Assembly: GCA_016935315.1 (NCBI GenBank)
Contig: JAFGRD010000078.1
Location: forward strand, 62,001 to 126,000
Origin: Pirellulales bacterium
GTDB taxonomy: Bacteria > Planctomycetota > Planctomycetia > Pirellulales > Thermoguttaceae
Direction: 5' to 3'
DNA length: 64,000 bases
The stretch's first letter is position 1; the number at the start of each line of letters is the position of its first letter. The translations under genes were made by a program, and so were the position numbers. Positions 1 to 64,000 of this stretch are shown here, in pieces. The notes below the pieces were generated by a model that saw only the letters and a program-made list of their open reading frames with translations, was not told where the DNA came from and ran no database searches.

Positions 1-2
1 GA

Positions 3-632
3 TTTCACTGCCAGATCGTGGTCTCCAGCGGCCAGCCTCAGTGCGACCTGGAGACGATCCGCACGATTCGCGAGAGCGTCGGGGATCGGGCGGAGTTGCG
101 ATACGACGCGATGGCACGGTTCGACCCGGAGACGGCTCGCGAACTGTGCGGTGAGCTGGAAGTGCACGGTCTGCAGTTCGTGCTCGATCCGCTGGATACC
201 GGCGATCTCCACTCGATCGCCGCGCTGCGACGACAGACGAGCGTGCCTTTGGCGATATGGCGCGACGTGCACGACTCCAGCGACGTGCTGGCAGTGGTTC
301 GCAGCGGGGCAGCGGCGTTCGTCGTGGTCGATCCGCAACAGGTCGGCGGCATGGTCCCCGCGCGGAAATGTGCGGCAGTGGCCGAGGCGGCCGGCATCGG
401 TGCCGTGTTGGGCGGGGGGCCCTCGCTGGGAATCGCCACCGCCGCCATGCTGCAACTGGCGGCGGCCATTCCCGCCTTCGCAAGTGGCAACGAATGCGGC
501 TACCGCCAGCTTCAAGACGACGTGCTGAGCGAACCGCTGGAGTCGGTCGACGGCATGATCACCGTGCCCACCGCACCGGGCCTGGGTATCGAGGTCGATC
601 GGGCCAAGGTGGAGCGCTACCAGGTCACGTAA
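3..632 (+). CDS. Enolase-superfamily C-terminal domain protein (5' partial)
   Basis: The reading frame is open from the first bases of the window, so the gene begins upstream and only about 210 C-terminal residues are present. The pattern (an IRESVGD stretch, then a YDA at a barrel strand end, then LDPLD, then a glycine-rich GGGPSLG near the C-terminus) fits the TIM-barrel half of mandelate-racemase/muconate-lactonizing enzymes. The Lys-x-Lys usually found at the start of this segment reads CQIVV here, and the usual DxN reads DAM. This is either a divergent member or one that has lost the classical base. The GTG at 18 could serve as a start but would remove a conserved strand. The substrate cannot be told. 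Confidence 0.6.
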   Translation, partial: FHCQIVVSSGQPQCDLETIRTIRESVGDRAELRYDAMARFDPETARELCGELEVHGLQFVLDPLDTGDLHSIAALRRQTSVPLAIWRDVHDSSDVLAVVRSGAAAFVVVDPQQVGGMVPARKCAAVAEAAGIGAVLGGGPSLGIATAAMLQLAAAIPAFASGNECGYRQLQDDVLSEPLESVDGMITVPTAPGLGIEVDRAKVERYQVT

Positions 633-644
633 CGCGGCGCGGCG

Positions 645-1085
645 TCAACTCTGGATATAGTCCTTCATGAAACGGTTCTCCATCGCCAGGCGGTCGTGCT
701 GCGCCTTGACCACGTCGCCGATCGAGACCATCCCGACCAGCTTCCCCTGCGAGAGCACCGGAAGGTGGCGAATCCGCTTGCTGGTCATCAAGCCCATGAC
801 ATTCTCCACCGCGTCGTCGGGCGAGCCGGTGAGCAGATCGCTGCTCATGATGTCGGCGACCTTGGCCTCGGCCAGAGGGTCTCGCCCGGCCGCGCAGGCG
901 TGCAGGATGTCGCGCTCGGTAATGATTCCCACGGGCTTTCCTTCGGCTTCGTCTGCTTGCTCGTACACCAGCAGCGAGCCGACGTTATGCTCTGCCAGCG
1001 TCCGCACGACGTCCTGCAGCGTCGCCTCGGGACCGATCGTGTAAACGGTCTTGCCCTTCGCCTTGAGGATTTCATCCAGCTTCAT
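645..1085 (-). CDS. CBS-domain pair protein
   Basis: This 146-residue protein consists of two CBS domains (about residues 8-70 and 78-138), each ending in the usual GI/GM-I-ERD or GD-V pattern (GIITERDIL, GMVSIGDVV). Stand-alone CBS pairs form a Bateman module that binds adenine nucleotides such as AMP, ATP or SAM and regulates partners. No partner domain is present. The ATG at 1085 has a GAGG-type ribosome site about 10 bases upstream. It converges on the enolase-like gene with only 12 bases between the stops, and it is not obviously linked to the genes on either side. Confidence 0.85.
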   Translation of the reverse strand: MKLDEILKAKGKTVYTIGPEATLQDVVRTLAEHNVGSLLVYEQADEAEGKPVGIITERDILHACAAGRDPLAEAKVADIMSSDLLTGSPDDAVENVMGLMTSKRIRHLPVLSQGKLVGMVSIGDVVKAQHDRLAMENRFMKDYIQS

Positions 1086-1257
1086 GACCTGTTTCCTCGC
1101 TTGTGCGGTGCAACGGGGAACTGCCGCCCATGTCGCGGCCGCCGTAGGGCGGACGGACCTGCCGGATCATCATATGTCTGCGGCCCACCCAAGTCAATCG
1201 AGATTTGCCCCCGGCGAATGGACCCGGACCTGCCCGCTGGGGTGATTCGCGGAGAGC

Positions 1258-2457
1258 TCACCGCGCGGGCAATCCGGCGATGCGAAGGTTCCGGAACGAC
1301 AGGTCGGTCGTCGGGTCGTGGCCCTGGATGATGAGCGTGCCCGGATCGAGGCGGAGCCCCTTGCGCGGATTGGCGTCGGGCGCCCGCGTGTCCGTCCAAT
1401 CGCTCACCTGGTAGCCGTTGACCCAGGCGGCCATGTGCCGGTCGTCCGCGTGCAACGTCATGCGGAACCACTGGAAGTCGTCGGCCACGACCTTCCGGGC
1501 GTTTTGCCGGCGGAAAATGCCGCCGGTGCCGCAATCCTGCGGCTTGGTCCGGTCGCCGTCGACGTAGCCGTTTTGAATCTGGCACTCGTAGCCGTTCATG
1601 GGGTCCCCGGGAATGCTGCGGAAGAAGACTCCCGAGTTCAGGGCCCGGCCGTTGACGAACACCTCCAGTTGCAGCGTGAAGTCGTCGTATTGGCCCGTGC
1701 TCTCGAGCATTCCTCGACCGTTCTTCACGTTGAGCCAACCCTCGGGCGTGACGGAGAAGACGCTCTGCATCTCGGGGTAGGTTCTCCAGCCGGCCAGGTC
1801 CTTGCCGTTGAAGAGCGACTTCGTGGCCAAGGGTCTGAGCTTGACGTTGCGGAATTGGATCTTGCCCTGGCGGAATTGCAGCCCGATGAATCCGCGCCCC
1901 AACGGCTTCGGATCGGTGTATTCGAGGACGACCTCTCCATCGAGCTTCACGGTGAACTGGGCCCCGTCGGCGATGATCTCGAACGATTGCCAGTCCGCGC
2001 TGTCATGGGCTTTTTCGGTCTTCTTTCGCTGGACGAAGCTGCCGGTAGGCCAATCGTTGGTGCCCCAGTCGGCAATGTTCAGTTCGTAGCAGCGGGCGGT
2101 TACGTCGGTGGGGTCGGGGCTGGTACGCAGAAAGACGCCGCTGTTGCCCTGCTTCTCGCTGCGAAAATCGACCTTCAGCACGTAGTCGCCGAACTGCGAA
2201 GTGGTATGGAGCAAGCCCGGCTCGCCCTCGGTGGCCGTCAGCGCCCCGTCGACCACGGCCCAATTGGCCCGATGGGCGGCCCGCCAGCCGAACGTGGTCT
2301 CGCCGTCGAACAGCAGGATCCAGCCGTCGGCCAATTCCTGCTCACTGAGCGTGTTCGGCACCGCGGCGTCGGCCGCCAGGGCTCCCAGCGGCACAACCAT
2401 CAGCAACAGGCAAAGGCACGTACTCCACACAGCTCGGCCTAATCGTGGCATCATCAT
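1258..2457 (-). CDS. Exported tandem DUF1080 (3-keto-disaccharide hydrolase-type) protein
   Basis: 399 residues. An N-terminal signal peptide (hydrophobic LCLLLMVVPLGALA, cleavage after about residue 30) is followed by two DUF1080 concanavalin-like domains at about residues 40-212 and 214-398. Each opens with the family signature of Leu-Phe-Asp/Asn-Gly then Gly-Trp (LLFDGETTFGW; LFNGKDLAGW) and carries the internal NSGVFLR/NSGVFFR motif. The family is very abundant in Planctomycetes and is annotated as 3-keto-glucoside/disaccharide hydrolase or sugar binding. The start follows GAGGAG in the 6-bp gap after the terC stop, so the two genes are probably co-transcribed. The sugar substrate is unknown. 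Confidence 0.88.
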   Translation of the reverse strand: MMMPRLGRAVWSTCLCLLLMVVPLGALAADAAVPNTLSEQELADGWILLFDGETTFGWRAAHRANWAVVDGALTATEGEPGLLHTTSQFGDYVLKVDFRSEKQGNSGVFLRTSPDPTDVTARCYELNIADWGTNDWPTGSFVQRKKTEKAHDSADWQSFEIIADGAQFTVKLDGEVVLEYTDPKPLGRGFIGLQFRQGKIQFRNVKLRPLATKSLFNGKDLAGWRTYPEMQSVFSVTPEGWLNVKNGRGMLESTGQYDDFTLQLEVFVNGRALNSGVFFRSIPGDPMNGYECQIQNGYVDGDRTKPQDCGTGGIFRRQNARKVVADDFQWFRMTLHADDRHMAAWVNGYQVSDWTDTRAPDANPRKGLRLDPGTLIIQGHDPTTDLSFRNLRIAGLPAR

Positions 2458-2463
2458 CTCTCC

Positions 2464-3549
2464 TCAGGGGTCGGATTCTGGTTGCGGATCTTCCACCGCT
2501 GTCCGCGAGCTGGCCCAGATCGAAGCGGCGATCGAGATTCCCAGCAGCGCCGCGATCACCAGCAACGAGCCCCAAACCGGAACCAGGTGGGTTCCCTCTT
2601 CGTGCTCGATGGCCCACTCGGCAATCATCTTCAACCCGACGAATCCCAGAATCGCGGCCAGCCCGTAATGCAGATAACGGAACATATCGACCATGCCGGC
2701 CAGCAGGAAATAGAGCGCCCGCAGACCGAGGATGGCGAAAACATTGGAGGTAAACGCGATGAACCGGTCGGGCGTAATGCCGATGATCGCCGGCACACTG
2801 TCGATGGCGAACACGACGTCGGTACTCTCGATGACCAGCAGCACCAGAAACATGGGAGTGATGCACCACTTTCCGTCTTCCCGGGCGAAGAAATCGTGGC
2901 CGTGCTGGTGGTGGTCGCCGCGGGTAACGCGGAAGAAGCGGCGGGCCGTTTTCAAGACGATATTCTTCTCCGGGTGGACATCGCTGCCCGCTTCGTGGGT
3001 GGCGAGCTTGTACGCCGTGTAGAGCAGGAATCCCCCGAAAATCGGCGCGACGATCTCGAACCGGTGAAACAGCTCGATGCCGCCGAGGATAAACGCCAGC
3101 CGCATCACGACCGCGCCCAAAATGCCCCAGAACAGCACGCGGTACTGGTACATCATGGGAATGTGGAAGAACCGAAAGATCACCACAAACACGAAGATGT
3201 TGTCCATCGACAACGCTTTTTCGATCAAGTAGCCGGTGAGGTATTTCAGGCCCGGATCCGAACCGAGCCCCGACGCAACGCCCCACCACCAGATCACCCC
3301 GTTGAAGGCCAATCCCAAAGCGATCCAGAAAACGGTGAATCCGGCCGACTCGCGCAGCGACGGCTTGTGATCCGTGCGATGAAAAACCAGCAGATCCAGC
3401 GCCAGCAGCACCGCGACGAGAACGCCAAAACCAAGCCAGTGGTAGGCGGTGGCGGGAAGGTGGTGCGAGGCGACTGCGGCGACCGCTTCCTGCTTCGCGG
3501 CGGACGACTCCAACGCATGGCAGAAGTAGACAGGCAAGAGCGAAAACAA
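2464..3549 (-). CDS. terC: TerC/Alx-family integral membrane protein
   Basis: About 361 residues from a TTG start at 3549 preceded by GGAAG; the frame stays open further upstream but without membrane-protein character. Multiple hydrophobic helices carry the TerC hallmarks: EKALSMDNIFVF in the first half and ESTDVVFAIDSVPAI in the second, both with the acidic residues thought to line a metal path. A histidine-rich cytoplasmic loop (GDHHQHGHD) lies between the halves. TerC/Alx proteins act in manganese export or metal loading of exported enzymes and in tellurite resistance. It sits directly upstream of the DUF1080 gene. I looked in the long leader for a yybP-ykoY manganese riboswitch and did not recognise one. 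Confidence 0.88.
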   Translation of the reverse strand: MFSLLPVYFCHALESSAAKQEAVAAVASHHLPATAYHWLGFGVLVAVLLALDLLVFHRTDHKPSLRESAGFTVFWIALGLAFNGVIWWWGVASGLGSDPGLKYLTGYLIEKALSMDNIFVFVVIFRFFHIPMMYQYRVLFWGILGAVVMRLAFILGGIELFHRFEIVAPIFGGFLLYTAYKLATHEAGSDVHPEKNIVLKTARRFFRVTRGDHHQHGHDFFAREDGKWCITPMFLVLLVIESTDVVFAIDSVPAIIGITPDRFIAFTSNVFAILGLRALYFLLAGMVDMFRYLHYGLAAILGFVGLKMIAEWAIEHEEGTHLVPVWGSLLVIAALLGISIAASIWASSRTAVEDPQPESDP

Positions 3550-4319
3550 AGTGGTTCTTCCTTCTGCGAACACGCGCCGCCAAGGAGCATTTCTCAACCG
3601 GTCCGGAAGCGAACTCCAAATGATAGGCTTTGGCGAGACTCCAGGCAACCTCGCCGCCCCGGCGTTGTCGCCGGCGCCAAGGATGCCGTCAGACGGGGCG
3701 CTGCCATGGATGCGCCGTGACGCCACCGCCGACGATGGCCGGCAGCAATCCAGAGGGGCATGCGACCAGGTCGTTCGGGGGGCACAAAGCTCGCGGGGGG
3801 CCACGAAGGACTCCGCTTAGAGGTTACCCCTTCACGGCCTTCGCTCCGGCAGCTTCACGTCAGGTCGGTTGTGTTGCTCGAAAACCCTTGTTCTTATCGA
3901 TGTTCGCCTTGTGAATGATCCAGGCCGACCAACGGAAGGCCGGAGAGGTTGGACTCCCGTTGGTCGCCCTCGCGCCTTGAGTGTGCAAGCGTCAATAGGC
4001 GTCCGTATTCGAGTGTTTCCCCTCCAGCGACCACCCTCCAAGCAGCCCGCCAGCCGCCGCTTCCTGCTGGTAAAGGAAGGCCGACCGTGAAATAATAGCA
4101 GATGCGGAATAATCCGGACTGAAGACTGCGGATTCTAGGGAGCGCAGGGTTTCCATCGAACCCTCCTCAAACGGTATGGCTCTGTTACAATACGATTGGT
4201 GGAAGAGCGCCCAGGTCGAGGATCCGGTAAGCCCGCCCGATCAATCCGATCCCTTGCCGATCCGAGCGCTCCCCCGCCGCGGAACAGTGAGACAATCAGC
4301 TACGGAAGAGGTAACTGCG
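3550..4319. other. Intergenic region between divergent terC and the TPR gene
   Basis: About 770 bases without a supportable gene. The right part holds copy 1 of the 103-bp palindromic repeat (3895-3997). The rest is GC-rich with several overlapping short open frames on both strands, none with a credible start, composition or similarity. It must hold the promoters of terC (minus) and of the TPR-exbB-exbD cluster (plus), but no convincing -35/-10 pair was found. Confidence 0.6.
3895..3997. repeat. 103-bp palindromic intergenic repeat, copy 1
   Basis: First of four copies (others at 24645, 38037 and 45229). Outer ends are TATCGA and TCAATA, a slightly degraded form of the TATTGA/TCAATA inverted ends of copies 3 and 4. 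Inside, GACCAACGG and CCGTTGGTC are inverted around a GC-rich loop, giving a strong hairpin in DNA or RNA. It does not touch a recognised gene here. Confidence 0.85.
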
Positions 4320-7300
4320 ATGAGATTCTGCCGCCTTGCCGTCATGGCGTCCGTCGTGCTTGCGCCGGCGTGGCTGTTGGCCCCGACGCAGCTCGTGGCC
4401 CAAGAGAAAACGCCGGAAGCCACCCGGCAGTACAACGCGGCCGTGGGACTGCACAACAGCGAGGCCTACGACCTGGCCGCCGACGAGTGGCTGAAGTTTC
4501 TCACCAGCTACAAGACCGATCCCCGCGCCGCCCACGCCCGGCACTATTTGGGCATTTGCTACTCCAAGCAGAACAAGCACGAGGAGGCGCTGAAGGCCTT
4601 CCAAACGGTCGTCAAGGACTTCCCCAAGTTCGACCTCTTGGCCGACACGTATTTGAACCTCGCCTTGACCCAATACCAGCTCGCCCACTCGGGCAAGCCC
4701 GAGCTGTACGACGTGGCGGCCGAGACCTTTCGCACGCTGGCCACCAAGTACCCCCAGAGCAAACACGTGGCCGACGCGATCTTCTACGAGGGCGAATGCC
4801 TTTACAACCGCGGCAAGAAGCAGGAGGCGGCCGCGAAGTACGACCAGGTCGTGAAGGACCACGCGGATCGCGCGGTCGCGGCCCAGGCGATGTTCGCTTT
4901 GGGCGTCACGCAGGCAGACCTGCAACAGCACGAGACCGCGTTGGCGACCTACGACGCGTTTCTCAAGCAGTTCCCCGAGAGCCCGCTGGTGGCCGAGGCG
5001 AAAATGTGGCGGGGCGAAACGTTGTTCGCGCTGAAGCGGTACGACGACGCGATAGCCGCCTACGCCGCCAGCGCCGCCGTCGAGGGCTTCGCCATGGCCG
5101 ATTACGCCACGGTCCGACAGGCCGACGCCTTGGCGGCCAAACAGCAATTTGCCGAAGCGGCCGGCCTGTATGCCTCGGTGCCGGCGAAGTTTCCAACGTC
5201 GCAATACGCGGGCCTTTGTCATCTGGAGGCGGGCAAGAAGTACTACGCGGCGGACGACCACCCGAAGGCCCAGGAGTGGTTGGGCAAGGTCGTTGCCGCC
5301 GGCGGCGCGGCGGCTCCCGAGGCGGCCCACTGGATCGCCCGAAGCCTGCTGAAACAGAAGAAGCCGGCCGAAGCGCTGGCCGTGGTGGAGAGGATCTTAC
5401 CGGCCGCCGGCGACGGGCCCGACGCCGTCTCGCTGTGGATGGATCAGGCCGACGCGATCTACGAGATCCCCGAGCGCCGCGGCGAGGCCGTCGCGCTGTA
5501 TGCCGCGCTGGCGGCAAAACACGCCGACGACCCGCTGGCCCCGCAGGCCCTGTACATGGCTGCGTTCGCCGCGATGAACCAGGGCGAGTATCAGACGGCC
5601 TTGACCCACGCGGGGGCGTTCCTGAAGGCCCATCCGGGCAACGATCTGGCCGTGGGCGTCAAGCACATCATGGCCGAGAGCAACCTGCTGTTGAACAACC
5701 ACGCCGAGGCCGAGAAACTCTATGGCCAGCTCCTGGCCGAAGCGCCGAACGATCGCGACGCCGAGATCTGGAAGGTCCACCTGGGCACCGCGATGTACCT
5801 GCAGAAGAAGTACGAGCAGACCGTCGCGGCGCTCGAACCGGTGGTCGACCAGTTGCAGACTCCCGGCCTCGTCGCCGAGGCCTGGTATCGCATCGGCCGC
5901 AGCCAGGTGGCCTTGAAGCAGTACGGCGAAGCGGCGAAATCGCTGGAGGCCTCGTTGGCGGCGGAACCGAAATGGAAGCTGGCCGACGACGCGCGTCTCG
6001 TACTGGCCTATGCCTACCAGCAGACGAAGAACCTGGACAAGGCGAAGGAAAACGCTCGAAAGGTGATCGAGGAGTTCCCCGACAGCGGCCAGTTGGACAT
6101 GGCGCACTACCGGCTGGGAGAATGCCACCGGCTGGGCAACGAGTTGCCGCAGGCCATGGCGGAGTATCAATTGGTGCTGAAGACCTGGCCGGAAAGCCCC
6201 CTGGCAAACCAGACGCTGTTCGGCCTGGGTTGGGCCCAGTTGGGTGCGGAGGACTACGCCGCCGCGGAGCAGACGTTCACCACGCTGGTCGAGAAGCATC
6301 CGGACGACACGCTCATCCCGCGAGCCCGCTACGGCCGAGGCATGGCCCGGCAACGGCTCGAGAAGTACCAGCCGGCCGCCGAAGACCTCCAGGCCCTGCT
6401 GTCGGCCGATCCGTCGCAGGCGGAGAAATCTCGCGCGCGGCACATCCTCGGGTTGTGCCAGAAGGGGCTGCAGCAGTTCGACCAGGAAGCGGCCACGCTG
6501 CAAACGCTGTTGAAGGAAGACCCGGACTACGCGGGCGCGGCCAACGTCTATTTCGAGCTGGGCTGGGCGCAGAAGTCGCTGAAGCAGGAGGCCGAGGCCG
6601 CCGCGACGTTCGCCCTGCTGACCGAGAAGTATCCCGACAGCCCTCTGGCCGCCGACAGTCATTACCTGGTCGGCGATTTCGCCAATGAGCGGAAAGACTA
6701 CAAGAAAGCGGCCGTCGCCTACTATGCGGCGATGAAGCAGGCGGGCAAGACGGATTTGGGAGAAGAGGCGGCCTACAAGCTGGGGCTGGCGTACTTTCTG
6801 CAGGACGATCTGAAGAACGCCCTGCAAACCTTCCAGTATCAGCAGGCAACCTGGCCCGAGGGGCCGTTGGCTTCCGACGGCGCCTTCATGGAGGGCGAAT
6901 GTCTCTCCAAGCAGGATCAGCCGAAAGAGGCCCTGGCGGCCTACCAGAGGGTGACCAACCCGTCGAACAAGGAAACCACGGCCTTGGCGCTGTTACACGC
7001 CGGCCAGGCGGCCGGGCAGTTGAAGCAGTGGCAGAAGTGCCTGGAATTGGCCACGCAGTGTGCCGAAAAGGCGCCCGATTCGCCCTCCTTGCACATGGCC
7101 CTCTACCAACAAGGCTGGGCCCAGCAGAACCTCGGCAAGCCGGACGAGGCCATGAAACTATATCCGCAGGTAATCGCCAAGGCCAACGACGAGTGGGCGG
7201 CTCGGGCACAGTTCATGATCGGCGAGATCCAGTTCGAGCAGAAGAACCACGCCGAGGCGATCAAGAGTTTCTACAAAGTGATTTACGGGTACGGCTATCC

Positions 7301-7460
7301 GCAATGGCAGGCCGACGCCACGTACGAGGCCGCCCGGTGTTTCGAGGTGCGCCGCGAGCCGGACAAAGCCGTGCAACTCTACCGGATGTTGATCGAGAAA
7401 TACGCCGACAGCGACAAGGTGTCGCTGGCGAAGCAGCGCATCGAGCAGTTGAAGCAGTGA
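4320..7460 (+). CDS. Exported multi-TPR protein (YbgF/BamD-like)
   Basis: 1046 residues from the ATG at 4320, which has GAAGAGG just upstream and opens a clear signal peptide (RFCRLAVMASVVLAPAWLL..., cut near LVAQ). The rest is a continuous array of roughly twenty tetratricopeptide repeats of 34-38 residues (recurrent A-x-x-x-Y/F, YPDSPLA and GWAQ patterns). There is no catalytic domain. Such proteins are periplasmic scaffolds. It heads a plus-strand cluster with ExbB, ExbD and a giant toroid protein, which recalls the Tol system where a TPR protein (CpoB/YbgF) accompanies TolQ/TolR. A longer in-frame start at 4176 exists but lies before the signal peptide. Confidence 0.85.
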   Translation: MRFCRLAVMASVVLAPAWLLAPTQLVAQEKTPEATRQYNAAVGLHNSEAYDLAADEWLKFLTSYKTDPRAAHARHYLGICYSKQNKHEEALKAFQTVVKDFPKFDLLADTYLNLALTQYQLAHSGKPELYDVAAETFRTLATKYPQSKHVADAIFYEGECLYNRGKKQEAAAKYDQVVKDHADRAVAAQAMFALGVTQADLQQHETALATYDAFLKQFPESPLVAEAKMWRGETLFALKRYDDAIAAYAASAAVEGFAMADYATVRQADALAAKQQFAEAAGLYASVPAKFPTSQYAGLCHLEAGKKYYAADDHPKAQEWLGKVVAAGGAAAPEAAHWIARSLLKQKKPAEALAVVERILPAAGDGPDAVSLWMDQADAIYEIPERRGEAVALYAALAAKHADDPLAPQALYMAAFAAMNQGEYQTALTHAGAFLKAHPGNDLAVGVKHIMAESNLLLNNHAEAEKLYGQLLAEAPNDRDAEIWKVHLGTAMYLQKKYEQTVAALEPVVDQLQTPGLVAEAWYRIGRSQVALKQYGEAAKSLEASLAAEPKWKLADDARLVLAYAYQQTKNLDKAKENARKVIEEFPDSGQLDMAHYRLGECHRLGNELPQAMAEYQLVLKTWPESPLANQTLFGLGWAQLGAEDYAAAEQTFTTLVEKHPDDTLIPRARYGRGMARQRLEKYQPAAEDLQALLSADPSQAEKSRARHILGLCQKGLQQFDQEAATLQTLLKEDPDYAGAANVYFELGWAQKSLKQEAEAAATFALLTEKYPDSPLAADSHYLVGDFANERKDYKKAAVAYYAAMKQAGKTDLGEEAAYKLGLAYFLQDDLKNALQTFQYQQATWPEGPLASDGAFMEGECLSKQDQPKEALAAYQRVTNPSNKETTALALLHAGQAAGQLKQWQKCLELATQCAEKAPDSPSLHMALYQQGWAQQNLGKPDEAMKLYPQVIAKANDEWAARAQFMIGEIQFEQKNHAEAIKSFYKVIYGYGYPQWQADATYEAARCFEVRREPDKAVQLYRMLIEKYADSDKVSLAKQRIEQLKQ

Positions 7461-7516
7461 CGCCGCCTCCCCGCTGTATGAGAAGAACCACCAACGACAA
7501 GCGAAAGGGTTCTCCG

Positions 7517-8530
7517 ATGAACCGAGCCGATAGCCGGGCCCGCCGGGCCGTCTTCTCCGTCGCCGTGGCACTGGCCGCGGTGGCCACGGTTGCCGCCGTG
7601 ACGCTCGTGGCTGCCGGGCCGGTCTGCGCCCAGGAAACCGGGCCCCAGCCCGCCGACCTGCCCGTCGCCGACCAAGACGCGGCCGCGGCGGAAGGCCTGC
7701 CGCCGGTCGAGGATGCGGGCGCCACAGGCGCAGTCGAGGGCGGAGAAACCACCCAGGCCGCCGCGCCGGAAGTGATCGAGCAGATCAACTGGCTGGAGAC
7801 GCTGATCCGCGGTGGTTGGTTGATGCTGCCGATCCTGGCCATGTCGTTGCTGGTGGTGACCTTCGCGGTCGAGCGGCTCTTGGCGCTGCGGCGCTACAAG
7901 GTTTTGCCGCCGCAGTTGATCGCCGCCCTGGGCAGACTGGCCGGTCAGAAGGGCGGGCTCGATCCGCGCCAGGCCTACCGGCTCTGCCAGCAATACCCGT
8001 CCGCCGCGGCCAACGTCATCAAGGCCATGCTGCTGAAGGTGGGCCGGCCGCACACCGAAGTGGAGCACACGGTCGCCGAGGCCAACGACCGGGAGGCCGC
8101 CCGGCTCTATGCCAACGTCCGCTGGCTCAGTCTGGCCGCCGGGGTCGCCCCGCTGTTGGGCTTGCTGGGGACCGTTTACGGCATGATCCTGGCGTTCTTC
8201 GCCACGGCCAACCTTCCCATCGGGGCCAACAAGGCCCAGCACCTGGCCGACGGCATTTACGTGGCACTGGTCACCACCTTTGCCGGCCTGGCGGTGGCGA
8301 TTCCGGCGGCCGTGCTGGCCCACTTTTTTGAAGGCTGGATCCAGAAGCTGTTCCGCGAGTTGGACGAAACGCTCTTGGGGCTGATGCCGCAATTGGAGCG
8401 ATTCGAGGGCCGCCTGCGAATCAGCAAGGACCAGATGGACAGTCCCGGCACGGCCGGCGACGGACGGCTTCAGCGCGAGCCGGTCGCCGGCGGAAACGAG
8501 GCGTCGCGCCCGGTTCCAGCGCCGAAATAG
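7517..8530 (+). CDS. exbB: MotA/TolQ/ExbB proton-channel family protein
   Basis: 337 residues. An N-terminal signal-like segment is followed by an acidic Ala/Pro-rich linker (about residues 40-90), then the family's three helices: WLMLPILAMSLLVVTFAVER, the conserved GVAPLLGLLGTVYGMI segment, and the VALVTTFAGLAVAIPA segment. The extra exported N-terminal extension is common in planctomycete and Bacteroidetes ExbB proteins. ExbB forms the pentameric channel around ExbD and converts proton flow into force on a periplasmic partner. The ATG at 7517 follows AAGGG. It lies 56 bases after the TPR gene and 41 bases before exbD, consistent with one operon. Confidence 0.9.
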   Translation: MNRADSRARRAVFSVAVALAAVATVAAVTLVAAGPVCAQETGPQPADLPVADQDAAAAEGLPPVEDAGATGAVEGGETTQAAAPEVIEQINWLETLIRGGWLMLPILAMSLLVVTFAVERLLALRRYKVLPPQLIAALGRLAGQKGGLDPRQAYRLCQQYPSAAANVIKAMLLKVGRPHTEVEHTVAEANDREAARLYANVRWLSLAAGVAPLLGLLGTVYGMILAFFATANLPIGANKAQHLADGIYVALVTTFAGLAVAIPAAVLAHFFEGWIQKLFRELDETLLGLMPQLERFEGRLRISKDQMDSPGTAGDGRLQREPVAGGNEASRPVPAPK

Positions 8531-8571
8531 GTTGGGAAATGGACCTGTTGTAGCAGTGCGAGACCTCTGCC

Positions 8572-8991
8572 ATGGCCGTTAACATCAACAAAGGCACGGC
8601 GCTGTCGAATCTCAGCCTCACGCCGCTGATCGACATCGTTTTTCTGCTGTTGATCTTCTTCCTGGTCGCCACCCGGTTCGCCGAAGAAGAGCGGGAGCTG
8701 GACATCCAGTTGCCCGACGCCAGCGAGGCCCAACCGCTGACCACCAAGCCCCGCGAGATGTTCATCAACATCGACGAGCAGGGCCGCTACTTCGTCACCG
8801 GCAAGTTCCTCACGCTCAAGGAGCTGCATCCGGTCCTCGAGGCGGCCTACGTCAACAACCCGGGACGGGCGTCGGTCGTCATCCGGGCGGACCGGAAATG
8901 CGACTGGGAATACGTCGTTGCGGCGATGAACGCCTGCAAGAAGGCGAAGATCCGCGATTACCGCGTCACGACACGCGAGAGCAGTGCGTGA
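8572..8991 (+). CDS. exbD: ExbD/TolR family protein
   Basis: 139 residues. There is a short cytoplasmic start, one helix (LTPLIDIVFLLLIFFLVATRF) carrying the conserved proton-relay Asp at about residue 21, and a periplasmic domain of about 95 residues with the usual INIDEQGRYFV and VVIRADRKC strands. It is the partner of the ExbB directly upstream. The stop lies 22 bases before the start of the giant toroid protein, which I take to be what this motor acts on. The ribosome site is weak. Confidence 0.93.
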   Translation: MAVNINKGTALSNLSLTPLIDIVFLLLIFFLVATRFAEEERELDIQLPDASEAQPLTTKPREMFINIDEQGRYFVTGKFLTLKELHPVLEAAYVNNPGRASVVIRADRKCDWEYVVAAMNACKKAKIRDYRVTTRESSA

Positions 8992-9013
8992 CCGAAAGGA
9001 GACGCGTGCTACC

Positions 9014-12000
9014 ATGGCGGGAAGCGTCCGCAGAATCCGCAAGGTCCAGACGGCCCAGGTCGCCGACTTCGATGACCAGCTCTGGCCGATCAACTGCGCG
9101 ATTCTGATCCTGGCCGGATTCGTCGCCGGGATCGTCATCGCCGTCAGCGATTTCCAGGATCCGCGCCTGCTCTACAACGGCTGGGCGCGGCTGGTCAGCG
9201 TCGCTGCGATGGTGGGGCTGTCGTTCTGGGGTGTGATGTGGCTGCAAGGCAAGATGCTCCGCCGGCTGCAACTCTGCGTCCTGGTCAGCCTGTTGTTCCA
9301 CTTGTGGCTGGCGATGTATCTGCACGAGCAGTACTTGGCCCTGCTGGCCCAGCGGGAGACCGAATCGGCCCAGCAGCTTGCCGAGCCATTCGAGCGGATC
9401 ACCGTGCCGGACTACCACTGGGAGCAGATCGAAGAGCCCGAGGAGCATCAGACCTTCGAGGAGCCCATCGAAACGGAAGCCCCCAAGCCCAGCGAGTCGG
9501 AAGCGGTCAAACGCGAGGCCAACGACCCGGAGATGCCGACCGAAGTCGAGCCGCCCAAGGAACCCGAAATCCCGCAACGCCAGCAACCCGATCCGTCCGT
9601 AATCCGCCGGGCCGAGTTGTCGGCGCCGCGGCGAGCCGACGCGGCCGCCGGCGGCCAGATCAGCCGCCAGCAGTGGAGGCATCGCCCGCAGCCCAATGAG
9701 CCGATTCCCGAACCCGAAGTCCAGCCTTCGCCCGCCCAAGCGGCCGCCGTGCCCAGTGCCGATGTGGCGCCGCGCCGGCGACAGTCGGGCCCAGTCCAGG
9801 TAGACCAGCGTCAGTTGTTCGAGGAATTCTCCAGCACGCGGCCGGAGCCGGTCGAGGTCCGCCTGGCGCGACGCGCGACCGGATCGCAGCCGATCGACGA
9901 TTCGCCGACCACGCCGACCCCCAGCAGACAGATCCGGCGGCCGGCCGAGATTGCACGGACCGAGGCCTCCGTGCCGGAACCGGTCGAAGTCGCCCAAAGA
10001 TCACCGGCGGCCGGGCAGTCGCAGTCGATCACCCGGATGACCGCACGCCGAGAGGCTGAGGCCCCGACGCTGGTCTCGCAGACAGCCGAGGCGCTCCCGA
10101 ATCCCACGGCGCCGGGAGCGACTGCCTACGTGACCCTGCAACGCCGCGCAGCGGATCAGGCCCCGCGACCCGCCCAGGCGCGCCGCCCGCTGCCCGCCCA
10201 TCGGCCGGCCGACGTCCCGACGCCAACGACGCCGTCCGGCCCGCCGCTGGCGGCCTTACCGGCTGCGGCGCCGGACGACGGGGCGACGTCGCATCTGACG
10301 GATGTGGCGATGTCGCGTCGCCTGAGTGTTGCGACGGCCACTTCGCCGACACACGTCTCGCAAGTGGCGGTGGACCTGAACGTGCAACGTGCGGCCGGCA
10401 GGGCTGTTGGGATCGCGGTGAGTCCCGTCCAAACCGCCATGACAGAACTCGCGCCGCAGCCGCGCGCGGATCGCTCCGCCCCGATTGCCCGCTCGCGGAC
10501 CGCCCCGCAAGTGGCCGTGTCGCAGATTCAGCCGTCGGCCGGCCCGGTCGGTACGGCTGTGTCGTCCCAGCCGAGCCTCCCGGTGGCTCGCCTTGCCCCC
10601 AGTGCCGTCGGCACGGCAGCCGATCGATCGGTCGCGTTGGCGCAGAGCCAGCCAGCCGGCCGGGCCTTGCCGGCGATGACCCGCGTAGCGGAGTTGCCGG
10701 CCGCGATGGCGCCGCGTCGGACTGCCGCCTCGCAACAGGGGCCAACCGGCGCCGACGCCGCACCGGACAGACCGATGTCGCTGGCCAGATCGAGCCAGGG
10801 CGTGAGTCTGCCCTCCAGCGCGATCGCGCTTCCGTCGCAACCCGCCTCGACTCCCGCCGCGGCGGGCGGAACGCCGACCAGCCGGATCGAGTTGGGCACA
10901 AACTCCGCTTTGCGCCGCGAGGCGGCCGAGCCGGCGCCGGGCGAGAACGCGGCCGCCGCCGGAACCGCCGAATTCGCCGTCGGCTCGTCGCAGGTCGTCG
11001 CGCGCATCGGGCAGCCGCGTGCCAGCGGAATCGGCCAGGCCTCGGTCATTGCCAATGCCGCCACACGGCGCATTGCCCGGGTCGGCGGTCCCGTCGCGCC
11101 GTCGATCGCCGCCTCAGGCGTTCCCGAGGCCATGGCTGCCTCGCCGGGCGCGGTGGCCTCCAGCGACCACGGCTCGTCCGCCCCCTCGTTCAATCTCCGG
11201 GCCTCTGCGGCCAAGCGCGGCGGAACGGTCCTGCCGCTGGCGGCGCAAGCGACGATTGGCTCCGGACCGCCCGATTCCAGCGGCGCGCCCGGGGCGGTCG
11301 GAGTTGCAATGAGCAGCCGCGTTACCCGGCATGAATCGGTCGCCGTGGGCATCGCCGGCGGAGGAACGCCGAGACCGGGTCGAACCAGCGGCGGCGCCGT
11401 CTCGGCCAATGCGACGGCCGAGGCATCCTCCTTGGCTACCTCCGCCCCCAGCGGCGGAACGGCCAATCAGACTCCGCCGCTACCGGCCCCGGTCAGCGGC
11501 CCGCGACGCCAGGTCCTGGGGCTGCCCGGTAGTCTGGAGACCCAGCCGATGGCCGGGGCGCTGGCCTCGCTTTCCAGCGAAGGCGCCCCGTTGCCCGGGG
11601 CCGTTGCCCGCCGTGGGTCAGGTCCCAGGCAATCGCCGGGCGAGCGCCAGATCGGACCGGCTGAGAGCGTGACCCTGAGACGGTCTGCGACGGGGACCGA
11701 TTTGCCGGCGGCCGCCGTGGCCGTGGAAGACGTTGCCGAGACCGGAGCCGGCGGCGTAGCCCTGGCCCAAGGGGGACTGCCCAGTTCGCTGCGACGCGGC
11801 CCAAGCGCGAGTGTCCGGCATGCCGCCGCCGACGTGGCTACCGGACCGAGCACGGCCGCGGCGGGGACCGCCGAAACCGGAGTCGGTTCGTCGCGGGTGG
11901 TCGCGCTGGCCGGCCTGGCCCGGGCCACCGGCGACAACCTGCCGTCGATGGCCGCCGGGGGCGGGCGGCCTCAGATCCGCCGATCGCCAACGACCGGACC

Positions 12001-14068
12001 GGCGCTGGCCATGGCAGGTTCTCCGGGCGCACCGCCAGCTGCGGAAGCGATCCCCGGCCAGGCGGGCACCGAGGGCACGGAGCCGGCGGCAGTGGTCGCC
12101 GCCGCCGCAGTGGCCGAAGACGCGGCCGCCGTGGCCCAAGGTGCCGGCGGCGTGCCCACAGCAGCACAAGCGTCCGAAGGCCCCGCCGCGTTCGTGCAGC
12201 CCGCCGGGGGAGCGATTGCCGCAATGCCCACCGGCCGCGACGGCCGCGACGACCGGGTGATGGCGGCAGCCTTGGCCGGTGCCGCCGCGGGACCGACCCG
12301 CACGACGGGCGCCTTGAGGGCATTGGGCGGCAGCGAGGCGGCCCCCGAGCTGGCGGCGGCCGGCCCGTCGACCGGTGGTTCGCATGCGGCCCCCGACGTT
12401 TCCTCCCTTGTGAATCTCAGCGGTCCACAGCGTCAGGTGGCAGGTCTGCCCGGCGACTTGACAACCCGGATCGCCGTCGAGGCAGCCCTGGAAGCCGGCC
12501 CGGCCACGACCACGCCGGCCACGGTGGCGGGCCGGCGGCGATTGCCGCAGGGCGACGAAACGGGGCTTTCGCTGGCCGCCGAGGTGGGGCGCGGACCGCT
12601 GCGTCGCCCCGATCTGCCCGGACTCCCCCACGGCGTCGCCGAGACCATCGAGGAACAACCGCTTGCTGCGGCAACGGCTCCCGAGGCCGGCGATGCGGCC
12701 GAAGTGGCCGAAGGTATCGGCATCGGCCGGCCCAGCCGTCGCGAGGGCGGCTTGCCGGTGCAGATCGCCGCGGTCGCCGGGCCCGGAGGTTTGGGCTACG
12801 ATCCGTCGCCCGAGGTGGGGCTGCCGAGTCGTCGGGCGCGGCCCGAAAGCGAGATCATCCACACCGTCTCCCGGCGGTTCATCATCGAGCGCAGCGGCGG
12901 CCGGTTGGCCATCGACGGCCGGGTGCGCGAGCAGCCGACCGAGGCCTTTCGCCAGCGCGACCTTGACCGCCGCAGCCAGGCCGCCCAGGCCTTCGGCGGC
13001 TCCGAGGGCACCGAAAAGGCGGTCGAAATGGGACTCGACTTCTTCGCCCGACACCAGTTTCCCGATGGCCGGTGGAGCCTGCACAAGCTGCCCCCGGGCC
13101 TCGAATACGAGGACTCGGCGCTGGGACAAATGGAGGCCGACACGGCTGCCACGGGGCTGGCGCTGCTGACGTATCTCGGCGCCGGCTACACCCATCTGGA
13201 CGACAAGCACCGGGCGGTCGTCAACCGGGGTATCGATTGGCTCGTGCGGAACCAAAAACCCGACGGCGACCTGTTTACCGGCGGAACCAACTACGCCTGG
13301 TTCTACAGCCACGGGATCGCCGCCATCGCCTTGTGCGAGGCCTATGGCATGACCCGCGACCCCCAACTCCGCGAGCCGGCCCGCAAGGCGATCGAGTTCA
13401 TCGTCAAGACGCAGCACCCCACGCGGGGCGGCTGGCGCTACTACATCGACGACCGAGGCGTCGCAACCGAAACCGACACCTCGGTGTCCGGCTGGCAACT
13501 CATGGCGATCAAGAGTGCCCAGATGGCCGGTTTGAATGTGCCCCAGGAAACGCTACAGAAGGTGGACGGCTGGCTCGAGACGGCGCAAGCGGCCGGGGCG
13601 GACGGGCAATACGTGTACAACCCGCACGCCAAGAACACTCCCGAACAACGCGACGGTCGCAAGCCCAACCTGGCCATGACCGCCGAGGCGATGTTGATGC
13701 GGATGTACCTTGCGCACCCGAGCGACGACCCGGGCCTGATCGCCGGGGCGGAGCACCTGAAGGAGAACCTCCCGCAGCTTGGCGACGCAGACAAGCCCCT
13801 GCGAGACTGCTACTACTGGTACTACGCCACGCAGGCGATGTTTCAAATGCAGGGCGACTACTGGACGTCCTGGAACGATCGGCTGCGCCCGCTGACCCAG
13901 CGGAGCCAGGCTCAAACGGGCGAAGCCGCCGGAAGCTGGCATCCCGCCAAACCGGTGCCCGATCGCTGGGGACACGCCGGTGGCCGCCATTACGTGACCG
14001 CCATGCACTTGTTGATGCTCGAAGTGTACTATCGCCACTTGCCGCTCTTCCAGGAGCTCCGGCGTTAG
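9014..14068 (+). CDS. Giant membrane-anchored low-complexity protein with C-terminal prenyltransferase/squalene-cyclase-like toroid
   Basis: 1684 residues from the ATG at 9014, which is preceded by AAAGGAG; the frame opens earlier but without a better site. Three N-terminal membrane helices (about residues 24-43, 58-77, 85-105) are followed by an acidic/proline stretch (EEPEEHQTFEEP), then more than 1100 residues of Ala/Pro/Ser/Arg/Gly-rich sequence. Residues about 1329-1684 form an alpha/alpha-toroid of the prenyltransferase/squalene-oxidase-repeat type (GRWSLH, GGWRYYI and GSWHPA QW-like motifs). The catalytic DxDD of squalene-hopene cyclases is not visible, so a binding or structural role is likelier than cyclization. 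The linker contains an internal duplication of about 305 residues (near 645-946 and 947-1250). It probably spans the periplasm as the output of the ExbB/ExbD motor; this is inference. Confidence 0.8.
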   Translation: MAGSVRRIRKVQTAQVADFDDQLWPINCAILILAGFVAGIVIAVSDFQDPRLLYNGWARLVSVAAMVGLSFWGVMWLQGKMLRRLQLCVLVSLLFHLWLAMYLHEQYLALLAQRETESAQQLAEPFERITVPDYHWEQIEEPEEHQTFEEPIETEAPKPSESEAVKREANDPEMPTEVEPPKEPEIPQRQQPDPSVIRRAELSAPRRADAAAGGQISRQQWRHRPQPNEPIPEPEVQPSPAQAAAVPSADVAPRRRQSGPVQVDQRQLFEEFSSTRPEPVEVRLARRATGSQPIDDSPTTPTPSRQIRRPAEIARTEASVPEPVEVAQRSPAAGQSQSITRMTARREAEAPTLVSQTAEALPNPTAPGATAYVTLQRRAADQAPRPAQARRPLPAHRPADVPTPTTPSGPPLAALPAAAPDDGATSHLTDVAMSRRLSVATATSPTHVSQVAVDLNVQRAAGRAVGIAVSPVQTAMTELAPQPRADRSAPIARSRTAPQVAVSQIQPSAGPVGTAVSSQPSLPVARLAPSAVGTAADRSVALAQSQPAGRALPAMTRVAELPAAMAPRRTAASQQGPTGADAAPDRPMSLARSSQGVSLPSSAIALPSQPASTPAAAGGTPTSRIELGTNSALRREAAEPAPGENAAAAGTAEFAVGSSQVVARIGQPRASGIGQASVIANAATRRIARVGGPVAPSIAASGVPEAMAASPGAVASSDHGSSAPSFNLRASAAKRGGTVLPLAAQATIGSGPPDSSGAPGAVGVAMSSRVTRHESVAVGIAGGGTPRPGRTSGGAVSANATAEASSLATSAPSGGTANQTPPLPAPVSGPRRQVLGLPGSLETQPMAGALASLSSEGAPLPGAVARRGSGPRQSPGERQIGPAESVTLRRSATGTDLPAAAVAVEDVAETGAGGVALAQGGLPSSLRRGPSASVRHAAADVATGPSTAAAGTAETGVGSSRVVALAGLARATGDNLPSMAAGGGRPQIRRSPTTGPALAMAGSPGAPPAAEAIPGQAGTEGTEPAAVVAAAAVAEDAAAVAQGAGGVPTAAQASEGPAAFVQPAGGAIAAMPTGRDGRDDRVMAAALAGAAAGPTRTTGALRALGGSEAAPELAAAGPSTGGSHAAPDVSSLVNLSGPQRQVAGLPGDLTTRIAVEAALEAGPATTTPATVAGRRRLPQGDETGLSLAAEVGRGPLRRPDLPGLPHGVAETIEEQPLAAATAPEAGDAAEVAEGIGIGRPSRREGGLPVQIAAVAGPGGLGYDPSPEVGLPSRRARPESEIIHTVSRRFIIERSGGRLAIDGRVREQPTEAFRQRDLDRRSQAAQAFGGSEGTEKAVEMGLDFFARHQFPDGRWSLHKLPPGLEYEDSALGQMEADTAATGLALLTYLGAGYTHLDDKHRAVVNRGIDWLVRNQKPDGDLFTGGTNYAWFYSHGIAAIALCEAYGMTRDPQLREPARKAIEFIVKTQHPTRGGWRYYIDDRGVATETDTSVSGWQLMAIKSAQMAGLNVPQETLQKVDGWLETAQAAGADGQYVYNPHAKNTPEQRDGRKPNLAMTAEAMLMRMYLAHPSDDPGLIAGAEHLKENLPQLGDADKPLRDCYYWYYATQAMFQMQGDYWTSWNDRLRPLTQRSQAQTGEAAGSWHPAKPVPDRWGHAGGRHYVTAMHLLMLEVYYRHLPLFQELRR

Positions 14069-14264
14069 GACGCCGCCACCGCGATCTGCTTGGGATCGCG
14101 CCTTTCGCTTCGCCTTGCCGGCTCCGCCGGAGCCAAGCGGCCGCACATGGGACCCGGGTGCCGCCGGTCGCCGCCGTCGGTGTCTCTTCGCCCATCGAAG
14201 ATCGTGAACCTCGCGTTGGAGGCCGCATCGCCCCGGCACGGGACGAGACCTCCCGGCACGTAGA

Positions 14265-15251
14265 CTACTTGCCCGCGTACCACACGCCGCGGAGCCAGTT
14301 GTGGCGCCGCAGCTTCGCCAGCAGCGCGGCCGGCAAGTCGGGCCTGTCGGAAACGCTCAGGTTCAACTCCGCCTGGCGTGCGTTGCGGATGCCGGGGATC
14401 ACCGTGCTGACGGACGGATGGGCCAGGACGAATTTCAACGCCACCTCGGCCAGCGTGAGATCCCGCGACAACCCGGCCTCGGCAACGTCGGCGCGAATCT
14501 CTTCGACGCGGTCCGCGGCGCGGTCGAGCCGGTCGCCGGCGAAATAGTCGCTGCGGAAGTCATCCGCGGGAAACGTGTGGCCCTTGGAGTACTTCCCCGT
14601 TAGCACCCCCTCGTCGAAGACCACGCGGACGATCACGCCGGTGCCCGTCTCTCGGGCGACGGGCAGGATCTCGGCGGCCGGCTCCTGCTCGAACAAGTTG
14701 TAGATGATCTGGATCACGTCGACGTATCCGCGGCGCATCAGGTCGACTACGCAGTTCTGATCCTGTTCAGGCGTGGAGATGCCGATCAACCGCAGCTTGC
14801 CTTCCTGGCGAAGCCGCCGGAGGATTTCCAGCGGCGCGGGATCGCGGTTGAAAGCCCGGGTCCAACTGTGCAACTGGAGCACGTCGAGGCAATCGGTGCC
14901 CAGGTTCTTCAACCTCGTCTCGACGTTGGCTCGGAGGTAGTCCTCGGGATAGCGCGCTTCGACGGTGCAGTACGGCGTAGGGGGCCACGGGCCGGGCTTG
15001 GGCGGCGTTTTGGTCGCCACGTAGACCTGCTCCGACCGCTCGCGGAGCACACCGGCGATCACCCGCTCGCTGCGGCCGTTGCCGTAGCCTTCGGCGGTGT
15101 CGATGAAGTTCAACCCCAGGTCGATCGCCTTGTTTAGTGCCGCAATCGAATCGTTGTCGTCCTGCCCTCCCCACTGGCCCCCCAGGGCCCAGCCGCCGAA
15201 GCCGACTTCCGAAACGTCCCATCCCGAGTTGCCCAGCTTCCGATAGTTCAT
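14265..15251 (-). CDS. Aldo/keto reductase
   Basis: 328 residues of (beta/alpha)8 aldo-keto reductase type. The catalytic tetrad is visible as Asp and Tyr in DTAEGYG (about 51 and 56), Lys in VATKT (about 81) and His in LQLHSW. The NADPH-binding end is present as VIPGIRNARQAELN. The family reduces carbonyls with NAD(P)H; planctomycetes carry many copies and the substrate cannot be inferred. The ATG at 15251 follows GGAAG. It is transcribed divergently from blaI. Confidence 0.9.
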   Translation of the reverse strand: MNYRKLGNSGWDVSEVGFGGWALGGQWGGQDDNDSIAALNKAIDLGLNFIDTAEGYGNGRSERVIAGVLRERSEQVYVATKTPPKPGPWPPTPYCTVEARYPEDYLRANVETRLKNLGTDCLDVLQLHSWTRAFNRDPAPLEILRRLRQEGKLRLIGISTPEQDQNCVVDLMRRGYVDVIQIIYNLFEQEPAAEILPVARETGTGVIVRVVFDEGVLTGKYSKGHTFPADDFRSDYFAGDRLDRAADRVEEIRADVAEAGLSRDLTLAEVALKFVLAHPSVSTVIPGIRNARQAELNLSVSDRPDLPAALLAKLRRHNWLRGVWYAGK

Positions 15252-15449
15252 GTGTCGTTTTCTTCCGTGACGGATTTCAACAACTTGCCGGGCTGGCCAA
15301 AGGCCGGGTCCAGGGGCCGCGTGCTGGACTTAGCGTACGCCAATCGGGGTCGCTGTGCAACGGGCGGCCCGGTGTGGTCGAACTCGGGTGATTCGCCCCC
15401 CTGTCGGCGTATTCGACGGCAGCCAGAACCACCTGGCCGGAAAATCCGC

Positions 15450-15477
15450 TTGACTTGACGAGTTCTTTCGTTATTCT
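15450..15477 (+). promoter_or_regulatory. Candidate blaI promoter
   Basis: TTGACT (15450-15455) and TATTCT (15472-15477) are separated by 16 bases in an otherwise GC-rich region, a plausible sigma70-type promoter reading toward blaI. The first operator-like site lies between the two boxes. Confidence 0.45.
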
Positions 15478-15508
15478 TAGGGAACTTCTTGACGAAACAA
15501 TTCGTCAA
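15455..15508. promoter_or_regulatory. Two tandem candidate BlaI operators
   Basis: The site at 15489-15508 is a 20-base inverted repeat, TTGACGAA and TTCGTCAA around ACAA. A degenerate copy at 15455-15474 keeps TTGACGA and TTCGT at the same spacing, 34 bases (about three helical turns) upstream. The pair flanks the putative -10 box of blaI. BlaI/MecI dimers bind such dyads and repress their own operon; assigning these sites to this BlaI is inference. Confidence 0.5.
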
Positions 15509-15601
15509 ATCCTCCGTGAATCGGATTATGCGTCGGGCGCCGCGCCCCGGCTTGCGTGGTTCTCGATACGCCTTTGGGCTGCTGACGAGAAAGGAGCCTC
15601 C

Positions 15602-15991
15602 ATGTCCCGATACCCTTCCACGGGGCCCACCGACGTCGAGTTGCTGATCCTCGGCGTCCTATGGAAATGCGGCCCGGCCACCGTCCGCCAGGTCCACGAC
15701 GCCATGGCCGACCGTCGCGACACGGGCTATTCGACGACACTGAAGATGCTTCAGATCATGAAGGACAAGGGGCTGGTGGTGCGTGACGAGTCCGTTCGGC
15801 CTCAACTGTACCGGGCTGCCGAGCCCAGAGAGAGGACCCAGCTTCGTCTGCTCGACGATCTGGCCCAAAAGGCGTTCGGCGGCTCCGCGGCCCGGTTGGT
15901 GATGCGGATGCTCTCGGCCAACCGCGTCTCGCCGGAGGAGATGGCCGAGATGCAGCGTCTGGTCGACCAAGCAAAGGGAGAATCCCCATGA
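15602..15991 (+). CDS. blaI: BlaI/MecI/CopY-family transcriptional repressor
   Basis: 129 residues with the winged-helix core of the Penicillinase_R family (TDVELLILGVLWKCGPATVRQVHDAM, then YSTTLKMLQIMKDKGLV). The C-terminal dimerization/cleavage half ends in the typical EEMAEMQRLVDQ helix. The ATG at 15602 follows GAAAGGAGCC. The stop overlaps the start of the M56 sensor in an ATGA, the standard blaI-blaR1 coupling. The family represses until the membrane sensor triggers its cleavage. Confidence 0.95.
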   Translation: MSRYPSTGPTDVELLILGVLWKCGPATVRQVHDAMADRRDTGYSTTLKMLQIMKDKGLVVRDESVRPQLYRAAEPRERTQLRLLDDLAQKAFGGSAARLVMRMLSANRVSPEEMAEMQRLVDQAKGESP

Positions 15992-18900
15992 TTACGCTCA
16001 GCGAACTGCTCGCGTCTGCCTGGGTGCAGCGTACCGGCTGGACCTTGGTGCATTCCCTGTGGCAGCTTGCCGTGGTGGCGTCGGCCACCGTGCCCGTCTT
16101 GGTGTTGTTGCGAAACCGCTCGCCGCAGATGCGCTATGGGATCGCGTGCGCCGCCATGGGGCTGATGGGGCTGGGGCCCGTGGCCACCTGGTGTCTGGTG
16201 CCCGACGCTGCTGCGGCGCCGTCTCCGGTCGCTTCGCCGATTCGGACGCTGCTCGTGCCCGACTCGGCCGTCCCCGGGCTGGCTGCGGACGACGCTTCCG
16301 TGCGGCCGGTGGCGCCGCATGCCGGACCGCCTGCGACCGCCTTCGGGCCGCCGACATTGCCGCTGACGGACCCATCGCCCGGTTTGGAGGCAAAGCCGGC
16401 GCCGTTCTGGGCTGCCTGGTCCGCTTGGCTGCCGTACGGCGTGCTGGCCTGGATGCTGGGCGTGCTGCTGCTGGCGGTCCGCAACGTCGGCGGCTGGGCG
16501 ACGGCCCAGCGGCTTTGCAGCGCGGGAACCTCGCCCATCGACGGCGAAGTTGTGGGTCGACTGGCAGGGCTGATCGAGCGTGCGGGCCTTGCCCGGCCGG
16601 TGCGGGTGCTCGCCTCGACGGTCGTCGATATGCCGATGGTCGTCGGCAGCCTGCGGCCGTTGGTGTTGATACCCCTGAGCGTGTTGACCGGGCTTCCGCC
16701 GTTGCAGCTCGATGCGGTGATCGCCCACGAGTTGGCCCATATCCGGCGGCACGACTATCTGGTCAATCTGCTGCAAACGGTCGTCGAAACGCTGCTGTTC
16801 TACCATCCGGCCATGTGGTGGATTTCGCGGCGGGTCCGCATCGAGCGGGAGCTCTGCTGCGATGACATGGCCGTGGCCGTCTGTGGCAACAAGCTCGCCT
16901 ATGCGGAAGCCCTGACGGCCGTCGAACGCCAGCGGGGCCGGCCGGCGCTGGCCATGACGGCGGCTCGCGGCGGGGCACTGCACCGCGTGCGTCGCGTCCT
17001 GGGGCTCGGCGTGCAGGAGTCGATTCCCTGGCGACCATCGCTCGTCGGCAGCCTGGCCGCCTTGGCAACCGTCGCTCTGCTGATTACCTGCCTGACCTAT
17101 GCCGCCGAATTGCGGCCCAAGCCGGCGGCCACGCCGATCGAAGCCGACGAGCCCGTCGCCCCCGATAGGGACGCCACCGTCGACGGCCTTCTGGAATTCG
17201 ACAAGCGGATTCCGCTGAATCTCGTCTCCGGAGCGGGCGACGAGGAGGAGATCGTCCGGTTGGCCTGGGTCGTGTTTCGCAAGGACGATGACGAGCTTCA
17301 GGCCGATATCCGCACGGTGCTGCTGTCCTATCCCAAGGGCAGATGGCGCGTGACGGTCACCCTGCCGCCCGAGTTGGAGCCGGCGAAACAGAAGCCGTTG
17401 GCGACTGCAAATACCGTCTTCGAGAACAGCGGCATCGTCCTCGGCGTGCCCCTACGGCGGGAAGGCGATCTGCAACTGTCGCTGGGACCGTGGGAACAAG
17501 CCCGCCGGGCGAAGCGGTTTCGCGTCCATCTGAGCCGTGCCCCGTCCGAGGCCGAAGTCACCGGCCGCTTGGCCTCCGGGACCACGGAAGAACTGGCTGG
17601 CGGTCGCTGCTCGCTGCAGGTGACGGTCAAGACCACTGCGAAGCTGGACGACGACCGGGTGCAGTTCAGCCTCTGGCGCGTGGCCACGCCGGCCGATCCC
17701 CTGGCGCGCGACGCGGCCACGTTCGGCGGTGGGCGAGTGACTTGGGACGATCCGCCAAACGCCACGGCGTGGCAGCCGTGCTACAACGTCAGCACAAACC
17801 TCGATCGGCCGTATACGGTCAAGGAACTGCCTGCGGGCCGCTATCGCGTGACCGCCGGTCGCGACGGCACGAAGCAGAACCGCGATCCGACGCCCTACGG
17901 CATCAGCGGAGTGATCGAATTGACCGCGCAGCAGCCCGACGGCGAGGTAACCGTCGAGCTGGTGGGCGGGCAGCGGCTGACGATCCGGGTCGTCGACGGC
18001 AAGACCGGCAAGCCCATGCCGCGCGAGAAGATCCTGCTGCGGCGCCAGGACGGCGCGCCGATCGGCTGGGGATCGTCGGTTGGGCTGGGTCAATGGACCG
18101 ACGAGGAAGGCGCCAGGGTCTACAACGGCTTGGAGCCGGGCCCCTACCTGCTCGAGGTCGGCCGCAGCGGCTGGTGGGGCGGACGCTACTACCCGCCCCA
18201 GAGCGTCAAGCGGGTCGATCTGACCATCAGCGGCGATCGGCCGAAAGCGATTACCGTTACCTATGACCCGCCCGACCTCTCCGGTCGGTCCGCCGGCCTG
18301 CAACGTACGCTTGAAGCCGACAAGCACACGGTCCGCGCGGCCTTCTTCGGCCACTCGGATACGGACCACGAGGCCGAGCCGATGCGCGTGGTCAGCGACC
18401 CCGTGGAGACCGTGGTGGAAGACAAGACGACCGAATCCGCTTGGGGCGAAGCGGCCGAAGGCGTCAGCGTGCGCCTGAAGGACGTGCATCGCGTCTGGGG
18501 GCGCTCCGATTGGCCGGACGTGGTGGTGCGGTTGACCGTCGATGCTCGCAACGACGGCCAGTACCGGCTGCACCTGCCGGAGAACGGCCTGACCTGGCAG
18601 GTCGAGGTTGACGGCAGATGGTACGAACACGTGCCCAAACGGACACACGGGGACATCGTAGACGTCGGTCACGTCAGCAAGCTGCTCGATTTCCAGGGCG
18701 GCCGGAAGCACGAAAACCTCACCGTGGAAGTGGCCGGGGGCTGGCGCCGCATTCCCGCAGGCAAGGAGCTGGCGTACGCCCGGCGGCGCTATGGCTCCGG
18801 TTTCGCCGTTGTTGGCAAGGTCGAGGATCAGTACGGAGAGGTGCTGCATCTCACCCCGGGCAAGCATCGGTTGCGCGTCGCCCTGGCTTGCCCGTCCTCC

Positions 18901-20250
18901 CGCGCTGGGCAGAACATCGAGCCGCTTCGCGTGGTCAGCAACGCCATGCAGATCGATACGACCTTCCGCGCCAGTTTTCCTGCCGAATCGGCCGCGGTTG
19001 CCGAGGGCCTCCCCGACTGGGCTCTGGCGGTGCGCAAGGTGTTTGCCGGTTGGGAGCTGATCGCCTGCGACGAGGAGCCCTCGTTGCAGGTCGGGACGGG
19101 GCGGGGTTCTCGGCTGTTGCTGCGTCACGGCCGACGCGAACTGATTCAACCCGCCCAGCAGCAGGCCGCCCTCGCGTTGCCGGGCCAGTTGCGTGACGAG
19201 GATTTCCGGATGGTGCCGTCGCACATCGACATTGTCGTGTTTCCGGAAACGGCCGCGCTGCCCGAGGACGCCAAGCAGCAAATCCCGTGGCAAGAGGTCG
19301 GCCAGGAGTGGCACGTCCGGCCTGTCGACCTCGGCACGGGACTGGGCCATCGCTGGTTCGCCCGCACGACGATTTTCTGGCAGGAGCAGCTCCGCGAGAA
19401 CCTGAAGCTCCAAGGCGGCGACGACCGGCTGCAACTGATCGCCGAAGGCCTGGCGATCCGGGACCAGGGCGATTGCACGGCCAACAGCCTCGTCCACCCG
19501 GCGGCGGCCAAGGGCGACGTGATGCTGCCGTATCTCGAGCGGATGATCGAAGAAACGCCCCAGGAGCAGTGCTGGCGGCTGGTGCGACCTCTGGGCTATT
19601 GCGACAGCCCGAAGGCCACGCAGGCGCTGCTGCGGTTCTACCAGCAGGAGAAGACCCGCGACGCGACGGCCTATGGGCTGATCAGCGGCAAGCCGCGCGA
19701 AGCGGCCAAGCCGGTCTATTTCGACCTGCTGAAGCGGCGGCAGTACCTCAGGCAGGTAGCCGCGGCGTGTGTGGAGTTCCAGTGGAACGACGCGGTGCCG
19801 CTGCTGCAAGAGATCGTCGAGAAGCCCGCGACGTGGCAGTTCCGCCCCGCCTTCGAGGCCATGCGTCGGCTGCAGGGCAAGCCCGTGCCGGCGAACCTGG
19901 CCGGGGCCGAGCAGACGCTATGGCGGGCCAATGCGGACTCGCTCGCGTCGGAGGAGGTTCGACGGGCGAAAGCGACATTGCTTGGGTCCGCCGACACGGA
20001 GGCCGCCGTCGTCGCGGCCGCCTATCTGGCCAACTTCAGCACCAAGGCCTCGCACGAGAAGATCGCAGCCGTCCGCGGCATCGGCATGGAACTGCTCCGG
20101 GCGTTGCCGCGCGACGTGACGCGCCCGCTCCTTGGGCGCCTGGCAGAGCACCTGGACTACGAGTGGGACCGCCAACGGTTTCGCGAGATACTCGCGCTGC
20201 TGGACACCGAGGCCGCGCCCGGCAATTCCGAGCATGTCTGGCCCCAGTAG
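15988..20250 (+). CDS. blaR1: BlaR1-type M56 metallopeptidase sensor with very long C-terminal region
   Basis: 1420 residues. The N-terminal part (about 1-330) has several membrane helices and the zinc-peptidase site HELAH near residue 246, followed by IERELCCDD, which supplies the third ligand. A further helix (about 351-368) leads to an exported region of over 1000 residues that is not the penicillin-binding domain of classical BlaR1. It includes a carboxypeptidase-regulatory/Cna-B-like segment (GQRLTIRVVDGKTGKPMPREKI) and a helical HEAT-like end with checkpoint-type repeats. It is translationally coupled to blaI. By family knowledge, a signal sensed outside activates the peptidase, which cleaves BlaI. 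The ligand here is unknown and probably not a beta-lactam. Confidence 0.85.
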   Translation: MITLSELLASAWVQRTGWTLVHSLWQLAVVASATVPVLVLLRNRSPQMRYGIACAAMGLMGLGPVATWCLVPDAAAAPSPVASPIRTLLVPDSAVPGLAADDASVRPVAPHAGPPATAFGPPTLPLTDPSPGLEAKPAPFWAAWSAWLPYGVLAWMLGVLLLAVRNVGGWATAQRLCSAGTSPIDGEVVGRLAGLIERAGLARPVRVLASTVVDMPMVVGSLRPLVLIPLSVLTGLPPLQLDAVIAHELAHIRRHDYLVNLLQTVVETLLFYHPAMWWISRRVRIERELCCDDMAVAVCGNKLAYAEALTAVERQRGRPALAMTAARGGALHRVRRVLGLGVQESIPWRPSLVGSLAALATVALLITCLTYAAELRPKPAATPIEADEPVAPDRDATVDGLLEFDKRIPLNLVSGAGDEEEIVRLAWVVFRKDDDELQADIRTVLLSYPKGRWRVTVTLPPELEPAKQKPLATANTVFENSGIVLGVPLRREGDLQLSLGPWEQARRAKRFRVHLSRAPSEAEVTGRLASGTTEELAGGRCSLQVTVKTTAKLDDDRVQFSLWRVATPADPLARDAATFGGGRVTWDDPPNATAWQPCYNVSTNLDRPYTVKELPAGRYRVTAGRDGTKQNRDPTPYGISGVIELTAQQPDGEVTVELVGGQRLTIRVVDGKTGKPMPREKILLRRQDGAPIGWGSSVGLGQWTDEEGARVYNGLEPGPYLLEVGRSGWWGGRYYPPQSVKRVDLTISGDRPKAITVTYDPPDLSGRSAGLQRTLEADKHTVRAAFFGHSDTDHEAEPMRVVSDPVETVVEDKTTESAWGEAAEGVSVRLKDVHRVWGRSDWPDVVVRLTVDARNDGQYRLHLPENGLTWQVEVDGRWYEHVPKRTHGDIVDVGHVSKLLDFQGGRKHENLTVEVAGGWRRIPAGKELAYARRRYGSGFAVVGKVEDQYGEVLHLTPGKHRLRVALACPSSRAGQNIEPLRVVSNAMQIDTTFRASFPAESAAVAEGLPDWALAVRKVFAGWELIACDEEPSLQVGTGRGSRLLLRHGRRELIQPAQQQAALALPGQLRDEDFRMVPSHIDIVVFPETAALPEDAKQQIPWQEVGQEWHVRPVDLGTGLGHRWFARTTIFWQEQLRENLKLQGGDDRLQLIAEGLAIRDQGDCTANSLVHPAAAKGDVMLPYLERMIEETPQEQCWRLVRPLGYCDSPKATQALLRFYQQEKTRDATAYGLISGKPREAAKPVYFDLLKRRQYLRQVAAACVEFQWNDAVPLLQEIVEKPATWQFRPAFEAMRRLQGKPVPANLAGAEQTLWRANADSLASEEVRRAKATLLGSADTEAAVVAAAYLANFSTKASHEKIAAVRGIGMELLRALPRDVTRPLLGRLAEHLDYEWDRQRFREILALLDTEAAPGNSEHVWPQ

Positions 20251-20349
20251 CCGCCGCCGAGGATCCGGCTTGACAGTCGCCGGCTCGTGCTCCCTATAAT
20301 GGGTCTCGGGTTGGCAGTCTCTGGGGTCCCGCTGAGGCAACGGCAGTCG

Positions 20350-20970
20350 ATGGATGACGATCTCGGCGTGCAGGAGGACCTTCGCCCTCCGAAAGGCTTC
20401 GCCCTGCTGGCGGCGATCTTCGAGGGCGGCATCGCCGTGGTGGCCGTGGGCGTCGGGTGGCTGTTGGGGCGTGATCCGCTCGAGACGTTCCGCTGGACCG
20501 CGGCCGACGCCGGGTGGGGCATCCTGGCCACCGTGCCGCCGCTGGTTGGGCTCTGGCTGTGCCTGAAATGCCCCTTGCGGCCCATCGCCGAGTTGATCCG
20601 AATGGTCGACCGGGTGCTCCTGCCGTTGTTTCGCCGCTGCCGATGGACGGAATTGGCCGTGATCTGCCTGCTGGCCGGCCTGGGCGAAGAGATGTTGTTT
20701 CGCGGCATTGTTCAGCGGGTGGTGGCGGAGTGGATTGGCGGGCAGCCGGGCGTATGGCTCGGGTTGGCCGCTGCCGCCGTGCTTTTCGGCCTGGCCCATC
20801 GCCTTACCTCCACCTACGCCGTGCTGGCTGGAATCATCGGACTGTACCTGGGATGGATTTGGCTGATATCCGGCAACCTGTTGGTTCCCATCGCGGTTCA
20901 CAGCTTGTATGATTTTATTGCGCTGACATACTTGTTGTGGTTCCGAGAGTCGCGGGCAACGCCGCACTGA
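20350..20970 (+). CDS. CPBP-family intramembrane metalloprotease
   Basis: About 206 residues with several membrane helices. It has the CPBP/Abi motifs GEEMLFRGIVQ (EExxxR), FGLAHRLT (FxxxH) and HSLYDFIAL near the end. These glutamate-type membrane proteases resemble Rce1 and bacteriocin-immunity proteins. I chose the ATG at 20350, giving a short cytoplasmic N-terminus; another ATG lies out of frame 4 bases later and an in-frame one at 20287. Only 9 bases separate it from the kinase-like gene downstream. Confidence 0.85.
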   Translation: MDDDLGVQEDLRPPKGFALLAAIFEGGIAVVAVGVGWLLGRDPLETFRWTAADAGWGILATVPPLVGLWLCLKCPLRPIAELIRMVDRVLLPLFRRCRWTELAVICLLAGLGEEMLFRGIVQRVVAEWIGGQPGVWLGLAAAAVLFGLAHRLTSTYAVLAGIIGLYLGWIWLISGNLLVPIAVHSLYDFIALTYLLWFRESRATPH

Positions 20971-20979
20971 CAGGCCGCC

Positions 20980-21717
20980 ATGGGCAAAAAATCCAACGGA
21001 CGCCGAATCCAGCAGTTCGATTTCCCCGCCGGAACGATTCTGGCCGGCAAATACGAGATCGTCTCCCAGATCGGCAACGGGTGGGAGGGCGAGGTCTATC
21101 TGATTCGGGAATGCGCCACGCGGATCGAGCGCGCGGCCAAGTTCTGGTATCCTCACCGCAACCCCGCCAACCGGACGGCCCGCTTCTACGCCCGAAAGCT
21201 CCATAAGCTCCGCCACTGCCCGATCCTGATCCAGTACTATACCCAGGAAACCATCATCCACGAGGACCAGCCGATTCGGTTCCTGGTTTCGGAGTACGTC
21301 GAGGGCGAGTTGCTGTGCGACTTCGTTTCCCGGCAGCCGGGCAAGCGAATTCCCGTCTTCCAGGCCCTGCACCTGCTGCACGCCCTGGCCGCCGGCATCG
21401 AGAAAATCCACAACCTCCGCGAATACCACGGCGACTTGCACGACGAGAACGTGATCGTGCGGCGTTACGGGCTGTCGTTTGACCTGAAGCTGGTCGACAT
21501 GTTCCATTGGGGCCCGGCTCGCCCCCAGAACCTCCACGACGACGTCTGCGACCTGGTCCGGCTCTTCTACGACGCGATCGGCGGTCAGCGGCATTACGCC
21601 AAGCAACCGCCGGAGGCCAAGGCCATCTGCTGTGGCCTGAAGCGATCGCTGATCCTGAAGAAATTCCGCACCGGCGGCCAATTGCGGCAGTATCTCGAGA
21701 CGATGCAGTGGGACTGA
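20980..21717 (+). CDS. Atypical protein-kinase-like protein
   Basis: 245 residues with a kinase fold: a glycine loop (IGNGWEGEVYL), a candidate ATP-anchoring Lys (ERAAKFW), a hinge-like LVSEYVEGE, a catalytic loop HGDLHDEN, and VDMF in place of DFG. The catalytic Asp and the Asn are kept, but the usual Lys of HRDLKxxN is His. The HGDLHxxN pattern is closer to aminoglycoside-phosphotransferase/RIO/ABC1 kinases than to Hanks Ser/Thr kinases. There is no membrane helix or sensor domain. The substrate is unknown; it may be co-transcribed with the CPBP protease. Confidence 0.75.
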   Translation: MGKKSNGRRIQQFDFPAGTILAGKYEIVSQIGNGWEGEVYLIRECATRIERAAKFWYPHRNPANRTARFYARKLHKLRHCPILIQYYTQETIIHEDQPIRFLVSEYVEGELLCDFVSRQPGKRIPVFQALHLLHALAAGIEKIHNLREYHGDLHDENVIVRRYGLSFDLKLVDMFHWGPARPQNLHDDVCDLVRLFYDAIGGQRHYAKQPPEAKAICCGLKRSLILKKFRTGGQLRQYLETMQWD

Positions 21718-21721
21718 GGGG

Positions 21722-21740
21722 GGCAGCCGCCGGAGCTGCC
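21722..21740 (+). terminator. Short GC hairpin after the kinase gene
   Basis: GGCAGC and GCTGCC are inverted around a 7-base loop five bases after the stop. There is no T-run, so it is a weak candidate for a terminator or mRNA 3'-end structure. Confidence 0.3.
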
Positions 21741-21856
21741 ACGCGTCGGCCCTGTTTCGTATAGGCCTAAGTGCGGTCTGTGAGAAAGGGCAGACCGGAA
21801 TTGTGTCTCCGGAGATCCCGAGCCGAAGGCCCACGCATTCTCGATGTGGATGGACC

Positions 21857-22444
21857 CTATTTCAGGCGAATCTGCACAAACGCTGCGCCCGTCGACGGGG
21901 GCTTTGTCGGTAGGAGGACTTCCCCCGAGCCGGTGTGGGAAATCAGCAGCACCTTTGCCTTGGCATCCAGCGCGTACCTGCCGAACGGAACGTCGGCGAA
22001 GCGGAAGTTCCCGTCCTTGTCGGTCGTCGCGGTTCGCTCGGTCCCCCGAAGCGAGACCGTGGCCCCGACGATCGGAACGTCGACCAGCAGCACTCGCAGG
22101 ACCACCCGGCCGTTGACCGCGGGCGTTAGGTCCGGCGTGCCGCCGGGCAACGTAATGCCGATTCGGGCGGCCTGGACGATCAGGCCGTTCTTGAAGAACT
22201 GGAACTTCTTGTGCACGGGCTTCCGCCGGGCCCACTGGAAGGTACTATCGACCAGTTGCGCCGGCAGCCGCCCCTGGTCGCGCAGGGTGACCACGTAGTC
22301 GATGTAGGTGGCTTCGTCGCGGTTGGCCGTCCGCAGGCCCGCCCGGATCGTTGCCGCATCGAGCCCTGCCGCCTCTGCCGAGCGGGCCGCCCCCAGTGCC
22401 AGCAGTGCCAAGGCGACCGTCCGCAACATTCTTCTGGGCGACAT
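21857..22444 (-). CDS. Exported carboxypeptidase-regulatory-like domain protein
   Basis: 195 residues from the ATG at 22444, preceded by GAGGAG. A signal peptide (MLRTVALALLALGAARSAEA) is followed by an uncharacterised helical part (about residues 25-95) and then a carboxypeptidase-regulatory/Cna-B-type beta-sandwich (VVLRVLLVDVPIVGATVSLRG...TTDKDGNFRFADVPFGRYAL). Such domains are surface or periplasmic modules. The frame is open 63 codons further upstream, but the signal peptide and ribosome site favour 22444. No function is assignable. Confidence 0.75.
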   Translation of the reverse strand: MSPRRMLRTVALALLALGAARSAEAAGLDAATIRAGLRTANRDEATYIDYVVTLRDQGRLPAQLVDSTFQWARRKPVHKKFQFFKNGLIVQAARIGITLPGGTPDLTPAVNGRVVLRVLLVDVPIVGATVSLRGTERTATTDKDGNFRFADVPFGRYALDAKAKVLLISHTGSGEVLLPTKPPSTGAAFVQIRLK

Positions 22445-22786
22445 GGTCCGGATACTCCTCTGCTTCTGGGGCCCGGGGCCACGGGAGGCGAGATTCGTGG
22501 AATAGGGCGGCGCTTCTACTCGAATCGGCCCGGCAGTGCAAGGCCTTTCCCGCGTGGGCCGCTTGGGCGACAAGCCGGCAAAATGCCACCTTGAGGCAAC
22601 GCGAAAGACCGACCGCCGTCCCGCTTGAATCATAAGTTCCGTGATGGGGAAACATTACGGAAGCGACCGAATGGGGCGGGGCCTATCGTGACGTAGAGTT
22701 TCGTGGCCGACCTTCGGTCCGGCGCCGGTTGTATCGCCGAGTTGCCGCCGCGGCCTTCTTGTCGCGTGGATTGGAGCCTGATTGCC
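22445..22786. other. Divergent intergenic region
   Basis: 342 bases between the exported protein (minus) and the glycosyltransferase (plus). I see no gene, repeat or clear promoter here. A GTG/ATG-rich extension of the glycosyltransferase frame reaches back to 22703 but lacks coding character. Confidence 0.5.
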
Positions 22787-24436
22787 ATGGCAACCGTACT
22801 GCTGGATTCACCGGAACCGAGCAGAGAGGATGTGTCCCGGTCGCAGGCTGCCGACGCCCGTCCGCGCGTTGCAGGCAGCCAGGAGGCCCCCTCCAAGGGA
22901 TTCACGATCCTGCTGCTGGCGGTGCTGGCGGCCTACGTCGGCGGCTTCGTTTACGCCACCGGCGATTGTTTCGTCGACGACGCCTACATCGGGTTCCAGT
23001 ACCTGCGGAATTGGATCGCCGGGGATGGATTCGTCTTCAACGTGGGCGACCCGGCCGTGGAAGGCGTGACGAACATCGGCTGGCTGCTATTGTTGGCGCC
23101 GTTTGCCGCGGCGGGTGGGCCGATGTTTGCCGCCAAGGCGGTGGGACTGGCCCTGGTGCTTTGCGTCCTGGCGTTGACGCATTGGCTCGGAAGGGCTCTC
23201 GCCGCGCGAAGCGAATCGATGGCGGAGCTTTCCGGTCTGGCGCTGGTGCCGGTCGTCCTGCTGGCGACGAGTTTCGATTTCGTCTATTTCTCGGTGGCCG
23301 GAATGGAGACGGCGCTGTTGGCCGCGGTGCTGTTGCTGATGGCGTGGGTGGCCCTGCGGCGTCCCGGGTCGCTGTGGTTGCCGGTGATCGGGACCTATGC
23401 CTTTCTGGTCCACCCGGAGACCGTGCTGGTGTACCCGTTCTACTGCCTGTTGAGCCTGACGGCGCCGAACGTCGACGTCCGCCGGCTGTTGCTGGGGAAC
23501 CTGGTGCTGGCGGCATTGCTCGGGACGGTGACCGGCGTCCGCTACGCGGTTTTCCACGACGTCGTGCCCAACACGTTTCACAGCAAACCCAGCGACTGGT
23601 CGCAAATCGTCGCGGGCGGCTACGGAATCCTGATGGGACGCAGCCAGAACATCCCGTTTCCCATCACCGGTTGGCTTGCCTTGCCGGTGCTGGCCCTAGG
23701 CTACGTTCGCTTGCGCCGCCTCGCGCCGGGGGCGGCCGCCATGCTGGGGGCGATTACGCTCAGCGGTTTCGCGTTTGCCGTTTACTCCCCGCCCGACTGG
23801 ACCCAGATGGCCCGTTACTTCGCCCCCTATCTCCCGGCGGTGCTGATCGTTTTCTGGGCGGGACTGATCGACCTGACGGAACGTCTGCTGCGCCGGGCGT
23901 CGCAGTCCACGGTGCCGGCTCTGGTTCGGTTGGGTGTGACGGCGGTGCTGGTCTTGACGGGGTTGTTCTACGGCAGCGCGAAGATGGCCGCCATGGAGTC
24001 CTTTCCGGGATACATCCTCAGCGGTCGGAATCTGGTGGGACCCTCGATCTGGATCCGAGACCATTTGCCCGACGGGGCGACGGTCGCCAGCCGGCGCATC
24101 GGCGCGCTGGCCTATTATTCTCGCAAGCGGGTCTTCGATTACACGTACGGGTTGCCGGATCGCCAGGTTGCCGGCCTGGTCGCCGACATCGGACATCGCA
24201 TCGATCTTCCCACCGACCCGGCGTTGGCCCCGTTGTGGAAGGCCCGATCGCCCGACTACCTGCTGGAAGACAGGCATGTGATCGACCTGATTCTGTCGGA
24301 CACCGGCGGCAGCGATCGGCGTTTCGCGATCCACGGTCGGTGGTACCGCGTGGCGCAGCGCTTTCCAATTGGCCGGGATCAACAGTGGTTGCTGGCCGAG
24401 CGTATCGTGCCCGAGCGGCCCGAGTCGGGTGGCTGA
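22787..24436 (+). CDS. GT-C type membrane glycosyltransferase (mannosyl/arabinosyl-transferase-like)
   Basis: About 549 residues with roughly ten membrane helices and a soluble C-terminal tail. After helix 1 comes DDAYIGFQYLRNWIAGDG followed by FN-Gly and EGVTNIGW. The paired acidic residues in this first extracytoplasmic loop are the catalytic signature of GT-C enzymes that use polyprenyl-phosphate sugars. Similar proteins are annotated as arabinofuranosyltransferase-like or glycosyltransferase 39/87-like. I prefer the ATG at 22787, since upstream codons add only a non-hydrophobic lead. The sugar and acceptor are unknown. Confidence 0.75.
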   Translation: MATVLLDSPEPSREDVSRSQAADARPRVAGSQEAPSKGFTILLLAVLAAYVGGFVYATGDCFVDDAYIGFQYLRNWIAGDGFVFNVGDPAVEGVTNIGWLLLLAPFAAAGGPMFAAKAVGLALVLCVLALTHWLGRALAARSESMAELSGLALVPVVLLATSFDFVYFSVAGMETALLAAVLLLMAWVALRRPGSLWLPVIGTYAFLVHPETVLVYPFYCLLSLTAPNVDVRRLLLGNLVLAALLGTVTGVRYAVFHDVVPNTFHSKPSDWSQIVAGGYGILMGRSQNIPFPITGWLALPVLALGYVRLRRLAPGAAAMLGAITLSGFAFAVYSPPDWTQMARYFAPYLPAVLIVFWAGLIDLTERLLRRASQSTVPALVRLGVTAVLVLTGLFYGSAKMAAMESFPGYILSGRNLVGPSIWIRDHLPDGATVASRRIGALAYYSRKRVFDYTYGLPDRQVAGLVADIGHRIDLPTDPALAPLWKARSPDYLLEDRHVIDLILSDTGGSDRRFAIHGRWYRVAQRFPIGRDQQWLLAERIVPERPESGG

Positions 24437-24472
24437 ATGCGCGTCGCCCCCCAGGGGGCAACTGTATTGCGC

Positions 24473-24495
24473 AAGTGGTTTCTGGAGAACCACTT
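24473..24495. terminator. Hairpin downstream of the glycosyltransferase
   Basis: AAGTGGTT and AACCACTT form a perfect 8-bp stem with a 7-base loop, 36 bases after the stop. It has no T-tract, so it may be a terminator or a 3' stabilizing structure. Confidence 0.35.
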
Positions 24496-24644
24496 CGGTC
24501 GATCCGTGGGCCTGTTCCTTGACGGTGCGGATCACGCTGGCGTCGGCCGCAGTCGGCGCTTGGCTGTTTACGCCGTTCGACCCGTTTCGCAGTCGATACC
24601 ACCGCGATATCTAATGAAATCGGAACATCCAGACCGATACCCCT

Positions 24645-24747
24645 TAAGGATGCCTGCCTTGCGAATGATCAAGGCCGGCCAACGGAAGGCCGGAGAAGTC
24701 AGGCTCCCGTTGGTCGTGCCGGCGCATGGACCGCGCCGGCGCCAGTC
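24645..24747. repeat. 103-bp palindromic repeat, copy 2 (degenerate)
   Basis: The core from 24650 to 24715 matches copy 1 closely without gaps (GCGAATGATC, then GGCCAACGGAAGGCCGG, then CTCCCGTTGGTC). Both outer ends have decayed: TTAAGG replaces TATTGA, and the right end no longer reads TCAATA. Confidence 0.75.
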
Positions 24748-24782
24748 GTTCGGTCCGCTGCTGCAAGCCGAGGAAAGTAAGC

Positions 24783-25316
24783 ATGATGCCATCATCGACA
24801 CTTCGAGGGGCGATACTCTGTGTGTCCTGTCTGGGTCTTCTGATGCCGGAGTCGCTCGTGCTGGCGGCACAGTCTCCAGCCCGCTCTCCCGCCGGCGGGC
24901 AGCAACTCCGGGTTCGAAACGCGTCGCTGACCGCGGCGAACTCGCTGCAGGGCCGAGTGACCGACGCCCAGGGCGCGGGCTTGCCGCATGCCCGCGTCAC
25001 AATGATGCAGCGTGATCGCCAGGTTGTCGCTGCCACGACCGATTCGCACGGGAGTTTCGTGGTGGCGAACGTTCCTGCCGGAGTCTATGCGATCTCGTCG
25101 GCCGGCAGCACCGGGACCTATCGTCTCTGGGCTGCGCGCACGGCGCCCCCGTCGGCCAGCGCGGGCATTCTGATCGTTGCCGACGACGAGGTAGTACGGG
25201 GCAACAGACTGTACGACTGGATGTCGGAGCACTATCTGCTGACTTACGTGGGCATTGCGGCGGCGATTGCCGTTCCGATCGCCGTGGTTGGCTCGAGATC
25301 GCCTGCCTCGCCGTAA
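24783..25316 (+). CDS. Exported carboxypeptidase-regulatory-like protein with C-terminal membrane helix
   Basis: 177 residues starting at the ATG at 24783 after GAGGAAAG. A signal peptide (about 1-28) is followed by a carboxypeptidase-regulatory-type domain (about 50-115: LQGRVTDAQGAGLPHARVTM, then TDSHGSFVVANVPAGVYAI). A linker and a C-terminal helix (YVGIAAAIAVPIAVVG) then anchor it. It resembles the protein at 21857 in its domain but not in layout. It converges with the GNAT-CBS gene at the end of the acetyl-CoA-pathway operon. The function is unknown. Confidence 0.75.
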   Translation: MMPSSTLRGAILCVSCLGLLMPESLVLAAQSPARSPAGGQQLRVRNASLTAANSLQGRVTDAQGAGLPHARVTMMQRDRQVVAATTDSHGSFVVANVPAGVYAISSAGSTGTYRLWAARTAPPSASAGILIVADDEVVRGNRLYDWMSEHYLLTYVGIAAAIAVPIAVVGSRSPASP

Positions 25317-25361
25317 GGGCTCGCAGAAGAGCGAGTTGGTCATTCGCGAGGCGGACGAACC

Positions 25362-26264
25362 TCAGAAGTGCTTTGCGTAGTGGGCCAGAATATCTTTTCG
25401 GCCCACCACTCCGACCAGTTTGCGCTCGCGATCCACCACCGGAATGGCGCGGACTTTCTTCGACTGCAACATGCGGATCACCTTGGCGATGTCGCAGTCT
25501 TCGCGCACGAAAAGCACGTCCCGCGTGAGGATGTCGCCGACCTTCCTGGCGATCTTCGAGGGGAGCATCAGGTCGGTCTTGGAGATGATCCCGACCAGGC
25601 TCCCTTGCTCGTCGACCACCGGCAGCGAGGCCACGTGGCTGTTGAGAAACACGCCCACGGCCGTCCGGCAAGGTTCCGATTCCTGAATCGACAGCACGTT
25701 GGCGTTCATGATCCCGGCGACGCTGACGTTGACCACGCTGCGGTAGGTTGTCAGGTCCAGCGCCATTTCGACCTCGCCCACGGCTTCGTACTTGAGGTAC
25801 TCAAACCCGGACTTCTTGTAGACGTGCCTGGCCCGAACGTTGGTAGACTCAACCGACAGTCGAATCCGCTCGAATCCCAGCTCGTCGGAAAGCTGGATGC
25901 TGCACCGCACCAGCTCGGTCCCGATGCCCGTATTCTGCATCGCGGGGCAGACGACGACCAGCATTTCACAGACGCGATCGTTGATGGGAAACAGGGCCAT
26001 GTGCCCCACCACGCCCTCGCCGAACGAGAGGGCCACGAGATTGATCCCGTGGCCGATCATGTGCTGGACCCAACTCTTGCACGCCGCGTCGGCCAGCGGG
26101 GGCAGCCCTTGAAACGATCCTCGCGGCTTGTAGGCGAGGTACATTGCGATCAATTGCTCGCACCGCTTGTCGTCCAGCGCCGCGATCAGAATGGGCTCGC
26201 CCTTCTTGTTGATGAACGCGTGCGGGAAGCAGTAGATTGTCGAGTCTTCGAGGTTGTGGTCCAT
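25362..26264 (-). CDS. GNAT acetyltransferase fused to a CBS pair
   Basis: 300 residues. Residues about 25-172 are a GNAT domain with the acetyl-CoA pyrophosphate loop QNTGIGTE at 110-117 and the RHVYKKSGF motif. Residues about 180-298 are two CBS domains (LVGIISKTDL, LVGVVGRKDIL). It is the last gene of the CODH/ACS operon, 43 bases after acsE. GNAT enzymes use acetyl-CoA, the product of the neighbouring enzymes, and CBS pairs bind adenylates. A fused AcuA/AcuB-like regulator that acetylates an enzyme according to energy state is a reasonable inference; acuA (GNAT) and acuB (CBS) are separate genes in Bacillus. The target is unknown. Confidence 0.85.
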   Translation of the reverse strand: MDHNLEDSTIYCFPHAFINKKGEPILIAALDDKRCEQLIAMYLAYKPRGSFQGLPPLADAACKSWVQHMIGHGINLVALSFGEGVVGHMALFPINDRVCEMLVVVCPAMQNTGIGTELVRCSIQLSDELGFERIRLSVESTNVRARHVYKKSGFEYLKYEAVGEVEMALDLTTYRSVVNVSVAGIMNANVLSIQESEPCRTAVGVFLNSHVASLPVVDEQGSLVGIISKTDLMLPSKIARKVGDILTRDVLFVREDCDIAKVIRMLQSKKVRAIPVVDRERKLVGVVGRKDILAHYAKHF

Positions 26265-26307
26265 GGCGACGGCTTCCGGCCATTGATGTCTGCGTTGCGA
26301 ACGATCG

Positions 26308-27123
26308 TCAATGAAGTCCCTTCTGCATCCTCCAGGCCTTGAGGTAGTCGTCGCTGTAGAGCTGCTTGTCCAACAAGACCTCGGCCGAGATCGCCGCCTC
26401 GACCAACTCCTTGTCGGCCGCGTCCATGATCGCCGCGTCCAACCCCGCCGCGATGCTCATCACCAGGTACGTCCGGTTGAGCAGATTCCGCATCAAGCAC
26501 TGTTGACTCACGTTGGACAACCCGAGAATGAAGTGGGGCGGCGGGTCGCTGACGATGGCCAACTGTCGAATCGCCTCCATCACGTTGGCGGGCTGCTTCT
26601 GGGCCACGTTGACCGGGAGGATGATCGGGTCGAGATAGATGTCCTCCGGCGTGATCCCGCTCTCCATGGCGGTCATCAGGAAGGTCGCACCGCACTCGAC
26701 GCGCTTCTCGACGTTTCCGGGCACGCCCTCCTGGTCCATCGTCAGCCCGATGATGCCGGCGCCCTGCTCGGCCGCGACCGGAATCAGTTGGCCCATGGCT
26801 TCCGGGGCGGCGGTCGAGGAATTGATGATCAGCTTCGTATCGGGCAGCGCCGCGCGCACCCTGGGCATTGCCGCGACCAGGACGTGGGGCTTGGCGCTGT
26901 CGAGCGAGAGTGGCCTGTCGGTCGCCGCGTGCACCGTCTGGGCAAGCCAGACAAAGTTTTCGACCGGGTCGCCCTTGGTGGGGCCCAGGTTGATATCCAT
27001 CACGTCCGCGCCGCCGGCCACCTGTTCGCGGACAAGGTCCTGCACGATCCGCTCGTCCTTCTCGTTGATGGCCTTGCGCACGTCGCGATACATGCCGTTG
27101 ACGCGTTCGCTAAAGATAATCAT
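26308..27123 (-). CDS. acsE: Methyl-THF:corrinoid/iron-sulfur protein methyltransferase AcsE
   Basis: 271 residues, the normal size for MeTr. The pterin-binding TIM barrel shows DLVREQVAGGADVMDINLGP, LSLDSAKP, LIINSSTA and the ILGLSNVSQ strand, whose Asn is the pterin-activating residue in the Moorella enzyme. It moves the methyl group from methyl-tetrahydrofolate (made by MetF/MetV) to cobalt in the CFeSP (AcsC/AcsD). The ATG at 27121-27123 follows a GGAAGCGGAG site. It lies 106 bases after acsD. Confidence 0.95.
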   Translation of the reverse strand: MIIFSERVNGMYRDVRKAINEKDERIVQDLVREQVAGGADVMDINLGPTKGDPVENFVWLAQTVHAATDRPLSLDSAKPHVLVAAMPRVRAALPDTKLIINSSTAAPEAMGQLIPVAAEQGAGIIGLTMDQEGVPGNVEKRVECGATFLMTAMESGITPEDIYLDPIILPVNVAQKQPANVMEAIRQLAIVSDPPPHFILGLSNVSQQCLMRNLLNRTYLVMSIAAGLDAAIMDAADKELVEAAISAEVLLDKQLYSDDYLKAWRMQKGLH

Positions 27124-27229
27124 GGCTCTGCGCTCCGCTTCCTCGAGAGGGATTCCCCGGGGCCGGCCGCCCCGCGCCCGCCCCGCCTGTATAGTTCAAT
27201 TGCCGCGGCCGGTCAATCGGTCGTTTCGG

Positions 27230-28192
27230 CTACTCGCCCAGTAGCTGTCCGACCGCCATGCGCACGGCTTCCATGGCTTTCGGGTGGCGCATGGCCAGCA
27301 GGTCGGCGCCGCCTTGCAGCAGATCGGTCGCGGTGACCGCTTCCCAGGCGGGCCCTCGCTCCGCGGCCGGGCCCCACGTGTCGGCCATCTCGTCGCCCGA
27401 GCGGGCCTCTTTCGCCCGCCATGACTCGTAGCCGACGTCCAGAAACACCGGCTGGGCCATCAGCCGGTCGCCCGAAAGGGCCGCCAGTCTTCCCCGCTCG
27501 AGAATCGAGTAGATATATTCCATTCCGTAGCCCAGCGATGCCGTGCTGGGATAGACCACGATGTCTTGCAGCGGATAGCCCATGTCGCTGATCAGGATGT
27601 TCACCTGCTTGGACTTGTTGATGTCGCAGGGTGACAGCGCGATCAGCTTGTGGCCATAGGCTTGGGCGGCCGCCGTAAGCGTGCGGTACTCGTCCTCGAT
27701 GACCGCACCCAGCAGGCAGTTCTCACCCTGGGCCGCCTCGGCCACCTTGGGCATCACGACCTGGTCCTTGGCCGGCACGTCGCAGCCCCAGATGATCAGC
27801 GGCAGGTCGACGGCCTCGAGGACGGCCTTGACGGTCGCGACGGCCTCGTCTGCCGAGCGGTCGCCCTCGTCGGGATGCGTGCTCACCAGACGCAGGTTGA
27901 CCAGGTCGGCCCCCAACTGCTTGACTCGGGCCGCCCAGGCCGCCGGGTCCGACCAGACGTCGCCGTAGACGTCCGCCAGCGGCGGGGGCCATCCGGCCGG
28001 CTCCTTGTCGAGCACGTCGAGCGCAATGGCCGGGGGGTGGGGCGTTTCGCCGTCGAAGTTCAGGAAGGGAATGCCCGTCTGACCGCCAATGGTCACCGTG
28101 CTGCCGCGCGTCCCCCCCTCGGCCTTGGTGGCCCCCAGGGTCACCGCCGTCACGCCTCCCGACCACTTCTCCTTCACTTCGGGAACACTCAT
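27230..28192 (-). CDS. acsD: Corrinoid/iron-sulfur protein small subunit AcsD
   Basis: 320 residues. It has the CdhD/AcsD TIM-barrel pattern: TIGGQTGIPFLNFDGETPHPP near the start, then LIIWGCDVPAKD and SPCDINKSKQVNIL. With AcsC it forms the CFeSP, which carries the methyl group on cobamide from AcsE to the A-cluster of AcsB. The start follows AAAGGAGA. It sits between acsF and acsE, as in clostridial acs clusters. Confidence 0.95.
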   Translation of the reverse strand: MSVPEVKEKWSGGVTAVTLGATKAEGGTRGSTVTIGGQTGIPFLNFDGETPHPPAIALDVLDKEPAGWPPPLADVYGDVWSDPAAWAARVKQLGADLVNLRLVSTHPDEGDRSADEAVATVKAVLEAVDLPLIIWGCDVPAKDQVVMPKVAEAAQGENCLLGAVIEDEYRTLTAAAQAYGHKLIALSPCDINKSKQVNILISDMGYPLQDIVVYPSTASLGYGMEYIYSILERGRLAALSGDRLMAQPVFLDVGYESWRAKEARSGDEMADTWGPAAERGPAWEAVTATDLLQGGADLLAMRHPKAMEAVRMAVGQLLGE

Positions 28193-28255
28193 GCGTGGTC
28201 TCCTTTTGTGGGTTCGAGCTCCAAATGGGATTTCATGTCTTGCAGAAGTCCGGCT

Positions 28256-29035
28256 TCACTCTGTCGCCACCGACAACGTGGCGCACAACTGCCTGATGAC
28301 TCCTTGGACCGCGATCACCGCGGGGCTCTCGTCGGAGACGCTGAAGACGTCGCGTCCCATCGCCCCGGCCCGCTCCAGTTCGTCGTCCTGGGGGACGTCG
28401 GCCAGACGCTCGACGTCCAGCCCGGCCAACTCGCCGGCGATCAGCGACTCCGCCTCCGCCGGGCCCACCCGATTGACCAGTATCGCCTGGCGGCCGATAC
28501 GGATCGGCAACTCGCGGCACAGCGTCACGACGCGTTTGGCCGCTCGCACGGCAGGCAAGGCCGGGTTCATCACCGCGACCAGCACGTCCACGTTGTTGGT
28601 TGTCCGGCGGGAAAGGTGCTCCATGCCGGCCTCGTTGTCGAGCACGACCGCGGCGTAGTTCTTCGACAGATCGTCGAGCGACTTGCGCAGCAGGTTGTTG
28701 ACGTAGCAGTAACAGCGCGGGCCCTCGGGCCGGCCCATGGTGATCAGGTCGAATCCTTCGGCCTCGGCGATCGCCCGGTGGATCTCGTCGTCGACCGCCC
28801 GGGCGCGCCCCACGCCGCTGGCCGGGGAGCCTTCGGGGCTGGAGCCCTGTTCGCGGATTTCGGCCAGCGGCTTGCCGGGAGCGATGCCCAGGGCGTCGGC
28901 CAGGTTCGAGTTGGGATCGGCGTCGACCGCCAGGATCGGGCGGACGCCCAACTCCCGAAGCGACCGCACAACCAACGCCGCCAGCGTCGTCTTGCCCGTG
29001 CCGCCTTTGCCCGCGACTGCAATCGAAAACTTCAA
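28256..29035 (-). CDS. acsF: CooC-type nickel-insertion ATPase (AcsF-like)
   Basis: 259 residues of the MinD/ArsA-like CooC family. The deviant P-loop GKGGTGKTT lies near the N-terminus, with AVDADPNSNLA, the GRPEGPRCYCYVNNLLR signature with its Cys-x-Cys metal/dimer motif, and VVLDNEAGMEHLSRR. The family matures nickel sites of CODH/ACS. This copy lies among the acs genes and probably serves ACS, while a second paralogue at 42752 lies next to cooS. The start is a TTG at 29035 after GAGGAG, which may lower expression. Confidence 0.9.
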   Translation of the reverse strand: MKFSIAVAGKGGTGKTTLAALVVRSLRELGVRPILAVDADPNSNLADALGIAPGKPLAEIREQGSSPEGSPASGVGRARAVDDEIHRAIAEAEGFDLITMGRPEGPRCYCYVNNLLRKSLDDLSKNYAAVVLDNEAGMEHLSRRTTNNVDVLVAVMNPALPAVRAAKRVVTLCRELPIRIGRQAILVNRVGPAEAESLIAGELAGLDVERLADVPQDDELERAGAMGRDVFSVSDESPAVIAVQGVIRQLCATLSVATE

Positions 29036-29050
29036 CGTCGGATTCTCCTC

Positions 29051-29110
29051 GTTACCTCATTCACGTGCCGGGTATCTCACGCACTTGTCGGTTACCTCAC
29101 GCACCTGCCG
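29051..29110. repeat. 20-bp x 3 tandem repeat between acsV and acsF
   Basis: Three head-to-tail 20-base units with the pattern GTTACCTCAYKCACNTGYCG at 29051-29070, 29071-29090 and 29091-29110. The last unit contains the acsV stop codon and its final codons; the other two fill most of the spacer upstream of the acsF ribosome site. Confidence 0.85.
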
Positions 29111-31076
29111 GGACCGACCCGCTGCCGTGGGCCCCCAGTCTATGGGCCACCGACGGGAATCGGGAAAGATCGGTATGGGGCAGGAAACAGGCCGACGTGA
29201 ATCGCTCCATGTAGGCCTGGTCGACCATCAGCTCTTGGTAAGTCACGCGATCGCGAATGCGCCTTGCCTCGTCGAACGTGTGATGGCTGAGCATCATCAT
29301 CTTCGCACCCGCGATCGCGCTGTTGCCCAGGAACTCGAACCGCTCGACCGGGACGTCGGGCAACAAGCCGATGTTCACGCAACTGGCGATGTCCAGCCGG
29401 TTGCCGAACGCCCCGGCGATGTAGACCCTTTCGATTTGCCCGAAGGAGACCCCGACCGATTGCACCAGGGAATCGGTCGCCGCGTAGATCGCGCCCTTGG
29501 TGCGGACGAGGTTTTCGACGTCAGCCTGGGTCAGGATCACGTCGCGCGGCCCGCCCGACTCCTTGGCCGCGACCAGCACGAACTCGGGCTGGCCGTCTTC
29601 TTCGTTTTCGCGGAAGCGTCCTCGAGCGCGGGCGACCTGGAACCGCCCGGCCCGATCGACCACACCCTCCAGCAGCATGCCCGACAGGGCGTCGATCAGC
29701 CCGGTTCCGCAAAGGCCCACGGGCGGGCTGCCGTCGACGGTGGTCGCGGCGACCATCGGCTCGCGTTGGAAGAACCGCACGCTGTCGATGGCGCCGCTGG
29801 TCGCCCGCATGCCGCAGGAGACCGACGCGCCCTCGAAGGCCGGCCCCGCCGAGGCGGAGCAGGCAACGGTGAATTCCCGGCTGCCCAGCACGACTTCGCC
29901 GTTGGTGCCGATGTCCAGCAGCAACGCCAATCGCTCCGAGTCGCACATGCCCGAGCCGAGCACGCCGGCCGTGATGTCGCCGCCCACGTAGCTGCCCACC
30001 ATGGGCACGGTGTAGAGGATCCCGCGGGGGTGAATTCCCAGTCCGACTTCGGCTGCCCGCAACGGCGGCGGACTGGTGGCCGAAGGCACGAAGGGCGAGA
30101 GCCGGATCAGATCCGCCTCCAGCCCCAGCAGGAAGTGCAGCATGGCCGTGTTGCCGGCCGCCACCACGCAGTGGATGTCGCCGCGCCCCACGTGGGCCCG
30201 CTGCACCAGATCCTCGATCAGCGTCTCCACGTCCTGGACGATTGCCCGGTGCAGGGCCTCGGCGCCGCCGGGCTGCCGGGCATGGTTGATGCGGCTGACC
30301 ACGTCGGCGCCGAACTCCAGTTGCGAGTTGTACTTCGCCGCCGCCTCGCGGGTCGTTCCGCAACTCAGATCGACCAGATGTGCCACCACCGTGGTCGTGC
30401 CCACGTCGAGCGCCAGCCCGAAGTTCCGGTCGGCCGTATTGCCCGATTCGACACACAGAACCTCGTTCACGTCGGCCCGCATCCCCACCGTGGCCGTGAC
30501 GCGCCCGTCCCACTTCCATTTCCAGGAGGTCCGCTTGGCCTCGTGGCGGCGGAGCACGCGTGGCAGTTCGCGGGTGATCTTCAGCCCCATTTGCAGCGGC
30601 CCGGGGCGCCGTTTCGAGACGGCCTCCAACAGCCGTTCCTGATCGGCGGTGGGGTCGTCGAGCGTCGGCTCGGGCAGGTCGAAGAAGTACTTCTCGACAA
30701 TCGGAGCCAGGGCGGCCGGCGGGCGCTCGGCGCCTCGATGGGCAAAGTCGCGGAACTGCTCGCTGTCGACGCCGATGCCCTTGTAGCCAGTCAGACGCGA
30801 TTCCGGCGGGACCTCGACCAGCAGGTCGGTGATGGGAACGACCTGGCAGGCCAGGACGTATCCACGGCGGATTTCATCGCGGGTGAGGAACTCGGTCGAT
30901 TCGCCCTCGACTTCGCCCTCGCGAATAATCACCCGGCACTTGCCGCAGATTCTTTCGCCGCCGCAGATCGCGCCGACGTAGACGTTCGCTTCCCGGGCGG
31001 CGTCGAGGAGGGTTTTGCCCGCCGCGACCGTCGTTTCGAGGTTGTCGGGAAGAAAACGAATGCGGAAGTGGGCCAC
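29097..31076 (-). CDS. acsV: Reductive activator of the corrinoid/iron-sulfur protein (RACo/AcsV)
   Basis: 659 residues. An N-terminal plant-type [2Fe-2S] domain has ligands C38, C44, C47 and C77. A linker is followed by a C-terminal ASKHA/DUF4445 ATPase half with LALDVGTTTVVAHLVDL, LLDIGTNGE and AGAFGN motifs. RACo uses ATP to reduce accidentally oxidized Co(II) in the CFeSP back to Co(I). The start is a GTG 6 bases after the acsC stop, suggesting tight coupling with its substrate subunit. Length and domain order are as expected for the family. Confidence 0.95.
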   Translation of the reverse strand: MAHFRIRFLPDNLETTVAAGKTLLDAAREANVYVGAICGGERICGKCRVIIREGEVEGESTEFLTRDEIRRGYVLACQVVPITDLLVEVPPESRLTGYKGIGVDSEQFRDFAHRGAERPPAALAPIVEKYFFDLPEPTLDDPTADQERLLEAVSKRRPGPLQMGLKITRELPRVLRRHEAKRTSWKWKWDGRVTATVGMRADVNEVLCVESGNTADRNFGLALDVGTTTVVAHLVDLSCGTTREAAAKYNSQLEFGADVVSRINHARQPGGAEALHRAIVQDVETLIEDLVQRAHVGRGDIHCVVAAGNTAMLHFLLGLEADLIRLSPFVPSATSPPPLRAAEVGLGIHPRGILYTVPMVGSYVGGDITAGVLGSGMCDSERLALLLDIGTNGEVVLGSREFTVACSASAGPAFEGASVSCGMRATSGAIDSVRFFQREPMVAATTVDGSPPVGLCGTGLIDALSGMLLEGVVDRAGRFQVARARGRFRENEEDGQPEFVLVAAKESGGPRDVILTQADVENLVRTKGAIYAATDSLVQSVGVSFGQIERVYIAGAFGNRLDIASCVNIGLLPDVPVERFEFLGNSAIAGAKMMMLSHHTFDEARRIRDRVTYQELMVDQAYMERFTSACFLPHTDLSRFPSVAHRLGAHGSGSVPAGA

Positions 31077-31082
31077 GATGGT

Positions 31083-32429
31083 TTACGCCTGCCACTGGTT
31101 TTTCAGGTAACTCGGGATGCCCGACGCCTCCTTCGGCCCGATCAGCACCGACCAGCCCGATTCGTCCTCAACGCCGGCCGAGAGCACGGCGACGAAGCCG
31201 GGGATCATCACCTTGCGGTGCGCGACCCTCTCTTCGATGCCCGACTTCTTCATCGCCTGGGTGATCGTCTCGGCGTTGAACTTGTCGGAGGCCCAGGCCG
31301 TCAGCACCGAGGTGCCTTCCGTATCGACCGAGAGGATATAGGCCGGCACGCGGCTGGCCTCGACCTCGCCTTCCACCGAATAGTAGCTCAGCGAGAAGTT
31401 CGTGGTGACCAGCAGCGGCGACTGCTCGTTGACTTCGCCGACGGCGTTGAGCTTGGGCTCGACGGCCACCGGCTTCTGCGGGTCGACGTAGATGTCCTGC
31501 CGCGTGGTCAGGATGGGGAGAATCTGCCAGGGCTCGATCGCGTCGGTCACCACCACGCCGGCATACTTGACGATGAACGTGCTCGCCTCGACCGCTTGCA
31601 TCGTCGGATCGTCGGCCGTGGTCAGCGCGATCGCCGGGTAGCCGACCGGGCGAAACCCCTTCAACGCCAGGCGACGGATCCGCGTCAGCGCCTCCAACGT
31701 CTCCTTCAGCGTGCGCGTACCCGGATCGAGCACCAGTTCTTCGACGCCCGCCGCGGCCAGCTTGGGCGTCAGTTCGGCCAGGGCTTCCAGGCCATCGGCG
31801 GCAACGGCCAACGGACACTGGTTGTCCTTGGCCACGGCGGCGGCGGCTTCCGCCTCGGTCGGATCGGTCGGATCGGTAAGGTACAGCAGCGGTCGCTGGC
31901 CCGACAGGGCCGCGGCCGCCCGGGCCAGGTTGGCAGCCGAAGCCGACATCAACACGCAGGCCAGGCCCGATTTCTCCGCCGCCAACTTCGCCGCCAGCTC
32001 GAATCGGGCGGCGTCGCCCGACGCGTTGTCGACGGCGACCAGATTGACCTTGATCCGGGTCCCCACCCGCTCGAAGACGAGTTGACCGATCGCCTTGGCG
32101 CGCTCGGCCAAAGCAGCCTCGTCCAGCGTGTCGGAGACCCGCACGGCCACGGCGGCGGGCCGGTAGAACTTCTCCTCGTGACGGTAGAGTTGGGTCTCGT
32201 TGCCGACCTTGATTTCGTTGGCGTCGGTTCCGATCCTGACCACTTGGATGGGCGGTCGGGAGGCCGACTCCAGCGCCGCCTTGCCCTCGGCCGTCACGTG
32301 CGGACACTTGTCCAAGGGAACCTGGCCGGCGGCCATTTTCATGGCGAACGCCAGGCAGGTGGGAAAACCGCAATCCTTGCAGTTGGTCTTGGGCAACTGC
32401 TTGTAGATCTCAAGACCCGTAAGTGCCAT
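31083..32429 (-). CDS. acsC: Corrinoid/iron-sulfur protein large subunit AcsC
   Basis: 448 residues. The N-terminal [4Fe-4S] domain has ligands C17, C20, C25 and C42 (spacing 2-4-16, as in Moorella AcsC). It is followed by the TIM barrel and a C-terminal cobamide-binding domain (DTEGTSVLTAWASDKFNAE, then VLSAGVEDESGWSVLIGPKEA). It accepts the methyl group from AcsE and passes it to AcsB. The ATG at 32429 follows GAGAGG. It lies 49 bases after acsB. Confidence 0.96.
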   Translation of the reverse strand: MALTGLEIYKQLPKTNCKDCGFPTCLAFAMKMAAGQVPLDKCPHVTAEGKAALESASRPPIQVVRIGTDANEIKVGNETQLYRHEEKFYRPAAVAVRVSDTLDEAALAERAKAIGQLVFERVGTRIKVNLVAVDNASGDAARFELAAKLAAEKSGLACVLMSASAANLARAAAALSGQRPLLYLTDPTDPTEAEAAAAVAKDNQCPLAVAADGLEALAELTPKLAAAGVEELVLDPGTRTLKETLEALTRIRRLALKGFRPVGYPAIALTTADDPTMQAVEASTFIVKYAGVVVTDAIEPWQILPILTTRQDIYVDPQKPVAVEPKLNAVGEVNEQSPLLVTTNFSLSYYSVEGEVEASRVPAYILSVDTEGTSVLTAWASDKFNAETITQAMKKSGIEERVAHRKVMIPGFVAVLSAGVEDESGWSVLIGPKEASGIPSYLKNQWQA

Positions 32430-32478
32430 GGTGGATACCTCTCGTAAGGTTCGGAGGTCGAGGTTCGGGGGCTAGAGG

Positions 32479-34683
32479 TTACATCAACGAATCCAGCGCC
32501 AGTACGGGGTGATGGACCTTGGCGAGGTGCTCGGCCACTTCTTCTTCGGTCATGGCGTCTTCTTCGGTGGCGATTTTGTCGAGCAAATCGGGCTCGCCGA
32601 CCCGCTGTGCCTCTTTCTGGAATCGCTCGCGGATACCTTCCTTCAGCGACTTGGGCATCCAGACGAGCCGCTTCACTCCGCCGTCGGCGGCCAGGAACTT
32701 GGGGCTGGAGAGGTACAGGCGTCCCACGCCCAGAAAGCCTGGCGTTTGGGCCCCGCCGCCGGTCGCCGAGGCCAGCTCGCCGAAGCTCATGCCCGAGGGC
32801 GTCACCTCCGGGAATTCGCGATTGACCACCATCACGCCGTTGGCCAGCGGGAGGATCGCCACGATGCACTCGAAGCAGCCGCAACTGGTCATGGGCGCCT
32901 CCAGGAGGCTGTAGGCGCAGAACCGCTCCACCTTGCGGTTGGAGTTTTCGTAGACGAACTTGTTGACGCCTTCCCATTCACCCTTCACGTGGTCGATGGT
33001 ACGTCCCTTGGGGATCGGCTGGTTCGGTCCCGAGGGGCTGATCTCGTAGTTGGCCCGGCCGTCGAGCCAGTTGTAGGCGCCGCAAAGCCCCAGCCGCTGT
33101 GGGGTAATCACACACACATGGTCCGGGGCGTAGCTCTGGCAAACGGTGCAACTGTAGAAGACGTCGACCGATTCGTCGGTCATGTCGGCGATGCGGTCAT
33201 CGCGGTAGCCGAACGCCTCTTGGGCCTCGGCCACCTTGGCCTGGACCTGTTCCGCGCGGGTCGAGATCCGGACCGTCACCTTGTCGATGATTCCGCCATA
33301 CTCGTCGTGGAGCTTGGCGTGCAGGATCGTGCCCAGGTGCTTCAGCCGCAGCCCGGCGCCGAAGGCCTTCTTGCTGATGCGGCACCAGATTTGATCGCGC
33401 TGGCCGGTGTGCATGAAACCCATGGCGTTGCTCAGCCAGCGGTGGACCTGTCGCTCCATGATGCCCTCGAAGTCGCGCTGCATCTTCCGCCCGGCCAGCA
33501 GGATTTCGATCGACAAGGGCATCGCCCCGCCCGGCTCGACCGAGTCGATGTCCGGTCCGTCGAGCTGCACGTCGCCGTCCTGGATCTCGCCCGGCTCGAC
33601 CATGTGGGCGTACTCCACGGCGTCGGAGTACTTGAAGCCGAATTGCACGTGCATGTCGTCCTTGCGGACCCGTTCACCCTCGAAGGCCGCGGCGTAGCCG
33701 ACCGGAATGTCGATCTTCTCGATCTTCACCTTCACCGCCCGGGTGTCGATGCAGGTGGGCACCAGCTTCTCGGGGTCGGGCTCCACCACGATCGCCTCGC
33801 GGACGGTGACGCCGGTGGGGCGCACCTCGGGCGTGGTCTGCACGTCGGAGATCACCGGATAGCCCATCAGGATCGCGCCGGCGCCCACGGCGTACCATTC
33901 GTCGGGAATATCGCCGAAGGTGATGGCGAAGGCGTGGATACGGCGCTTGGTGTAGTTCAGGCAGCTGCGCGATTCGCCCCGTTTGTGGCCGCCGAAGGTC
34001 AACGCGCTGCGGATCGACCAGTTGAGCACGTAGATCCCGTCGAGCGTGTCGGGCCCCACCGGCACGACGTAGAGGTCCCAGCACTCCTTCAGCGGCGCGT
34101 CTTCCTTCAGCACGCCGCCCTCGACCATCTGCTGGCGCATCGTCTTGCCGTGCCGATTGGCGCAGAGGAAGGTGAGGATGCTCCGCTGCTGGAGTTCGCG
34201 AACGGTCTTCACCGCGATTTCCGTGGTGGGAGCCGGTCCGAGAATGGCCGCGAAGCCGGGCATCCGCCCGTCGACCAACTGGATGCCCAGCTCCCGCATG
34301 ATCGTGTCGGAGATGAACCCTTGCCATCCGGGTGGCGCGGCGTAGCCGTTGCAGGTTCGCAACGCGACCAGCGCCTCCTGGGCGAGCATGGTGGCCGCCC
34401 CGGCGTCCAGCCCGTCGCCCAGATACGGAAGCCACAGCTCCTCGGTGGGCACGGGCCGGAGCAGTTCACGGGCGTGCTCGACCTGGGCCCTCAACTGGCC
34501 CAACGTTTTGATCTCCAGGCCCATCAGCGAGTACGACATGGGCAGGAAGTAGGCGGTTTGCGGGCCCCAGCCGACGGGCTTGTCGGGACCGTGCTCGTCC
34601 AGCGCCCGCTGCAACCCCTCTTCGGCCTGCTGGACCCACTGGTGGGCGCCGCGAATCACCTGCGTGAAGACCTGTTTGGACAT
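32479..34683 (-). CDS. acsB: Acetyl-CoA synthase (CODH/ACS alpha subunit)
   Basis: 734 residues, the bacterial full-length form. A-cluster ligands are C512, C515, C524 and C534 for the [4Fe-4S] cluster and proximal Ni, and C601-Gly-C603 for the distal Ni. These have exactly the spacing of Moorella C506/509/518/528 and C595/597, so the site looks intact. The N-terminal domain that docks CODH and forms the CO tunnel is present, unlike in archaeal CdhC. It joins methyl from CFeSP, CO from CooS and CoA into acetyl-CoA. The start follows GGGAGG and lies 13 bases after the NuoG-like gene. Confidence 0.98.
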   Translation of the reverse strand: MSKQVFTQVIRGAHQWVQQAEEGLQRALDEHGPDKPVGWGPQTAYFLPMSYSLMGLEIKTLGQLRAQVEHARELLRPVPTEELWLPYLGDGLDAGAATMLAQEALVALRTCNGYAAPPGWQGFISDTIMRELGIQLVDGRMPGFAAILGPAPTTEIAVKTVRELQQRSILTFLCANRHGKTMRQQMVEGGVLKEDAPLKECWDLYVVPVGPDTLDGIYVLNWSIRSALTFGGHKRGESRSCLNYTKRRIHAFAITFGDIPDEWYAVGAGAILMGYPVISDVQTTPEVRPTGVTVREAIVVEPDPEKLVPTCIDTRAVKVKIEKIDIPVGYAAAFEGERVRKDDMHVQFGFKYSDAVEYAHMVEPGEIQDGDVQLDGPDIDSVEPGGAMPLSIEILLAGRKMQRDFEGIMERQVHRWLSNAMGFMHTGQRDQIWCRISKKAFGAGLRLKHLGTILHAKLHDEYGGIIDKVTVRISTRAEQVQAKVAEAQEAFGYRDDRIADMTDESVDVFYSCTVCQSYAPDHVCVITPQRLGLCGAYNWLDGRANYEISPSGPNQPIPKGRTIDHVKGEWEGVNKFVYENSNRKVERFCAYSLLEAPMTSCGCFECIVAILPLANGVMVVNREFPEVTPSGMSFGELASATGGGAQTPGFLGVGRLYLSSPKFLAADGGVKRLVWMPKSLKEGIRERFQKEAQRVGEPDLLDKIATEEDAMTEEEVAEHLAKVHHPVLALDSLM

Positions 34684-34696
34684 ATGTGCCTCCCGT

Positions 34697-35503
34697 TCAT
34701 GATCTCTGGGACACGGACTGGCCGCTTCCTGCGCGCGGAACGGCGGCTGTCAGCTCTTTTGCCAGTTTCTTTCGCTTGCACCGCGGGCAGAACTCCTCGC
34801 GGGCGAGCAGCTCTACGACCTTGGGCCCACCGCGTCGGGCCAAGGCTTGCTGCACCAACTCGCTTCCGATCGGCTCGCCGCACGCCGCACAACGCTTCAG
34901 CTTCACCCGGGTCTTAAACGGGGAAATCTCGACCTCTTCCTCGTGCATCCGTACCACGATCGTTCCCACCGGGCAGATTGCGGCACAGGCGCCACAGCCG
35001 ATGCAGTCTTCCGAAGGCATGCGGAACGGCGCGGCGATCGCCCGCTCGACGCCCCGGCCGGCCCGGGCAATGGCCGACGCGCCGATCAGCTCGTCGCAAA
35101 CCCGCACGCAAAGCCCGCAGAGGATGCAGTTCCGCTGCGCCTCGGTGACTTTCGGATAGGGAGTGCTCCGGACTCCCATGCGGGCGGCCAGCCGGGCCAA
35201 CTCGACGCTCTCCGGGCAGCGGGCCAGCAGCAGTTGCATCACGCCTCGGCGGCCCCGGATCGCCCGCTCCGAGTCGATACGAACCGTCAGATCGCCGCGG
35301 ATCGGGTAGTTGCACGACGTGACCACCTGCCACCAGCCACCCCGGTCGATCTCCACCACGCAAATGCGGCAGGCGGCGTACGACGGCAGCGCGTCGTGAT
35401 GGCAAAGCGTCGGGATCCAGAAGCCGTTGCGTCGGGCGACCTGCAAGATCGTCTCGCCGATTTGTGCTTGGCACGGCTTGTCGTCAATCGTCACCGTCGG
35501 CAT
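34697..35503 (-). CDS. NuoG-N/HoxU-like iron-sulfur subunit with C-terminal zinc-ribbon-like tail
   Basis: 268 residues from the ATG at 35503 after GAGGAG. The [2Fe-2S] domain has C34, C45, C48 and C64. Two [4Fe-4S] motifs follow (CILCGLCVRVC, CIGCGACAAICP), then a C-terminal pair CAACG...CPRC typical of a zinc ribbon. It corresponds to the N-terminal part of NuoG or HydA but lacks the His-Cys3 cluster motif and any H-cluster or molybdopterin domain. It follows NuoE and NuoF homologues and precedes acsB. It probably passes electrons from the flavin subunit to a partner that is not encoded in this trio; CODH or its ferredoxin is a candidate. Confidence 0.8.
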   Translation of the reverse strand: MPTVTIDDKPCQAQIGETILQVARRNGFWIPTLCHHDALPSYAACRICVVEIDRGGWWQVVTSCNYPIRGDLTVRIDSERAIRGRRGVMQLLLARCPESVELARLAARMGVRSTPYPKVTEAQRNCILCGLCVRVCDELIGASAIARAGRGVERAIAAPFRMPSEDCIGCGACAAICPVGTIVVRMHEEEVEISPFKTRVKLKRCAACGEPIGSELVQQALARRGGPKVVELLAREEFCPRCKRKKLAKELTAAVPRAGSGQSVSQRS

Positions 35504-35520
35504 CGCCGGCTCCTCACGGA

Positions 35521-37389
35521 TCACACCTTTATCACGGCCGAAAACGGACAGACGTCGAAGCACGTGCCGCAGTCGGTGCAGATTTCCGGGTCGATCACGT
35601 GGGGCGCCTTGCGCTCCCCCGTGATTGCTTCCACCGGGCACTTCTTTCGGCACAACCCGCAACCGGTGCAGGTTTCGGCGTCGATTTCGTAGCGGAACAG
35701 CCCGGGACATTCCTTGGCCGGGCATTGCCGCCGCTGCACGTGGGCTTCGTATTCGTCGCGGAAGCGGCGGACGGTCGAGAGCACGGGATAGGCGGCCGTC
35801 TTTCCCAGCGCGCACAGCGCCGTGTCTTCCAGCAGCTCGCCGAGCCTCTCCAGCGTCTCCACGTCGCCCTCGCGGCCCTCGCCCTTGGTGATGCGCGTCA
35901 GCACGTCGAGCATCTGCGCCGTGCCTTCGCGGCAGGGAGCGCACTTGCCGCACGACTCGTCCCGCAGGAACTGCAGGAAGTACTTGGCGACATTGACCAT
36001 GCAGGTCTCTTCGTCCATTACGATCATTCCGCCGGAGCCCATCATGGAGCCCAGCTCCGTGAGGCGATCGAAATCGACCGGCTCGTCGAGGCAAGCGGCC
36101 GGGATGCAGCCGCCCGAGGGACCGCCGGTCTGCACGGCCTTGAAGGCCTTGCCGTCGCGGATGCCGCCGCCGATGCCGTAGATAATCTCGCGGAGCGTCA
36201 TGCCCATGCGCACTTCCACCAGCCCGGTGTTCTTCACGTTGCCCACCAGGGAGAAGACTTTGGTACCCTTGCTCTTTTCGGTGCCGAACGAGGCGAACCA
36301 CTTGGCGCCCTTGAGGATGATGTGGGGCACGTTGGCCCAGGTTTCCACGTTGTTCAACAGCGACGGTTTCTCGTGCAGGCCGCTTTCGACGGTGTGGATG
36401 TACTTCGCCCGCGGCTCTCCCACGCGGCCTTCCAGCGAGGCCATCAAGGCTGTCGATTCGCCGCAAACGAAGGCCCCGGCGCCGCGGTTGATGCGGATAT
36501 CGAAGCAGAAACCGCTGCCGAGGATGTCCTCGCCCAGCAGCCCCAGCTCCCGGACCTGCTCGATGGCGATCGAAAGGTGCTTCACCGCCAGGGGGTATTC
36601 GTTGCGGACGTAGATGTATCCTTGCGAGGAGCCAACCGCGTAGGCGCCGATGATCATGCCCTCGATCACGCCGTGGGGCACGCCCTCCATGATCGCGCAA
36701 TCCATGAACGCGCCGGGGTCGCCCTCGTCGCCGTTGGCGATCACGTAGGTCGGCTCGCCGGGGGCGTCGCGAGCGGAGCGCCACTTGCGCCCGGTCGGGA
36801 AGCCACCACCGCCGCGGCCGCGCAGCCCCGAGCGGGTAATCACGTCGATCACCTCGTCCGGCTCCATGGTGCCGAGCACCTTGGCCAGCGCCGCGTATCC
36901 GCCCGCGGCAAGGTAATCCTCAATCCTTGTCGGGTCGATCGCGCCGTTGTGGGCCAACACGATGCGGTGCTGGGCGTTGTAGAAGGGGATCGCCTCGCAG
37001 GTGGTGGCCGGCTTACCCGTCTCTTCGTCGTGGTACAGCAGCCGCTCGACGACCCGGCCACCGACGGCCGACTCTCGCCAGATCTCGGGAACGTCCTCTT
37101 CCCTGACGTTCTGGTAGAAGATGTTGCCCGGGTCGACGACCACGATCGGCCCGCGCTCGCAGAAGCCGTGGCAGCCGGTGCACTTGGTCTGAACGACCAG
37201 CGAGGCGTCGCCCAGCTCGGCGGCCGCCTGGCGGAAACGCTCGAAGACCTTCGGCGCCCCTTTGGCCCTGCATCCGCTTCCCAGGCAGACCCGCACGCGA
37301 TGCGCAATCAGGTCCTGCTCCGCCAGCACGCGCTGGCGCAACGACTCCAGGTCCTTCACGCTCTCGAGTCTCGTCTGGACAATGCTCAC
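35521..37389 (-). CDS. NuoF/HydB-like NAD(P)H-binding flavoprotein
   Basis: 622 residues. An N-terminal thioredoxin-like [2Fe-2S] part (KCTGCHGFC) is followed by the NuoF core with the FMN loop [13 protein letters not shown], the NAD-binding [12 protein letters not shown] segment and the [4Fe-4S] motif [11 protein letters not shown]. It ends in two C-terminal ferredoxin motifs ([24 protein letters not shown]). This N- and C-extended form is typical of HydB in electron-bifurcating hydrogenases and NADP-dependent formate dehydrogenases. The GTG start overlaps the nuoE stop by 4 bases. It lies 17 bases from the NuoG-like gene, so the three form one unit. Confidence 0.9.
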
Positions 37390-37928
37390 GGCTGTTTACT
37401 CCCGTTGCCGGAACCGGCGACGGATCGGGCAGGCGACCCGGCGGCCGTCTCGCCCCGACGATCGCTCTCGACGACCCGGTGCAACACCTCCACGGCCGAT
37501 TTGACCTCCAGGCCGCCGTGATATTCGCCGTCGACGACCATCACCGGCGCCAGCGCACACGCCCCCACGCAGTTGACCGGCGAGAAAGTGAACTTCCCGT
37601 CCGGCGAAGTCCCCCCGGGCACCAGCTCGAATTCCCGCTGGATTGCCTCGGAAATCCTGTCGGCGCCCTTCAGGTAGCAGACGGTCCCCATGCAGAGCTG
37701 GATCGTGTGATCGCCCTTGGGCATCAGTCGGAAGGACGCGTAGAACGTCGCCACGCTGTAGATCTGCGCCAAAGGCACGCGGAGCCGTCCGGCAAGCTCC
37801 TTCAGCTCGGCCTGCGGCAGGTAGCCGAACTCGGCCTGCACGTCCTGCATCATGGGAATCAGCATTTCGGCATCGCCGCCGTAGCGCTGAATGATCGCGG
37901 CGATCCGTTCTGCGTTTTCTGCGGTCAT
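37386..37928 (-). CDS. NuoE/HydC-like [2Fe-2S] subunit (CODH/ACS operon copy)
   Basis: 180 residues. An N-terminal helical bundle ([29 protein letters not shown]) precedes the thioredoxin-like [2Fe-2S] domain, with ligands in CMGTVC and CVGAC. It partners with the NuoF-like subunit and transfers electrons to or from NAD(P)H. A glycine/serine-rich tail of about 25 residues is unusual. The ribosome site before 37928 is weak. A 205-bp spacer with repeat copy 3 separates it from the SpoIIE gene, so a separate promoter is possible. Confidence 0.9.
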
Positions 37929-38036
37929 TCTCGGTACCGTACTGTGTGGGAAACTCGTCTATCCACCATTGGCCACCCGGGACCCGTCATGCACCGTCGC
38001 CCCCCTGCTGTCGCGGCTGCGAACGCAACCCGTCAG

Positions 38037-38139
38037 TATTGAGGTCTGCATTGCGAATGATCCAGGCCGACCAACGGGAGGCCGGCAGAATCGGGCTTCC
38101 GTTGGTCGCCCTCGCGCATTGACTGTGCAAGCGTCAATA
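38037..38139. repeat. 103-bp palindromic repeat, copy 3
   Basis: Runs from TATTGA to TCAATA. The inner stem pairs 38069-38080 with 38096-38107 (GACCAACGGGAG against CTTCCGTTGGTC, one G-T pair). The right end on the minus strand reads TATTGA and supplies the TGA stop of the SpoIIE-type gene. The outer arms also pair imperfectly over about 14 bases. Confidence 0.9.
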
Positions 38140-39285
38140 ATACTCGATCTGCACTTCCTTTCCCTCGTTGTGCAACAACTCGCCGAGCGAATGAACGATC
38201 TGCGTCTTCAAACCAAGGTCCCTGGGCAAATTGGGGTGTTGGTGGGCCGGGTTGATCGTTCTGCCGACCAAGACTCGAATCTCGTCCGCTTCGCGCAGCA
38301 ACACCACCAGCGAGCTCGCGCCGTCGAGCTTCAGGTTCAACTCGTCGTCGGGCACGCCGGATCGCAATATATCCAGCGCTCTGGTAAGCGTCAACGTACC
38401 CTCCGTGACCAGATCGATTCCGGCGACCCGTCCGGAAGACGGCACCGCATCGGTGCCCGTCGCCAGGTCCACTTCGATCTGGCGCCCCAGTTCTCTGGCC
38501 ACGATATTCGCCGTCGTGCCCCCGCAAACCACGCGTTTCTGCAGCGGGGCCATCAAGGCGTCGACCATCCGCCGGTCGTCGCTCTTGTCGACGGGCGGGC
38601 CGGTGAAGAGGACCAGCGTTCGCTTGGTTCGGGCCTTGACGACGACGATGCTCACGTCGTCGCCCGGCGATCCTTCGTACAGCTCGTCGACCACCCGGGC
38701 GAGCTTGTCGGCCAAACCGTTGGCCGAAAGCGTCTCGTGGACGTGGTTCGCCAGGTACTTTGCCAGTTCGTCCCAACCCCAACCCAAGGGATAGGCCCCG
38801 CCGATGCCCGCATTGATCACGCCGTCGGATACCAGCACCAACCAGTCGCCGGGAACCAACGGGAAGGCATAATCGCAGATTCGCTTGCCGCCGACTTCGC
38901 ATTCTTCGTAGACCAGATGCTGGATCTCGTTGTCGTGGATCAGCAGCGGCGGGGGGCTGTCGAAAACCACCATCTTCGCCAATCCCTGGGGAAACAACTG
39001 CGCCATGTTGAACGTGCTGTAGGCGATCTTGCGCACCCGGCAGATCGGCAGCGTTTCGGACACGGTCTGGACGACTTCGTCCATCGGCAGCCCCTCGTCG
39101 AGCATTCGGTTGGCGATGCGGGTGGTCAAGGTGGAGAGAATGCTCGCCTTCACACCGCTGCCCAGCCCGTCCGAGAAGACGAGCGTCGTCCGATCGGGTC
39201 TGCTCGAATAGGCTACGCTGTCGCCGCACAGCTCTTCTGCTTTCTTGTTGATCTGCCTGATACCGAACTCGTAGAAGACCTTCAC
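38134..39285 (-). CDS. SpoIIE/PP2C-type phosphatase-like protein
   Basis: 383 residues from the GTG at 39285, which overlaps the PAS-gene stop by 4 bases. The N-terminal half is a SpoIIE/PPM domain with the metal-binding pattern GDSVAY, FSDGLGSGVKA, LVSDGVINAG and GSPGDDVSIVVVK. The C-terminal 150 residues are not recognised. A SpoIIE-type gene commonly lies inside operons for bifurcating [FeFe] hydrogenases and related Hyd/Nuo-like complexes in clostridia. Here it has the same NuoE/NuoF/[2Fe-2S] neighbours, within a CODH/ACS operon. It is likely regulatory or a Ser/Thr phosphatase. Its last codons, TAT-TGA, are the end of repeat copy 3. Confidence 0.85.
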   Translation of the reverse strand: MKVFYEFGIRQINKKAEELCGDSVAYSSRPDRTTLVFSDGLGSGVKASILSTLTTRIANRMLDEGLPMDEVVQTVSETLPICRVRKIAYSTFNMAQLFPQGLAKMVVFDSPPPLLIHDNEIQHLVYEECEVGGKRICDYAFPLVPGDWLVLVSDGVINAGIGGAYPLGWGWDELAKYLANHVHETLSANGLADKLARVVDELYEGSPGDDVSIVVVKARTKRTLVLFTGPPVDKSDDRRMVDALMAPLQKRVVCGGTTANIVARELGRQIEVDLATGTDAVPSSGRVAGIDLVTEGTLTLTRALDILRSGVPDDELNLKLDGASSLVVLLREADEIRVLVGRTINPAHQHPNLPRDLGLKTQIVHSLGELLHNEGKEVQIEYY

Positions 39286-39785
39286 GCCGTCTTCTCCCGT
39301 TCGAACAGATCGGTGAGCTTGGCCAGCAGGACTTTGGTCTCCGCGGTGGTTTCGCCGAGCAGCCCGGCGATCTCTTGCGCCGTGTGCATCTGTCGGCGGA
39401 TAACTTCCTCGGCCCGGGCCAAGGTTTCGCGCTTCAACTCCAGCAATTCGGCCCGGGCGCGCTCCTCCTCCGACGTGTCGATGAACACGCCGCAATAGCG
39501 ATTCTCGCCTTCGGTCTTGAAGATCCCGGCCCGGTAGTGGATTCCCCGTTCCGGCATGTCGCCGCGAACCGAGAGCTCTTTGCCGGTGGCGATCGCCCGC
39601 TCGAAGCAATCGCTGCGCAGGAACTCCGCGGCCTTGCGCCCGAGAAGGTCTTCGTCGCCGGTGTAAAACATCTTGCGGAAGGCCGGGTTGACGAACCGGA
39701 TGCAGGCGTCCTGGTCGACCAGCACCAACCCGTTGGGCGTATGCTGGAGGATGGAGCTCACTTCGGGCGTGGCTTTGGCATTCAT
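39282..39785 (-). CDS. PAS-domain protein
   Basis: 167 residues. A PAS domain (about 8-108: SSILQHTPNGLVLVDQDACI, then FVNPAFRKMF, ending at the GVFIDTSEEE linker) is followed by a coiled-coil helix of about 55 residues. There is no kinase, GGDEF or DNA-binding domain. It could bind haem, flavin or a small ligand, but no ligand residue can be identified. The start follows GGAGG and the gene is translationally coupled to the SpoIIE-type phosphatase, so the two probably form a sensor-phosphatase pair. Confidence 0.85.
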   Translation of the reverse strand: MNAKATPEVSSILQHTPNGLVLVDQDACIRFVNPAFRKMFYTGDEDLLGRKAAEFLRSDCFERAIATGKELSVRGDMPERGIHYRAGIFKTEGENRYCGVFIDTSEEERARAELLELKRETLARAEEVIRRQMHTAQEIAGLLGETTAETKVLLAKLTDLFEREKTA

Positions 39786-39829
39786 CGAACGGCCTCCGCG
39801 AAGCGGCCGGGGTATGGCCTATGTCTTCT

Positions 39830-40096
39830 TCAGCCCTTCGGCGAGTTTTTCAGCGTCTCGGCAAGCCTTCTGCGCAGCGTTTCCTCCGCCGCTTCGACGC
39901 TTCCGCTGCTGACGTCTTCGCCGTTGAATTTCCAGTTCGTCCCTTCGCCGCAACGTTCCATGCAAAACGAGCCGACCAGGACCACCTCGTCTTCGAGCCG
40001 CTCGGCCTTGAGGATCTCGGCGAACCGCTTCAACACGTCCCGCGAGCCCCGCACGTGACACGAACTGCCCACACAAACGGTAATCTCGATCGGCAC
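39830..40096 (-). CDS. Small thioredoxin-like [2Fe-2S] protein
   Basis: 88 residues from a GTG at 40096 after GGGAGAG. Ligands are C8 and C13 (CVGSSC) and C45 and C49 (CMERC), the arrangement of the NuoE C-terminal domain without its helical bundle. Such free-standing [2Fe-2S] proteins occur in Hyd/Nuo-type operons next to a SpoIIE-type gene. It is probably an extra electron carrier for the NuoE/NuoF/NuoG-like set or part of the sensor module. Confidence 0.85.
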   Translation of the reverse strand: MPIEITVCVGSSCHVRGSRDVLKRFAEILKAERLEDEVVLVGSFCMERCGEGTNWKFNGEDVSSGSVEAAEETLRRRLAETLKNSPKG

Positions 40097-40166
40097 TTCA
40101 GCTCTCCCGAATGCGACAAGATACGTAGGGTGAGTCGAGTGTCCTCCCTTTCCGCGTTTGCCGGGG

Positions 40167-40685
40167 CTACCTTCCCTCGTTGGTCAGGCTGGCCGCGGCG
40201 GCCCCGGCGGCGGCCTTGGCCCGGCTCCGTTTGGCCACTTCGTCCATCTCCTCCAGCCAGAGAGCCCCGACCGGACACGCCGCCACGCAGGCCGGCGGGA
40301 GCCCCTGCCCCTGGCGACCAATGCAAAGGTCGCACTTGATGACCACGGTCTGGTCCGTTGCCACGCGAATCACGCCGAACGGGCAGGCCTGCACGCAGTA
40401 GGCACAGCCGATGCACTTCTGTTGGTCGGCCAACACGGGCTCGGCCTCGCTGGACCGCGAAAGCGCCCCCGACGGACACACGGCCACGCACGGGGCGTCC
40501 TCGCAGTGGCGGCATTGCAGCGGCACGGCCAATCCCTCGGCCGATTCGAGGTAAATCCGCGGACGCGTACCCGGATCGGCAATCGCCTCGGCCAAATCGT
40601 CCGTTTCGGCGTGGGCCAAGGCGCAGGCGATCTCGCAAGCGCGGCACGCCAAGCATCTGATAGGATCAGCCACCAATCGTTTCAC
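40167..40685 (-). CDS. cooF: CooF-like polyferredoxin
   Basis: 172 residues from a GTG at 40685 preceded by a full AGGAGG. It has four [4Fe-4S] motifs: CLACRACEIAC, CRHCEDAPC plus AVCP, CIGCAYCVQACP, and CDLCIGRQ plus ACP. This is the DMSO-reductase-B/CooF type. It lies 19 bases after cooS, the usual position of CooF, and should carry electrons between CODH and its partners, here perhaps the NuoE/F/G-like set. The C-terminal 25 residues are an Ala-rich tail. Confidence 0.9.
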   Translation of the reverse strand: MKRLVADPIRCLACRACEIACALAHAETDDLAEAIADPGTRPRIYLESAEGLAVPLQCRHCEDAPCVAVCPSGALSRSSEAEPVLADQQKCIGCAYCVQACPFGVIRVATDQTVVIKCDLCIGRQGQGLPPACVAACPVGALWLEEMDEVAKRSRAKAAAGAAAASLTNEGR

Positions 40686-40704
40686 AACGAGTTCCCTCCT
40701 GCGG

Positions 40705-42738
40705 TTAGTCCTCGATCCGCGGTCCGCGGCAGCTCGCCGCGACAGCCGCCCCCGCTTCGCCGGCCGGCTGGCCGCCGGTCGAGACGGTGCGGTTGGCGGC
40801 CCGGGCGGCCCCGTTCGTCTTCGGCGCATAAGGCACCTCGTACATCGGCGGCGGCAGCCCCAGATCGGCCCGCTTGCGGTCGATGTGGTCGATCATCCGA
40901 TGGGCCGCCTTGACCGGGTCGGGCTCGAACGCCCACGTGGCCCCGAAGTGTTTCTCGAACGTCTGTGTGAGCATCTCCACCACGGCGGCACTGCCCTCGA
41001 CCGGCAGCGCCTGCCCGATCACCACGAAAATGCCGCTGGCCACGAAGTACATGCCGATGGAGATCGCCTTCTCGCTCATCCACTCGGGCGCCGCGCCGGC
41101 CACGGGCAGCTTATCCAGCGAATCGCCGATGCCGCCTTCGTTGACCATTTCCACGCAGGCGGTGAGAATCCGCGAGTTGTCCACGCAGGACCCTACGTGC
41201 AGCACCGGCGGCATGCCCACTGCCCGGCAAATCTCCCCGAGACCTTTGCCGGCATGCGCCTCGGCCGCTTCGGGCGTCAACAGCCCCGCCTTGCCGCAGG
41301 CGATGGCGCTGCAGCCGGTTTGCACCACCAGCACATCGTTGCGGATCAGCTCCTTGACCATCGCCAGGTGTGACCCGTCGTGAGGGAACTTGGGGTTGTT
41401 GCAGCCGACCACGCCGGCCACGCCCCGCAGCCGCCCGGTCTGGATGCCGTCGTTCAGCGGCCGGTAGCTGGGGCGGTATTTTCCGCCGAGGATCTCGTGG
41501 ACCACGTCCGTGGTGAACCCCGCCACGAGTTTCTCCTGCGTGGCGGGAATCGTCACCCGGGCCGGATCGCGGTTGGCGAAGTTCTCGATCGCCATGCGGA
41601 TGATCTTCTTGGCGGTTTCCATCGCGTGCTCTTCGTGGAACTCGATGTGGGTGGCGCCGGGAAACCTGGCCTTGGGGCTGGTCGAGACAACCTTGGTGTG
41701 AAAACACTTCTGAAACTCGGTGACGGCGGGAAACACGCACTGCACGTCGACGAGCATCACTTCCACGGCGCCGGTCATCAAGGCGAGTTCCTGCTGCAGG
41801 AAGTTGCCGGCAATGGGCACGCCGTGGCGCATCAGGATCTCGTTGGCCGTGCAGCAAATCCCCGCCAGGTTGATCCCCTTGGCCCCCTTGGCCGCGGCTT
41901 CGGCCAGCAGCTCGGGATCTTGCGAGGCCGCCACGATCACGTCGGAGAGCGTCGGCTCGTGCCCGTGAACCAGGATGTTCACCTCGTCCTCCTTCAACAC
42001 GCCGAGGTTCACCCTCGAGCGGAGCGGCTTCGGCTCGCCGAACAGCATGTCGGAGACGTCCGTGGCGATCATCGAGCCGCCCCAGCCGTCGGCCAGGGCC
42101 GTCCGCGCCGCGCCGAGCAACAGATGCTCGGCCTCGTTGTCCACGCCCACGTGAGTCCGGTGCATGGCGGTAACCACTTCGCGGTCGACGCCGCGGGGCA
42201 CCGTGCCCAGCGCCGCCCAGTTTCTCTGTTGTTGTTCCGGGGCACGGGCCGTGTTCAGCAGCACTCCCTCTTGCCGGCCGAACTCGGCCAGCAGCAGCTC
42301 AGCCAGATCCTTGGCGATCTCATCGTCGCTTCGGTCGTGTCGGGCGATTCCGTACTCCTCGGCCAGCTTGTGGAGCTTGACCGGGCCGCGGATCTTGTAG
42401 GCGTCGGATTTTCCCCCTGCCGCCATCCGCAACGCGTGCACGATCTCGCGGCCGTGATCGGAGTGGGCCGCCGCGCCCACGGCGGTGTTCTTCAGCAGGT
42501 TGCGGGCCACGATCGTATCGGCGGTGGCCCCGCAGATTCCCACCTGGGCGCCCTCGCCGAAGGGATCGATGCGGCAAGGTCCCATGAAGCAATTCCGGCA
42601 GCAGATGCCCAGCCGGCCGAAGCCGCACTGGGGTTGCTGGGATTCGAACCGATCCCACACGGTGGCGATGTCCGCCTCCTCGGCGACCTTGAGCATCTGA
42701 AGCGATGCGGCATCGACGGAACGTTCCCGCACAGCCAT
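40705..42738 (-). CDS. cooS: Anaerobic Ni-Fe carbon monoxide dehydrogenase catalytic subunit
   Basis: 677 residues from the ATG at 42738 after GAGGAGGAG. The D- and B-cluster cysteines lie near the N-terminus (C38, C46, C47, C50, C55, C69: CGFGRLGICCRNCFMGPCRI). The C-cluster region shows HGHEPTLSD, QTGCSAIACGKAG and GSCVDNSR. It reduces CO2 to CO for AcsB or oxidizes CO. A C-terminal extension of about 35 residues with one cysteine is longer than usual. It lies immediately downstream of cooC and upstream of the CooF-like gene. Confidence 0.97.
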   Translation of the reverse strand: MAVRERSVDAASLQMLKVAEEADIATVWDRFESQQPQCGFGRLGICCRNCFMGPCRIDPFGEGAQVGICGATADTIVARNLLKNTAVGAAAHSDHGREIVHALRMAAGGKSDAYKIRGPVKLHKLAEEYGIARHDRSDDEIAKDLAELLLAEFGRQEGVLLNTARAPEQQQRNWAALGTVPRGVDREVVTAMHRTHVGVDNEAEHLLLGAARTALADGWGGSMIATDVSDMLFGEPKPLRSRVNLGVLKEDEVNILVHGHEPTLSDVIVAASQDPELLAEAAAKGAKGINLAGICCTANEILMRHGVPIAGNFLQQELALMTGAVEVMLVDVQCVFPAVTEFQKCFHTKVVSTSPKARFPGATHIEFHEEHAMETAKKIIRMAIENFANRDPARVTIPATQEKLVAGFTTDVVHEILGGKYRPSYRPLNDGIQTGRLRGVAGVVGCNNPKFPHDGSHLAMVKELIRNDVLVVQTGCSAIACGKAGLLTPEAAEAHAGKGLGEICRAVGMPPVLHVGSCVDNSRILTACVEMVNEGGIGDSLDKLPVAGAAPEWMSEKAISIGMYFVASGIFVVIGQALPVEGSAAVVEMLTQTFEKHFGATWAFEPDPVKAAHRMIDHIDRKRADLGLPPPMYEVPYAPKTNGAARAANRTVSTGGQPAGEAGAAVAASCRGPRIED

Positions 42739-42751
42739 GGCAATCTCCTCC

Positions 42752-43525
42752 TCAAGCTGACAGTTTTCTCTCCAGGGCTTCCCCAATGCGGCCGACCGCT
42801 TCGACCAACGCCTGGTCGTTCACCGTCGTCGGTCGTCCCTCCAAGTCTGCGCGAGCCAGCGCCTGGCTATAGGGGAGCACACCAATCATCTCTTGCCCGC
42901 CCAGGGCACGATCGAGCAACTCCTGCTCATGTCGATCTCGAAGCTTGTTGGCCGCCACGAAGATCCGCCCGATCCCGATGTGGGCGGCAAGCCGGCCGAT
43001 GCGCCGGGCCGTCTGCACGCTGCGCATTCCGGGCTCGACCACCACGATCATGGCGTCGACGCCCCGGGCGGAGGCCCGCCCCATGTGCTCCAACCCGGCT
43101 TCCATGTCCAGAATCACGTCGTCCTCCACCCGCAACAACAGGTGCTGCATCAGGGCCTTCAGCACGGCGCCCTCGGGGCACATACAGCCTTTGCCGCCCA
43201 GTTCTACCGTTCCCAACACCAGCAGACTCACTCCCGAGGCATCGACGCAGAATCGCGCCGGTAGATCGTCCACCTTCGGGTTGAGCTTGAACATCAACCC
43301 GGCGCCCTCGTCCCTGGCGTCGGTGCGCTCCAAGATGAGATCTCGCATCTGGGCGATCGGCTCGGGAAGCCGATCGTCCGATACGCCCAAGGCGGAGGCA
43401 AGATTGCCGTCCGGGTCCGCGTCCACGGCAACCACGCTTCGCCCGGATTCGGCCGACCGCCTCGCCAGAGCCGCAGCCAGGGTCGTCTTGCCGACGCCGC
43501 CTTTGCCAACGATTGCAAGCTTCAT
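42752..43525 (-). CDS. cooC: CO dehydrogenase maturation ATPase CooC
   Basis: 257 residues. The P-loop GKGGVGKTT, AVDADPDGNLA and the GGKGCMCPE segment with its Cys-x-Cys site are CooC hallmarks; ILDMEAGLEHMGRASARGVD completes the fold. It inserts nickel into the CooS C-cluster with ATP. It is the first gene of the carbonyl-branch operon, 13 bases before cooS. I chose the ATG at 43525, directly before the P-loop strand; the upstream frame has no family similarity. It differs from the acs-linked paralogue at 28256. Confidence 0.95.
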   Translation of the reverse strand: MKLAIVGKGGVGKTTLAAALARRSAESGRSVVAVDADPDGNLASALGVSDDRLPEPIAQMRDLILERTDARDEGAGLMFKLNPKVDDLPARFCVDASGVSLLVLGTVELGGKGCMCPEGAVLKALMQHLLLRVEDDVILDMEAGLEHMGRASARGVDAMIVVVEPGMRSVQTARRIGRLAAHIGIGRIFVAANKLRDRHEQELLDRALGGQEMIGVLPYSQALARADLEGRPTTVNDQALVEAVGRIGEALERKLSA

Positions 43526-43785
43526 TCGGATCGATTTCGTCGAGCTTTCTTTGGAGACGTACCAGCGTGCCCCGACCGTTGGTGCCAATCGCTCAGCAGA
43601 GCAGGCGTCTCGCCGAACCGATCGATTCTGCGATGGCAAAAGGCCACGAACCCGGCTGTCGGTGTTCACAGAAGACGTCGCGTGCGTTCCCGGTCGACAG
43701 GCCTAAGCCGCCAGACTCTACGATCGCAAACTCATTGTCCTCAGGAAAATCGCTGATTCCGAGCCTTTGAATGTCGTGCATTCTA

Positions 43786-43812
43786 CTGGTTGCCCAACCA
43801 GCGGTCAACCAG
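43786..43812. promoter_or_regulatory. Palindrome plus half-site upstream of cooC
   Basis: CTGGTTG and CAACCAG form a perfect 7-bp dyad around CC (43786-43801), and CAACCAG recurs at 43806-43812. It lies about 260 bases upstream of cooC. It could be an operator for the carbonyl-branch operon; no regulator is identified. Confidence 0.35.
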
Positions 43813-43854
43813 CCCGCTCAGGACTCGCAAGAGAACAAGTTGGGCATTCTTATA

Positions 43855-43885
43855 GTTGGAAAGGCGGTGCAGACGCCTCTCCAAC
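43855..43885. promoter_or_regulatory. Stem-loop in the cooC upstream region
   Basis: GTTGGA-A-AGGCG pairs with CGCCT-C-TCCAAC: 11 pairs with one internal mismatch and a 7-base loop. It may be a leader RNA structure for the minus-strand operon or a transcription-end structure; function unknown. Confidence 0.45.
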
Positions 43886-43976
43886 CATAACGCTCGCTCT
43901 GCATGGGGCGTCGATTTGGGTGCCTTTTGATCGGGAAAGAACCAGGAAACTCAAAGGCATCTTCAGTCAACGGGTG

Positions 43977-44015
43977 ATGAAAGAGCAAGGCCGCTGCGCG
44001 GCCTTGCTCTTTCAT
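43977..44015. terminator. Perfect 18-bp stem hairpin, bidirectional terminator candidate
   Basis: An 18-base arm (containing GAAAGAGCAAGGCCGC) is followed by a 3-base loop TGC and an exact reverse complement (GCGGCCTTGCTCTTTC). An A-rich left arm and T-rich right arm give a short U-run in either direction. It is the strongest hairpin found in the window and probably insulates the divergent operons. Confidence 0.7.
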
Positions 44016-44278
44016 GTATGTCCAACCCGTTTTTTGCGAGCCCTCAGGGGCGCCATCGCCGCGAATTCTCCGAGGACCCCACGCTCGGGAGTCTGCTTGG
44101 GTAGGACCACTTTCGGGCGACCGGGGCGCGGTCGGCAGGCCTCTCGGCGGCCAGGATCAGGAGGGGGTGGTGAAGTTGCGTTGCGCAGGGTGTTTGGGAG
44201 GGGTGCGCCGCGCCAGCCAGAGCGCGACTCGGCACGGCGTCGCATGGCGCTGCCCCGAATCCTGCCCATCCACGCAGC

Positions 44279-44307
44279 TTGTGCGTTGTTGATGTCTGAT
44301 GTATATT
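44279..44307 (+). promoter_or_regulatory. Promoter-like AT-rich stretch before the zinc-ribbon gene
   Basis: TTGTGC (44279-44284) and TATATT (44302-44307) with a 17-base spacer; a second -10-like TATAGT follows at 44314. This is the only AT-rich patch nearby, about 170 bases upstream of the gene. Weak evidence. Confidence 0.3.
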
Positions 44308-44481
44308 TACAGGTATAGTAGACATTATTTTGCGCCCCACCCTTTTCGGCCAGGTGATTGGGCGACCGCTTGAGCGCATGACCGGCTGCGAGTATGACGG
44401 GGTAAGCGTGTGATGGGGTGGGTGAGGCCCTTGGCCGACGAAATCTGCCTTGCACGCGCCTCCTCGGAAGGGACGCGTTCC

Positions 44482-45234
44482 ATGAGGTGCCCGGGACAAG
44501 ATCGAGCCTATTGGAAAGACGACGCCGCTTCGGAAACACCTTGCCCGAAGTGCGGCTACGCGGTGGAGTTCTTCAAAGACGAAAGCTCCGGCCGCTGCCC
44601 CAAGTGCGGCCACCGCTTTGGCAACCCCAAGGTCTCGTTCGATTGCGCAAAATGGTGCAGCTTTGCCGAGCAGTGTCTGGGATTCCGTCCGCAGCGATCG
44701 ATCCAGGGCAATCCCGGCGAAGGGGCACTGGTCGCGCGGCTGATTCGGGAAATCAAGAGCCATTTTGCCGCGGAGCAACCTCGGATCGCGGATGCCCTGA
44801 CCGTCTTCCAGTGCGCCCGGGAGCTTCTGGCCAAGGAGGGGGGCGACCCGCGAATCGTGTCGGCGGCGGCCCTGGTGTGGGAGCTCGATGCCGACCAGCC
44901 ACGACGGCCGGGCGAATCGGCCGCCGAGCCGCCTGATGCGACCCGGAGCACGACCCACGCCCGGCGGATCATGCAGGCCGCCGGCCTGGAGGAGGACCTG
45001 ATCGCCTGTGTGTGCAGGGTGCTCGAGAGCTGCCGGACGGGCAACGCCACCGACACGGTGGAATTCCAGGTCGTTTCCGACGCGCGGCTCCTGGCGCACT
45101 TGTCGGCGGGGCTTTCCGCGGGCAGCCGCAAGGGCTCGTATGAGGCGGTCGGCGGCCGGCTGCGGACCAAGACGGGCAAGCGCCGGGCACAAGACCTGCT
45201 TGAGAGTTGCCCCGGGCAAACGGTAGACTATTGA
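44482..45234 (+). CDS. Double zinc-ribbon protein with HD-like C-terminal part
   Basis: 250 residues from the ATG at 44482 (MRCPGQD). Two Cys-x2-Cys pairs (CPKCG at about 19-23 and 37-41) form a zinc ribbon or rubredoxin-like knuckle, followed by CAKWCSFAEQCLG, a further cysteine cluster. The C-terminal half (about 75-250) is helical with a YEAVGGRLRTKTGKRRAQDLL end, like proteins annotated as HD-domain phosphohydrolase that lie near formate dehydrogenases in anaerobes. I do not see a complete HD motif. It may help assemble or regulate the formate dehydrogenase. The stop codon is the TGA at the left end of repeat copy 4. Confidence 0.7.
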   Translation: MRCPGQDRAYWKDDAASETPCPKCGYAVEFFKDESSGRCPKCGHRFGNPKVSFDCAKWCSFAEQCLGFRPQRSIQGNPGEGALVARLIREIKSHFAAEQPRIADALTVFQCARELLAKEGGDPRIVSAAALVWELDADQPRRPGESAAEPPDATRSTTHARRIMQAAGLEEDLIACVCRVLESCRTGNATDTVEFQVVSDARLLAHLSAGLSAGSRKGSYEAVGGRLRTKTGKRRAQDLLESCPGQTVDY

Positions 45235-45331
45235 TGTTCGCATTGTGAAGGATCCAGGCTGACCAACGGGAGGCCGGACAAGTCGGGCTTCCGTTGGTTG
45301 GCCTGGGTCATGGAGTGTGCCAGCGTCAATA
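45229..45331. repeat. 103-bp palindromic repeat, copy 4
   Basis: Starts TATTGATG and ends CGTCAATA, with the inner hairpin GACCAACGG / CCGTTGGTT. The first six bases provide the TAT-TGA end of the zinc-ribbon gene. It fills most of the 128-bp gap to the DUF3786 gene. Confidence 0.9.
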
Positions 45332-45362
45332 CACATCGTTTTCTTCAGAGAGTGCAGTACCC

Positions 45363-46001
45363 GTGAGCACCGCCCGCAATTCTCCAAAACGGCTCCGGCC
45401 GCCCCCGCAGGACAATCTTGCCCGGGCCACCGAGCTGGCCTTCGCGGGCCTGGCCGGCGCACCGGAGGAGCAGCTTGTCTGGCTGGGGGCCGCACGGCGC
45501 GAAGCGATGTGGCGTTTGCCCGTCTTGAACGACGTTTTCCACGTGGATCTTTCGGACAAGCGAATCACCACTTTCGACGGCGGCCCGGTCGGTTCGGTCT
45601 GGGCCATTCTGGTCTTGCACTATCTGGCTGTCTCGTCGCGGCCGGAAACCCGCCCGCCGCAAACCACCTTTGCCGACCTCGCGGCAGCCCGGTCGTATGC
45701 CGGGGTTTATCAAGGCCGGGTGATCGGGCGGTTGTGTCACACGGCGGGCCGCAGCGCAGAGACGCTCCGTGCGGCGGCGGTCTCGCTGGGCGGCGAGCCG
45801 GCCGAGGGCGGCGACGCCGCGTATCTGTTTCGGGTCTTTCCACGCGTCGTGCTGCGGCTGATCTGGCATGCCCCCGACGAGGAATTCCGCTGCTCGGCCA
45901 CACTGCTGCTGCCGGACAACATCGAATCCTATTTCTGCTGCGAGGACATCGTGGTGCTCTCCGAGAGCCTGGTGGCAAGGCTGGGCGGGCGTCCCTTCTG
46001 A
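45363..46001 (+). CDS. DUF3786 protein
   Basis: 212 residues from a GTG at 45363; the start is uncertain because no strong ribosome site is visible and the frame is open to 45294. The DUF3786 pattern is clear: LNDVFHVDLSDKRIT, then ILVLHYLAVS, YAGVYQGRVIGRL, FPRVVLRLIWHAPDEEF and LLPDNIESYFCCEDIVVL. The family occurs in strict anaerobes, often near corrinoid, CODH or formate genes, and its function is unknown. It converges on fdhA with a 45-base gap that holds a 12-bp tandem repeat. Confidence 0.75.
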   Translation: MSTARNSPKRLRPPPQDNLARATELAFAGLAGAPEEQLVWLGAARREAMWRLPVLNDVFHVDLSDKRITTFDGGPVGSVWAILVLHYLAVSSRPETRPPQTTFADLAAARSYAGVYQGRVIGRLCHTAGRSAETLRAAAVSLGGEPAEGGDAAYLFRVFPRVVLRLIWHAPDEEFRCSATLLLPDNIESYFCCEDIVVLSESLVARLGGRPF

Positions 46002-46003
46002 TC

Positions 46004-46039
46004 GGACTTCGGCACGGACTTCGGCACGGACTTCGGCGC
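46004..46039. repeat. 12-bp x 3 tandem repeat between convergent DUF3786 gene and fdhA
   Basis: GGACTTCGGCAC twice, then GGACTTCGGCGC, head to tail, filling the 45-base gap between the two stop codons. Confidence 0.85.
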
Positions 46040-46046
46040 AACGGCC

Positions 46047-48722
46047 TCATTGCCCTTGCACCCGCACCGCGCACACCTTCGTCTCGGGAATCTTGGCCAC
46101 CGGATCCAGCGCGGAACTGGTGAGCACGTTGATGGGGCTTGCGGCGTAATGGAACGTCGCCGAAACGACGCCCGGCGGGCAGATCTCCGTCACGTTGGCC
46201 CGGACCGTCACTTCCCCGCGGCGGGAGCAGACCTGGACCATCTGGCCGTCGGCGATCCCCAGTCGCGCGGCGTCGTCGGGATGGATCCGCAGGAGTTCTT
46301 CGTGGGCCAAGGTCTTCAGCCCTTCCACGCGGCCGGTCATCGTGCTGGTGTGGTAGTGGAACAGGTTGCGGTCGGTCGTCAGCAGCAGCGGGTACTCGTC
46401 GTCGGGCAGCTCCGCCGGCGGCTTGTAGGTCAGCGGCACGAACCGGCCCTTGCCGTCTTGGGTGGCGAAGCGCTCGCGGTGCAGCAGCGGCGTGCCGGGG
46501 TGATCCCGCGTGGGACACGGCCACTGCAACCCGTCGCCCTCGAGACGCTCGTAGGCAATGCCGCCATAGCTGGGCGTCAGCGAGGCGATCTCTTGCAGGA
46601 TATTCTCGGGCCGGGCGTCGTCGAAGCCGCCGGCGCCCAGCCGCCTGGCGATCTGGCAGGTGATCCACGAGTCGGGCTTCGCATGGCCGACCGGCTCCAG
46701 CGCCCGGCGCACTCGCTGGACCCGGCGCTCGGTGTTGGTCACCGTTCCGTCCTTTTCGGCGAAGGTCGCGGCCGGCAGGACGACGTCGGCCAACTGCGCC
46801 GTCTCGGAGAGGAAGATGTCCTGGACCACGAGGAAATCCAGCCGCTTCAGTGCCTCGCGGACGTGGTTGGCGTTCGCTTCACTGAGCACCGGGTTTTCGC
46901 CGACCAGATACAGCGACCGGATGCGCCCGGCGGCGATCGCGTCGAAGATCTCGGTGTGCGTCAGTCCCGGCGCATCGCTTAGGCGACAGTCCCAGGCCGA
47001 CTCGAATTTCGCCCGGATCTCTGGGTCGGCGACCTTCTGATACCCGGGAAAGACGTTCGGCAGGGCCCCCATGTCGCAACAGCCCTGGACGTTGTTTTGT
47101 CCCCGGAGCGGATTCACTCCCGTCGAGGGCTTGCCGACATTGCCGGTCAGCAGCGCCAGGTTGGCGGTGGCCAGGACGTTGTCGGTGCCGTGTGTGTGTT
47201 GCGTGATGCCCATGGCATACAGCAAGGTGGCCGGCTTCCGCGTGGCGTAGCAGCGGGCGGCCTCGACGATCTGGGCCGCCGGCACGCCGGTGATCGGCTC
47301 GACGGATTCCGGAGAAAAGGCCTCCAGCGAGCGACGGAAGGCCTCGAAGCCCTCGCAGCGATCCTCGATGAAGGCCGTATCGGCCAGCCCTTCGTCGACG
47401 ATCACGCGGGCCATGGCGGTCAACAGCGGGACATCGGTGCCGGGACGCGGCTGCAGGAAGAGATCGGCCGAGCGGCACAGATCGATCTGCTTGGGATTGA
47501 TCACGATCAGCCTGGTCCCGCGGGCGACGGCCCGTTTCACCTGCAGCGCGATCACCGGATGGGCCACCGTGGTGTTGGTGCCCACGGCCAGGATGCACGC
47601 GGCGTCGCCGATCTCGGCGATCGAGTTGGTCATCGCCCCGCTGCCGAATGCTGTGACCAGACCGGTCACGGTGGGGGCGTGTCACAACCGCGCGCAGTGA
47701 TCGATACTGTTGGTACCCATCACCGCGCGCGTCAGCTTCTGGATCAAGTAGTTTTCTTCGTTGGTACACTTGGCCGAGGCCAGCGCCGCGAAAGACTCGC
47801 CCTTGGATTGGGCGAATCGCTCGGCCACCAGGCTCAAGGCCTCGTCCCATTCGGCCTCGACGAGCCGGCCGTTGCGCCTGACCCAGGGTGTGGTGAGCCG
47901 ATCGTCGTGGTTGATGAAGCCGTAGCCGAAACGCCCCTTCACGCACAGGCTGCCCCGGTTGGTCACGCGGTCGGGGTCGCCGCGCACCGCCACGACCCGC
48001 TCGCCGCGAACGCCCAAGTAGATGCCGCAGCCAACGCCGCAATAGGGGCAGGTCGTTCGCACCTCGCGCGAAGGCTGCTGGGCGTTCTTCGGGGCCAACG
48101 CCCCGACGGGGCAGCGGACGACGCATTCCCCACACGATTCGCACCGCGACTGGGCAAGCGGCATCTTGCCGAACGGGGCAATCGTCGTGTCGAAGCCCCG
48201 GAAGGCGAAATCGATCGCGCTGACCCCCTGCAAATCACTACACGTCCGCACGCAAATACCGCAGAGCACGCACCGGTTCGGATCGTAGTCGAAGAAGGGA
48301 TTCGACGTATCCACCGGCGCCGGCCGGGCGTCGCGCCGCAGACGCGCCAGCCGCTGCCGGTCCACGCCGACGTAGGCCGCCACCCGCTGCAGCTCGCATC
48401 GATCGTTTTGAGAACACGCCAGGCAGTCTTCCGGATGGTTGACGATCAGCAACTCCGTGGTCACGCGGCGGACGTTGTTGATTTCGGGGCTCTCGGTCCG
48501 CACGACCAGTCCTTCTTCCACGGGCGTTCGGCAGGCCAACACCAGCCCCCGGCCTTCGACCTCGACCAGGCACAGCCGGCACACGCCCACCGGATCCAGA
48601 TCCGGGTGATCGCAGAGATGGGGGATGTACAGTCCGCTCTTCAACGCCGCCCGCAGAATGCTCGTCCCCGGGCGCGCGGTGATCGACAGCCCGTCGATGG
48701 TCAGCGACGTCTCATCCGCCAT
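46047..48722 (-). CDS. fdhA: Selenocysteine-containing formate dehydrogenase catalytic subunit
   Basis: 891 residues if the in-frame TGA at 47684-47682 is read as selenocysteine 347 (context DHCARL-U-HAPTV, the site of the catalytic Sec/Cys in formate dehydrogenases). N-terminal clusters: [2Fe-2S] C37/C48/C51/C64; His-Cys3 H96/C100/C103/C109; two ferredoxin clusters C151-C161 and C194-C204. The molybdopterin domain follows, with C225/C228/C232/C260. A C-terminal MopB dinucleotide-binding domain ends near VVSATFHYAASPINVLTSSALDPVAKIPE. It interconverts CO2 and formate, the first methyl-branch step. The start overlaps the NuoF-GltD stop by 11 bases, so NAD(P)H is the likely electron partner. 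Confidence 0.93.
47634..47684 (-). promoter_or_regulatory. Bacterial SECIS element of fdhA
   Basis: Counting the UGA as positions 1-3 on the minus strand, GUGACC and GGUCAC (16-21 and 27-32) close a GGUCU loop at 22-26, and CGCCCC and GGGGCG form a lower stem (6-11 with 46-51). Loop sequence and distance from the UGA match the well-studied E. coli fdhF SECIS, which binds SelB. Confidence 0.92.
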
Positions 48723-51700
48723 GGCACGCTCCTTCCGCCTCGCATTGGGCCAGGTGTCGTCTCGCGTCGTCGGTTTGCAGGTCGCACCGGAGGCAGCGTC
48801 GGGCCTCGCGGATGGCCATCTCCGCCGTTAGCACCAGCTCGACTTCGGCGAAGCTGCCGATTCGCTCCGTCGCCGGCAGACTCGGCATCGCGGGTCGCCT
48901 GGCTCCCTCGACTTCCTCCTCGGTCAACTCGACCGCCGGCAGGTAGGTCGACGGACGGATCAGCTCGAAGTCCCGGGCGACGGATTCTCCGCGAAGATAC
49001 TTGTCGATCATATCCGCGGCGACTTTGCCCGCCGCCATGGCTTGGATCACGGTATCCGGCCCCGTGACGACGTCGCCCCCGGCGAATACCTCGGCGACGT
49101 TGGTCCGCAGCGTATCGGGCGAGACGACGGTTGTTCCCCAGCGGGAGACTTCGATCCCGTGGCCGTCGCCGAGAAACGACAGATCGGGGTTCTCGCCGAC
49201 GGCCACAATCAGCGTATCCAGATCGATCGCGAACCGGGAGCCTGCCACCGGCACCGGGCGTCGGCGGCCGCTTTCGTCCGGCTCGCCCAACTCCATCCGC
49301 AGACACTCCACGCCGGCCACTCTCCCGGCACCGTCGACGATGACCTTTTCCGGAGCGGCCCGGAACCGGAACCGAATCCCTTCCTCGGCGGCGGCCTCGA
49401 TCTCTTCCTCGAAGGCCGGCATTTCCGCCCGGGTGCGACGATAAATCACCGTGACTTCTTCGCACGGATTCAGCCGTACGGCCACCCGGGCCGCGTCGAT
49501 GGCCGAGTTTCCCCCACCGACAATTCCCACGCGTCGGCCCAGGGAAACCTCGCGGCCGAGATTGGCCCTGGTGAGAAACTCCATGGCATCGAGCACGCCC
49601 TCGGCGTCTTCGCCGCCGATTCCCAGCTTCTTCGACCGGTGGGCCCCCGTGGCGAGGAACACGGCCCGATAACTGCGCCGAATCTCCTCGAACGAGATAT
49701 CCCGGCCGACCCGCGTATTGGTGCGGATCTTCACCCCGGCCGCCTTGACGTTTTCGATGTCGGCATTCAGCCGGTCGCGGGGCAGCCGATACTCCGGAAT
49801 ACAGGCCGCCAGGGCCCCGCCGGGAGCCTCCAGGGCCTCGAGGATCGTCACGTCGTATCCCCGGTTGGCCAGCCGATAGCCGGCCATCAGCCCCGCCGGG
49901 CCGGCACCGACGATAGCCACCTTCTGCGTCGCTTCCGCTTCGCCGGTGGTTGTCGCGGGAGATCTCTTGCGGGGATAGATTCCCGTCTTCAGCGCGTAAT
50001 CGACGGCGAACCGCTTCAGCGCCCGCACCGCCACCGGATCGCCCCACTGGCCGGCCTGACACTTCGATTCGCAGGGGTGGTGGCAAACCCGGGCGCAGAC
50101 CGACGGCAGCGGGTTGTCGCGCAGGATACAGTCGAACGCCTCCTGAAAACGCCCTTGGGCGATCAGCGAGATGTAGACCGGGACCTGGGTGCCGATGGGG
50201 CAGACGTGCTGGCAGGGCGACGAAATCAGCTCCTTGCAGACGACGGCCGGGCAGCGCTTCCGGTGGATGTGGGCCTCGTATTCATGGCGGAAGTAGCGGA
50301 TGGTGGTCAGCACCGGGTTGGGGGCCGTTTGCCCCAGCCCGCAGAGCGCCCCGAGCTTGATCGCGCCGGCCAGCTCCAGAAGCAGCTCGATGTCGTCGGG
50401 CTTGCCATGCCCGTTGGTGATATCGGTCAGAATCGTCAACAACTGTCGGGTGCCCAACCGGCAAGGCACGCACTCGCCACATGATTCCTTCTGGGCGAAA
50501 TCGAGGAAGTAGCGGGCGAAATCGACCATGCACGTGTCTTGATCCATCACGACCATGCCGCCGGAGCCCATGATCGTGCCGGCCGCCTGCAACGAGTCGT
50601 AATCGACCGGCGTATCGAGCAGCTCGGCCGGGATGCAGCCGCCGGAGGGGCCGCCCGTCTGCACGGCCTTAAACGGCTTGTCGTCCAGCGTGCCGCCGCC
50701 GATGTCGAAGATCATCTGTCGCAGCGTGATCCCCAGGGGAACTTCCACCAGGCCGGTCCGCTTCACCTTGCCCACCAGGGCGAAGGTCTTCGTGCCCTTG
50801 CTCTTCTCGGTGCCGTATTGGGCGAACCATTCGGCGCCGTTGCGGAGGATCAACGCGACGCAGGCGAGGGTCTCGACGTTGTTGATGATGGTAGGCTTCC
50901 CCCACAGACCGGAGACGGCCGGAAACGGCGGTCGGGGACGGGGCATGCCGCGCCGGCCCTCAAGCGACGCGATCAGCGCGGTCTCCTCGCCGCAGACGAA
51001 CGCCCCGGCTCCCTCCTTGATCCGAATGCGGAAGTCGATGCCCGAGCCCAAAACGTCCTCGCCGAGCAGCCCGTAGGCTTCCGCCTGCTCGATCGCCAGC
51101 CGCAACCGCTCCAGAGCCAGCGGATATTCCGCCCGGCAGTAGATGTAGCCCTCCCGGGCGCCCAGGGCGTGGCCGGCGATAAGCATCCCTTCCAGCAGGG
51201 CATGGGGATCGCCTTCCAGCAGCGAGCGGTTCATGAAGGCGCCCGGATCGCCCTCGTCGGCGTTGCAGACGAGGTATTTCGTCTCGCCCGGGGCGTCGCG
51301 ACAGAATCGCCACTTTCGCCAGGTGGGAAAACCCGCGCCACCGCGGCCCCGCAGGCCGGAGTTCCGGACCTCTTCGATGATCCGCTCCGGGCCCATCTCC
51401 AGCGCGGCAGCCAGACCCTGGTAGCCGTCGTGGGCCAGGTAGTGGTCGATCTGGGTGGGGTCGATCGCTCCGCAAAGTCGCAGCGTCCGCCGCACCTGGT
51501 GCCGGAACACGGGGGCCTCCAGCAGCGGCCCGATGCCCTCGATCCGGCCGTCGCCCACGGTGCCCAAGGCGTATCGCGGCAGCGGGTCGTCCGCGACCAG
51601 GTAGGCGGCAACCAGCTCCCGCGCCCTCTCGGGCGTGACTTCGCCGTAGTAGACCGCCGGCCGGCCGGGCTTGGCGATGCAGGCGATCGGCTCGGCGTAG

Positions 51701-51906
51701 CACAGGCCGATGCAACCGACTTCGATCAGTCGCCCGTCCAGCCCGTGCTGTCGCAAGGCGTCGCGGAACGCCTCCAGGGCCTCCATGGCGCCCGCCGAGC
51801 GGCCACAGGTGGCGGTGCCCACGAGAATCCGCACGGTCTCGCTGTTTTGCAGGGCGTCCCACCGCTGTCGGGCCTGTTGCCTGAGATCGTCAAGACTGAC
51901 CGTCAT
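48712..51906 (-). CDS. NuoF-GltD fusion flavoprotein
   Basis: 1064 residues. Residues 1-130 are a thioredoxin-like [2Fe-2S]-type domain (C34, C65, C69). Residues about 150-545 form the NuoF core with FMN loop GLRGRGGAGFPTW, GEETALIASLEG and SCGECVPCRLG. Residues about 550-640 carry an N-terminal GltD-type cysteine cluster (CKELISSPCQHVCP, CARVCHHPCESKC). Residues about 660-970 are a GltD/NfnB-like FAD and NAD(P) module (VAIVGAGPAG, VGIVGGGNSAIDAA). The last part ends in CLRCDLQ. Two flavin/nucleotide sites in one chain suggest flavin-based bifurcation or transhydrogenation linked to formate dehydrogenase. The 5' end overlaps nuoE by 17 bases. Confidence 0.9.
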   Translation of the reverse strand: MTVSLDDLRQQARQRWDALQNSETVRILVGTATCGRSAGAMEALEAFRDALRQHGLDGRLIEVGCIGLCYAEPIACIAKPGRPAVYYGEVTPERARELVAAYLVADDPLPRYALGTVGDGRIEGIGPLLEAPVFRHQVRRTLRLCGAIDPTQIDHYLAHDGYQGLAAALEMGPERIIEEVRNSGLRGRGGAGFPTWRKWRFCRDAPGETKYLVCNADEGDPGAFMNRSLLEGDPHALLEGMLIAGHALGAREGYIYCRAEYPLALERLRLAIEQAEAYGLLGEDVLGSGIDFRIRIKEGAGAFVCGEETALIASLEGRRGMPRPRPPFPAVSGLWGKPTIINNVETLACVALILRNGAEWFAQYGTEKSKGTKTFALVGKVKRTGLVEVPLGITLRQMIFDIGGGTLDDKPFKAVQTGGPSGGCIPAELLDTPVDYDSLQAAGTIMGSGGMVVMDQDTCMVDFARYFLDFAQKESCGECVPCRLGTRQLLTILTDITNGHGKPDDIELLLELAGAIKLGALCGLGQTAPNPVLTTIRYFRHEYEAHIHRKRCPAVVCKELISSPCQHVCPIGTQVPVYISLIAQGRFQEAFDCILRDNPLPSVCARVCHHPCESKCQAGQWGDPVAVRALKRFAVDYALKTGIYPRKRSPATTTGEAEATQKVAIVGAGPAGLMAGYRLANRGYDVTILEALEAPGGALAACIPEYRLPRDRLNADIENVKAAGVKIRTNTRVGRDISFEEIRRSYRAVFLATGAHRSKKLGIGGEDAEGVLDAMEFLTRANLGREVSLGRRVGIVGGGNSAIDAARVAVRLNPCEEVTVIYRRTRAEMPAFEEEIEAAAEEGIRFRFRAAPEKVIVDGAGRVAGVECLRMELGEPDESGRRRPVPVAGSRFAIDLDTLIVAVGENPDLSFLGDGHGIEVSRWGTTVVSPDTLRTNVAEVFAGGDVVTGPDTVIQAMAAGKVAADMIDKYLRGESVARDFELIRPSTYLPAVELTEEEVEGARRPAMPSLPATERIGSFAEVELVLTAEMAIREARRCLRCDLQTDDARRHLAQCEAEGACHGG

Positions 51907-52441
51907 CGCCTCCTGCCTTCTTGAACAGCTCGGCCACTTTCTTCGGGGTCAACTTGGCTTCGACCTTCTTGTTGGCCATGATGCAGGGCGAGAGTCCGCA
52001 GGCCCCGATGCAGGCCACGGTCTCCAGCGAGTACTCCAGATCGGCCGAGGTCTCACCCTCCTTGATGCCCAGTTGCTTTTCGACCTCCTCCAGAATGCGC
52101 GGCGCGCCGCGCACGTGGCACGACGTGCCCCGGCAAACCATCACGTGCGTTCTGCCGATCGGGGTGAAGCGGAACTGGGCGTAGAAGGTGGCCACCGCGT
52201 AGACTTGGGCCTCGGGCACCCGGGTGAACCGTGCGATTTCCAGCATGGCCGCCTCGGGGAGGTAGCCGAACTGCTCTTGCACCTTCTGCAGAATCGGGAT
52301 CAACTCGTCCCGGCGGCCCTGGAAGCAGGAGAAGACGCCCTGCAGCGACTCTCGCACTTGCCGTGCATCGGGCGCGGCAGCGCCGTTTCCGCCGCAGCAC
52401 GCCGGAGACGGCGTCGTCACGTTGACCTGGTCGCTGCTCAT
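51890..52441 (-). CDS. NuoE-like [2Fe-2S] subunit (formate dehydrogenase operon copy)
   Basis: 183 residues. A cysteine-containing N-terminal lead (PSPACCGGNG) precedes the helical bundle (FGYLPEAAMLEIARFTRVPEAQVYAVATFY) and the thioredoxin-like [2Fe-2S] domain with ligands in CRGTSC and CIGAC. It forms the NADH-dehydrogenase-like arm with the NuoF-GltD protein, passing electrons to FdhA. The ATG at 52441 lies 52 bases after metF. It is distinct from the paralogue at 37386. Confidence 0.92.
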   Translation of the reverse strand: MSSDQVNVTTPSPACCGGNGAAAPDARQVRESLQGVFSCFQGRRDELIPILQKVQEQFGYLPEAAMLEIARFTRVPEAQVYAVATFYAQFRFTPIGRTHVMVCRGTSCHVRGAPRILEEVEKQLGIKEGETSADLEYSLETVACIGACGLSPCIMANKKVEAKLTPKKVAELFKKAGGDDGQS

Positions 52442-52493
52442 GGTTCGATCACCTGTTGCATCATCGCTTGCTGTCCTCGAGCAACGTTTCCGC

Positions 52494-53375
52494 TTACTCC
52501 GCCGCCTTGAGGATATCGGGCACCCGATCCTCCTTGCCGATGGCCATGATGTGTACGCCGTCGCAGATCTTCTCCTCGCGCAACTGCCGGATCATCCGGC
52601 CGGCGATCCGGATGCCCGCCTCGATCTTTTGACCCTTTTCGGCGGCAGCCATTTCTTCGATCAGGGCTTCGGGCACGAAGATGCCGGGCACGTTCTTGTT
52701 CATGTAGCGGGCCATGCCCGGGGTGACCAGCAGCACGATGCCCGCCATGATCTTCACGTCATATCGCCGGGCTTGCTCCATGAACCGCTTGAAGTTGTCG
52801 ACGTCGTAGATTGCCTGGGTCTGGATGAAGCGTGCCCCGGCGACGATCTTCTTCTCGAACTTGAGCATTTGCGGTTCGAGGGGATCGGCTTCGGGCGTGA
52901 CGACCGCGCCGGCGAAGAAGCCGGTGCCGCCCTGCATCTCGTTCGCCGCCAGGTCCTTCCCTTCGTTCAACAGGCCGACGGTCTGCAGCAGTTGCACGCT
53001 GTCCAGATCGAACACCGGCTTGGCCTGGGGATGGTCGCCAACGGTAATGTAGTCGCCGGTCAGACAGAGCACGTTCTTCACACCCAGCACCCATGCCGAG
53101 AGCAGTTCCGACTGCAGGGCCAGACGGTTGCGGTCGCGGCAGGTCAACTGGAGGATCGGCTCGCCGCCGTGGTCGAGGATCAGCCGGCAGACAGCCAGGG
53201 AGCTGATCCGCATCACCGAGCTTTGGTTGTCGGTCACGTTCAGCCCGTCGACCCGGTCTTTCAACAGGTCGATATGGCTAAGCAGCTCGGAGATTTCGGT
53301 TCCCTTCGGGGGGCCGACCTCCGCGGTGACCACGAACTTCTTCTGGGCAAACGCCTGCTTGAATCCAGCAACCAT
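52494..53375 (-). CDS. metF: 5,10-methylenetetrahydrofolate reductase
   Basis: 293 residues, a (beta/alpha)8 MTHFR barrel with VVTAEVGPPKG at the start, NVTDNQSSVMRIS, LQLTCRDRNRLALQSELL, NVLCLTGDYITVGDHP and FIQTQAIYDVDNF. It reduces methylene-THF to methyl-THF, the substrate of AcsE. It is preceded by metV with a 4-base gap and follows the hdrCBA-mvhD genes. This matches the Moorella MetF-MetV-HdrABC-MvhD complex. Confidence 0.96.
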   Translation of the reverse strand: MVAGFKQAFAQKKFVVTAEVGPPKGTEISELLSHIDLLKDRVDGLNVTDNQSSVMRISSLAVCRLILDHGGEPILQLTCRDRNRLALQSELLSAWVLGVKNVLCLTGDYITVGDHPQAKPVFDLDSVQLLQTVGLLNEGKDLAANEMQGGTGFFAGAVVTPEADPLEPQMLKFEKKIVAGARFIQTQAIYDVDNFKRFMEQARRYDVKIMAGIVLLVTPGMARYMNKNVPGIFVPEALIEEMAAAEKGQKIEAGIRIAGRMIRQLREEKICDGVHIMAIGKEDRVPDILKAAE

Positions 53376-53379
53376 GCGG

Positions 53380-54060
53380 CTATTCCTCCTCTTGCTGCGA
53401 TTGTCGGAAGGCCTCGTGCGTGTGCCTGCCCGGCTTGGTCGTCAGGCTGTAGTCCCTTGGCGGCTGGATTTTTTTCAGGTATTCCAGCCGCCCGAGCTTC
53501 TCCATGCGGCGGTAGATCAGCGTCCAGGCACAGTCCTTCTCGCCGTCCACCTCGCACTTGCCGGCGTTGGTGCCGCCGCAAGGGCCGTTGCTCAAGTTCT
53601 TCGCGCAGATCGTCATCGGGCAGATGCCGCCGGTCTGGTCGAGCATGCAATCGGCGCAGGCGATGCACCGCTGCGACCAGACGCCGGGGCCCTCGGTCAC
53701 GCCGATAAACAGCGTGTTCAGCGCCGGCAACACGATCCGCCCCTCGTAGCGCTCGGCCAGAAACTGCACCCCCGCCCCGCAGGCCGTCGAAATCACGGCG
53801 TCGTACTCATCGAGGTACTTGGCCAACGGCTCCAGGTACTCCTTGTCGCACTGCCGGGTCACCGTGATTTCGTCGACCGTTCGCGGTTTGCCTTGCAGCT
53901 TAGCCTTGATGCGCAATTGGGCGGCCAGCTCCTCGACTTCCTTTTCCCCGCCCGCCATCGACACGGCCACGCACGTGCCGCAACCGACGATGAGGATCTT
54001 CTCGAAGCCCTCGATCATGGCCTCGATCTGCTGAAGCGGTTTTCGTTCGGCGACAATCAT
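53380..54060 (-). CDS. metV: MetV, zinc/iron-sulfur partner of MetF
   Basis: 226 residues of the MTHFR C-terminal-domain family. It has VGCGTC near the N-terminus, then STACGAGVQFLAERY, a C-terminal cluster CIACADCMLDQTGGICPMTICAKN and NGPCGGTNAGKCEV. MetV is needed to link MetF to its electron donor in acetogens. It lies 4 bases before metF and 108 bases after mvhD. Confidence 0.93.
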   Translation of the reverse strand: MIVAERKPLQQIEAMIEGFEKILIVGCGTCVAVSMAGGEKEVEELAAQLRIKAKLQGKPRTVDEITVTRQCDKEYLEPLAKYLDEYDAVISTACGAGVQFLAERYEGRIVLPALNTLFIGVTEGPGVWSQRCIACADCMLDQTGGICPMTICAKNLSNGPCGGTNAGKCEVDGEKDCAWTLIYRRMEKLGRLEYLKKIQPPRDYSLTTKPGRHTHEAFRQSQQEEE

Positions 54061-54168
54061 CGTTATGCTTTCCTTCCAGGCTCATTTTGCATGAGGGCCT
54101 CGCGCCAAGGCGCCAAGATGAAGACTTGGTTCCCGTTGTGCCTCTGCGTGCATCGCCTCCAACCGCGT
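54061..54168. other. metV-mvhD spacer with a CGCCAAGGCGCCAAG-like motif
   Basis: 108 bases. It holds CCTCGCGCCAAGGCGCCAAGA, followed by TGTGCCTCTGCGTGCATCG. This resembles the degenerate repeat-like strings (CGCAGAGGCGC types) scattered between genes of many environmental bacteria. No gene. Confidence 0.4.
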
Positions 54169-54738
54169 TCACATCGATACATCCGACACCCGTTCCGCAT
54201 GGCGGATCAGCTTCCCCAACTTGGCTTCCGGCAGCGGCGGATGCAGGTCGGGCGGCTTGATCAGCTTCCCGCCTGCGTCGCGCTGGATCGTTCGTCGCAG
54301 CGGATTCGGTCCCAACCGACGGGCCACCGCGGTCATCTCGTCGGCCCGCTGGGCAAACAACGGTCCGGCCGAAGCCGGAATATGGAAGAACTCCAATCGC
54401 TCCGGCTGGAGTCCGACTTCTTGCAGCAGGTGCTTCGCATGGGCGACCGTCTGCATCGCCCGCAGGTTGCCCTCCATGTAATGGCAATCGCCCAACGCAC
54501 AGCCGGCCACGTATACGGCGTCGGCCCCGTCCTCGAACGCCCGCAACAGCAGAATCGCGTCGATCTTGCCGGTGCAGAGGATCTGGATCACCCGAACGTT
54601 CGGCGCATACTCCAGACGCATCGACCCGGCCAGATCGGCGGCCGTGTAGGCGCAGTACGTGCAGCAGTACGCCACGATCTTGGGCTCGAACGGTTCGGCC
54701 GCATTTACCGGCAGGTTGCCTGGCTGCGTGTCGCTCAC
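54169..54738 (-). CDS. mvhD: MvhD-like [2Fe-2S] subunit
   Basis: 189 residues. The MvhD pattern is complete: IVAYCCTYCAYTAADLAG, VRVIQILCTGKID, AFEDGADAVYVAGCALGDCHYMEGN. MvhD carries electrons between a donor enzyme and HdrA. Here there is no MvhAG hydrogenase beside it, so it must serve the MetF/MetV-Hdr complex. The GTG start overlaps the hdrA stop by 4 bases. Confidence 0.95.
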   Translation of the reverse strand: MSDTQPGNLPVNAAEPFEPKIVAYCCTYCAYTAADLAGSMRLEYAPNVRVIQILCTGKIDAILLLRAFEDGADAVYVAGCALGDCHYMEGNLRAMQTVAHAKHLLQEVGLQPERLEFFHIPASAGPLFAQRADEMTAVARRLGPNPLRRTIQRDAGGKLIKPPDLHPPLPEAKLGKLIRHAERVSDVSM

Positions 54739-57700
54739 TCGTCTTCTCCCGTCTCGGCGGCCGCGGCGGCGGCCGCTTCGTACTGCGGGTCGCCGAACAG
54801 GACGTCGACCTTGGTGGTGATCTGGTGGTCGCGATAGTGCCGCGTGGTGATCGCCTTACGAGGGCAGGCCGACGCGCAGATGCCGCACCCCTGGCAACTG
54901 GCCGGCTCGATGTATGCCACGCCGTCTTCGGCGATCACCGGCACGTCGTAGGGACAGAGCCGCACGCAGGTCAGACACGCCGCGCAACTGGCCTGATCCA
55001 CCTCGGAAACCACGCCCGAGCGGTACATCACGGGCTTGGAGATCACGGTCGCGGCCCGGGCGGCGGCCCCCTTGGCCTGGCTGATCGACTCGGTCATCGA
55101 CTTCGGCGCATGGGCCAGTCCGGCCAGAAAGATCCCGTCGCTGCCGAAATCCAGCGGCCGCAGCTTCATGTGGGCCTCGAGGAAGAACCCGTCGGCGTTC
55201 AGCGGCACCTTCAACGCCTGGGAGACCGCCGCGGCCTGCGGATGGGGCCGGATGGCCGTGGAGAGCACCAGCAGGCTCGGGTGCAGCTCGATGTTCCGAT
55301 CAAGCACGTCGTCGTGGACCAGCACCCGCAAACCCCCATCGACCGCGACCTCCGGTTTCGTTTCGGGATCGAAGCGGACGAAGATGACGCCGGCCTCCCG
55401 GGCGCGCAGGTAGTGGAGCTCGTCGAAGCCGTAGGTCCGCACGTCGCGAAACAGGACATAAACGCGACAGCCGGGATGGACCTGTTTGACGGCCAGGGCG
55501 TGCTTCACGGCCGCCTGGCAGCAGACCCGCGAGCAATACAGGTGTCCCTGTTCGCGCGATCCGACGCACTGGATCATCACCACTTCCTCAAGCCCCTTGA
55601 CGAACTCGGGGTCCTGGAGCTTCGGCTCCAGTTCCAGTTGGGTAACGATCCGCTCGCTCTGGCCGTAGCCGTATTCGGTCGGCTGGTAGGGTGCGCCGCC
55701 GGTCGCCACGATCACGACCCCGCCGCCGACCTCAACGCCCCGATCGCCCTGCCGCAAGGTGGCCTTGAACTTGCCGACGTGGCCGGAAAAGTCGTCCAGC
55801 GTCGCGCCCGTATAAAGCCGGACCAGCGGATGCTCCTTGACGCGCTGGATCAGCTCGGCCAGGTGCTGTTGGGGATCGGGGCCGTCGAGCGTATGGAGGA
55901 TTTGCCGGGCGATGCCGCCGAGCTCGGGCTCTCGCTCAATCAGAGCGACCTCGAAATCCTGCTCGGCCAGGCTCAACGCCGCCGTCATGCCCGCCAGGCC
56001 GCCGCCGAGCACGATCGCCCGCTGGTCCACCTCCAGCAGCATGTCCTCGAGCGGCTGCAAGGTGGCTGCGCGGGCGACCGCCATCCGTACCAGGTCCTTG
56101 GCTTTGAAGGTCGCCTGTCGCGGATGGCTGAAGTGGACCCAGGAGCACTGGTCGCGGATATTGGCCATCTCGAACAAGTAGGGATTCAGGCCGGCCTCGC
56201 GCAACGTTTCCTGGAACAGCGACTCGTGGGTCCGGGGCGTGCAGCTTGCCACCACTACGCGGTTCAGCTCCTGTTCGAGGATCGCCTCGGCGATCTTCTT
56301 CTGGGTATCGGTCGAGCAGGTGTAGAGGTTCTCTTCGGCGTAGACCACGTTGGGCAGCGATCTCGCGTAGTCGACCACGTCTTCGACGCCGACCACCCGG
56401 GCGATATTGGTGCCGCAACGGCAGATGAACACGCCGATCCGCGGCTGCTGGGCCGCGACGTCGCGCTGCTGGGGATAGGTCTTCCGGCGGATCTTCGTCC
56501 CGCGGACTTCCTTGAGTTCTTCGCCGGCCAGCGCGGCCGCGCCGCTGGCGCTCATCACGGTCTCGGGGATGTCGATCGGCGCGGCGAACGTGCCGGCCAC
56601 GAAGACGCCTTGCTTGCTGGTGCGGCTGGGGGCCAGGGCGTCGGTTTGGCAGAAGCCGAACTCGTTGCGTTGGATGCCTAGGATCTCGGCCAGTTCGGCC
56701 GTGCCCGCCGAGGGCCGCAGCCCGACGCTGAGAACGACCAGGTCGTATTCCTCCTCGGTGACCTTGCCGCCCTCCGAGACGTAGGTAAGCACGAGGTTTT
56801 GGGTCCGCTGCCGCTGTTTGACGGTGGAGAGAATGCCGCGTTTGAACCGCACGCCGTAGTGCTTCTTCGCGCCCTCGTAGTAGGCCTCAAAACCCTTGCC
56901 GTACGCCCGGATGTCGTTGTAGAAGATGGTGGCCTGAAGCCCGGGCACGTGGTCGACGGCCATGATGGCTTCCTTGATGGCGTACATGCAGCAGACGCCG
57001 CTGCAATACTTGTTGCCCGACTGGGCGTCGCGCGAACCGACGCACTGGATCCAGGCCACGCGTTTCGGCTCGGTGCGATCGGAGGGCCGCAGCACGTGTC
57101 CCTGGTAGGGGCCGGAGGCGCTGAGGATCCGCTCGAATTCCAGGCTGGTGACCACGTTGGGATACTCGCCGTAGCCATATTCGGCGCGCCCGCGGGGATC
57201 GAACGGCTCGAAGCCGGGGGCCAGCAGGAGGGAGCCCACTTCGATCTCCACCTCTTCGGGCAGCATGTCGTGGAGAATCGCCCCCGCACTACAGGCGGTC
57301 ACGCATTGCTGGCACTCGCTGCAAATGCCGCACGCCAGGCACCGCTGCGCCTCCCGCACCGCCGCTTCTTCGTCGAGCGTCTGCTCGATCTCCACGTAGC
57401 CGGGCCGCCGATCGGCCGGCAGCCGTGGCGGCTCGGCCCGCGGTTGCAGCGGGAACGGCCGTTCGGGCATCGCGGCCGGCGGCGTTTCGTCCGCCTGGCG
57501 GCCGTCCGCCAGGTCCCGGCCGTGCAGGAAGCGGTCGATCGACTCGGCTGCCTGGTGGCCGTGGGCGACCGCCTCGACCACCGACGCCGGCCCGGTGGCC
57601 ATGTCGCCGCCGGCGAAGATCCAATCGACGTTGGTCCGCAGCGTGAGCTTGTCGGAGCGGACGAAACGCTTCGTCGGGTCCCAGAGCGGGTCGTCGTCGC

Positions 57701-59258
57701 TGAGGAACGAGAAATCCGAGCGCTGGCCGATGGCAAGGATCACGTGGTCGGCACTCGTCTCGGAGAAGACCGAATCGTCGAACTGCGGGGCGAAGCGGCC
57801 TTGCCCGTCGAATACCGACGTACACCGCTGCAATTGTACCCCGCCGGCCCGGCCGTTTCGCCCGACGATGGCCTTGGGGCCCCACGAGGGGTTGATCCGG
57901 ATGCCTTCCTCCTCGGCGTCCTGAATCTCCCACTGGTAGGCGGGCATCTCGTCGCGGGATTCCAGGCAGACGATCTCGACCTGGTCGGCGCCCTGGCGCC
58001 GGGCGGTCATCGCCACGTCGACGGCCACGTTGCCGCCGCCGATCACCACGGCCTTGCCGCTGAGCCTCGGGCCGTTGCCGAGCTTCACGTCGCGCAGAAA
58101 ATCGAGCCCCAACAGCACGCCTTCCAGCTCGGTGCCCTGCATTTCGGTTCCGTCGGTGCTGCGGGCCAAAGGCGCGGGGCGAGTGCAACCGATGCCGAGG
58201 AAGACCGCCCGGTATCCCTCCTGCTTGAGCCCCTCGAGCGTGAAGTCGCGCCCCAGTTGCACGCCCGTCCTGACCTCGAAACCCGAGGCCACCACGTCGT
58301 CGATATCGCGCTGCAACACGTCTTCGGGCAGCCGATAGGCGGGCACGCCCAACAGCATGGCCCCGCCGAGCTTCGCGTGGCTCTCGAAAAGGGTCACGGG
58401 ATAGCCGCGCAGGGCCAGATCGCGGGCGGCGGTCAGGCCGGCCGGCCCCCCGCCGACGACGGCCACCGGCGGCTTGCTCGGATCGATCTCTCCCTTCGGC
58501 GGCGACGCCACCTCCCGACCCTCGGCTCGTTGCTGCGCCACCCAGTCGGCGGCGAACCGCTTCAGATGGTTCACGGCCACCGCGCCGTCGAGTTCCCGCC
58601 GGTTGCACTCGCCCTCGCACGGATGGTGGCAGATCCGCCCGCAGGCGGCCGGAAACGGGTTCCGCTCGCGGATCAGCGCATAGGCTTCCTCGAAGCGGCC
58701 ATCGCCGATCAGCGCCACGTAGCCTTGGCAGTTCACGTGTGCCGGGCAGGCCTTCACGCAGGGCGGGCGTTCCAGCTTGCTGATCGCCATCGCTGCGGGG
58801 ATGGCTTGGGGGTACCGCTTGAAGATCGCCTTGCGATCCATGGTGCCCTCGTCGAACTCGCTGGGTACGCTGATCGGGCACTTATCGAGGCAATCGCCGC
58901 AGGCGTTGCACTTGTCGAGATCGACGAATCGGGGCCGCTTGCGGACTTTCACGCGGAACCGGCCCGCCTCGCCCTCCAAGCCGACCACGTCGGCATTGGT
59001 CAACAGATCCACGTTCAGATGCTTGTCCACCTCGATCAGCTTCGGCGAGATGATGCACATCGAACAGTCGTTGGTGGGAAACGTCTTGTCCAACTGGGCC
59101 ATGCGGCCGCCGATGGCGGTGGTCTGTTCGACCAGGGTGACGTGGAACCCGGCGTTGGCCAGATCCAGCGAGGCCTGCATTCCCCCAACGCCCGCCCCGA
59201 CGACCATCACCGAGCCGACCTTGCCGCTGCCGTCGTGCTGCCCGCTTTGCTCACGCAT
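54735..59258 (-). CDS. hdrA: HdrA with inserted GltD-like module and second HdrA half
   Basis: 1507 residues. Layout: HdrA-type FAD start (VGAGVGG, residues 20-26; NDCSMC, 63-68); ferredoxin motif CNACGDCLDKCP (117-128); GltD-type cysteine domain (about 165-220); GltD FAD/NAD(P) core (about 262-580; VVGGGPAG, VIGGGNVAVDVA); CLACGICSECQQC (640-652); HdrA body (about 665-925); a second HdrA unit (about 940-1400) with VLGGGLAGM; C-terminal ferredoxins CAACLTCVRLCP (1425-1436) and CQGCGICASACP (1455-1466). With two HdrA bodies plus a GltD flavin module it is a candidate bifurcating hub between NAD(P)H, ferredoxin and MetF. The stop overlaps mvhD, and the start overlaps the hdrB stop by 8 bases. 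Confidence 0.93.
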   Translation of the reverse strand: MREQSGQHDGSGKVGSVMVVGAGVGGMQASLDLANAGFHVTLVEQTTAIGGRMAQLDKTFPTNDCSMCIISPKLIEVDKHLNVDLLTNADVVGLEGEAGRFRVKVRKRPRFVDLDKCNACGDCLDKCPISVPSEFDEGTMDRKAIFKRYPQAIPAAMAISKLERPPCVKACPAHVNCQGYVALIGDGRFEEAYALIRERNPFPAACGRICHHPCEGECNRRELDGAVAVNHLKRFAADWVAQQRAEGREVASPPKGEIDPSKPPVAVVGGGPAGLTAARDLALRGYPVTLFESHAKLGGAMLLGVPAYRLPEDVLQRDIDDVVASGFEVRTGVQLGRDFTLEGLKQEGYRAVFLGIGCTRPAPLARSTDGTEMQGTELEGVLLGLDFLRDVKLGNGPRLSGKAVVIGGGNVAVDVAMTARRQGADQVEIVCLESRDEMPAYQWEIQDAEEEGIRINPSWGPKAIVGRNGRAGGVQLQRCTSVFDGQGRFAPQFDDSVFSETSADHVILAIGQRSDFSFLSDDDPLWDPTKRFVRSDKLTLRTNVDWIFAGGDMATGPASVVEAVAHGHQAAESIDRFLHGRDLADGRQADETPPAAMPERPFPLQPRAEPPRLPADRRPGYVEIEQTLDEEAAVREAQRCLACGICSECQQCVTACSAGAILHDMLPEEVEIEVGSLLLAPGFEPFDPRGRAEYGYGEYPNVVTSLEFERILSASGPYQGHVLRPSDRTEPKRVAWIQCVGSRDAQSGNKYCSGVCCMYAIKEAIMAVDHVPGLQATIFYNDIRAYGKGFEAYYEGAKKHYGVRFKRGILSTVKQRQRTQNLVLTYVSEGGKVTEEEYDLVVLSVGLRPSAGTAELAEILGIQRNEFGFCQTDALAPSRTSKQGVFVAGTFAAPIDIPETVMSASGAAALAGEELKEVRGTKIRRKTYPQQRDVAAQQPRIGVFICRCGTNIARVVGVEDVVDYARSLPNVVYAEENLYTCSTDTQKKIAEAILEQELNRVVVASCTPRTHESLFQETLREAGLNPYLFEMANIRDQCSWVHFSHPRQATFKAKDLVRMAVARAATLQPLEDMLLEVDQRAIVLGGGLAGMTAALSLAEQDFEVALIEREPELGGIARQILHTLDGPDPQQHLAELIQRVKEHPLVRLYTGATLDDFSGHVGKFKATLRQGDRGVEVGGGVVIVATGGAPYQPTEYGYGQSERIVTQLELEPKLQDPEFVKGLEEVVMIQCVGSREQGHLYCSRVCCQAAVKHALAVKQVHPGCRVYVLFRDVRTYGFDELHYLRAREAGVIFVRFDPETKPEVAVDGGLRVLVHDDVLDRNIELHPSLLVLSTAIRPHPQAAAVSQALKVPLNADGFFLEAHMKLRPLDFGSDGIFLAGLAHAPKSMTESISQAKGAAARAATVISKPVMYRSGVVSEVDQASCAACLTCVRLCPYDVPVIAEDGVAYIEPASCQGCGICASACPRKAITTRHYRDHQITTKVDVLFGDPQYEAAAAAAAETGEDE

Positions 59259-60117
59259 GGTCGTTTCCCCATAGGCCCTTGCTCTGCAACAACGCCGTAG
59301 GACTGACGAAGTGTCTCTTCCACCACCGGTCCACGCGGCCGTGGCCGAAGGCCAACGCCATCAACTCGGTGATGTAGAAGACCGGCAGGTTGTATTGCTT
59401 GCCCTGTTCGGCCTTGATGTCGGCCTGCTGGGTGTCGAGGTTCGACTGGCACATGGGGCAGTCGGTTACCAGACACTCGGCGCCGGCCTCCTCGGCCGCC
59501 TCGAACAGCTTGCCGCTGAGTCGGCGGACCACGTCGGGCCGGGTCAGCGGCAGGCTGGCCCCGCAGCAGTCGGTCTTGTAAGACCACGGCCGCACCTCCA
59601 TGCCCACCGCACGCATCAAGCGATCCATCGACGTCGGGTTTTCCGGCGCCTGGCTGTCGGTCACCTTGGCCGGCCGTTGCGACAGGCAGCCGTAATAGGC
59701 CACACCAGCCAATCCCCGCAGCGGCCGGACGACCTTCCGCCGGATGGCGTCGAGGTGCTCCGGCCGGTCGAAGAACTCGTTGACGTGGTAGATGGCCGTC
59801 TTGCCCCGGTAGGGCTGCCCGACCCAGCGGGCGGCATCCTTGCGGAGTTCCTTGTCGGCGTGCTTCAGCCGCTGAAAGCAGGCGGCGCAGGGAATCAGCA
59901 ACTCCCGCCCTTCGCGATCGGCAATCGTCAGGTTGCGTGCCGAAAGCCGGACGGCCAGCTCGTCGTCGAGGAAATGGGCCGAGGAGGCCCCGCAGCAGTT
60001 CCAGTCGGCCAGCTCCCGCAAGGTGATGTCGAGAGTCTCGCACACCGCCTGGAGGCTCTCGTCGTATTCAGCGGCCATGCCGTGCAGCGAGCAGCCGGGG
60101 AAATAAGAGACTTCCAC
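59251..60117 (-). CDS. hdrB: Heterodisulfide-reductase-like subunit B
   Basis: 288 residues from a GTG at 60117 after AAGGAGA. It carries two CCG motifs, the ligands of the noncubane [4Fe-4S] clusters: C9 with C41-C42 and C77-x2-C80, then a second set with CC near 183 and CPMC near 220. In methanogens HdrB splits heterodisulfide. In acetogens the homologue in the MetF complex has no established disulfide substrate. It lies 3 bases after hdrC. Confidence 0.95.
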   Translation of the reverse strand: MEVSYFPGCSLHGMAAEYDESLQAVCETLDITLRELADWNCCGASSAHFLDDELAVRLSARNLTIADREGRELLIPCAACFQRLKHADKELRKDAARWVGQPYRGKTAIYHVNEFFDRPEHLDAIRRKVVRPLRGLAGVAYYGCLSQRPAKVTDSQAPENPTSMDRLMRAVGMEVRPWSYKTDCCGASLPLTRPDVVRRLSGKLFEAAEEAGAECLVTDCPMCQSNLDTQQADIKAEQGKQYNLPVFYITELMALAFGHGRVDRWWKRHFVSPTALLQSKGLWGNDHA

Positions 60118-60120
60118 GGG

Positions 60121-60687
60121 CTATTCTCCTTGGTCCCTCTCGAACATTTCACGGACTTCGCGTTTGGCACGGATGCCGCCGGGCAGGAACTTCAGCTTGC
60201 CCTTCTTGACCATCTCGATGCCGATTTTGGCGCCTCCGAACAGATCGAGCGTTGCCAGCTTGTAGTGGCCGACCATGCCCAACTCGAACATCCGGCCGTA
60301 CCGGCGGATGGAATCCAGCACGGCCTCGTGGAACCGCACGATCTTCTGCTCGGCCGCGACGCCCGCCTCGCGGCTCATCTGGCGCAGCGCGTCCATCACG
60401 TGGGCGATATCGATGTCGTTGGGACACCGGGCCGTGCACGTCTGGCAGGAGGCGCAAAGCCAGATCGTCGTCGACCGCAGCAACTCGTCCCTCATCCCCA
60501 TCTGGATCATCCGCATCACCTGGTTCGGCATCACGTCCATGGCGAACACCAGCGGGCAGCCGTTGGTGCATTTTCGGCACTGGTAGCAGCGAGACACCGT
60601 CTCGCCGCTGCGCTGTTGCACTTCAGCCAGGAAGGTGGCTTCGGGGCTAATCGGAGCCTTTTCGGAGATGGTGGATTCGTCAGGCAT
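60121..60687 (-). CDS. hdrC: Heterodisulfide-reductase-like subunit C
   Basis: 188 residues from the ATG at 60687 after AGAGGG. Two [4Fe-4S] motifs, CYQCRKCTNGCP and CASCQTCTARCP, lie in the helical HdrC fold. It relays electrons from HdrA to HdrB. The upstream in-frame ATG at 60756 adds a lead without similarity. It is the first hdr gene, 169 bases after folD. Confidence 0.95.
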   Translation of the reverse strand: MPDESTISEKAPISPEATFLAEVQQRSGETVSRCYQCRKCTNGCPLVFAMDVMPNQVMRMIQMGMRDELLRSTTIWLCASCQTCTARCPNDIDIAHVMDALRQMSREAGVAAEQKIVRFHEAVLDSIRRYGRMFELGMVGHYKLATLDLFGGAKIGIEMVKKGKLKFLPGGIRAKREVREMFERDQGE

Positions 60688-60856
60688 GGCAGCACCCTCT
60701 GGTTGTGGCTGCTCTGGCCACCGTGCACAAGTCCGGGGTCCAAGGTTCGTGGGCAAATCGCCGAACGCCGGGCGCCTTTTGGAGAATTCTACTCACGTCG
60801 GACTCCCCGGACCACAACACTTGTCCCCGTCACGAATCGCCGCACGGCGCGCCGAT

Positions 60857-61735
60857 TCACAGCCCTCGCTTGGCGGCTCGAACCGTATTCTTTAGCAACA
60901 TGGTGATCGTCATCGGCCCTACGCCGCCGGGCACGGGCGTAATCTTGCCCGCCACTTCCTTGACCGCCTCGAAATCGACGTCGCCCACCAGCTTCGCCTT
61001 GCCCGACGCGGTGAAACCGATCCGGTTCACGCCCACGTCGATCACCGTCGCCCCCGGCTTGACCATCTCGGCGGTTACCGCGTTGCGCTTGCCGGCGGCG
61101 ACAATCAGGATATCGCCCCGCCTGGTATGGACCGGCATGTCGCGCGTGCGGGTGTGACAGACGGTCACCGTGGCGTTGGCGCCGGCCTTCTTCTGCAGCA
61201 TCATGATCGCGATCGGCTTACCGACAATGTTGCTGCGGCCGACGACCACCACTTCCGCCCCTTCGGTGGGTGTGCCGCTGCGAACGATCAACTCCTGGAT
61301 CCCGGCCGGCGTGCACGGCGGAAACAGCTCTTCGCCGATCACCAGCCGCCCGACGTTCACCGGGTGGAAGCCGTCGACGTCCTTGTCGGGATCGATCGCA
61401 TAGAGCACCTTATTCTCGTCGATGTGCTTCGGCAAGGGGAGCTGCACCAGGATGCCGTGGACCTCGTCGTTGCGGTTGAGCTCGTCGACCAGCTTCAGCA
61501 GATCCTCCTCGCCGGTTTCGGCCGGCAACTCGTGGTGAAACGAGTTCATGCCGAGCTTCTCGCAGGCTCTGCCCTTGGCGGTCACGTAGGAGACCGAGGC
61601 CGGGTCCTCGCCGACCAGCACGGTACACAGTCCGGGCACGATCCCGTGCTTCCGTTTCAACTCTGCCACCTCTTCGCCCAATTCGTCGCGGATGGTCTGG
61701 GCGACGTCTTTTCCGCTGATAATCTCTGCTGTCAT
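60857..61735 (-). CDS. folD: Bifunctional methylene-THF dehydrogenase/methenyl-THF cyclohydrolase
   Basis: 292 residues from the ATG at 61735. FolD hallmarks: VSYVTAKGRACEKLGM with the catalytic Lys, GILVQLPLPKHID, DVDGFHPVNVG, VVVGRSNIVGKP and PVPGGVGPMTI. It converts formyl-THF-derived methenyl-THF to methylene-THF with NAD(P)H and covers both cyclohydrolase and dehydrogenase steps, so no fchA is needed. It follows fhs after a 332-bp spacer. The ribosome site is weak. Confidence 0.97.
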   Translation of the reverse strand: MTAEIISGKDVAQTIRDELGEEVAELKRKHGIVPGLCTVLVGEDPASVSYVTAKGRACEKLGMNSFHHELPAETGEEDLLKLVDELNRNDEVHGILVQLPLPKHIDENKVLYAIDPDKDVDGFHPVNVGRLVIGEELFPPCTPAGIQELIVRSGTPTEGAEVVVVGRSNIVGKPIAIMMLQKKAGANATVTVCHTRTRDMPVHTRRGDILIVAAGKRNAVTAEMVKPGATVIDVGVNRIGFTASGKAKLVGDVDFEAVKEVAGKITPVPGGVGPMTITMLLKNTVRAAKRGL

Positions 61736-62067
61736 AGTGTTTACCCCGTGTCGTATGCCAAGCCACATGCCCCTGAGTGGGAAAAAGGCCGCGAAGCTCA
61801 ACGGCGTATTCAGTCCGCCTGGCACCTGATGACAGGCACCTGATGGCAATTGGCGCCGGCAGTCGGGTAGCTGGGGCCAAGCGAAACGGTGCTCCCGTGT
61901 TTCAGAGCTGGGGTTGCCCTGTGCTCTCGACGACCAGCCGCCCACCAACCCAATTGGCATGAGGAACCAAATGGCCTTGCGCGATTCTGGGAAGAACCCG
62001 GCCTCCTGGAGCCGGCTCCCGAAGGGGGGCGGCGGAGTCGATCGTTCTCGGAATCGTGCAAGTCTGT
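61736..62067. other. fhs-folD spacer
   Basis: 332 bases without a gene. It contains a 14-bp direct duplication (61821-61848). I checked the minus strand for known folate-type riboswitches by eye and recognised none. The length suggests a separate promoter or leader for folD-hdrCBA. Confidence 0.45.
61821..61848. repeat. 14-bp x 2 direct repeat
   Basis: GGCACCTGATGACA followed directly by GGCACCTGATGGCA, one mismatch, about 90 bases upstream of folD. Confidence 0.8.
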
Positions 62068-63840
62068 TTAGAACAACCCTCTTACCTTACCCGTTTCGAC
62101 GTCGATGTCGACCCGCCGATACGCCGGATTGGAGCAGGTTCCCGGCATCAGCGAGATATTTCCCGCCACCGGACAGATAAACCGGGCTCCCCCGTACGTC
62201 AGGAAATCGCGAATCGGCAGCGTCCAACCCCGCGGGGCGCCCTTGATCGCCGGATCGTGGCTGAGGCTCAGATGAGACTTGACCATCATGGTCGTGAATT
62301 CGTTGAACTTGTCGTCGGCCTCGAACCGCTTCGCCTTGGCCTCGGCCTCCGGCGTGTACGCGACGCCGTCGGCCCCGTACACCTCCTTGGCGATCCGCTC
62401 GACCCGCTGACGCAAGGGCGTGTTCAGATCGTAGAGGAACCTGAAATCGACCGTGTCTTCGCAGGCGTCGATCACCGCGTCGGCCAATTCCAGGGCGCCT
62501 TCGCCACCGTATCGCCAGTGATTCGAGACCGCCACCCGGGCGCCCGCCGCCTCGGCCATTTTGCGGGTCAGCTCGATTTCCGCCTGGGTGTCGCTGTGGA
62601 AGGCGTTGATCGCCACGACCGGGTTGATCCCGGCCTTTTTGACGGTGTTGATGTGCTGCACCAGGTTGCACATGCCGTCTTCGAGCCAGGCCAGGTTTTC
62701 CTCGAAGTACTCCTTGGGGATCGGCTTGCCCGGTGGACAGGGCAGAGCGCCGGCGTTGACGCCGTGGTGCTTCAGCCCGCGGATGGTAGTCGTGATGACC
62801 GAGACGTTCGGCACGTTGCCGCTGTAGCGGCACTTGACGTTCCAGAACTTCTCGAACCCGATATCGGCGCCGAAGCCCGATTCGGTCAGGTGATAGTCGG
62901 CCAGCTTCAGGCAGATCTTGTCGGCCACCACCGACGACTGGCCCACGGCGATGTTGGCGAAGGGCCCGGCGTGGACGAAGCAGGGCTGTCCTTCGAGCGA
63001 CTGCATCAGGTTCGGGTTGACCGCCTCGCGGAGCCAGGCCGTCATGGCCCCGGCCACTTCCAGATCCTCGCACGTAATCGGCTGGCCCTTCTTGTCGTAG
63101 GCCACCACGATCCCGCCAATACGTTCCCGCAGGTCCCTGAGGTCGCTGAAGATCGAGAGGATGGCCATCACCTCGGACGAGACGGCGATGGCGAACTTGC
63201 TCTGCATCAGGTGCCCGTCCATCTTCCCGCCGAGGCCGATGACGATGTTCCTCAGGGATTGGGCGCAGAAGTCGATCACCCAGCCCATCTCGACGTTCGT
63301 CGGGTCGATGTCCAGCCGGTTCAGTCCGATCTTTTCCAGCCGGGCGTCGTTGTAGTTGCGTTCGTGCTGCATCCGGGCGGTCAGAGCGACCATGGCCAGG
63401 TTGTGGGCGTTGATCACGGCGTTGATGTCGCCGGTGAGCCCCAGGGAGAACTCGGTCAGCGGGATGCACTGCGACAATCCGCCGCCGGCCGCCGAGCCCT
63501 TGATGTTCATCGTCGGCCCGCCGGAGGGTTGACGAATGCAGGCGACCACGCGCTTGTTGCGTTTGCCCATGCCTTGGAGCAGGCCCATCGTCGTGGTCGA
63601 CTTGCCCTCCCCGAGCGGGGTTGGGGTGATCGCCGTCACTTCGATGAACTTGCCGTCCGGTCTGTCCTCGAGCCGCTTGAGGACCTTCATGTAGTCCACT
63701 TTGGCGACGTAGTTGCCGTGGGGCAGCAACTCGTCCTTGCTCAGCCCCAACTCGTCGGCGAGCTGGTAGCAGGTTTTCATGCGGGATTCCGCCTCTTCGG
63801 CGATCTCCCAATCCGCGTGCTTCGTCGGGTCCAGAGTCAA
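62068..63840 (-). CDS. fhs: Formate-tetrahydrofolate ligase
   Basis: 590 residues from a TTG at 63840 with GAGGAGGG at ideal spacing; an ATG further up (63951) lacks such a site. FTHFS signatures include the ATP loop [39 protein letters not shown] and [15 protein letters not shown], and the C-terminus [21 protein letters not shown] is complete. The enzyme activates formate with ATP to formyl-THF. It is the first gene of the methyl-branch run. The non-AUG start is notable for an enzyme that acetogens make in bulk. Confidence 0.97.
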
Positions 63841-64000
63841 AAGAAACCCTCCTCGTCGAGTGAGATTCACGGAGACGGGTCGGTATTGGAATTCGGCACA
63901 ACGCTTGCCGAGACTTTGCTCTCGTTCGACGTCTGGCGGAAGCGAACGCAAAACGCAACTACGTTGGCTCGATGCAGCGAGTGGACCTGCGGCGACAGAA
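63841..64000. other. fhs upstream region (window end)
   Basis: 160 bases ahead of fhs. It contains the GAGGAGGG ribosome site but no promoter pair or structure I can support. Confidence 0.4.

Follow-up and report, generated by a model that had tools for sequence, protein, structure and literature searches.

Organization of the gene cluster

The window, the 64,000-nucleotide stretch of Pirellulales DNA analysed here, carries four genes arranged head to tail on the plus strand at positions 4320-14068, encoding a TPR-repeat protein, ExbB, ExbD and a giant protein of 1684 residues (Table 1). The gaps between them are 56, 41 and 22 nt, and reading frames, gaps and Pfam matches all agree with the tight cluster claimed in an earlier note on this DNA; the names of the four products are also consistent between the Pfam and NCBIfam scans. 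The TPR gene's reading frame opens at 4176, and the start at 4320 is preferred because a signal peptide, judged by eye, begins there. The alternative GTG start of the giant gene would make it overlap with the ExbD gene. No plus-strand promoter-like site was found in the gaps of the cluster or just 5' of the TPR gene, and one lies within the TPR gene, at 6094. The minus-strand flanks of the cassette encode a TerC family protein (2464-3804) and an aldo/keto reductase (14265-15251), neither of which looks like part of it. Positions 15602-20250 hold a BlaI-type repressor followed by a 1420-aa BlaR1/M56 peptidase protein, and at the related cassette loci L153, L155, L156 and L165 the protein encoded directly upstream of the TPR gene belongs to a cluster that resembles M56 by eye.

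Table 1. Features of the four-gene cluster, in window coordinates
Feature	Positions	Strand	Basis
TPR-repeat protein, 1046 aa, likely signal peptide	4320..7460	+	TPR_6 4e-77; Pfam TPR families
ExbB/TolQ-type motor subunit, 337 aa, N-terminal extension	7517..8530	+	MotA_ExbB 85.6 bits (Pfam)
ExbD/TolR-type motor subunit, 139 aa, membrane Asp21	8572..8991	+	ExbD 90.3 bits (Pfam)
Giant transducer-like protein, 1684 aa, ATG 9014 (alternative GTG 8984)	9014..14068	+	ORF and Pfam
Helix 1, residues 24-44, membrane	9083..9145	+	Structure model
Helix 2, residues 56-76, membrane	9179..9241	+	Structure model
Helix 3, residues 80-122, TonB-like membrane helix	9251..9379	+	Structure model and N-terminal alignment
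S92-x3-H96 motor-docking signature (S92-L-L-F-H96), in helix 3	9287..9301	+	Motif counts, alignments
Candidate D-box ITVPDY, residues 129-134	9398..9415	+	Weak
Ala/Pro-rich linker, ~1185 aa, about residues 135-1319	9416..12970	+	Composition, 20% Ala, 12% Pro
Alpha/alpha toroid domain, folded part about residues 1331-1677	12971..14065	+	Pfam, alignment, structure model, fold search
Terminator-like hairpin 3' of giant gene	14080..14100	+	Weak: 12 such sites in region against 9.2 expected by chance

Recurrence of the cluster among relatives

The comparative sample consisted of 38 regions of relatives, some of them from the window's own genome, and 80 named loci. Among 118 toroid reading frames, the window's included, 69 have ExbD upstream and 37 do not; 6 duplicates and 6 short frames were dropped, leaving 106 distinct long toroid proteins. 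The rows are the best matches to the window's toroid, and the sample thus favours its orthologues. In the 68 relatives with ExbD directly upstream, the order TPR-ExbB-ExbD-toroid is complete in 51. Since these relatives were selected by ExbD adjacency, it is the TPR and ExbB genes that carry the information, and their recurrence argues that the cluster is not a chance arrangement. Seven of the 17 incomplete sets hold at least 6 kb of upstream DNA, so that contig ends do not explain these. The co-occurrence in planctomycetes that the earlier note had proposed to check is thus found, yet the toroid and motor genes are unlinked in several genomes.

The closest toroids among the named loci are almost all planctomycete, and of 294 genomes sampled from the phylum, 186 contain relatives of the toroid at E 1e-40 or better. 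The recurrent neighbour clusters contain no conserved fifth gene, the most frequent neighbour, at 14 of the 68 loci, being of the sugar-nucleotide epimerase/dehydratase type as judged by eye. A single origin of ExbD linkage was not found on the toroid tree, which gave 17 changes, a number that is partly due to unlinked and contig-edge copies being counted as orphans.

Where the toroid gene lacks an adjacent ExbB gene, an ExbB with 42-64% identity is encoded elsewhere in each of the six such genomes searched, with a TPR neighbour in five and an ExbD neighbour in five; this search covered seven genomes, six unlinked and one linked control. The window's own genome (7.1 Mb) has seven ExbB loci, three of which adjoin a toroid-type gene. 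One, L070, is a second set with a toroid protein of 710 residues. On contig C77 (L078:7886-12416), a toroid-like HEAT-repeat protein, a 291-aa membrane protein with no Pfam match, ExbB and two ExbD genes lie in a row. The toroid-like protein is a weak match of 627 aa, encoded two genes upstream of ExbB, with SQHop and TED matches below cut-off and a likely signal peptide by eye. This cluster is a second kind of toroid-motor cluster.

The toroid head

The C-terminal domain of the giant protein matches SQHop_cyclase_C with 33.7 bits against a Pfam cut-off of 26.1. The earlier note had proposed predicting the structure of this end of the protein, and a model of the last 365 residues (pLDDT 93.7, pTM 0.92) indeed gives an alpha/alpha toroid, whose best PDB neighbour is squalene-hopene cyclase (Z 27.1, rmsd 3.2, 294 residues aligned, 17% identity). 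Related terpene cyclases, sugar 2-epimerases and GH76 are further neighbours. The same note had described a cyclase-like fold without the usual acid motif and named a complete DxDD or another catalytic motif among the features that would refute its reading; D.DD is absent from all 34 aligned toroids, window included, and the lack of a conserved DxDD speaks against terpene cyclase identity. (The alignment leaves out the weaker own-genome L015-L019, L026, which has an internal stop, and the partial L048.) Five of the 106 toroid proteins do contain D.DD, at scattered positions that look like chance. By comparison, DxDD is present in five of six hopene cyclases from related genomes, and in the sixth, L180, neither DxDD nor a QW repeat was picked, probably because of a wrong frame. 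The location of the DxDD site cannot be fixed by sequence because the toroid repeats align in several registers. LanC and pectate lyase were rejected as identities, their Pfam matches being weak and below cut-off and the His of the SHG stretch not being invariant. Neither TonB_C nor vWA appears among the Pfam matches of the giant protein, and TonB-like folds would not surface in the fold search because the toroid fills the match list.

An enzyme in this position would be a membrane-anchored protein with a glycan-active or terpenoid-type periplasmic toroid, the ExbBD pair serving something else. The nature of the closest solved folds speaks for such an enzyme, as do 24 invariant columns in the 34 toroids, many of them aromatic or polar, a pattern also to be expected of an enzyme. 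In L049, L053 and L085 the toroid gene is moreover followed, within a few kb, by a true hopene cyclase gene in tail-to-tail orientation, but this neighbour occurs in just 3 of the 118 loci and the linkage is taken as local. Given that DxDD is not conserved, and that an enzyme leaves both the repeated motor neighbours and the membrane-helix signature described below unexplained, we consider this reading improbable.

The docking helix and its motor

The N-terminal region of the giant protein is predicted to form three membrane helices, as the earlier note had proposed; the single-chain model (pLDDT 84, pTM 0.55) supports the helices only, and not their packing. The third helix contains a Ser-x3-His signature of the kind that docks TonB and TolA on their motors from within the membrane helix (PMC12215075; PMC12204202), and its charge pattern, read by eye, puts it in a predicted in-to-out direction like that of the TonB helix. 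S-x3-H is found in a hydrophobic stretch in 52 of the 69 cassette proteins, window included, whereas other Ser/His spacings reach 0-8 of 69 and the reversed order 2-7 of 69; in mechanically called neighbouring reading frames with hydrophobic stretches it occurs in 13 of 311. Among the 17 misses, the His is retained in 13, where Ala, Gly or Cys replaces the Ser; two have Ser-x3-Asn, and two have neither residue. In 50 of 68 cases the signature lies in the helix that immediately precedes the linker, and in six of 68 it lies in an earlier helix. Among 63 N-termini, collected as phmmer matches to that of the giant protein, conservation of 85% or more is limited to three columns: Trp24 (60 of 63), His96 (58 of 63) and Pro25 (55 of 63). 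Alignment A2 contains 54 of the 63 with a mean column identity of 25%, conservation having been recounted on all 63; in L056 and L057 the automated pick gave a neighbouring His, and the aligned His is visible in the S-x3-H listing. The full SHLS pattern (Ser-x3-His-x6-Leu-x3-Ser) is not present in the giant protein, where Leu103 is followed by Tyr107 at the position of the last Ser, and S-x3-H-x6-L, which extends to its third position, occurs in only 17 of 69. The Leu and Ser of SHLS are less conserved in Ton systems as well (PMC12215075).

The motor subunits retain key residues. The membrane Asp21 of ExbD is kept in 68 of 69 sequences, the exception being an alignment gap, and of the ExbB pore residues, Thr219 is invariant in the 57 aligned sequences and Thr254 is kept in 56 of them, 12 of the 68 relatives having yielded no ExbB beside the toroid gene. 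Ser110 and Pro263 of ExbB, each kept in 55 of 57, are by-eye matches of Ser34 and Pro190 in the E. coli TonB contact network (PMC12215075). Together, the helix-3 signature and the retained ExbD Asp and ExbB Thr residues strengthen the TonB/TolA-type transducer layout suggested in the earlier note, which does not mention the signature.

Could the giant protein instead be a stationary three-helix scaffold, with ExbBD acting on something else and S-x3-H an inherited feature of helix packing? The presence of three helices rather than one is consistent with a scaffold, and so is the absence of the ExbB Trp that contacts the TonB His in E. coli, which is not Trp here but Val in 39 of 57. The toroid proteins that have no ExbD upstream argue otherwise. 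Of these 37, five lack any hydrophobic stretch; of the 32 counted, 24 carry S-x3-H, with other spacings at 0-2, and the signature is found in 17 of the 20 in which there is just one such stretch. In proteins with one stretch, S-x3-H cannot be put down to packing on helices 1 and 2, and we regard the scaffold as very improbable indeed.

Between helix 3 and the linker lies a FERITV stretch, situated between Pro125 and Pro132, which overlaps a candidate D-box. The D-box, a strand pattern that follows the membrane helix, is described in PMC10907165; a D-box-like pattern occurs in 17 of 67 cassette rows, and the single-chain structure model has no strand at the candidate. The long linker of the earlier note is readily seen in composition and length (Table 1). 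From the Ser of S-x3-H to the toroid, the median distance is 731 residues in 64 cassette proteins, and across toroid proteins the docking helix and head are separated by about 110 to 1830 residues. The shortest linker in a cassette protein, 145 residues in L108, may reflect a spurious domain start, its near relatives having about 467.

Tol-like and TonB-like readings

If the giant protein is a transducer, two specific identities can be considered. The first would make the cluster the planctomycete Tol-Pal system, with the TPR protein as CpoB, ExbB and ExbD as TolQ and TolR, the giant protein as TolA, and the TolB propeller fused to it in some relatives. The gene order TPR-TolQ-TolR-transducer fits, as do the best NCBIfam matches of ExbB to TolQ and of ExbD to TolR, both far below cut-offs. 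The TPR protein's tol_pal_ybgF match, at 344 bits, is a repeat match and not proof of orthology. TolB is a propeller of the PD40 kind, and PD40 scored above cut-off in all five related toroid proteins scanned (L081, L082, L150, L153 and L156), in each case ahead of the S-x3-H helix. In L081, L082, L143, L150, L153, L155, L156 and L165, 370-430 residues precede that helix. On the toroid tree a five-protein group (100/98) contains three of the PD40 proteins and lies near a 74-member group that contains the giant protein (99/93), the joining of the two groups not being settled by the tree, but L153 and L156 fall in another branch, so that the PD40 proteins are split over two. PD40 is moreover a common repeat, with 17 matches in the window's genome, the head differs from the TolA C-terminal domain, and neither TolB nor Pal was recognised by eye among the recurrent neighbour clusters; three OmpA-domain matches lie elsewhere in the genome. 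On balance, identity with Tol-Pal is possible but doubtful.

The second identity is TonB-like import, in which the toroid would pull on an outer-membrane receptor, or power large-molecule uptake, in a lineage where TonB_C is often missing. The window's genome has one match to Plug, the TonB receptor domain, and none to TonB_C, and the relatives have Plug in 34 of 60 genomes and TonB_C in 16 of 60. Against import, 24 of the 60 genomes have toroid matches without a Plug match, and a by-eye reading of the names of the recurrent neighbour clusters turned up no receptor gene. We judge import to be unlikely. Two genomes, G026 and G033, have 12 and 15 Plug matches with no TonB_C match, and there another transducer may serve.

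Discussion

We think it likely that the products of the cluster form an envelope motor driven by protons, together with a force transducer of its own. As elsewhere in their family, ExbB and ExbD would make up the inner-membrane proton motor. The giant protein, in which the motif itself is observed, would dock on ExbB through S92-x3-H96 of helix 3, as TonB and TolA do; a short strand following the membrane may be offered to ExbD, and helices 1 and 2 would give helix 3 the in-to-out orientation that TonB has, and may also anchor the protein in the membrane. The ring-shaped domain at the far end would then pull on the cell envelope. Granting all of this, the likeliest job may be Tol-like, keeping the outer membrane and the wall in register, because the partner gene codes for a TPR protein and TolB-like PD40 repeats are present in some related toroid proteins. 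This is the least certain step of the model, advanced tentatively, and our confidence in the target of the head is much lower than our confidence in its coupling to the motor.

The giant protein probably works like a TonB or TolA transducer and is, by its head, a member of neither family. It shares with both the ExbBD/TolQR-type partner genes, the S-x3-H helix, a Pro/Ala-rich linker and a C-terminal globular head, and differs from them in the fold of that head, in its length, in its seldom keeping the full SHLS, and in having three helices; TonB and TolA have one membrane helix. With squalene-hopene cyclases and other alpha/alpha toroids it shares the fold of the C-terminal domain, and it differs from them in having a single toroid, no conserved DxDD, motor neighbours and a tether to the membrane. 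Among described families the nearest is that of the vWA-headed transducers (PMC12204202), which, as described there, also occur in Planctomycetes and likewise combine TPR, TolQ-like and TolR-like genes with a membrane-anchored protein that has an SHLS-type helix, a linker that is disordered and, at its end, a head not related to the TonB C-terminal domain. Those proteins have a vWA head, paired TolR-like genes and a domain II of about 100 residues, whereas the proteins described here have a toroid head, one ExbD, a far longer typical Ser-to-toroid distance and three membrane helices. The words toroid, squalene and cyclase do not occur in the main text of PMC12204202, and no title or abstract among the literature matches listed, a scope that excluded subscription papers and preprints, describes a toroid-headed transducer.

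More broadly, and with some reservation, we suggest that the planctomycete toroid proteins, giant and short alike, may be a phylum-wide class of TonB-type transducers with a squalene-cyclase-like toroid in place of the TonB C-terminal domain. A cell would have several such heads sharing a few ExbBD motors and together standing in for the often-missing TonB and TolA, and the varied distance between helix and head would let the heads reach both nearby and distant targets in an enlarged periplasm. Family libraries match the scanned toroid proteins weakly, and mainly to squalene cyclases; the present analysis provides a testable function for this common and unexplained protein family. It would also add, after the vWA heads, another unrelated head fold to the TonB-type transducers, suggesting a docking helix that is portable as a module, and it offers an entry point to how planctomycetes power their envelope when a TonB_C protein is not found.
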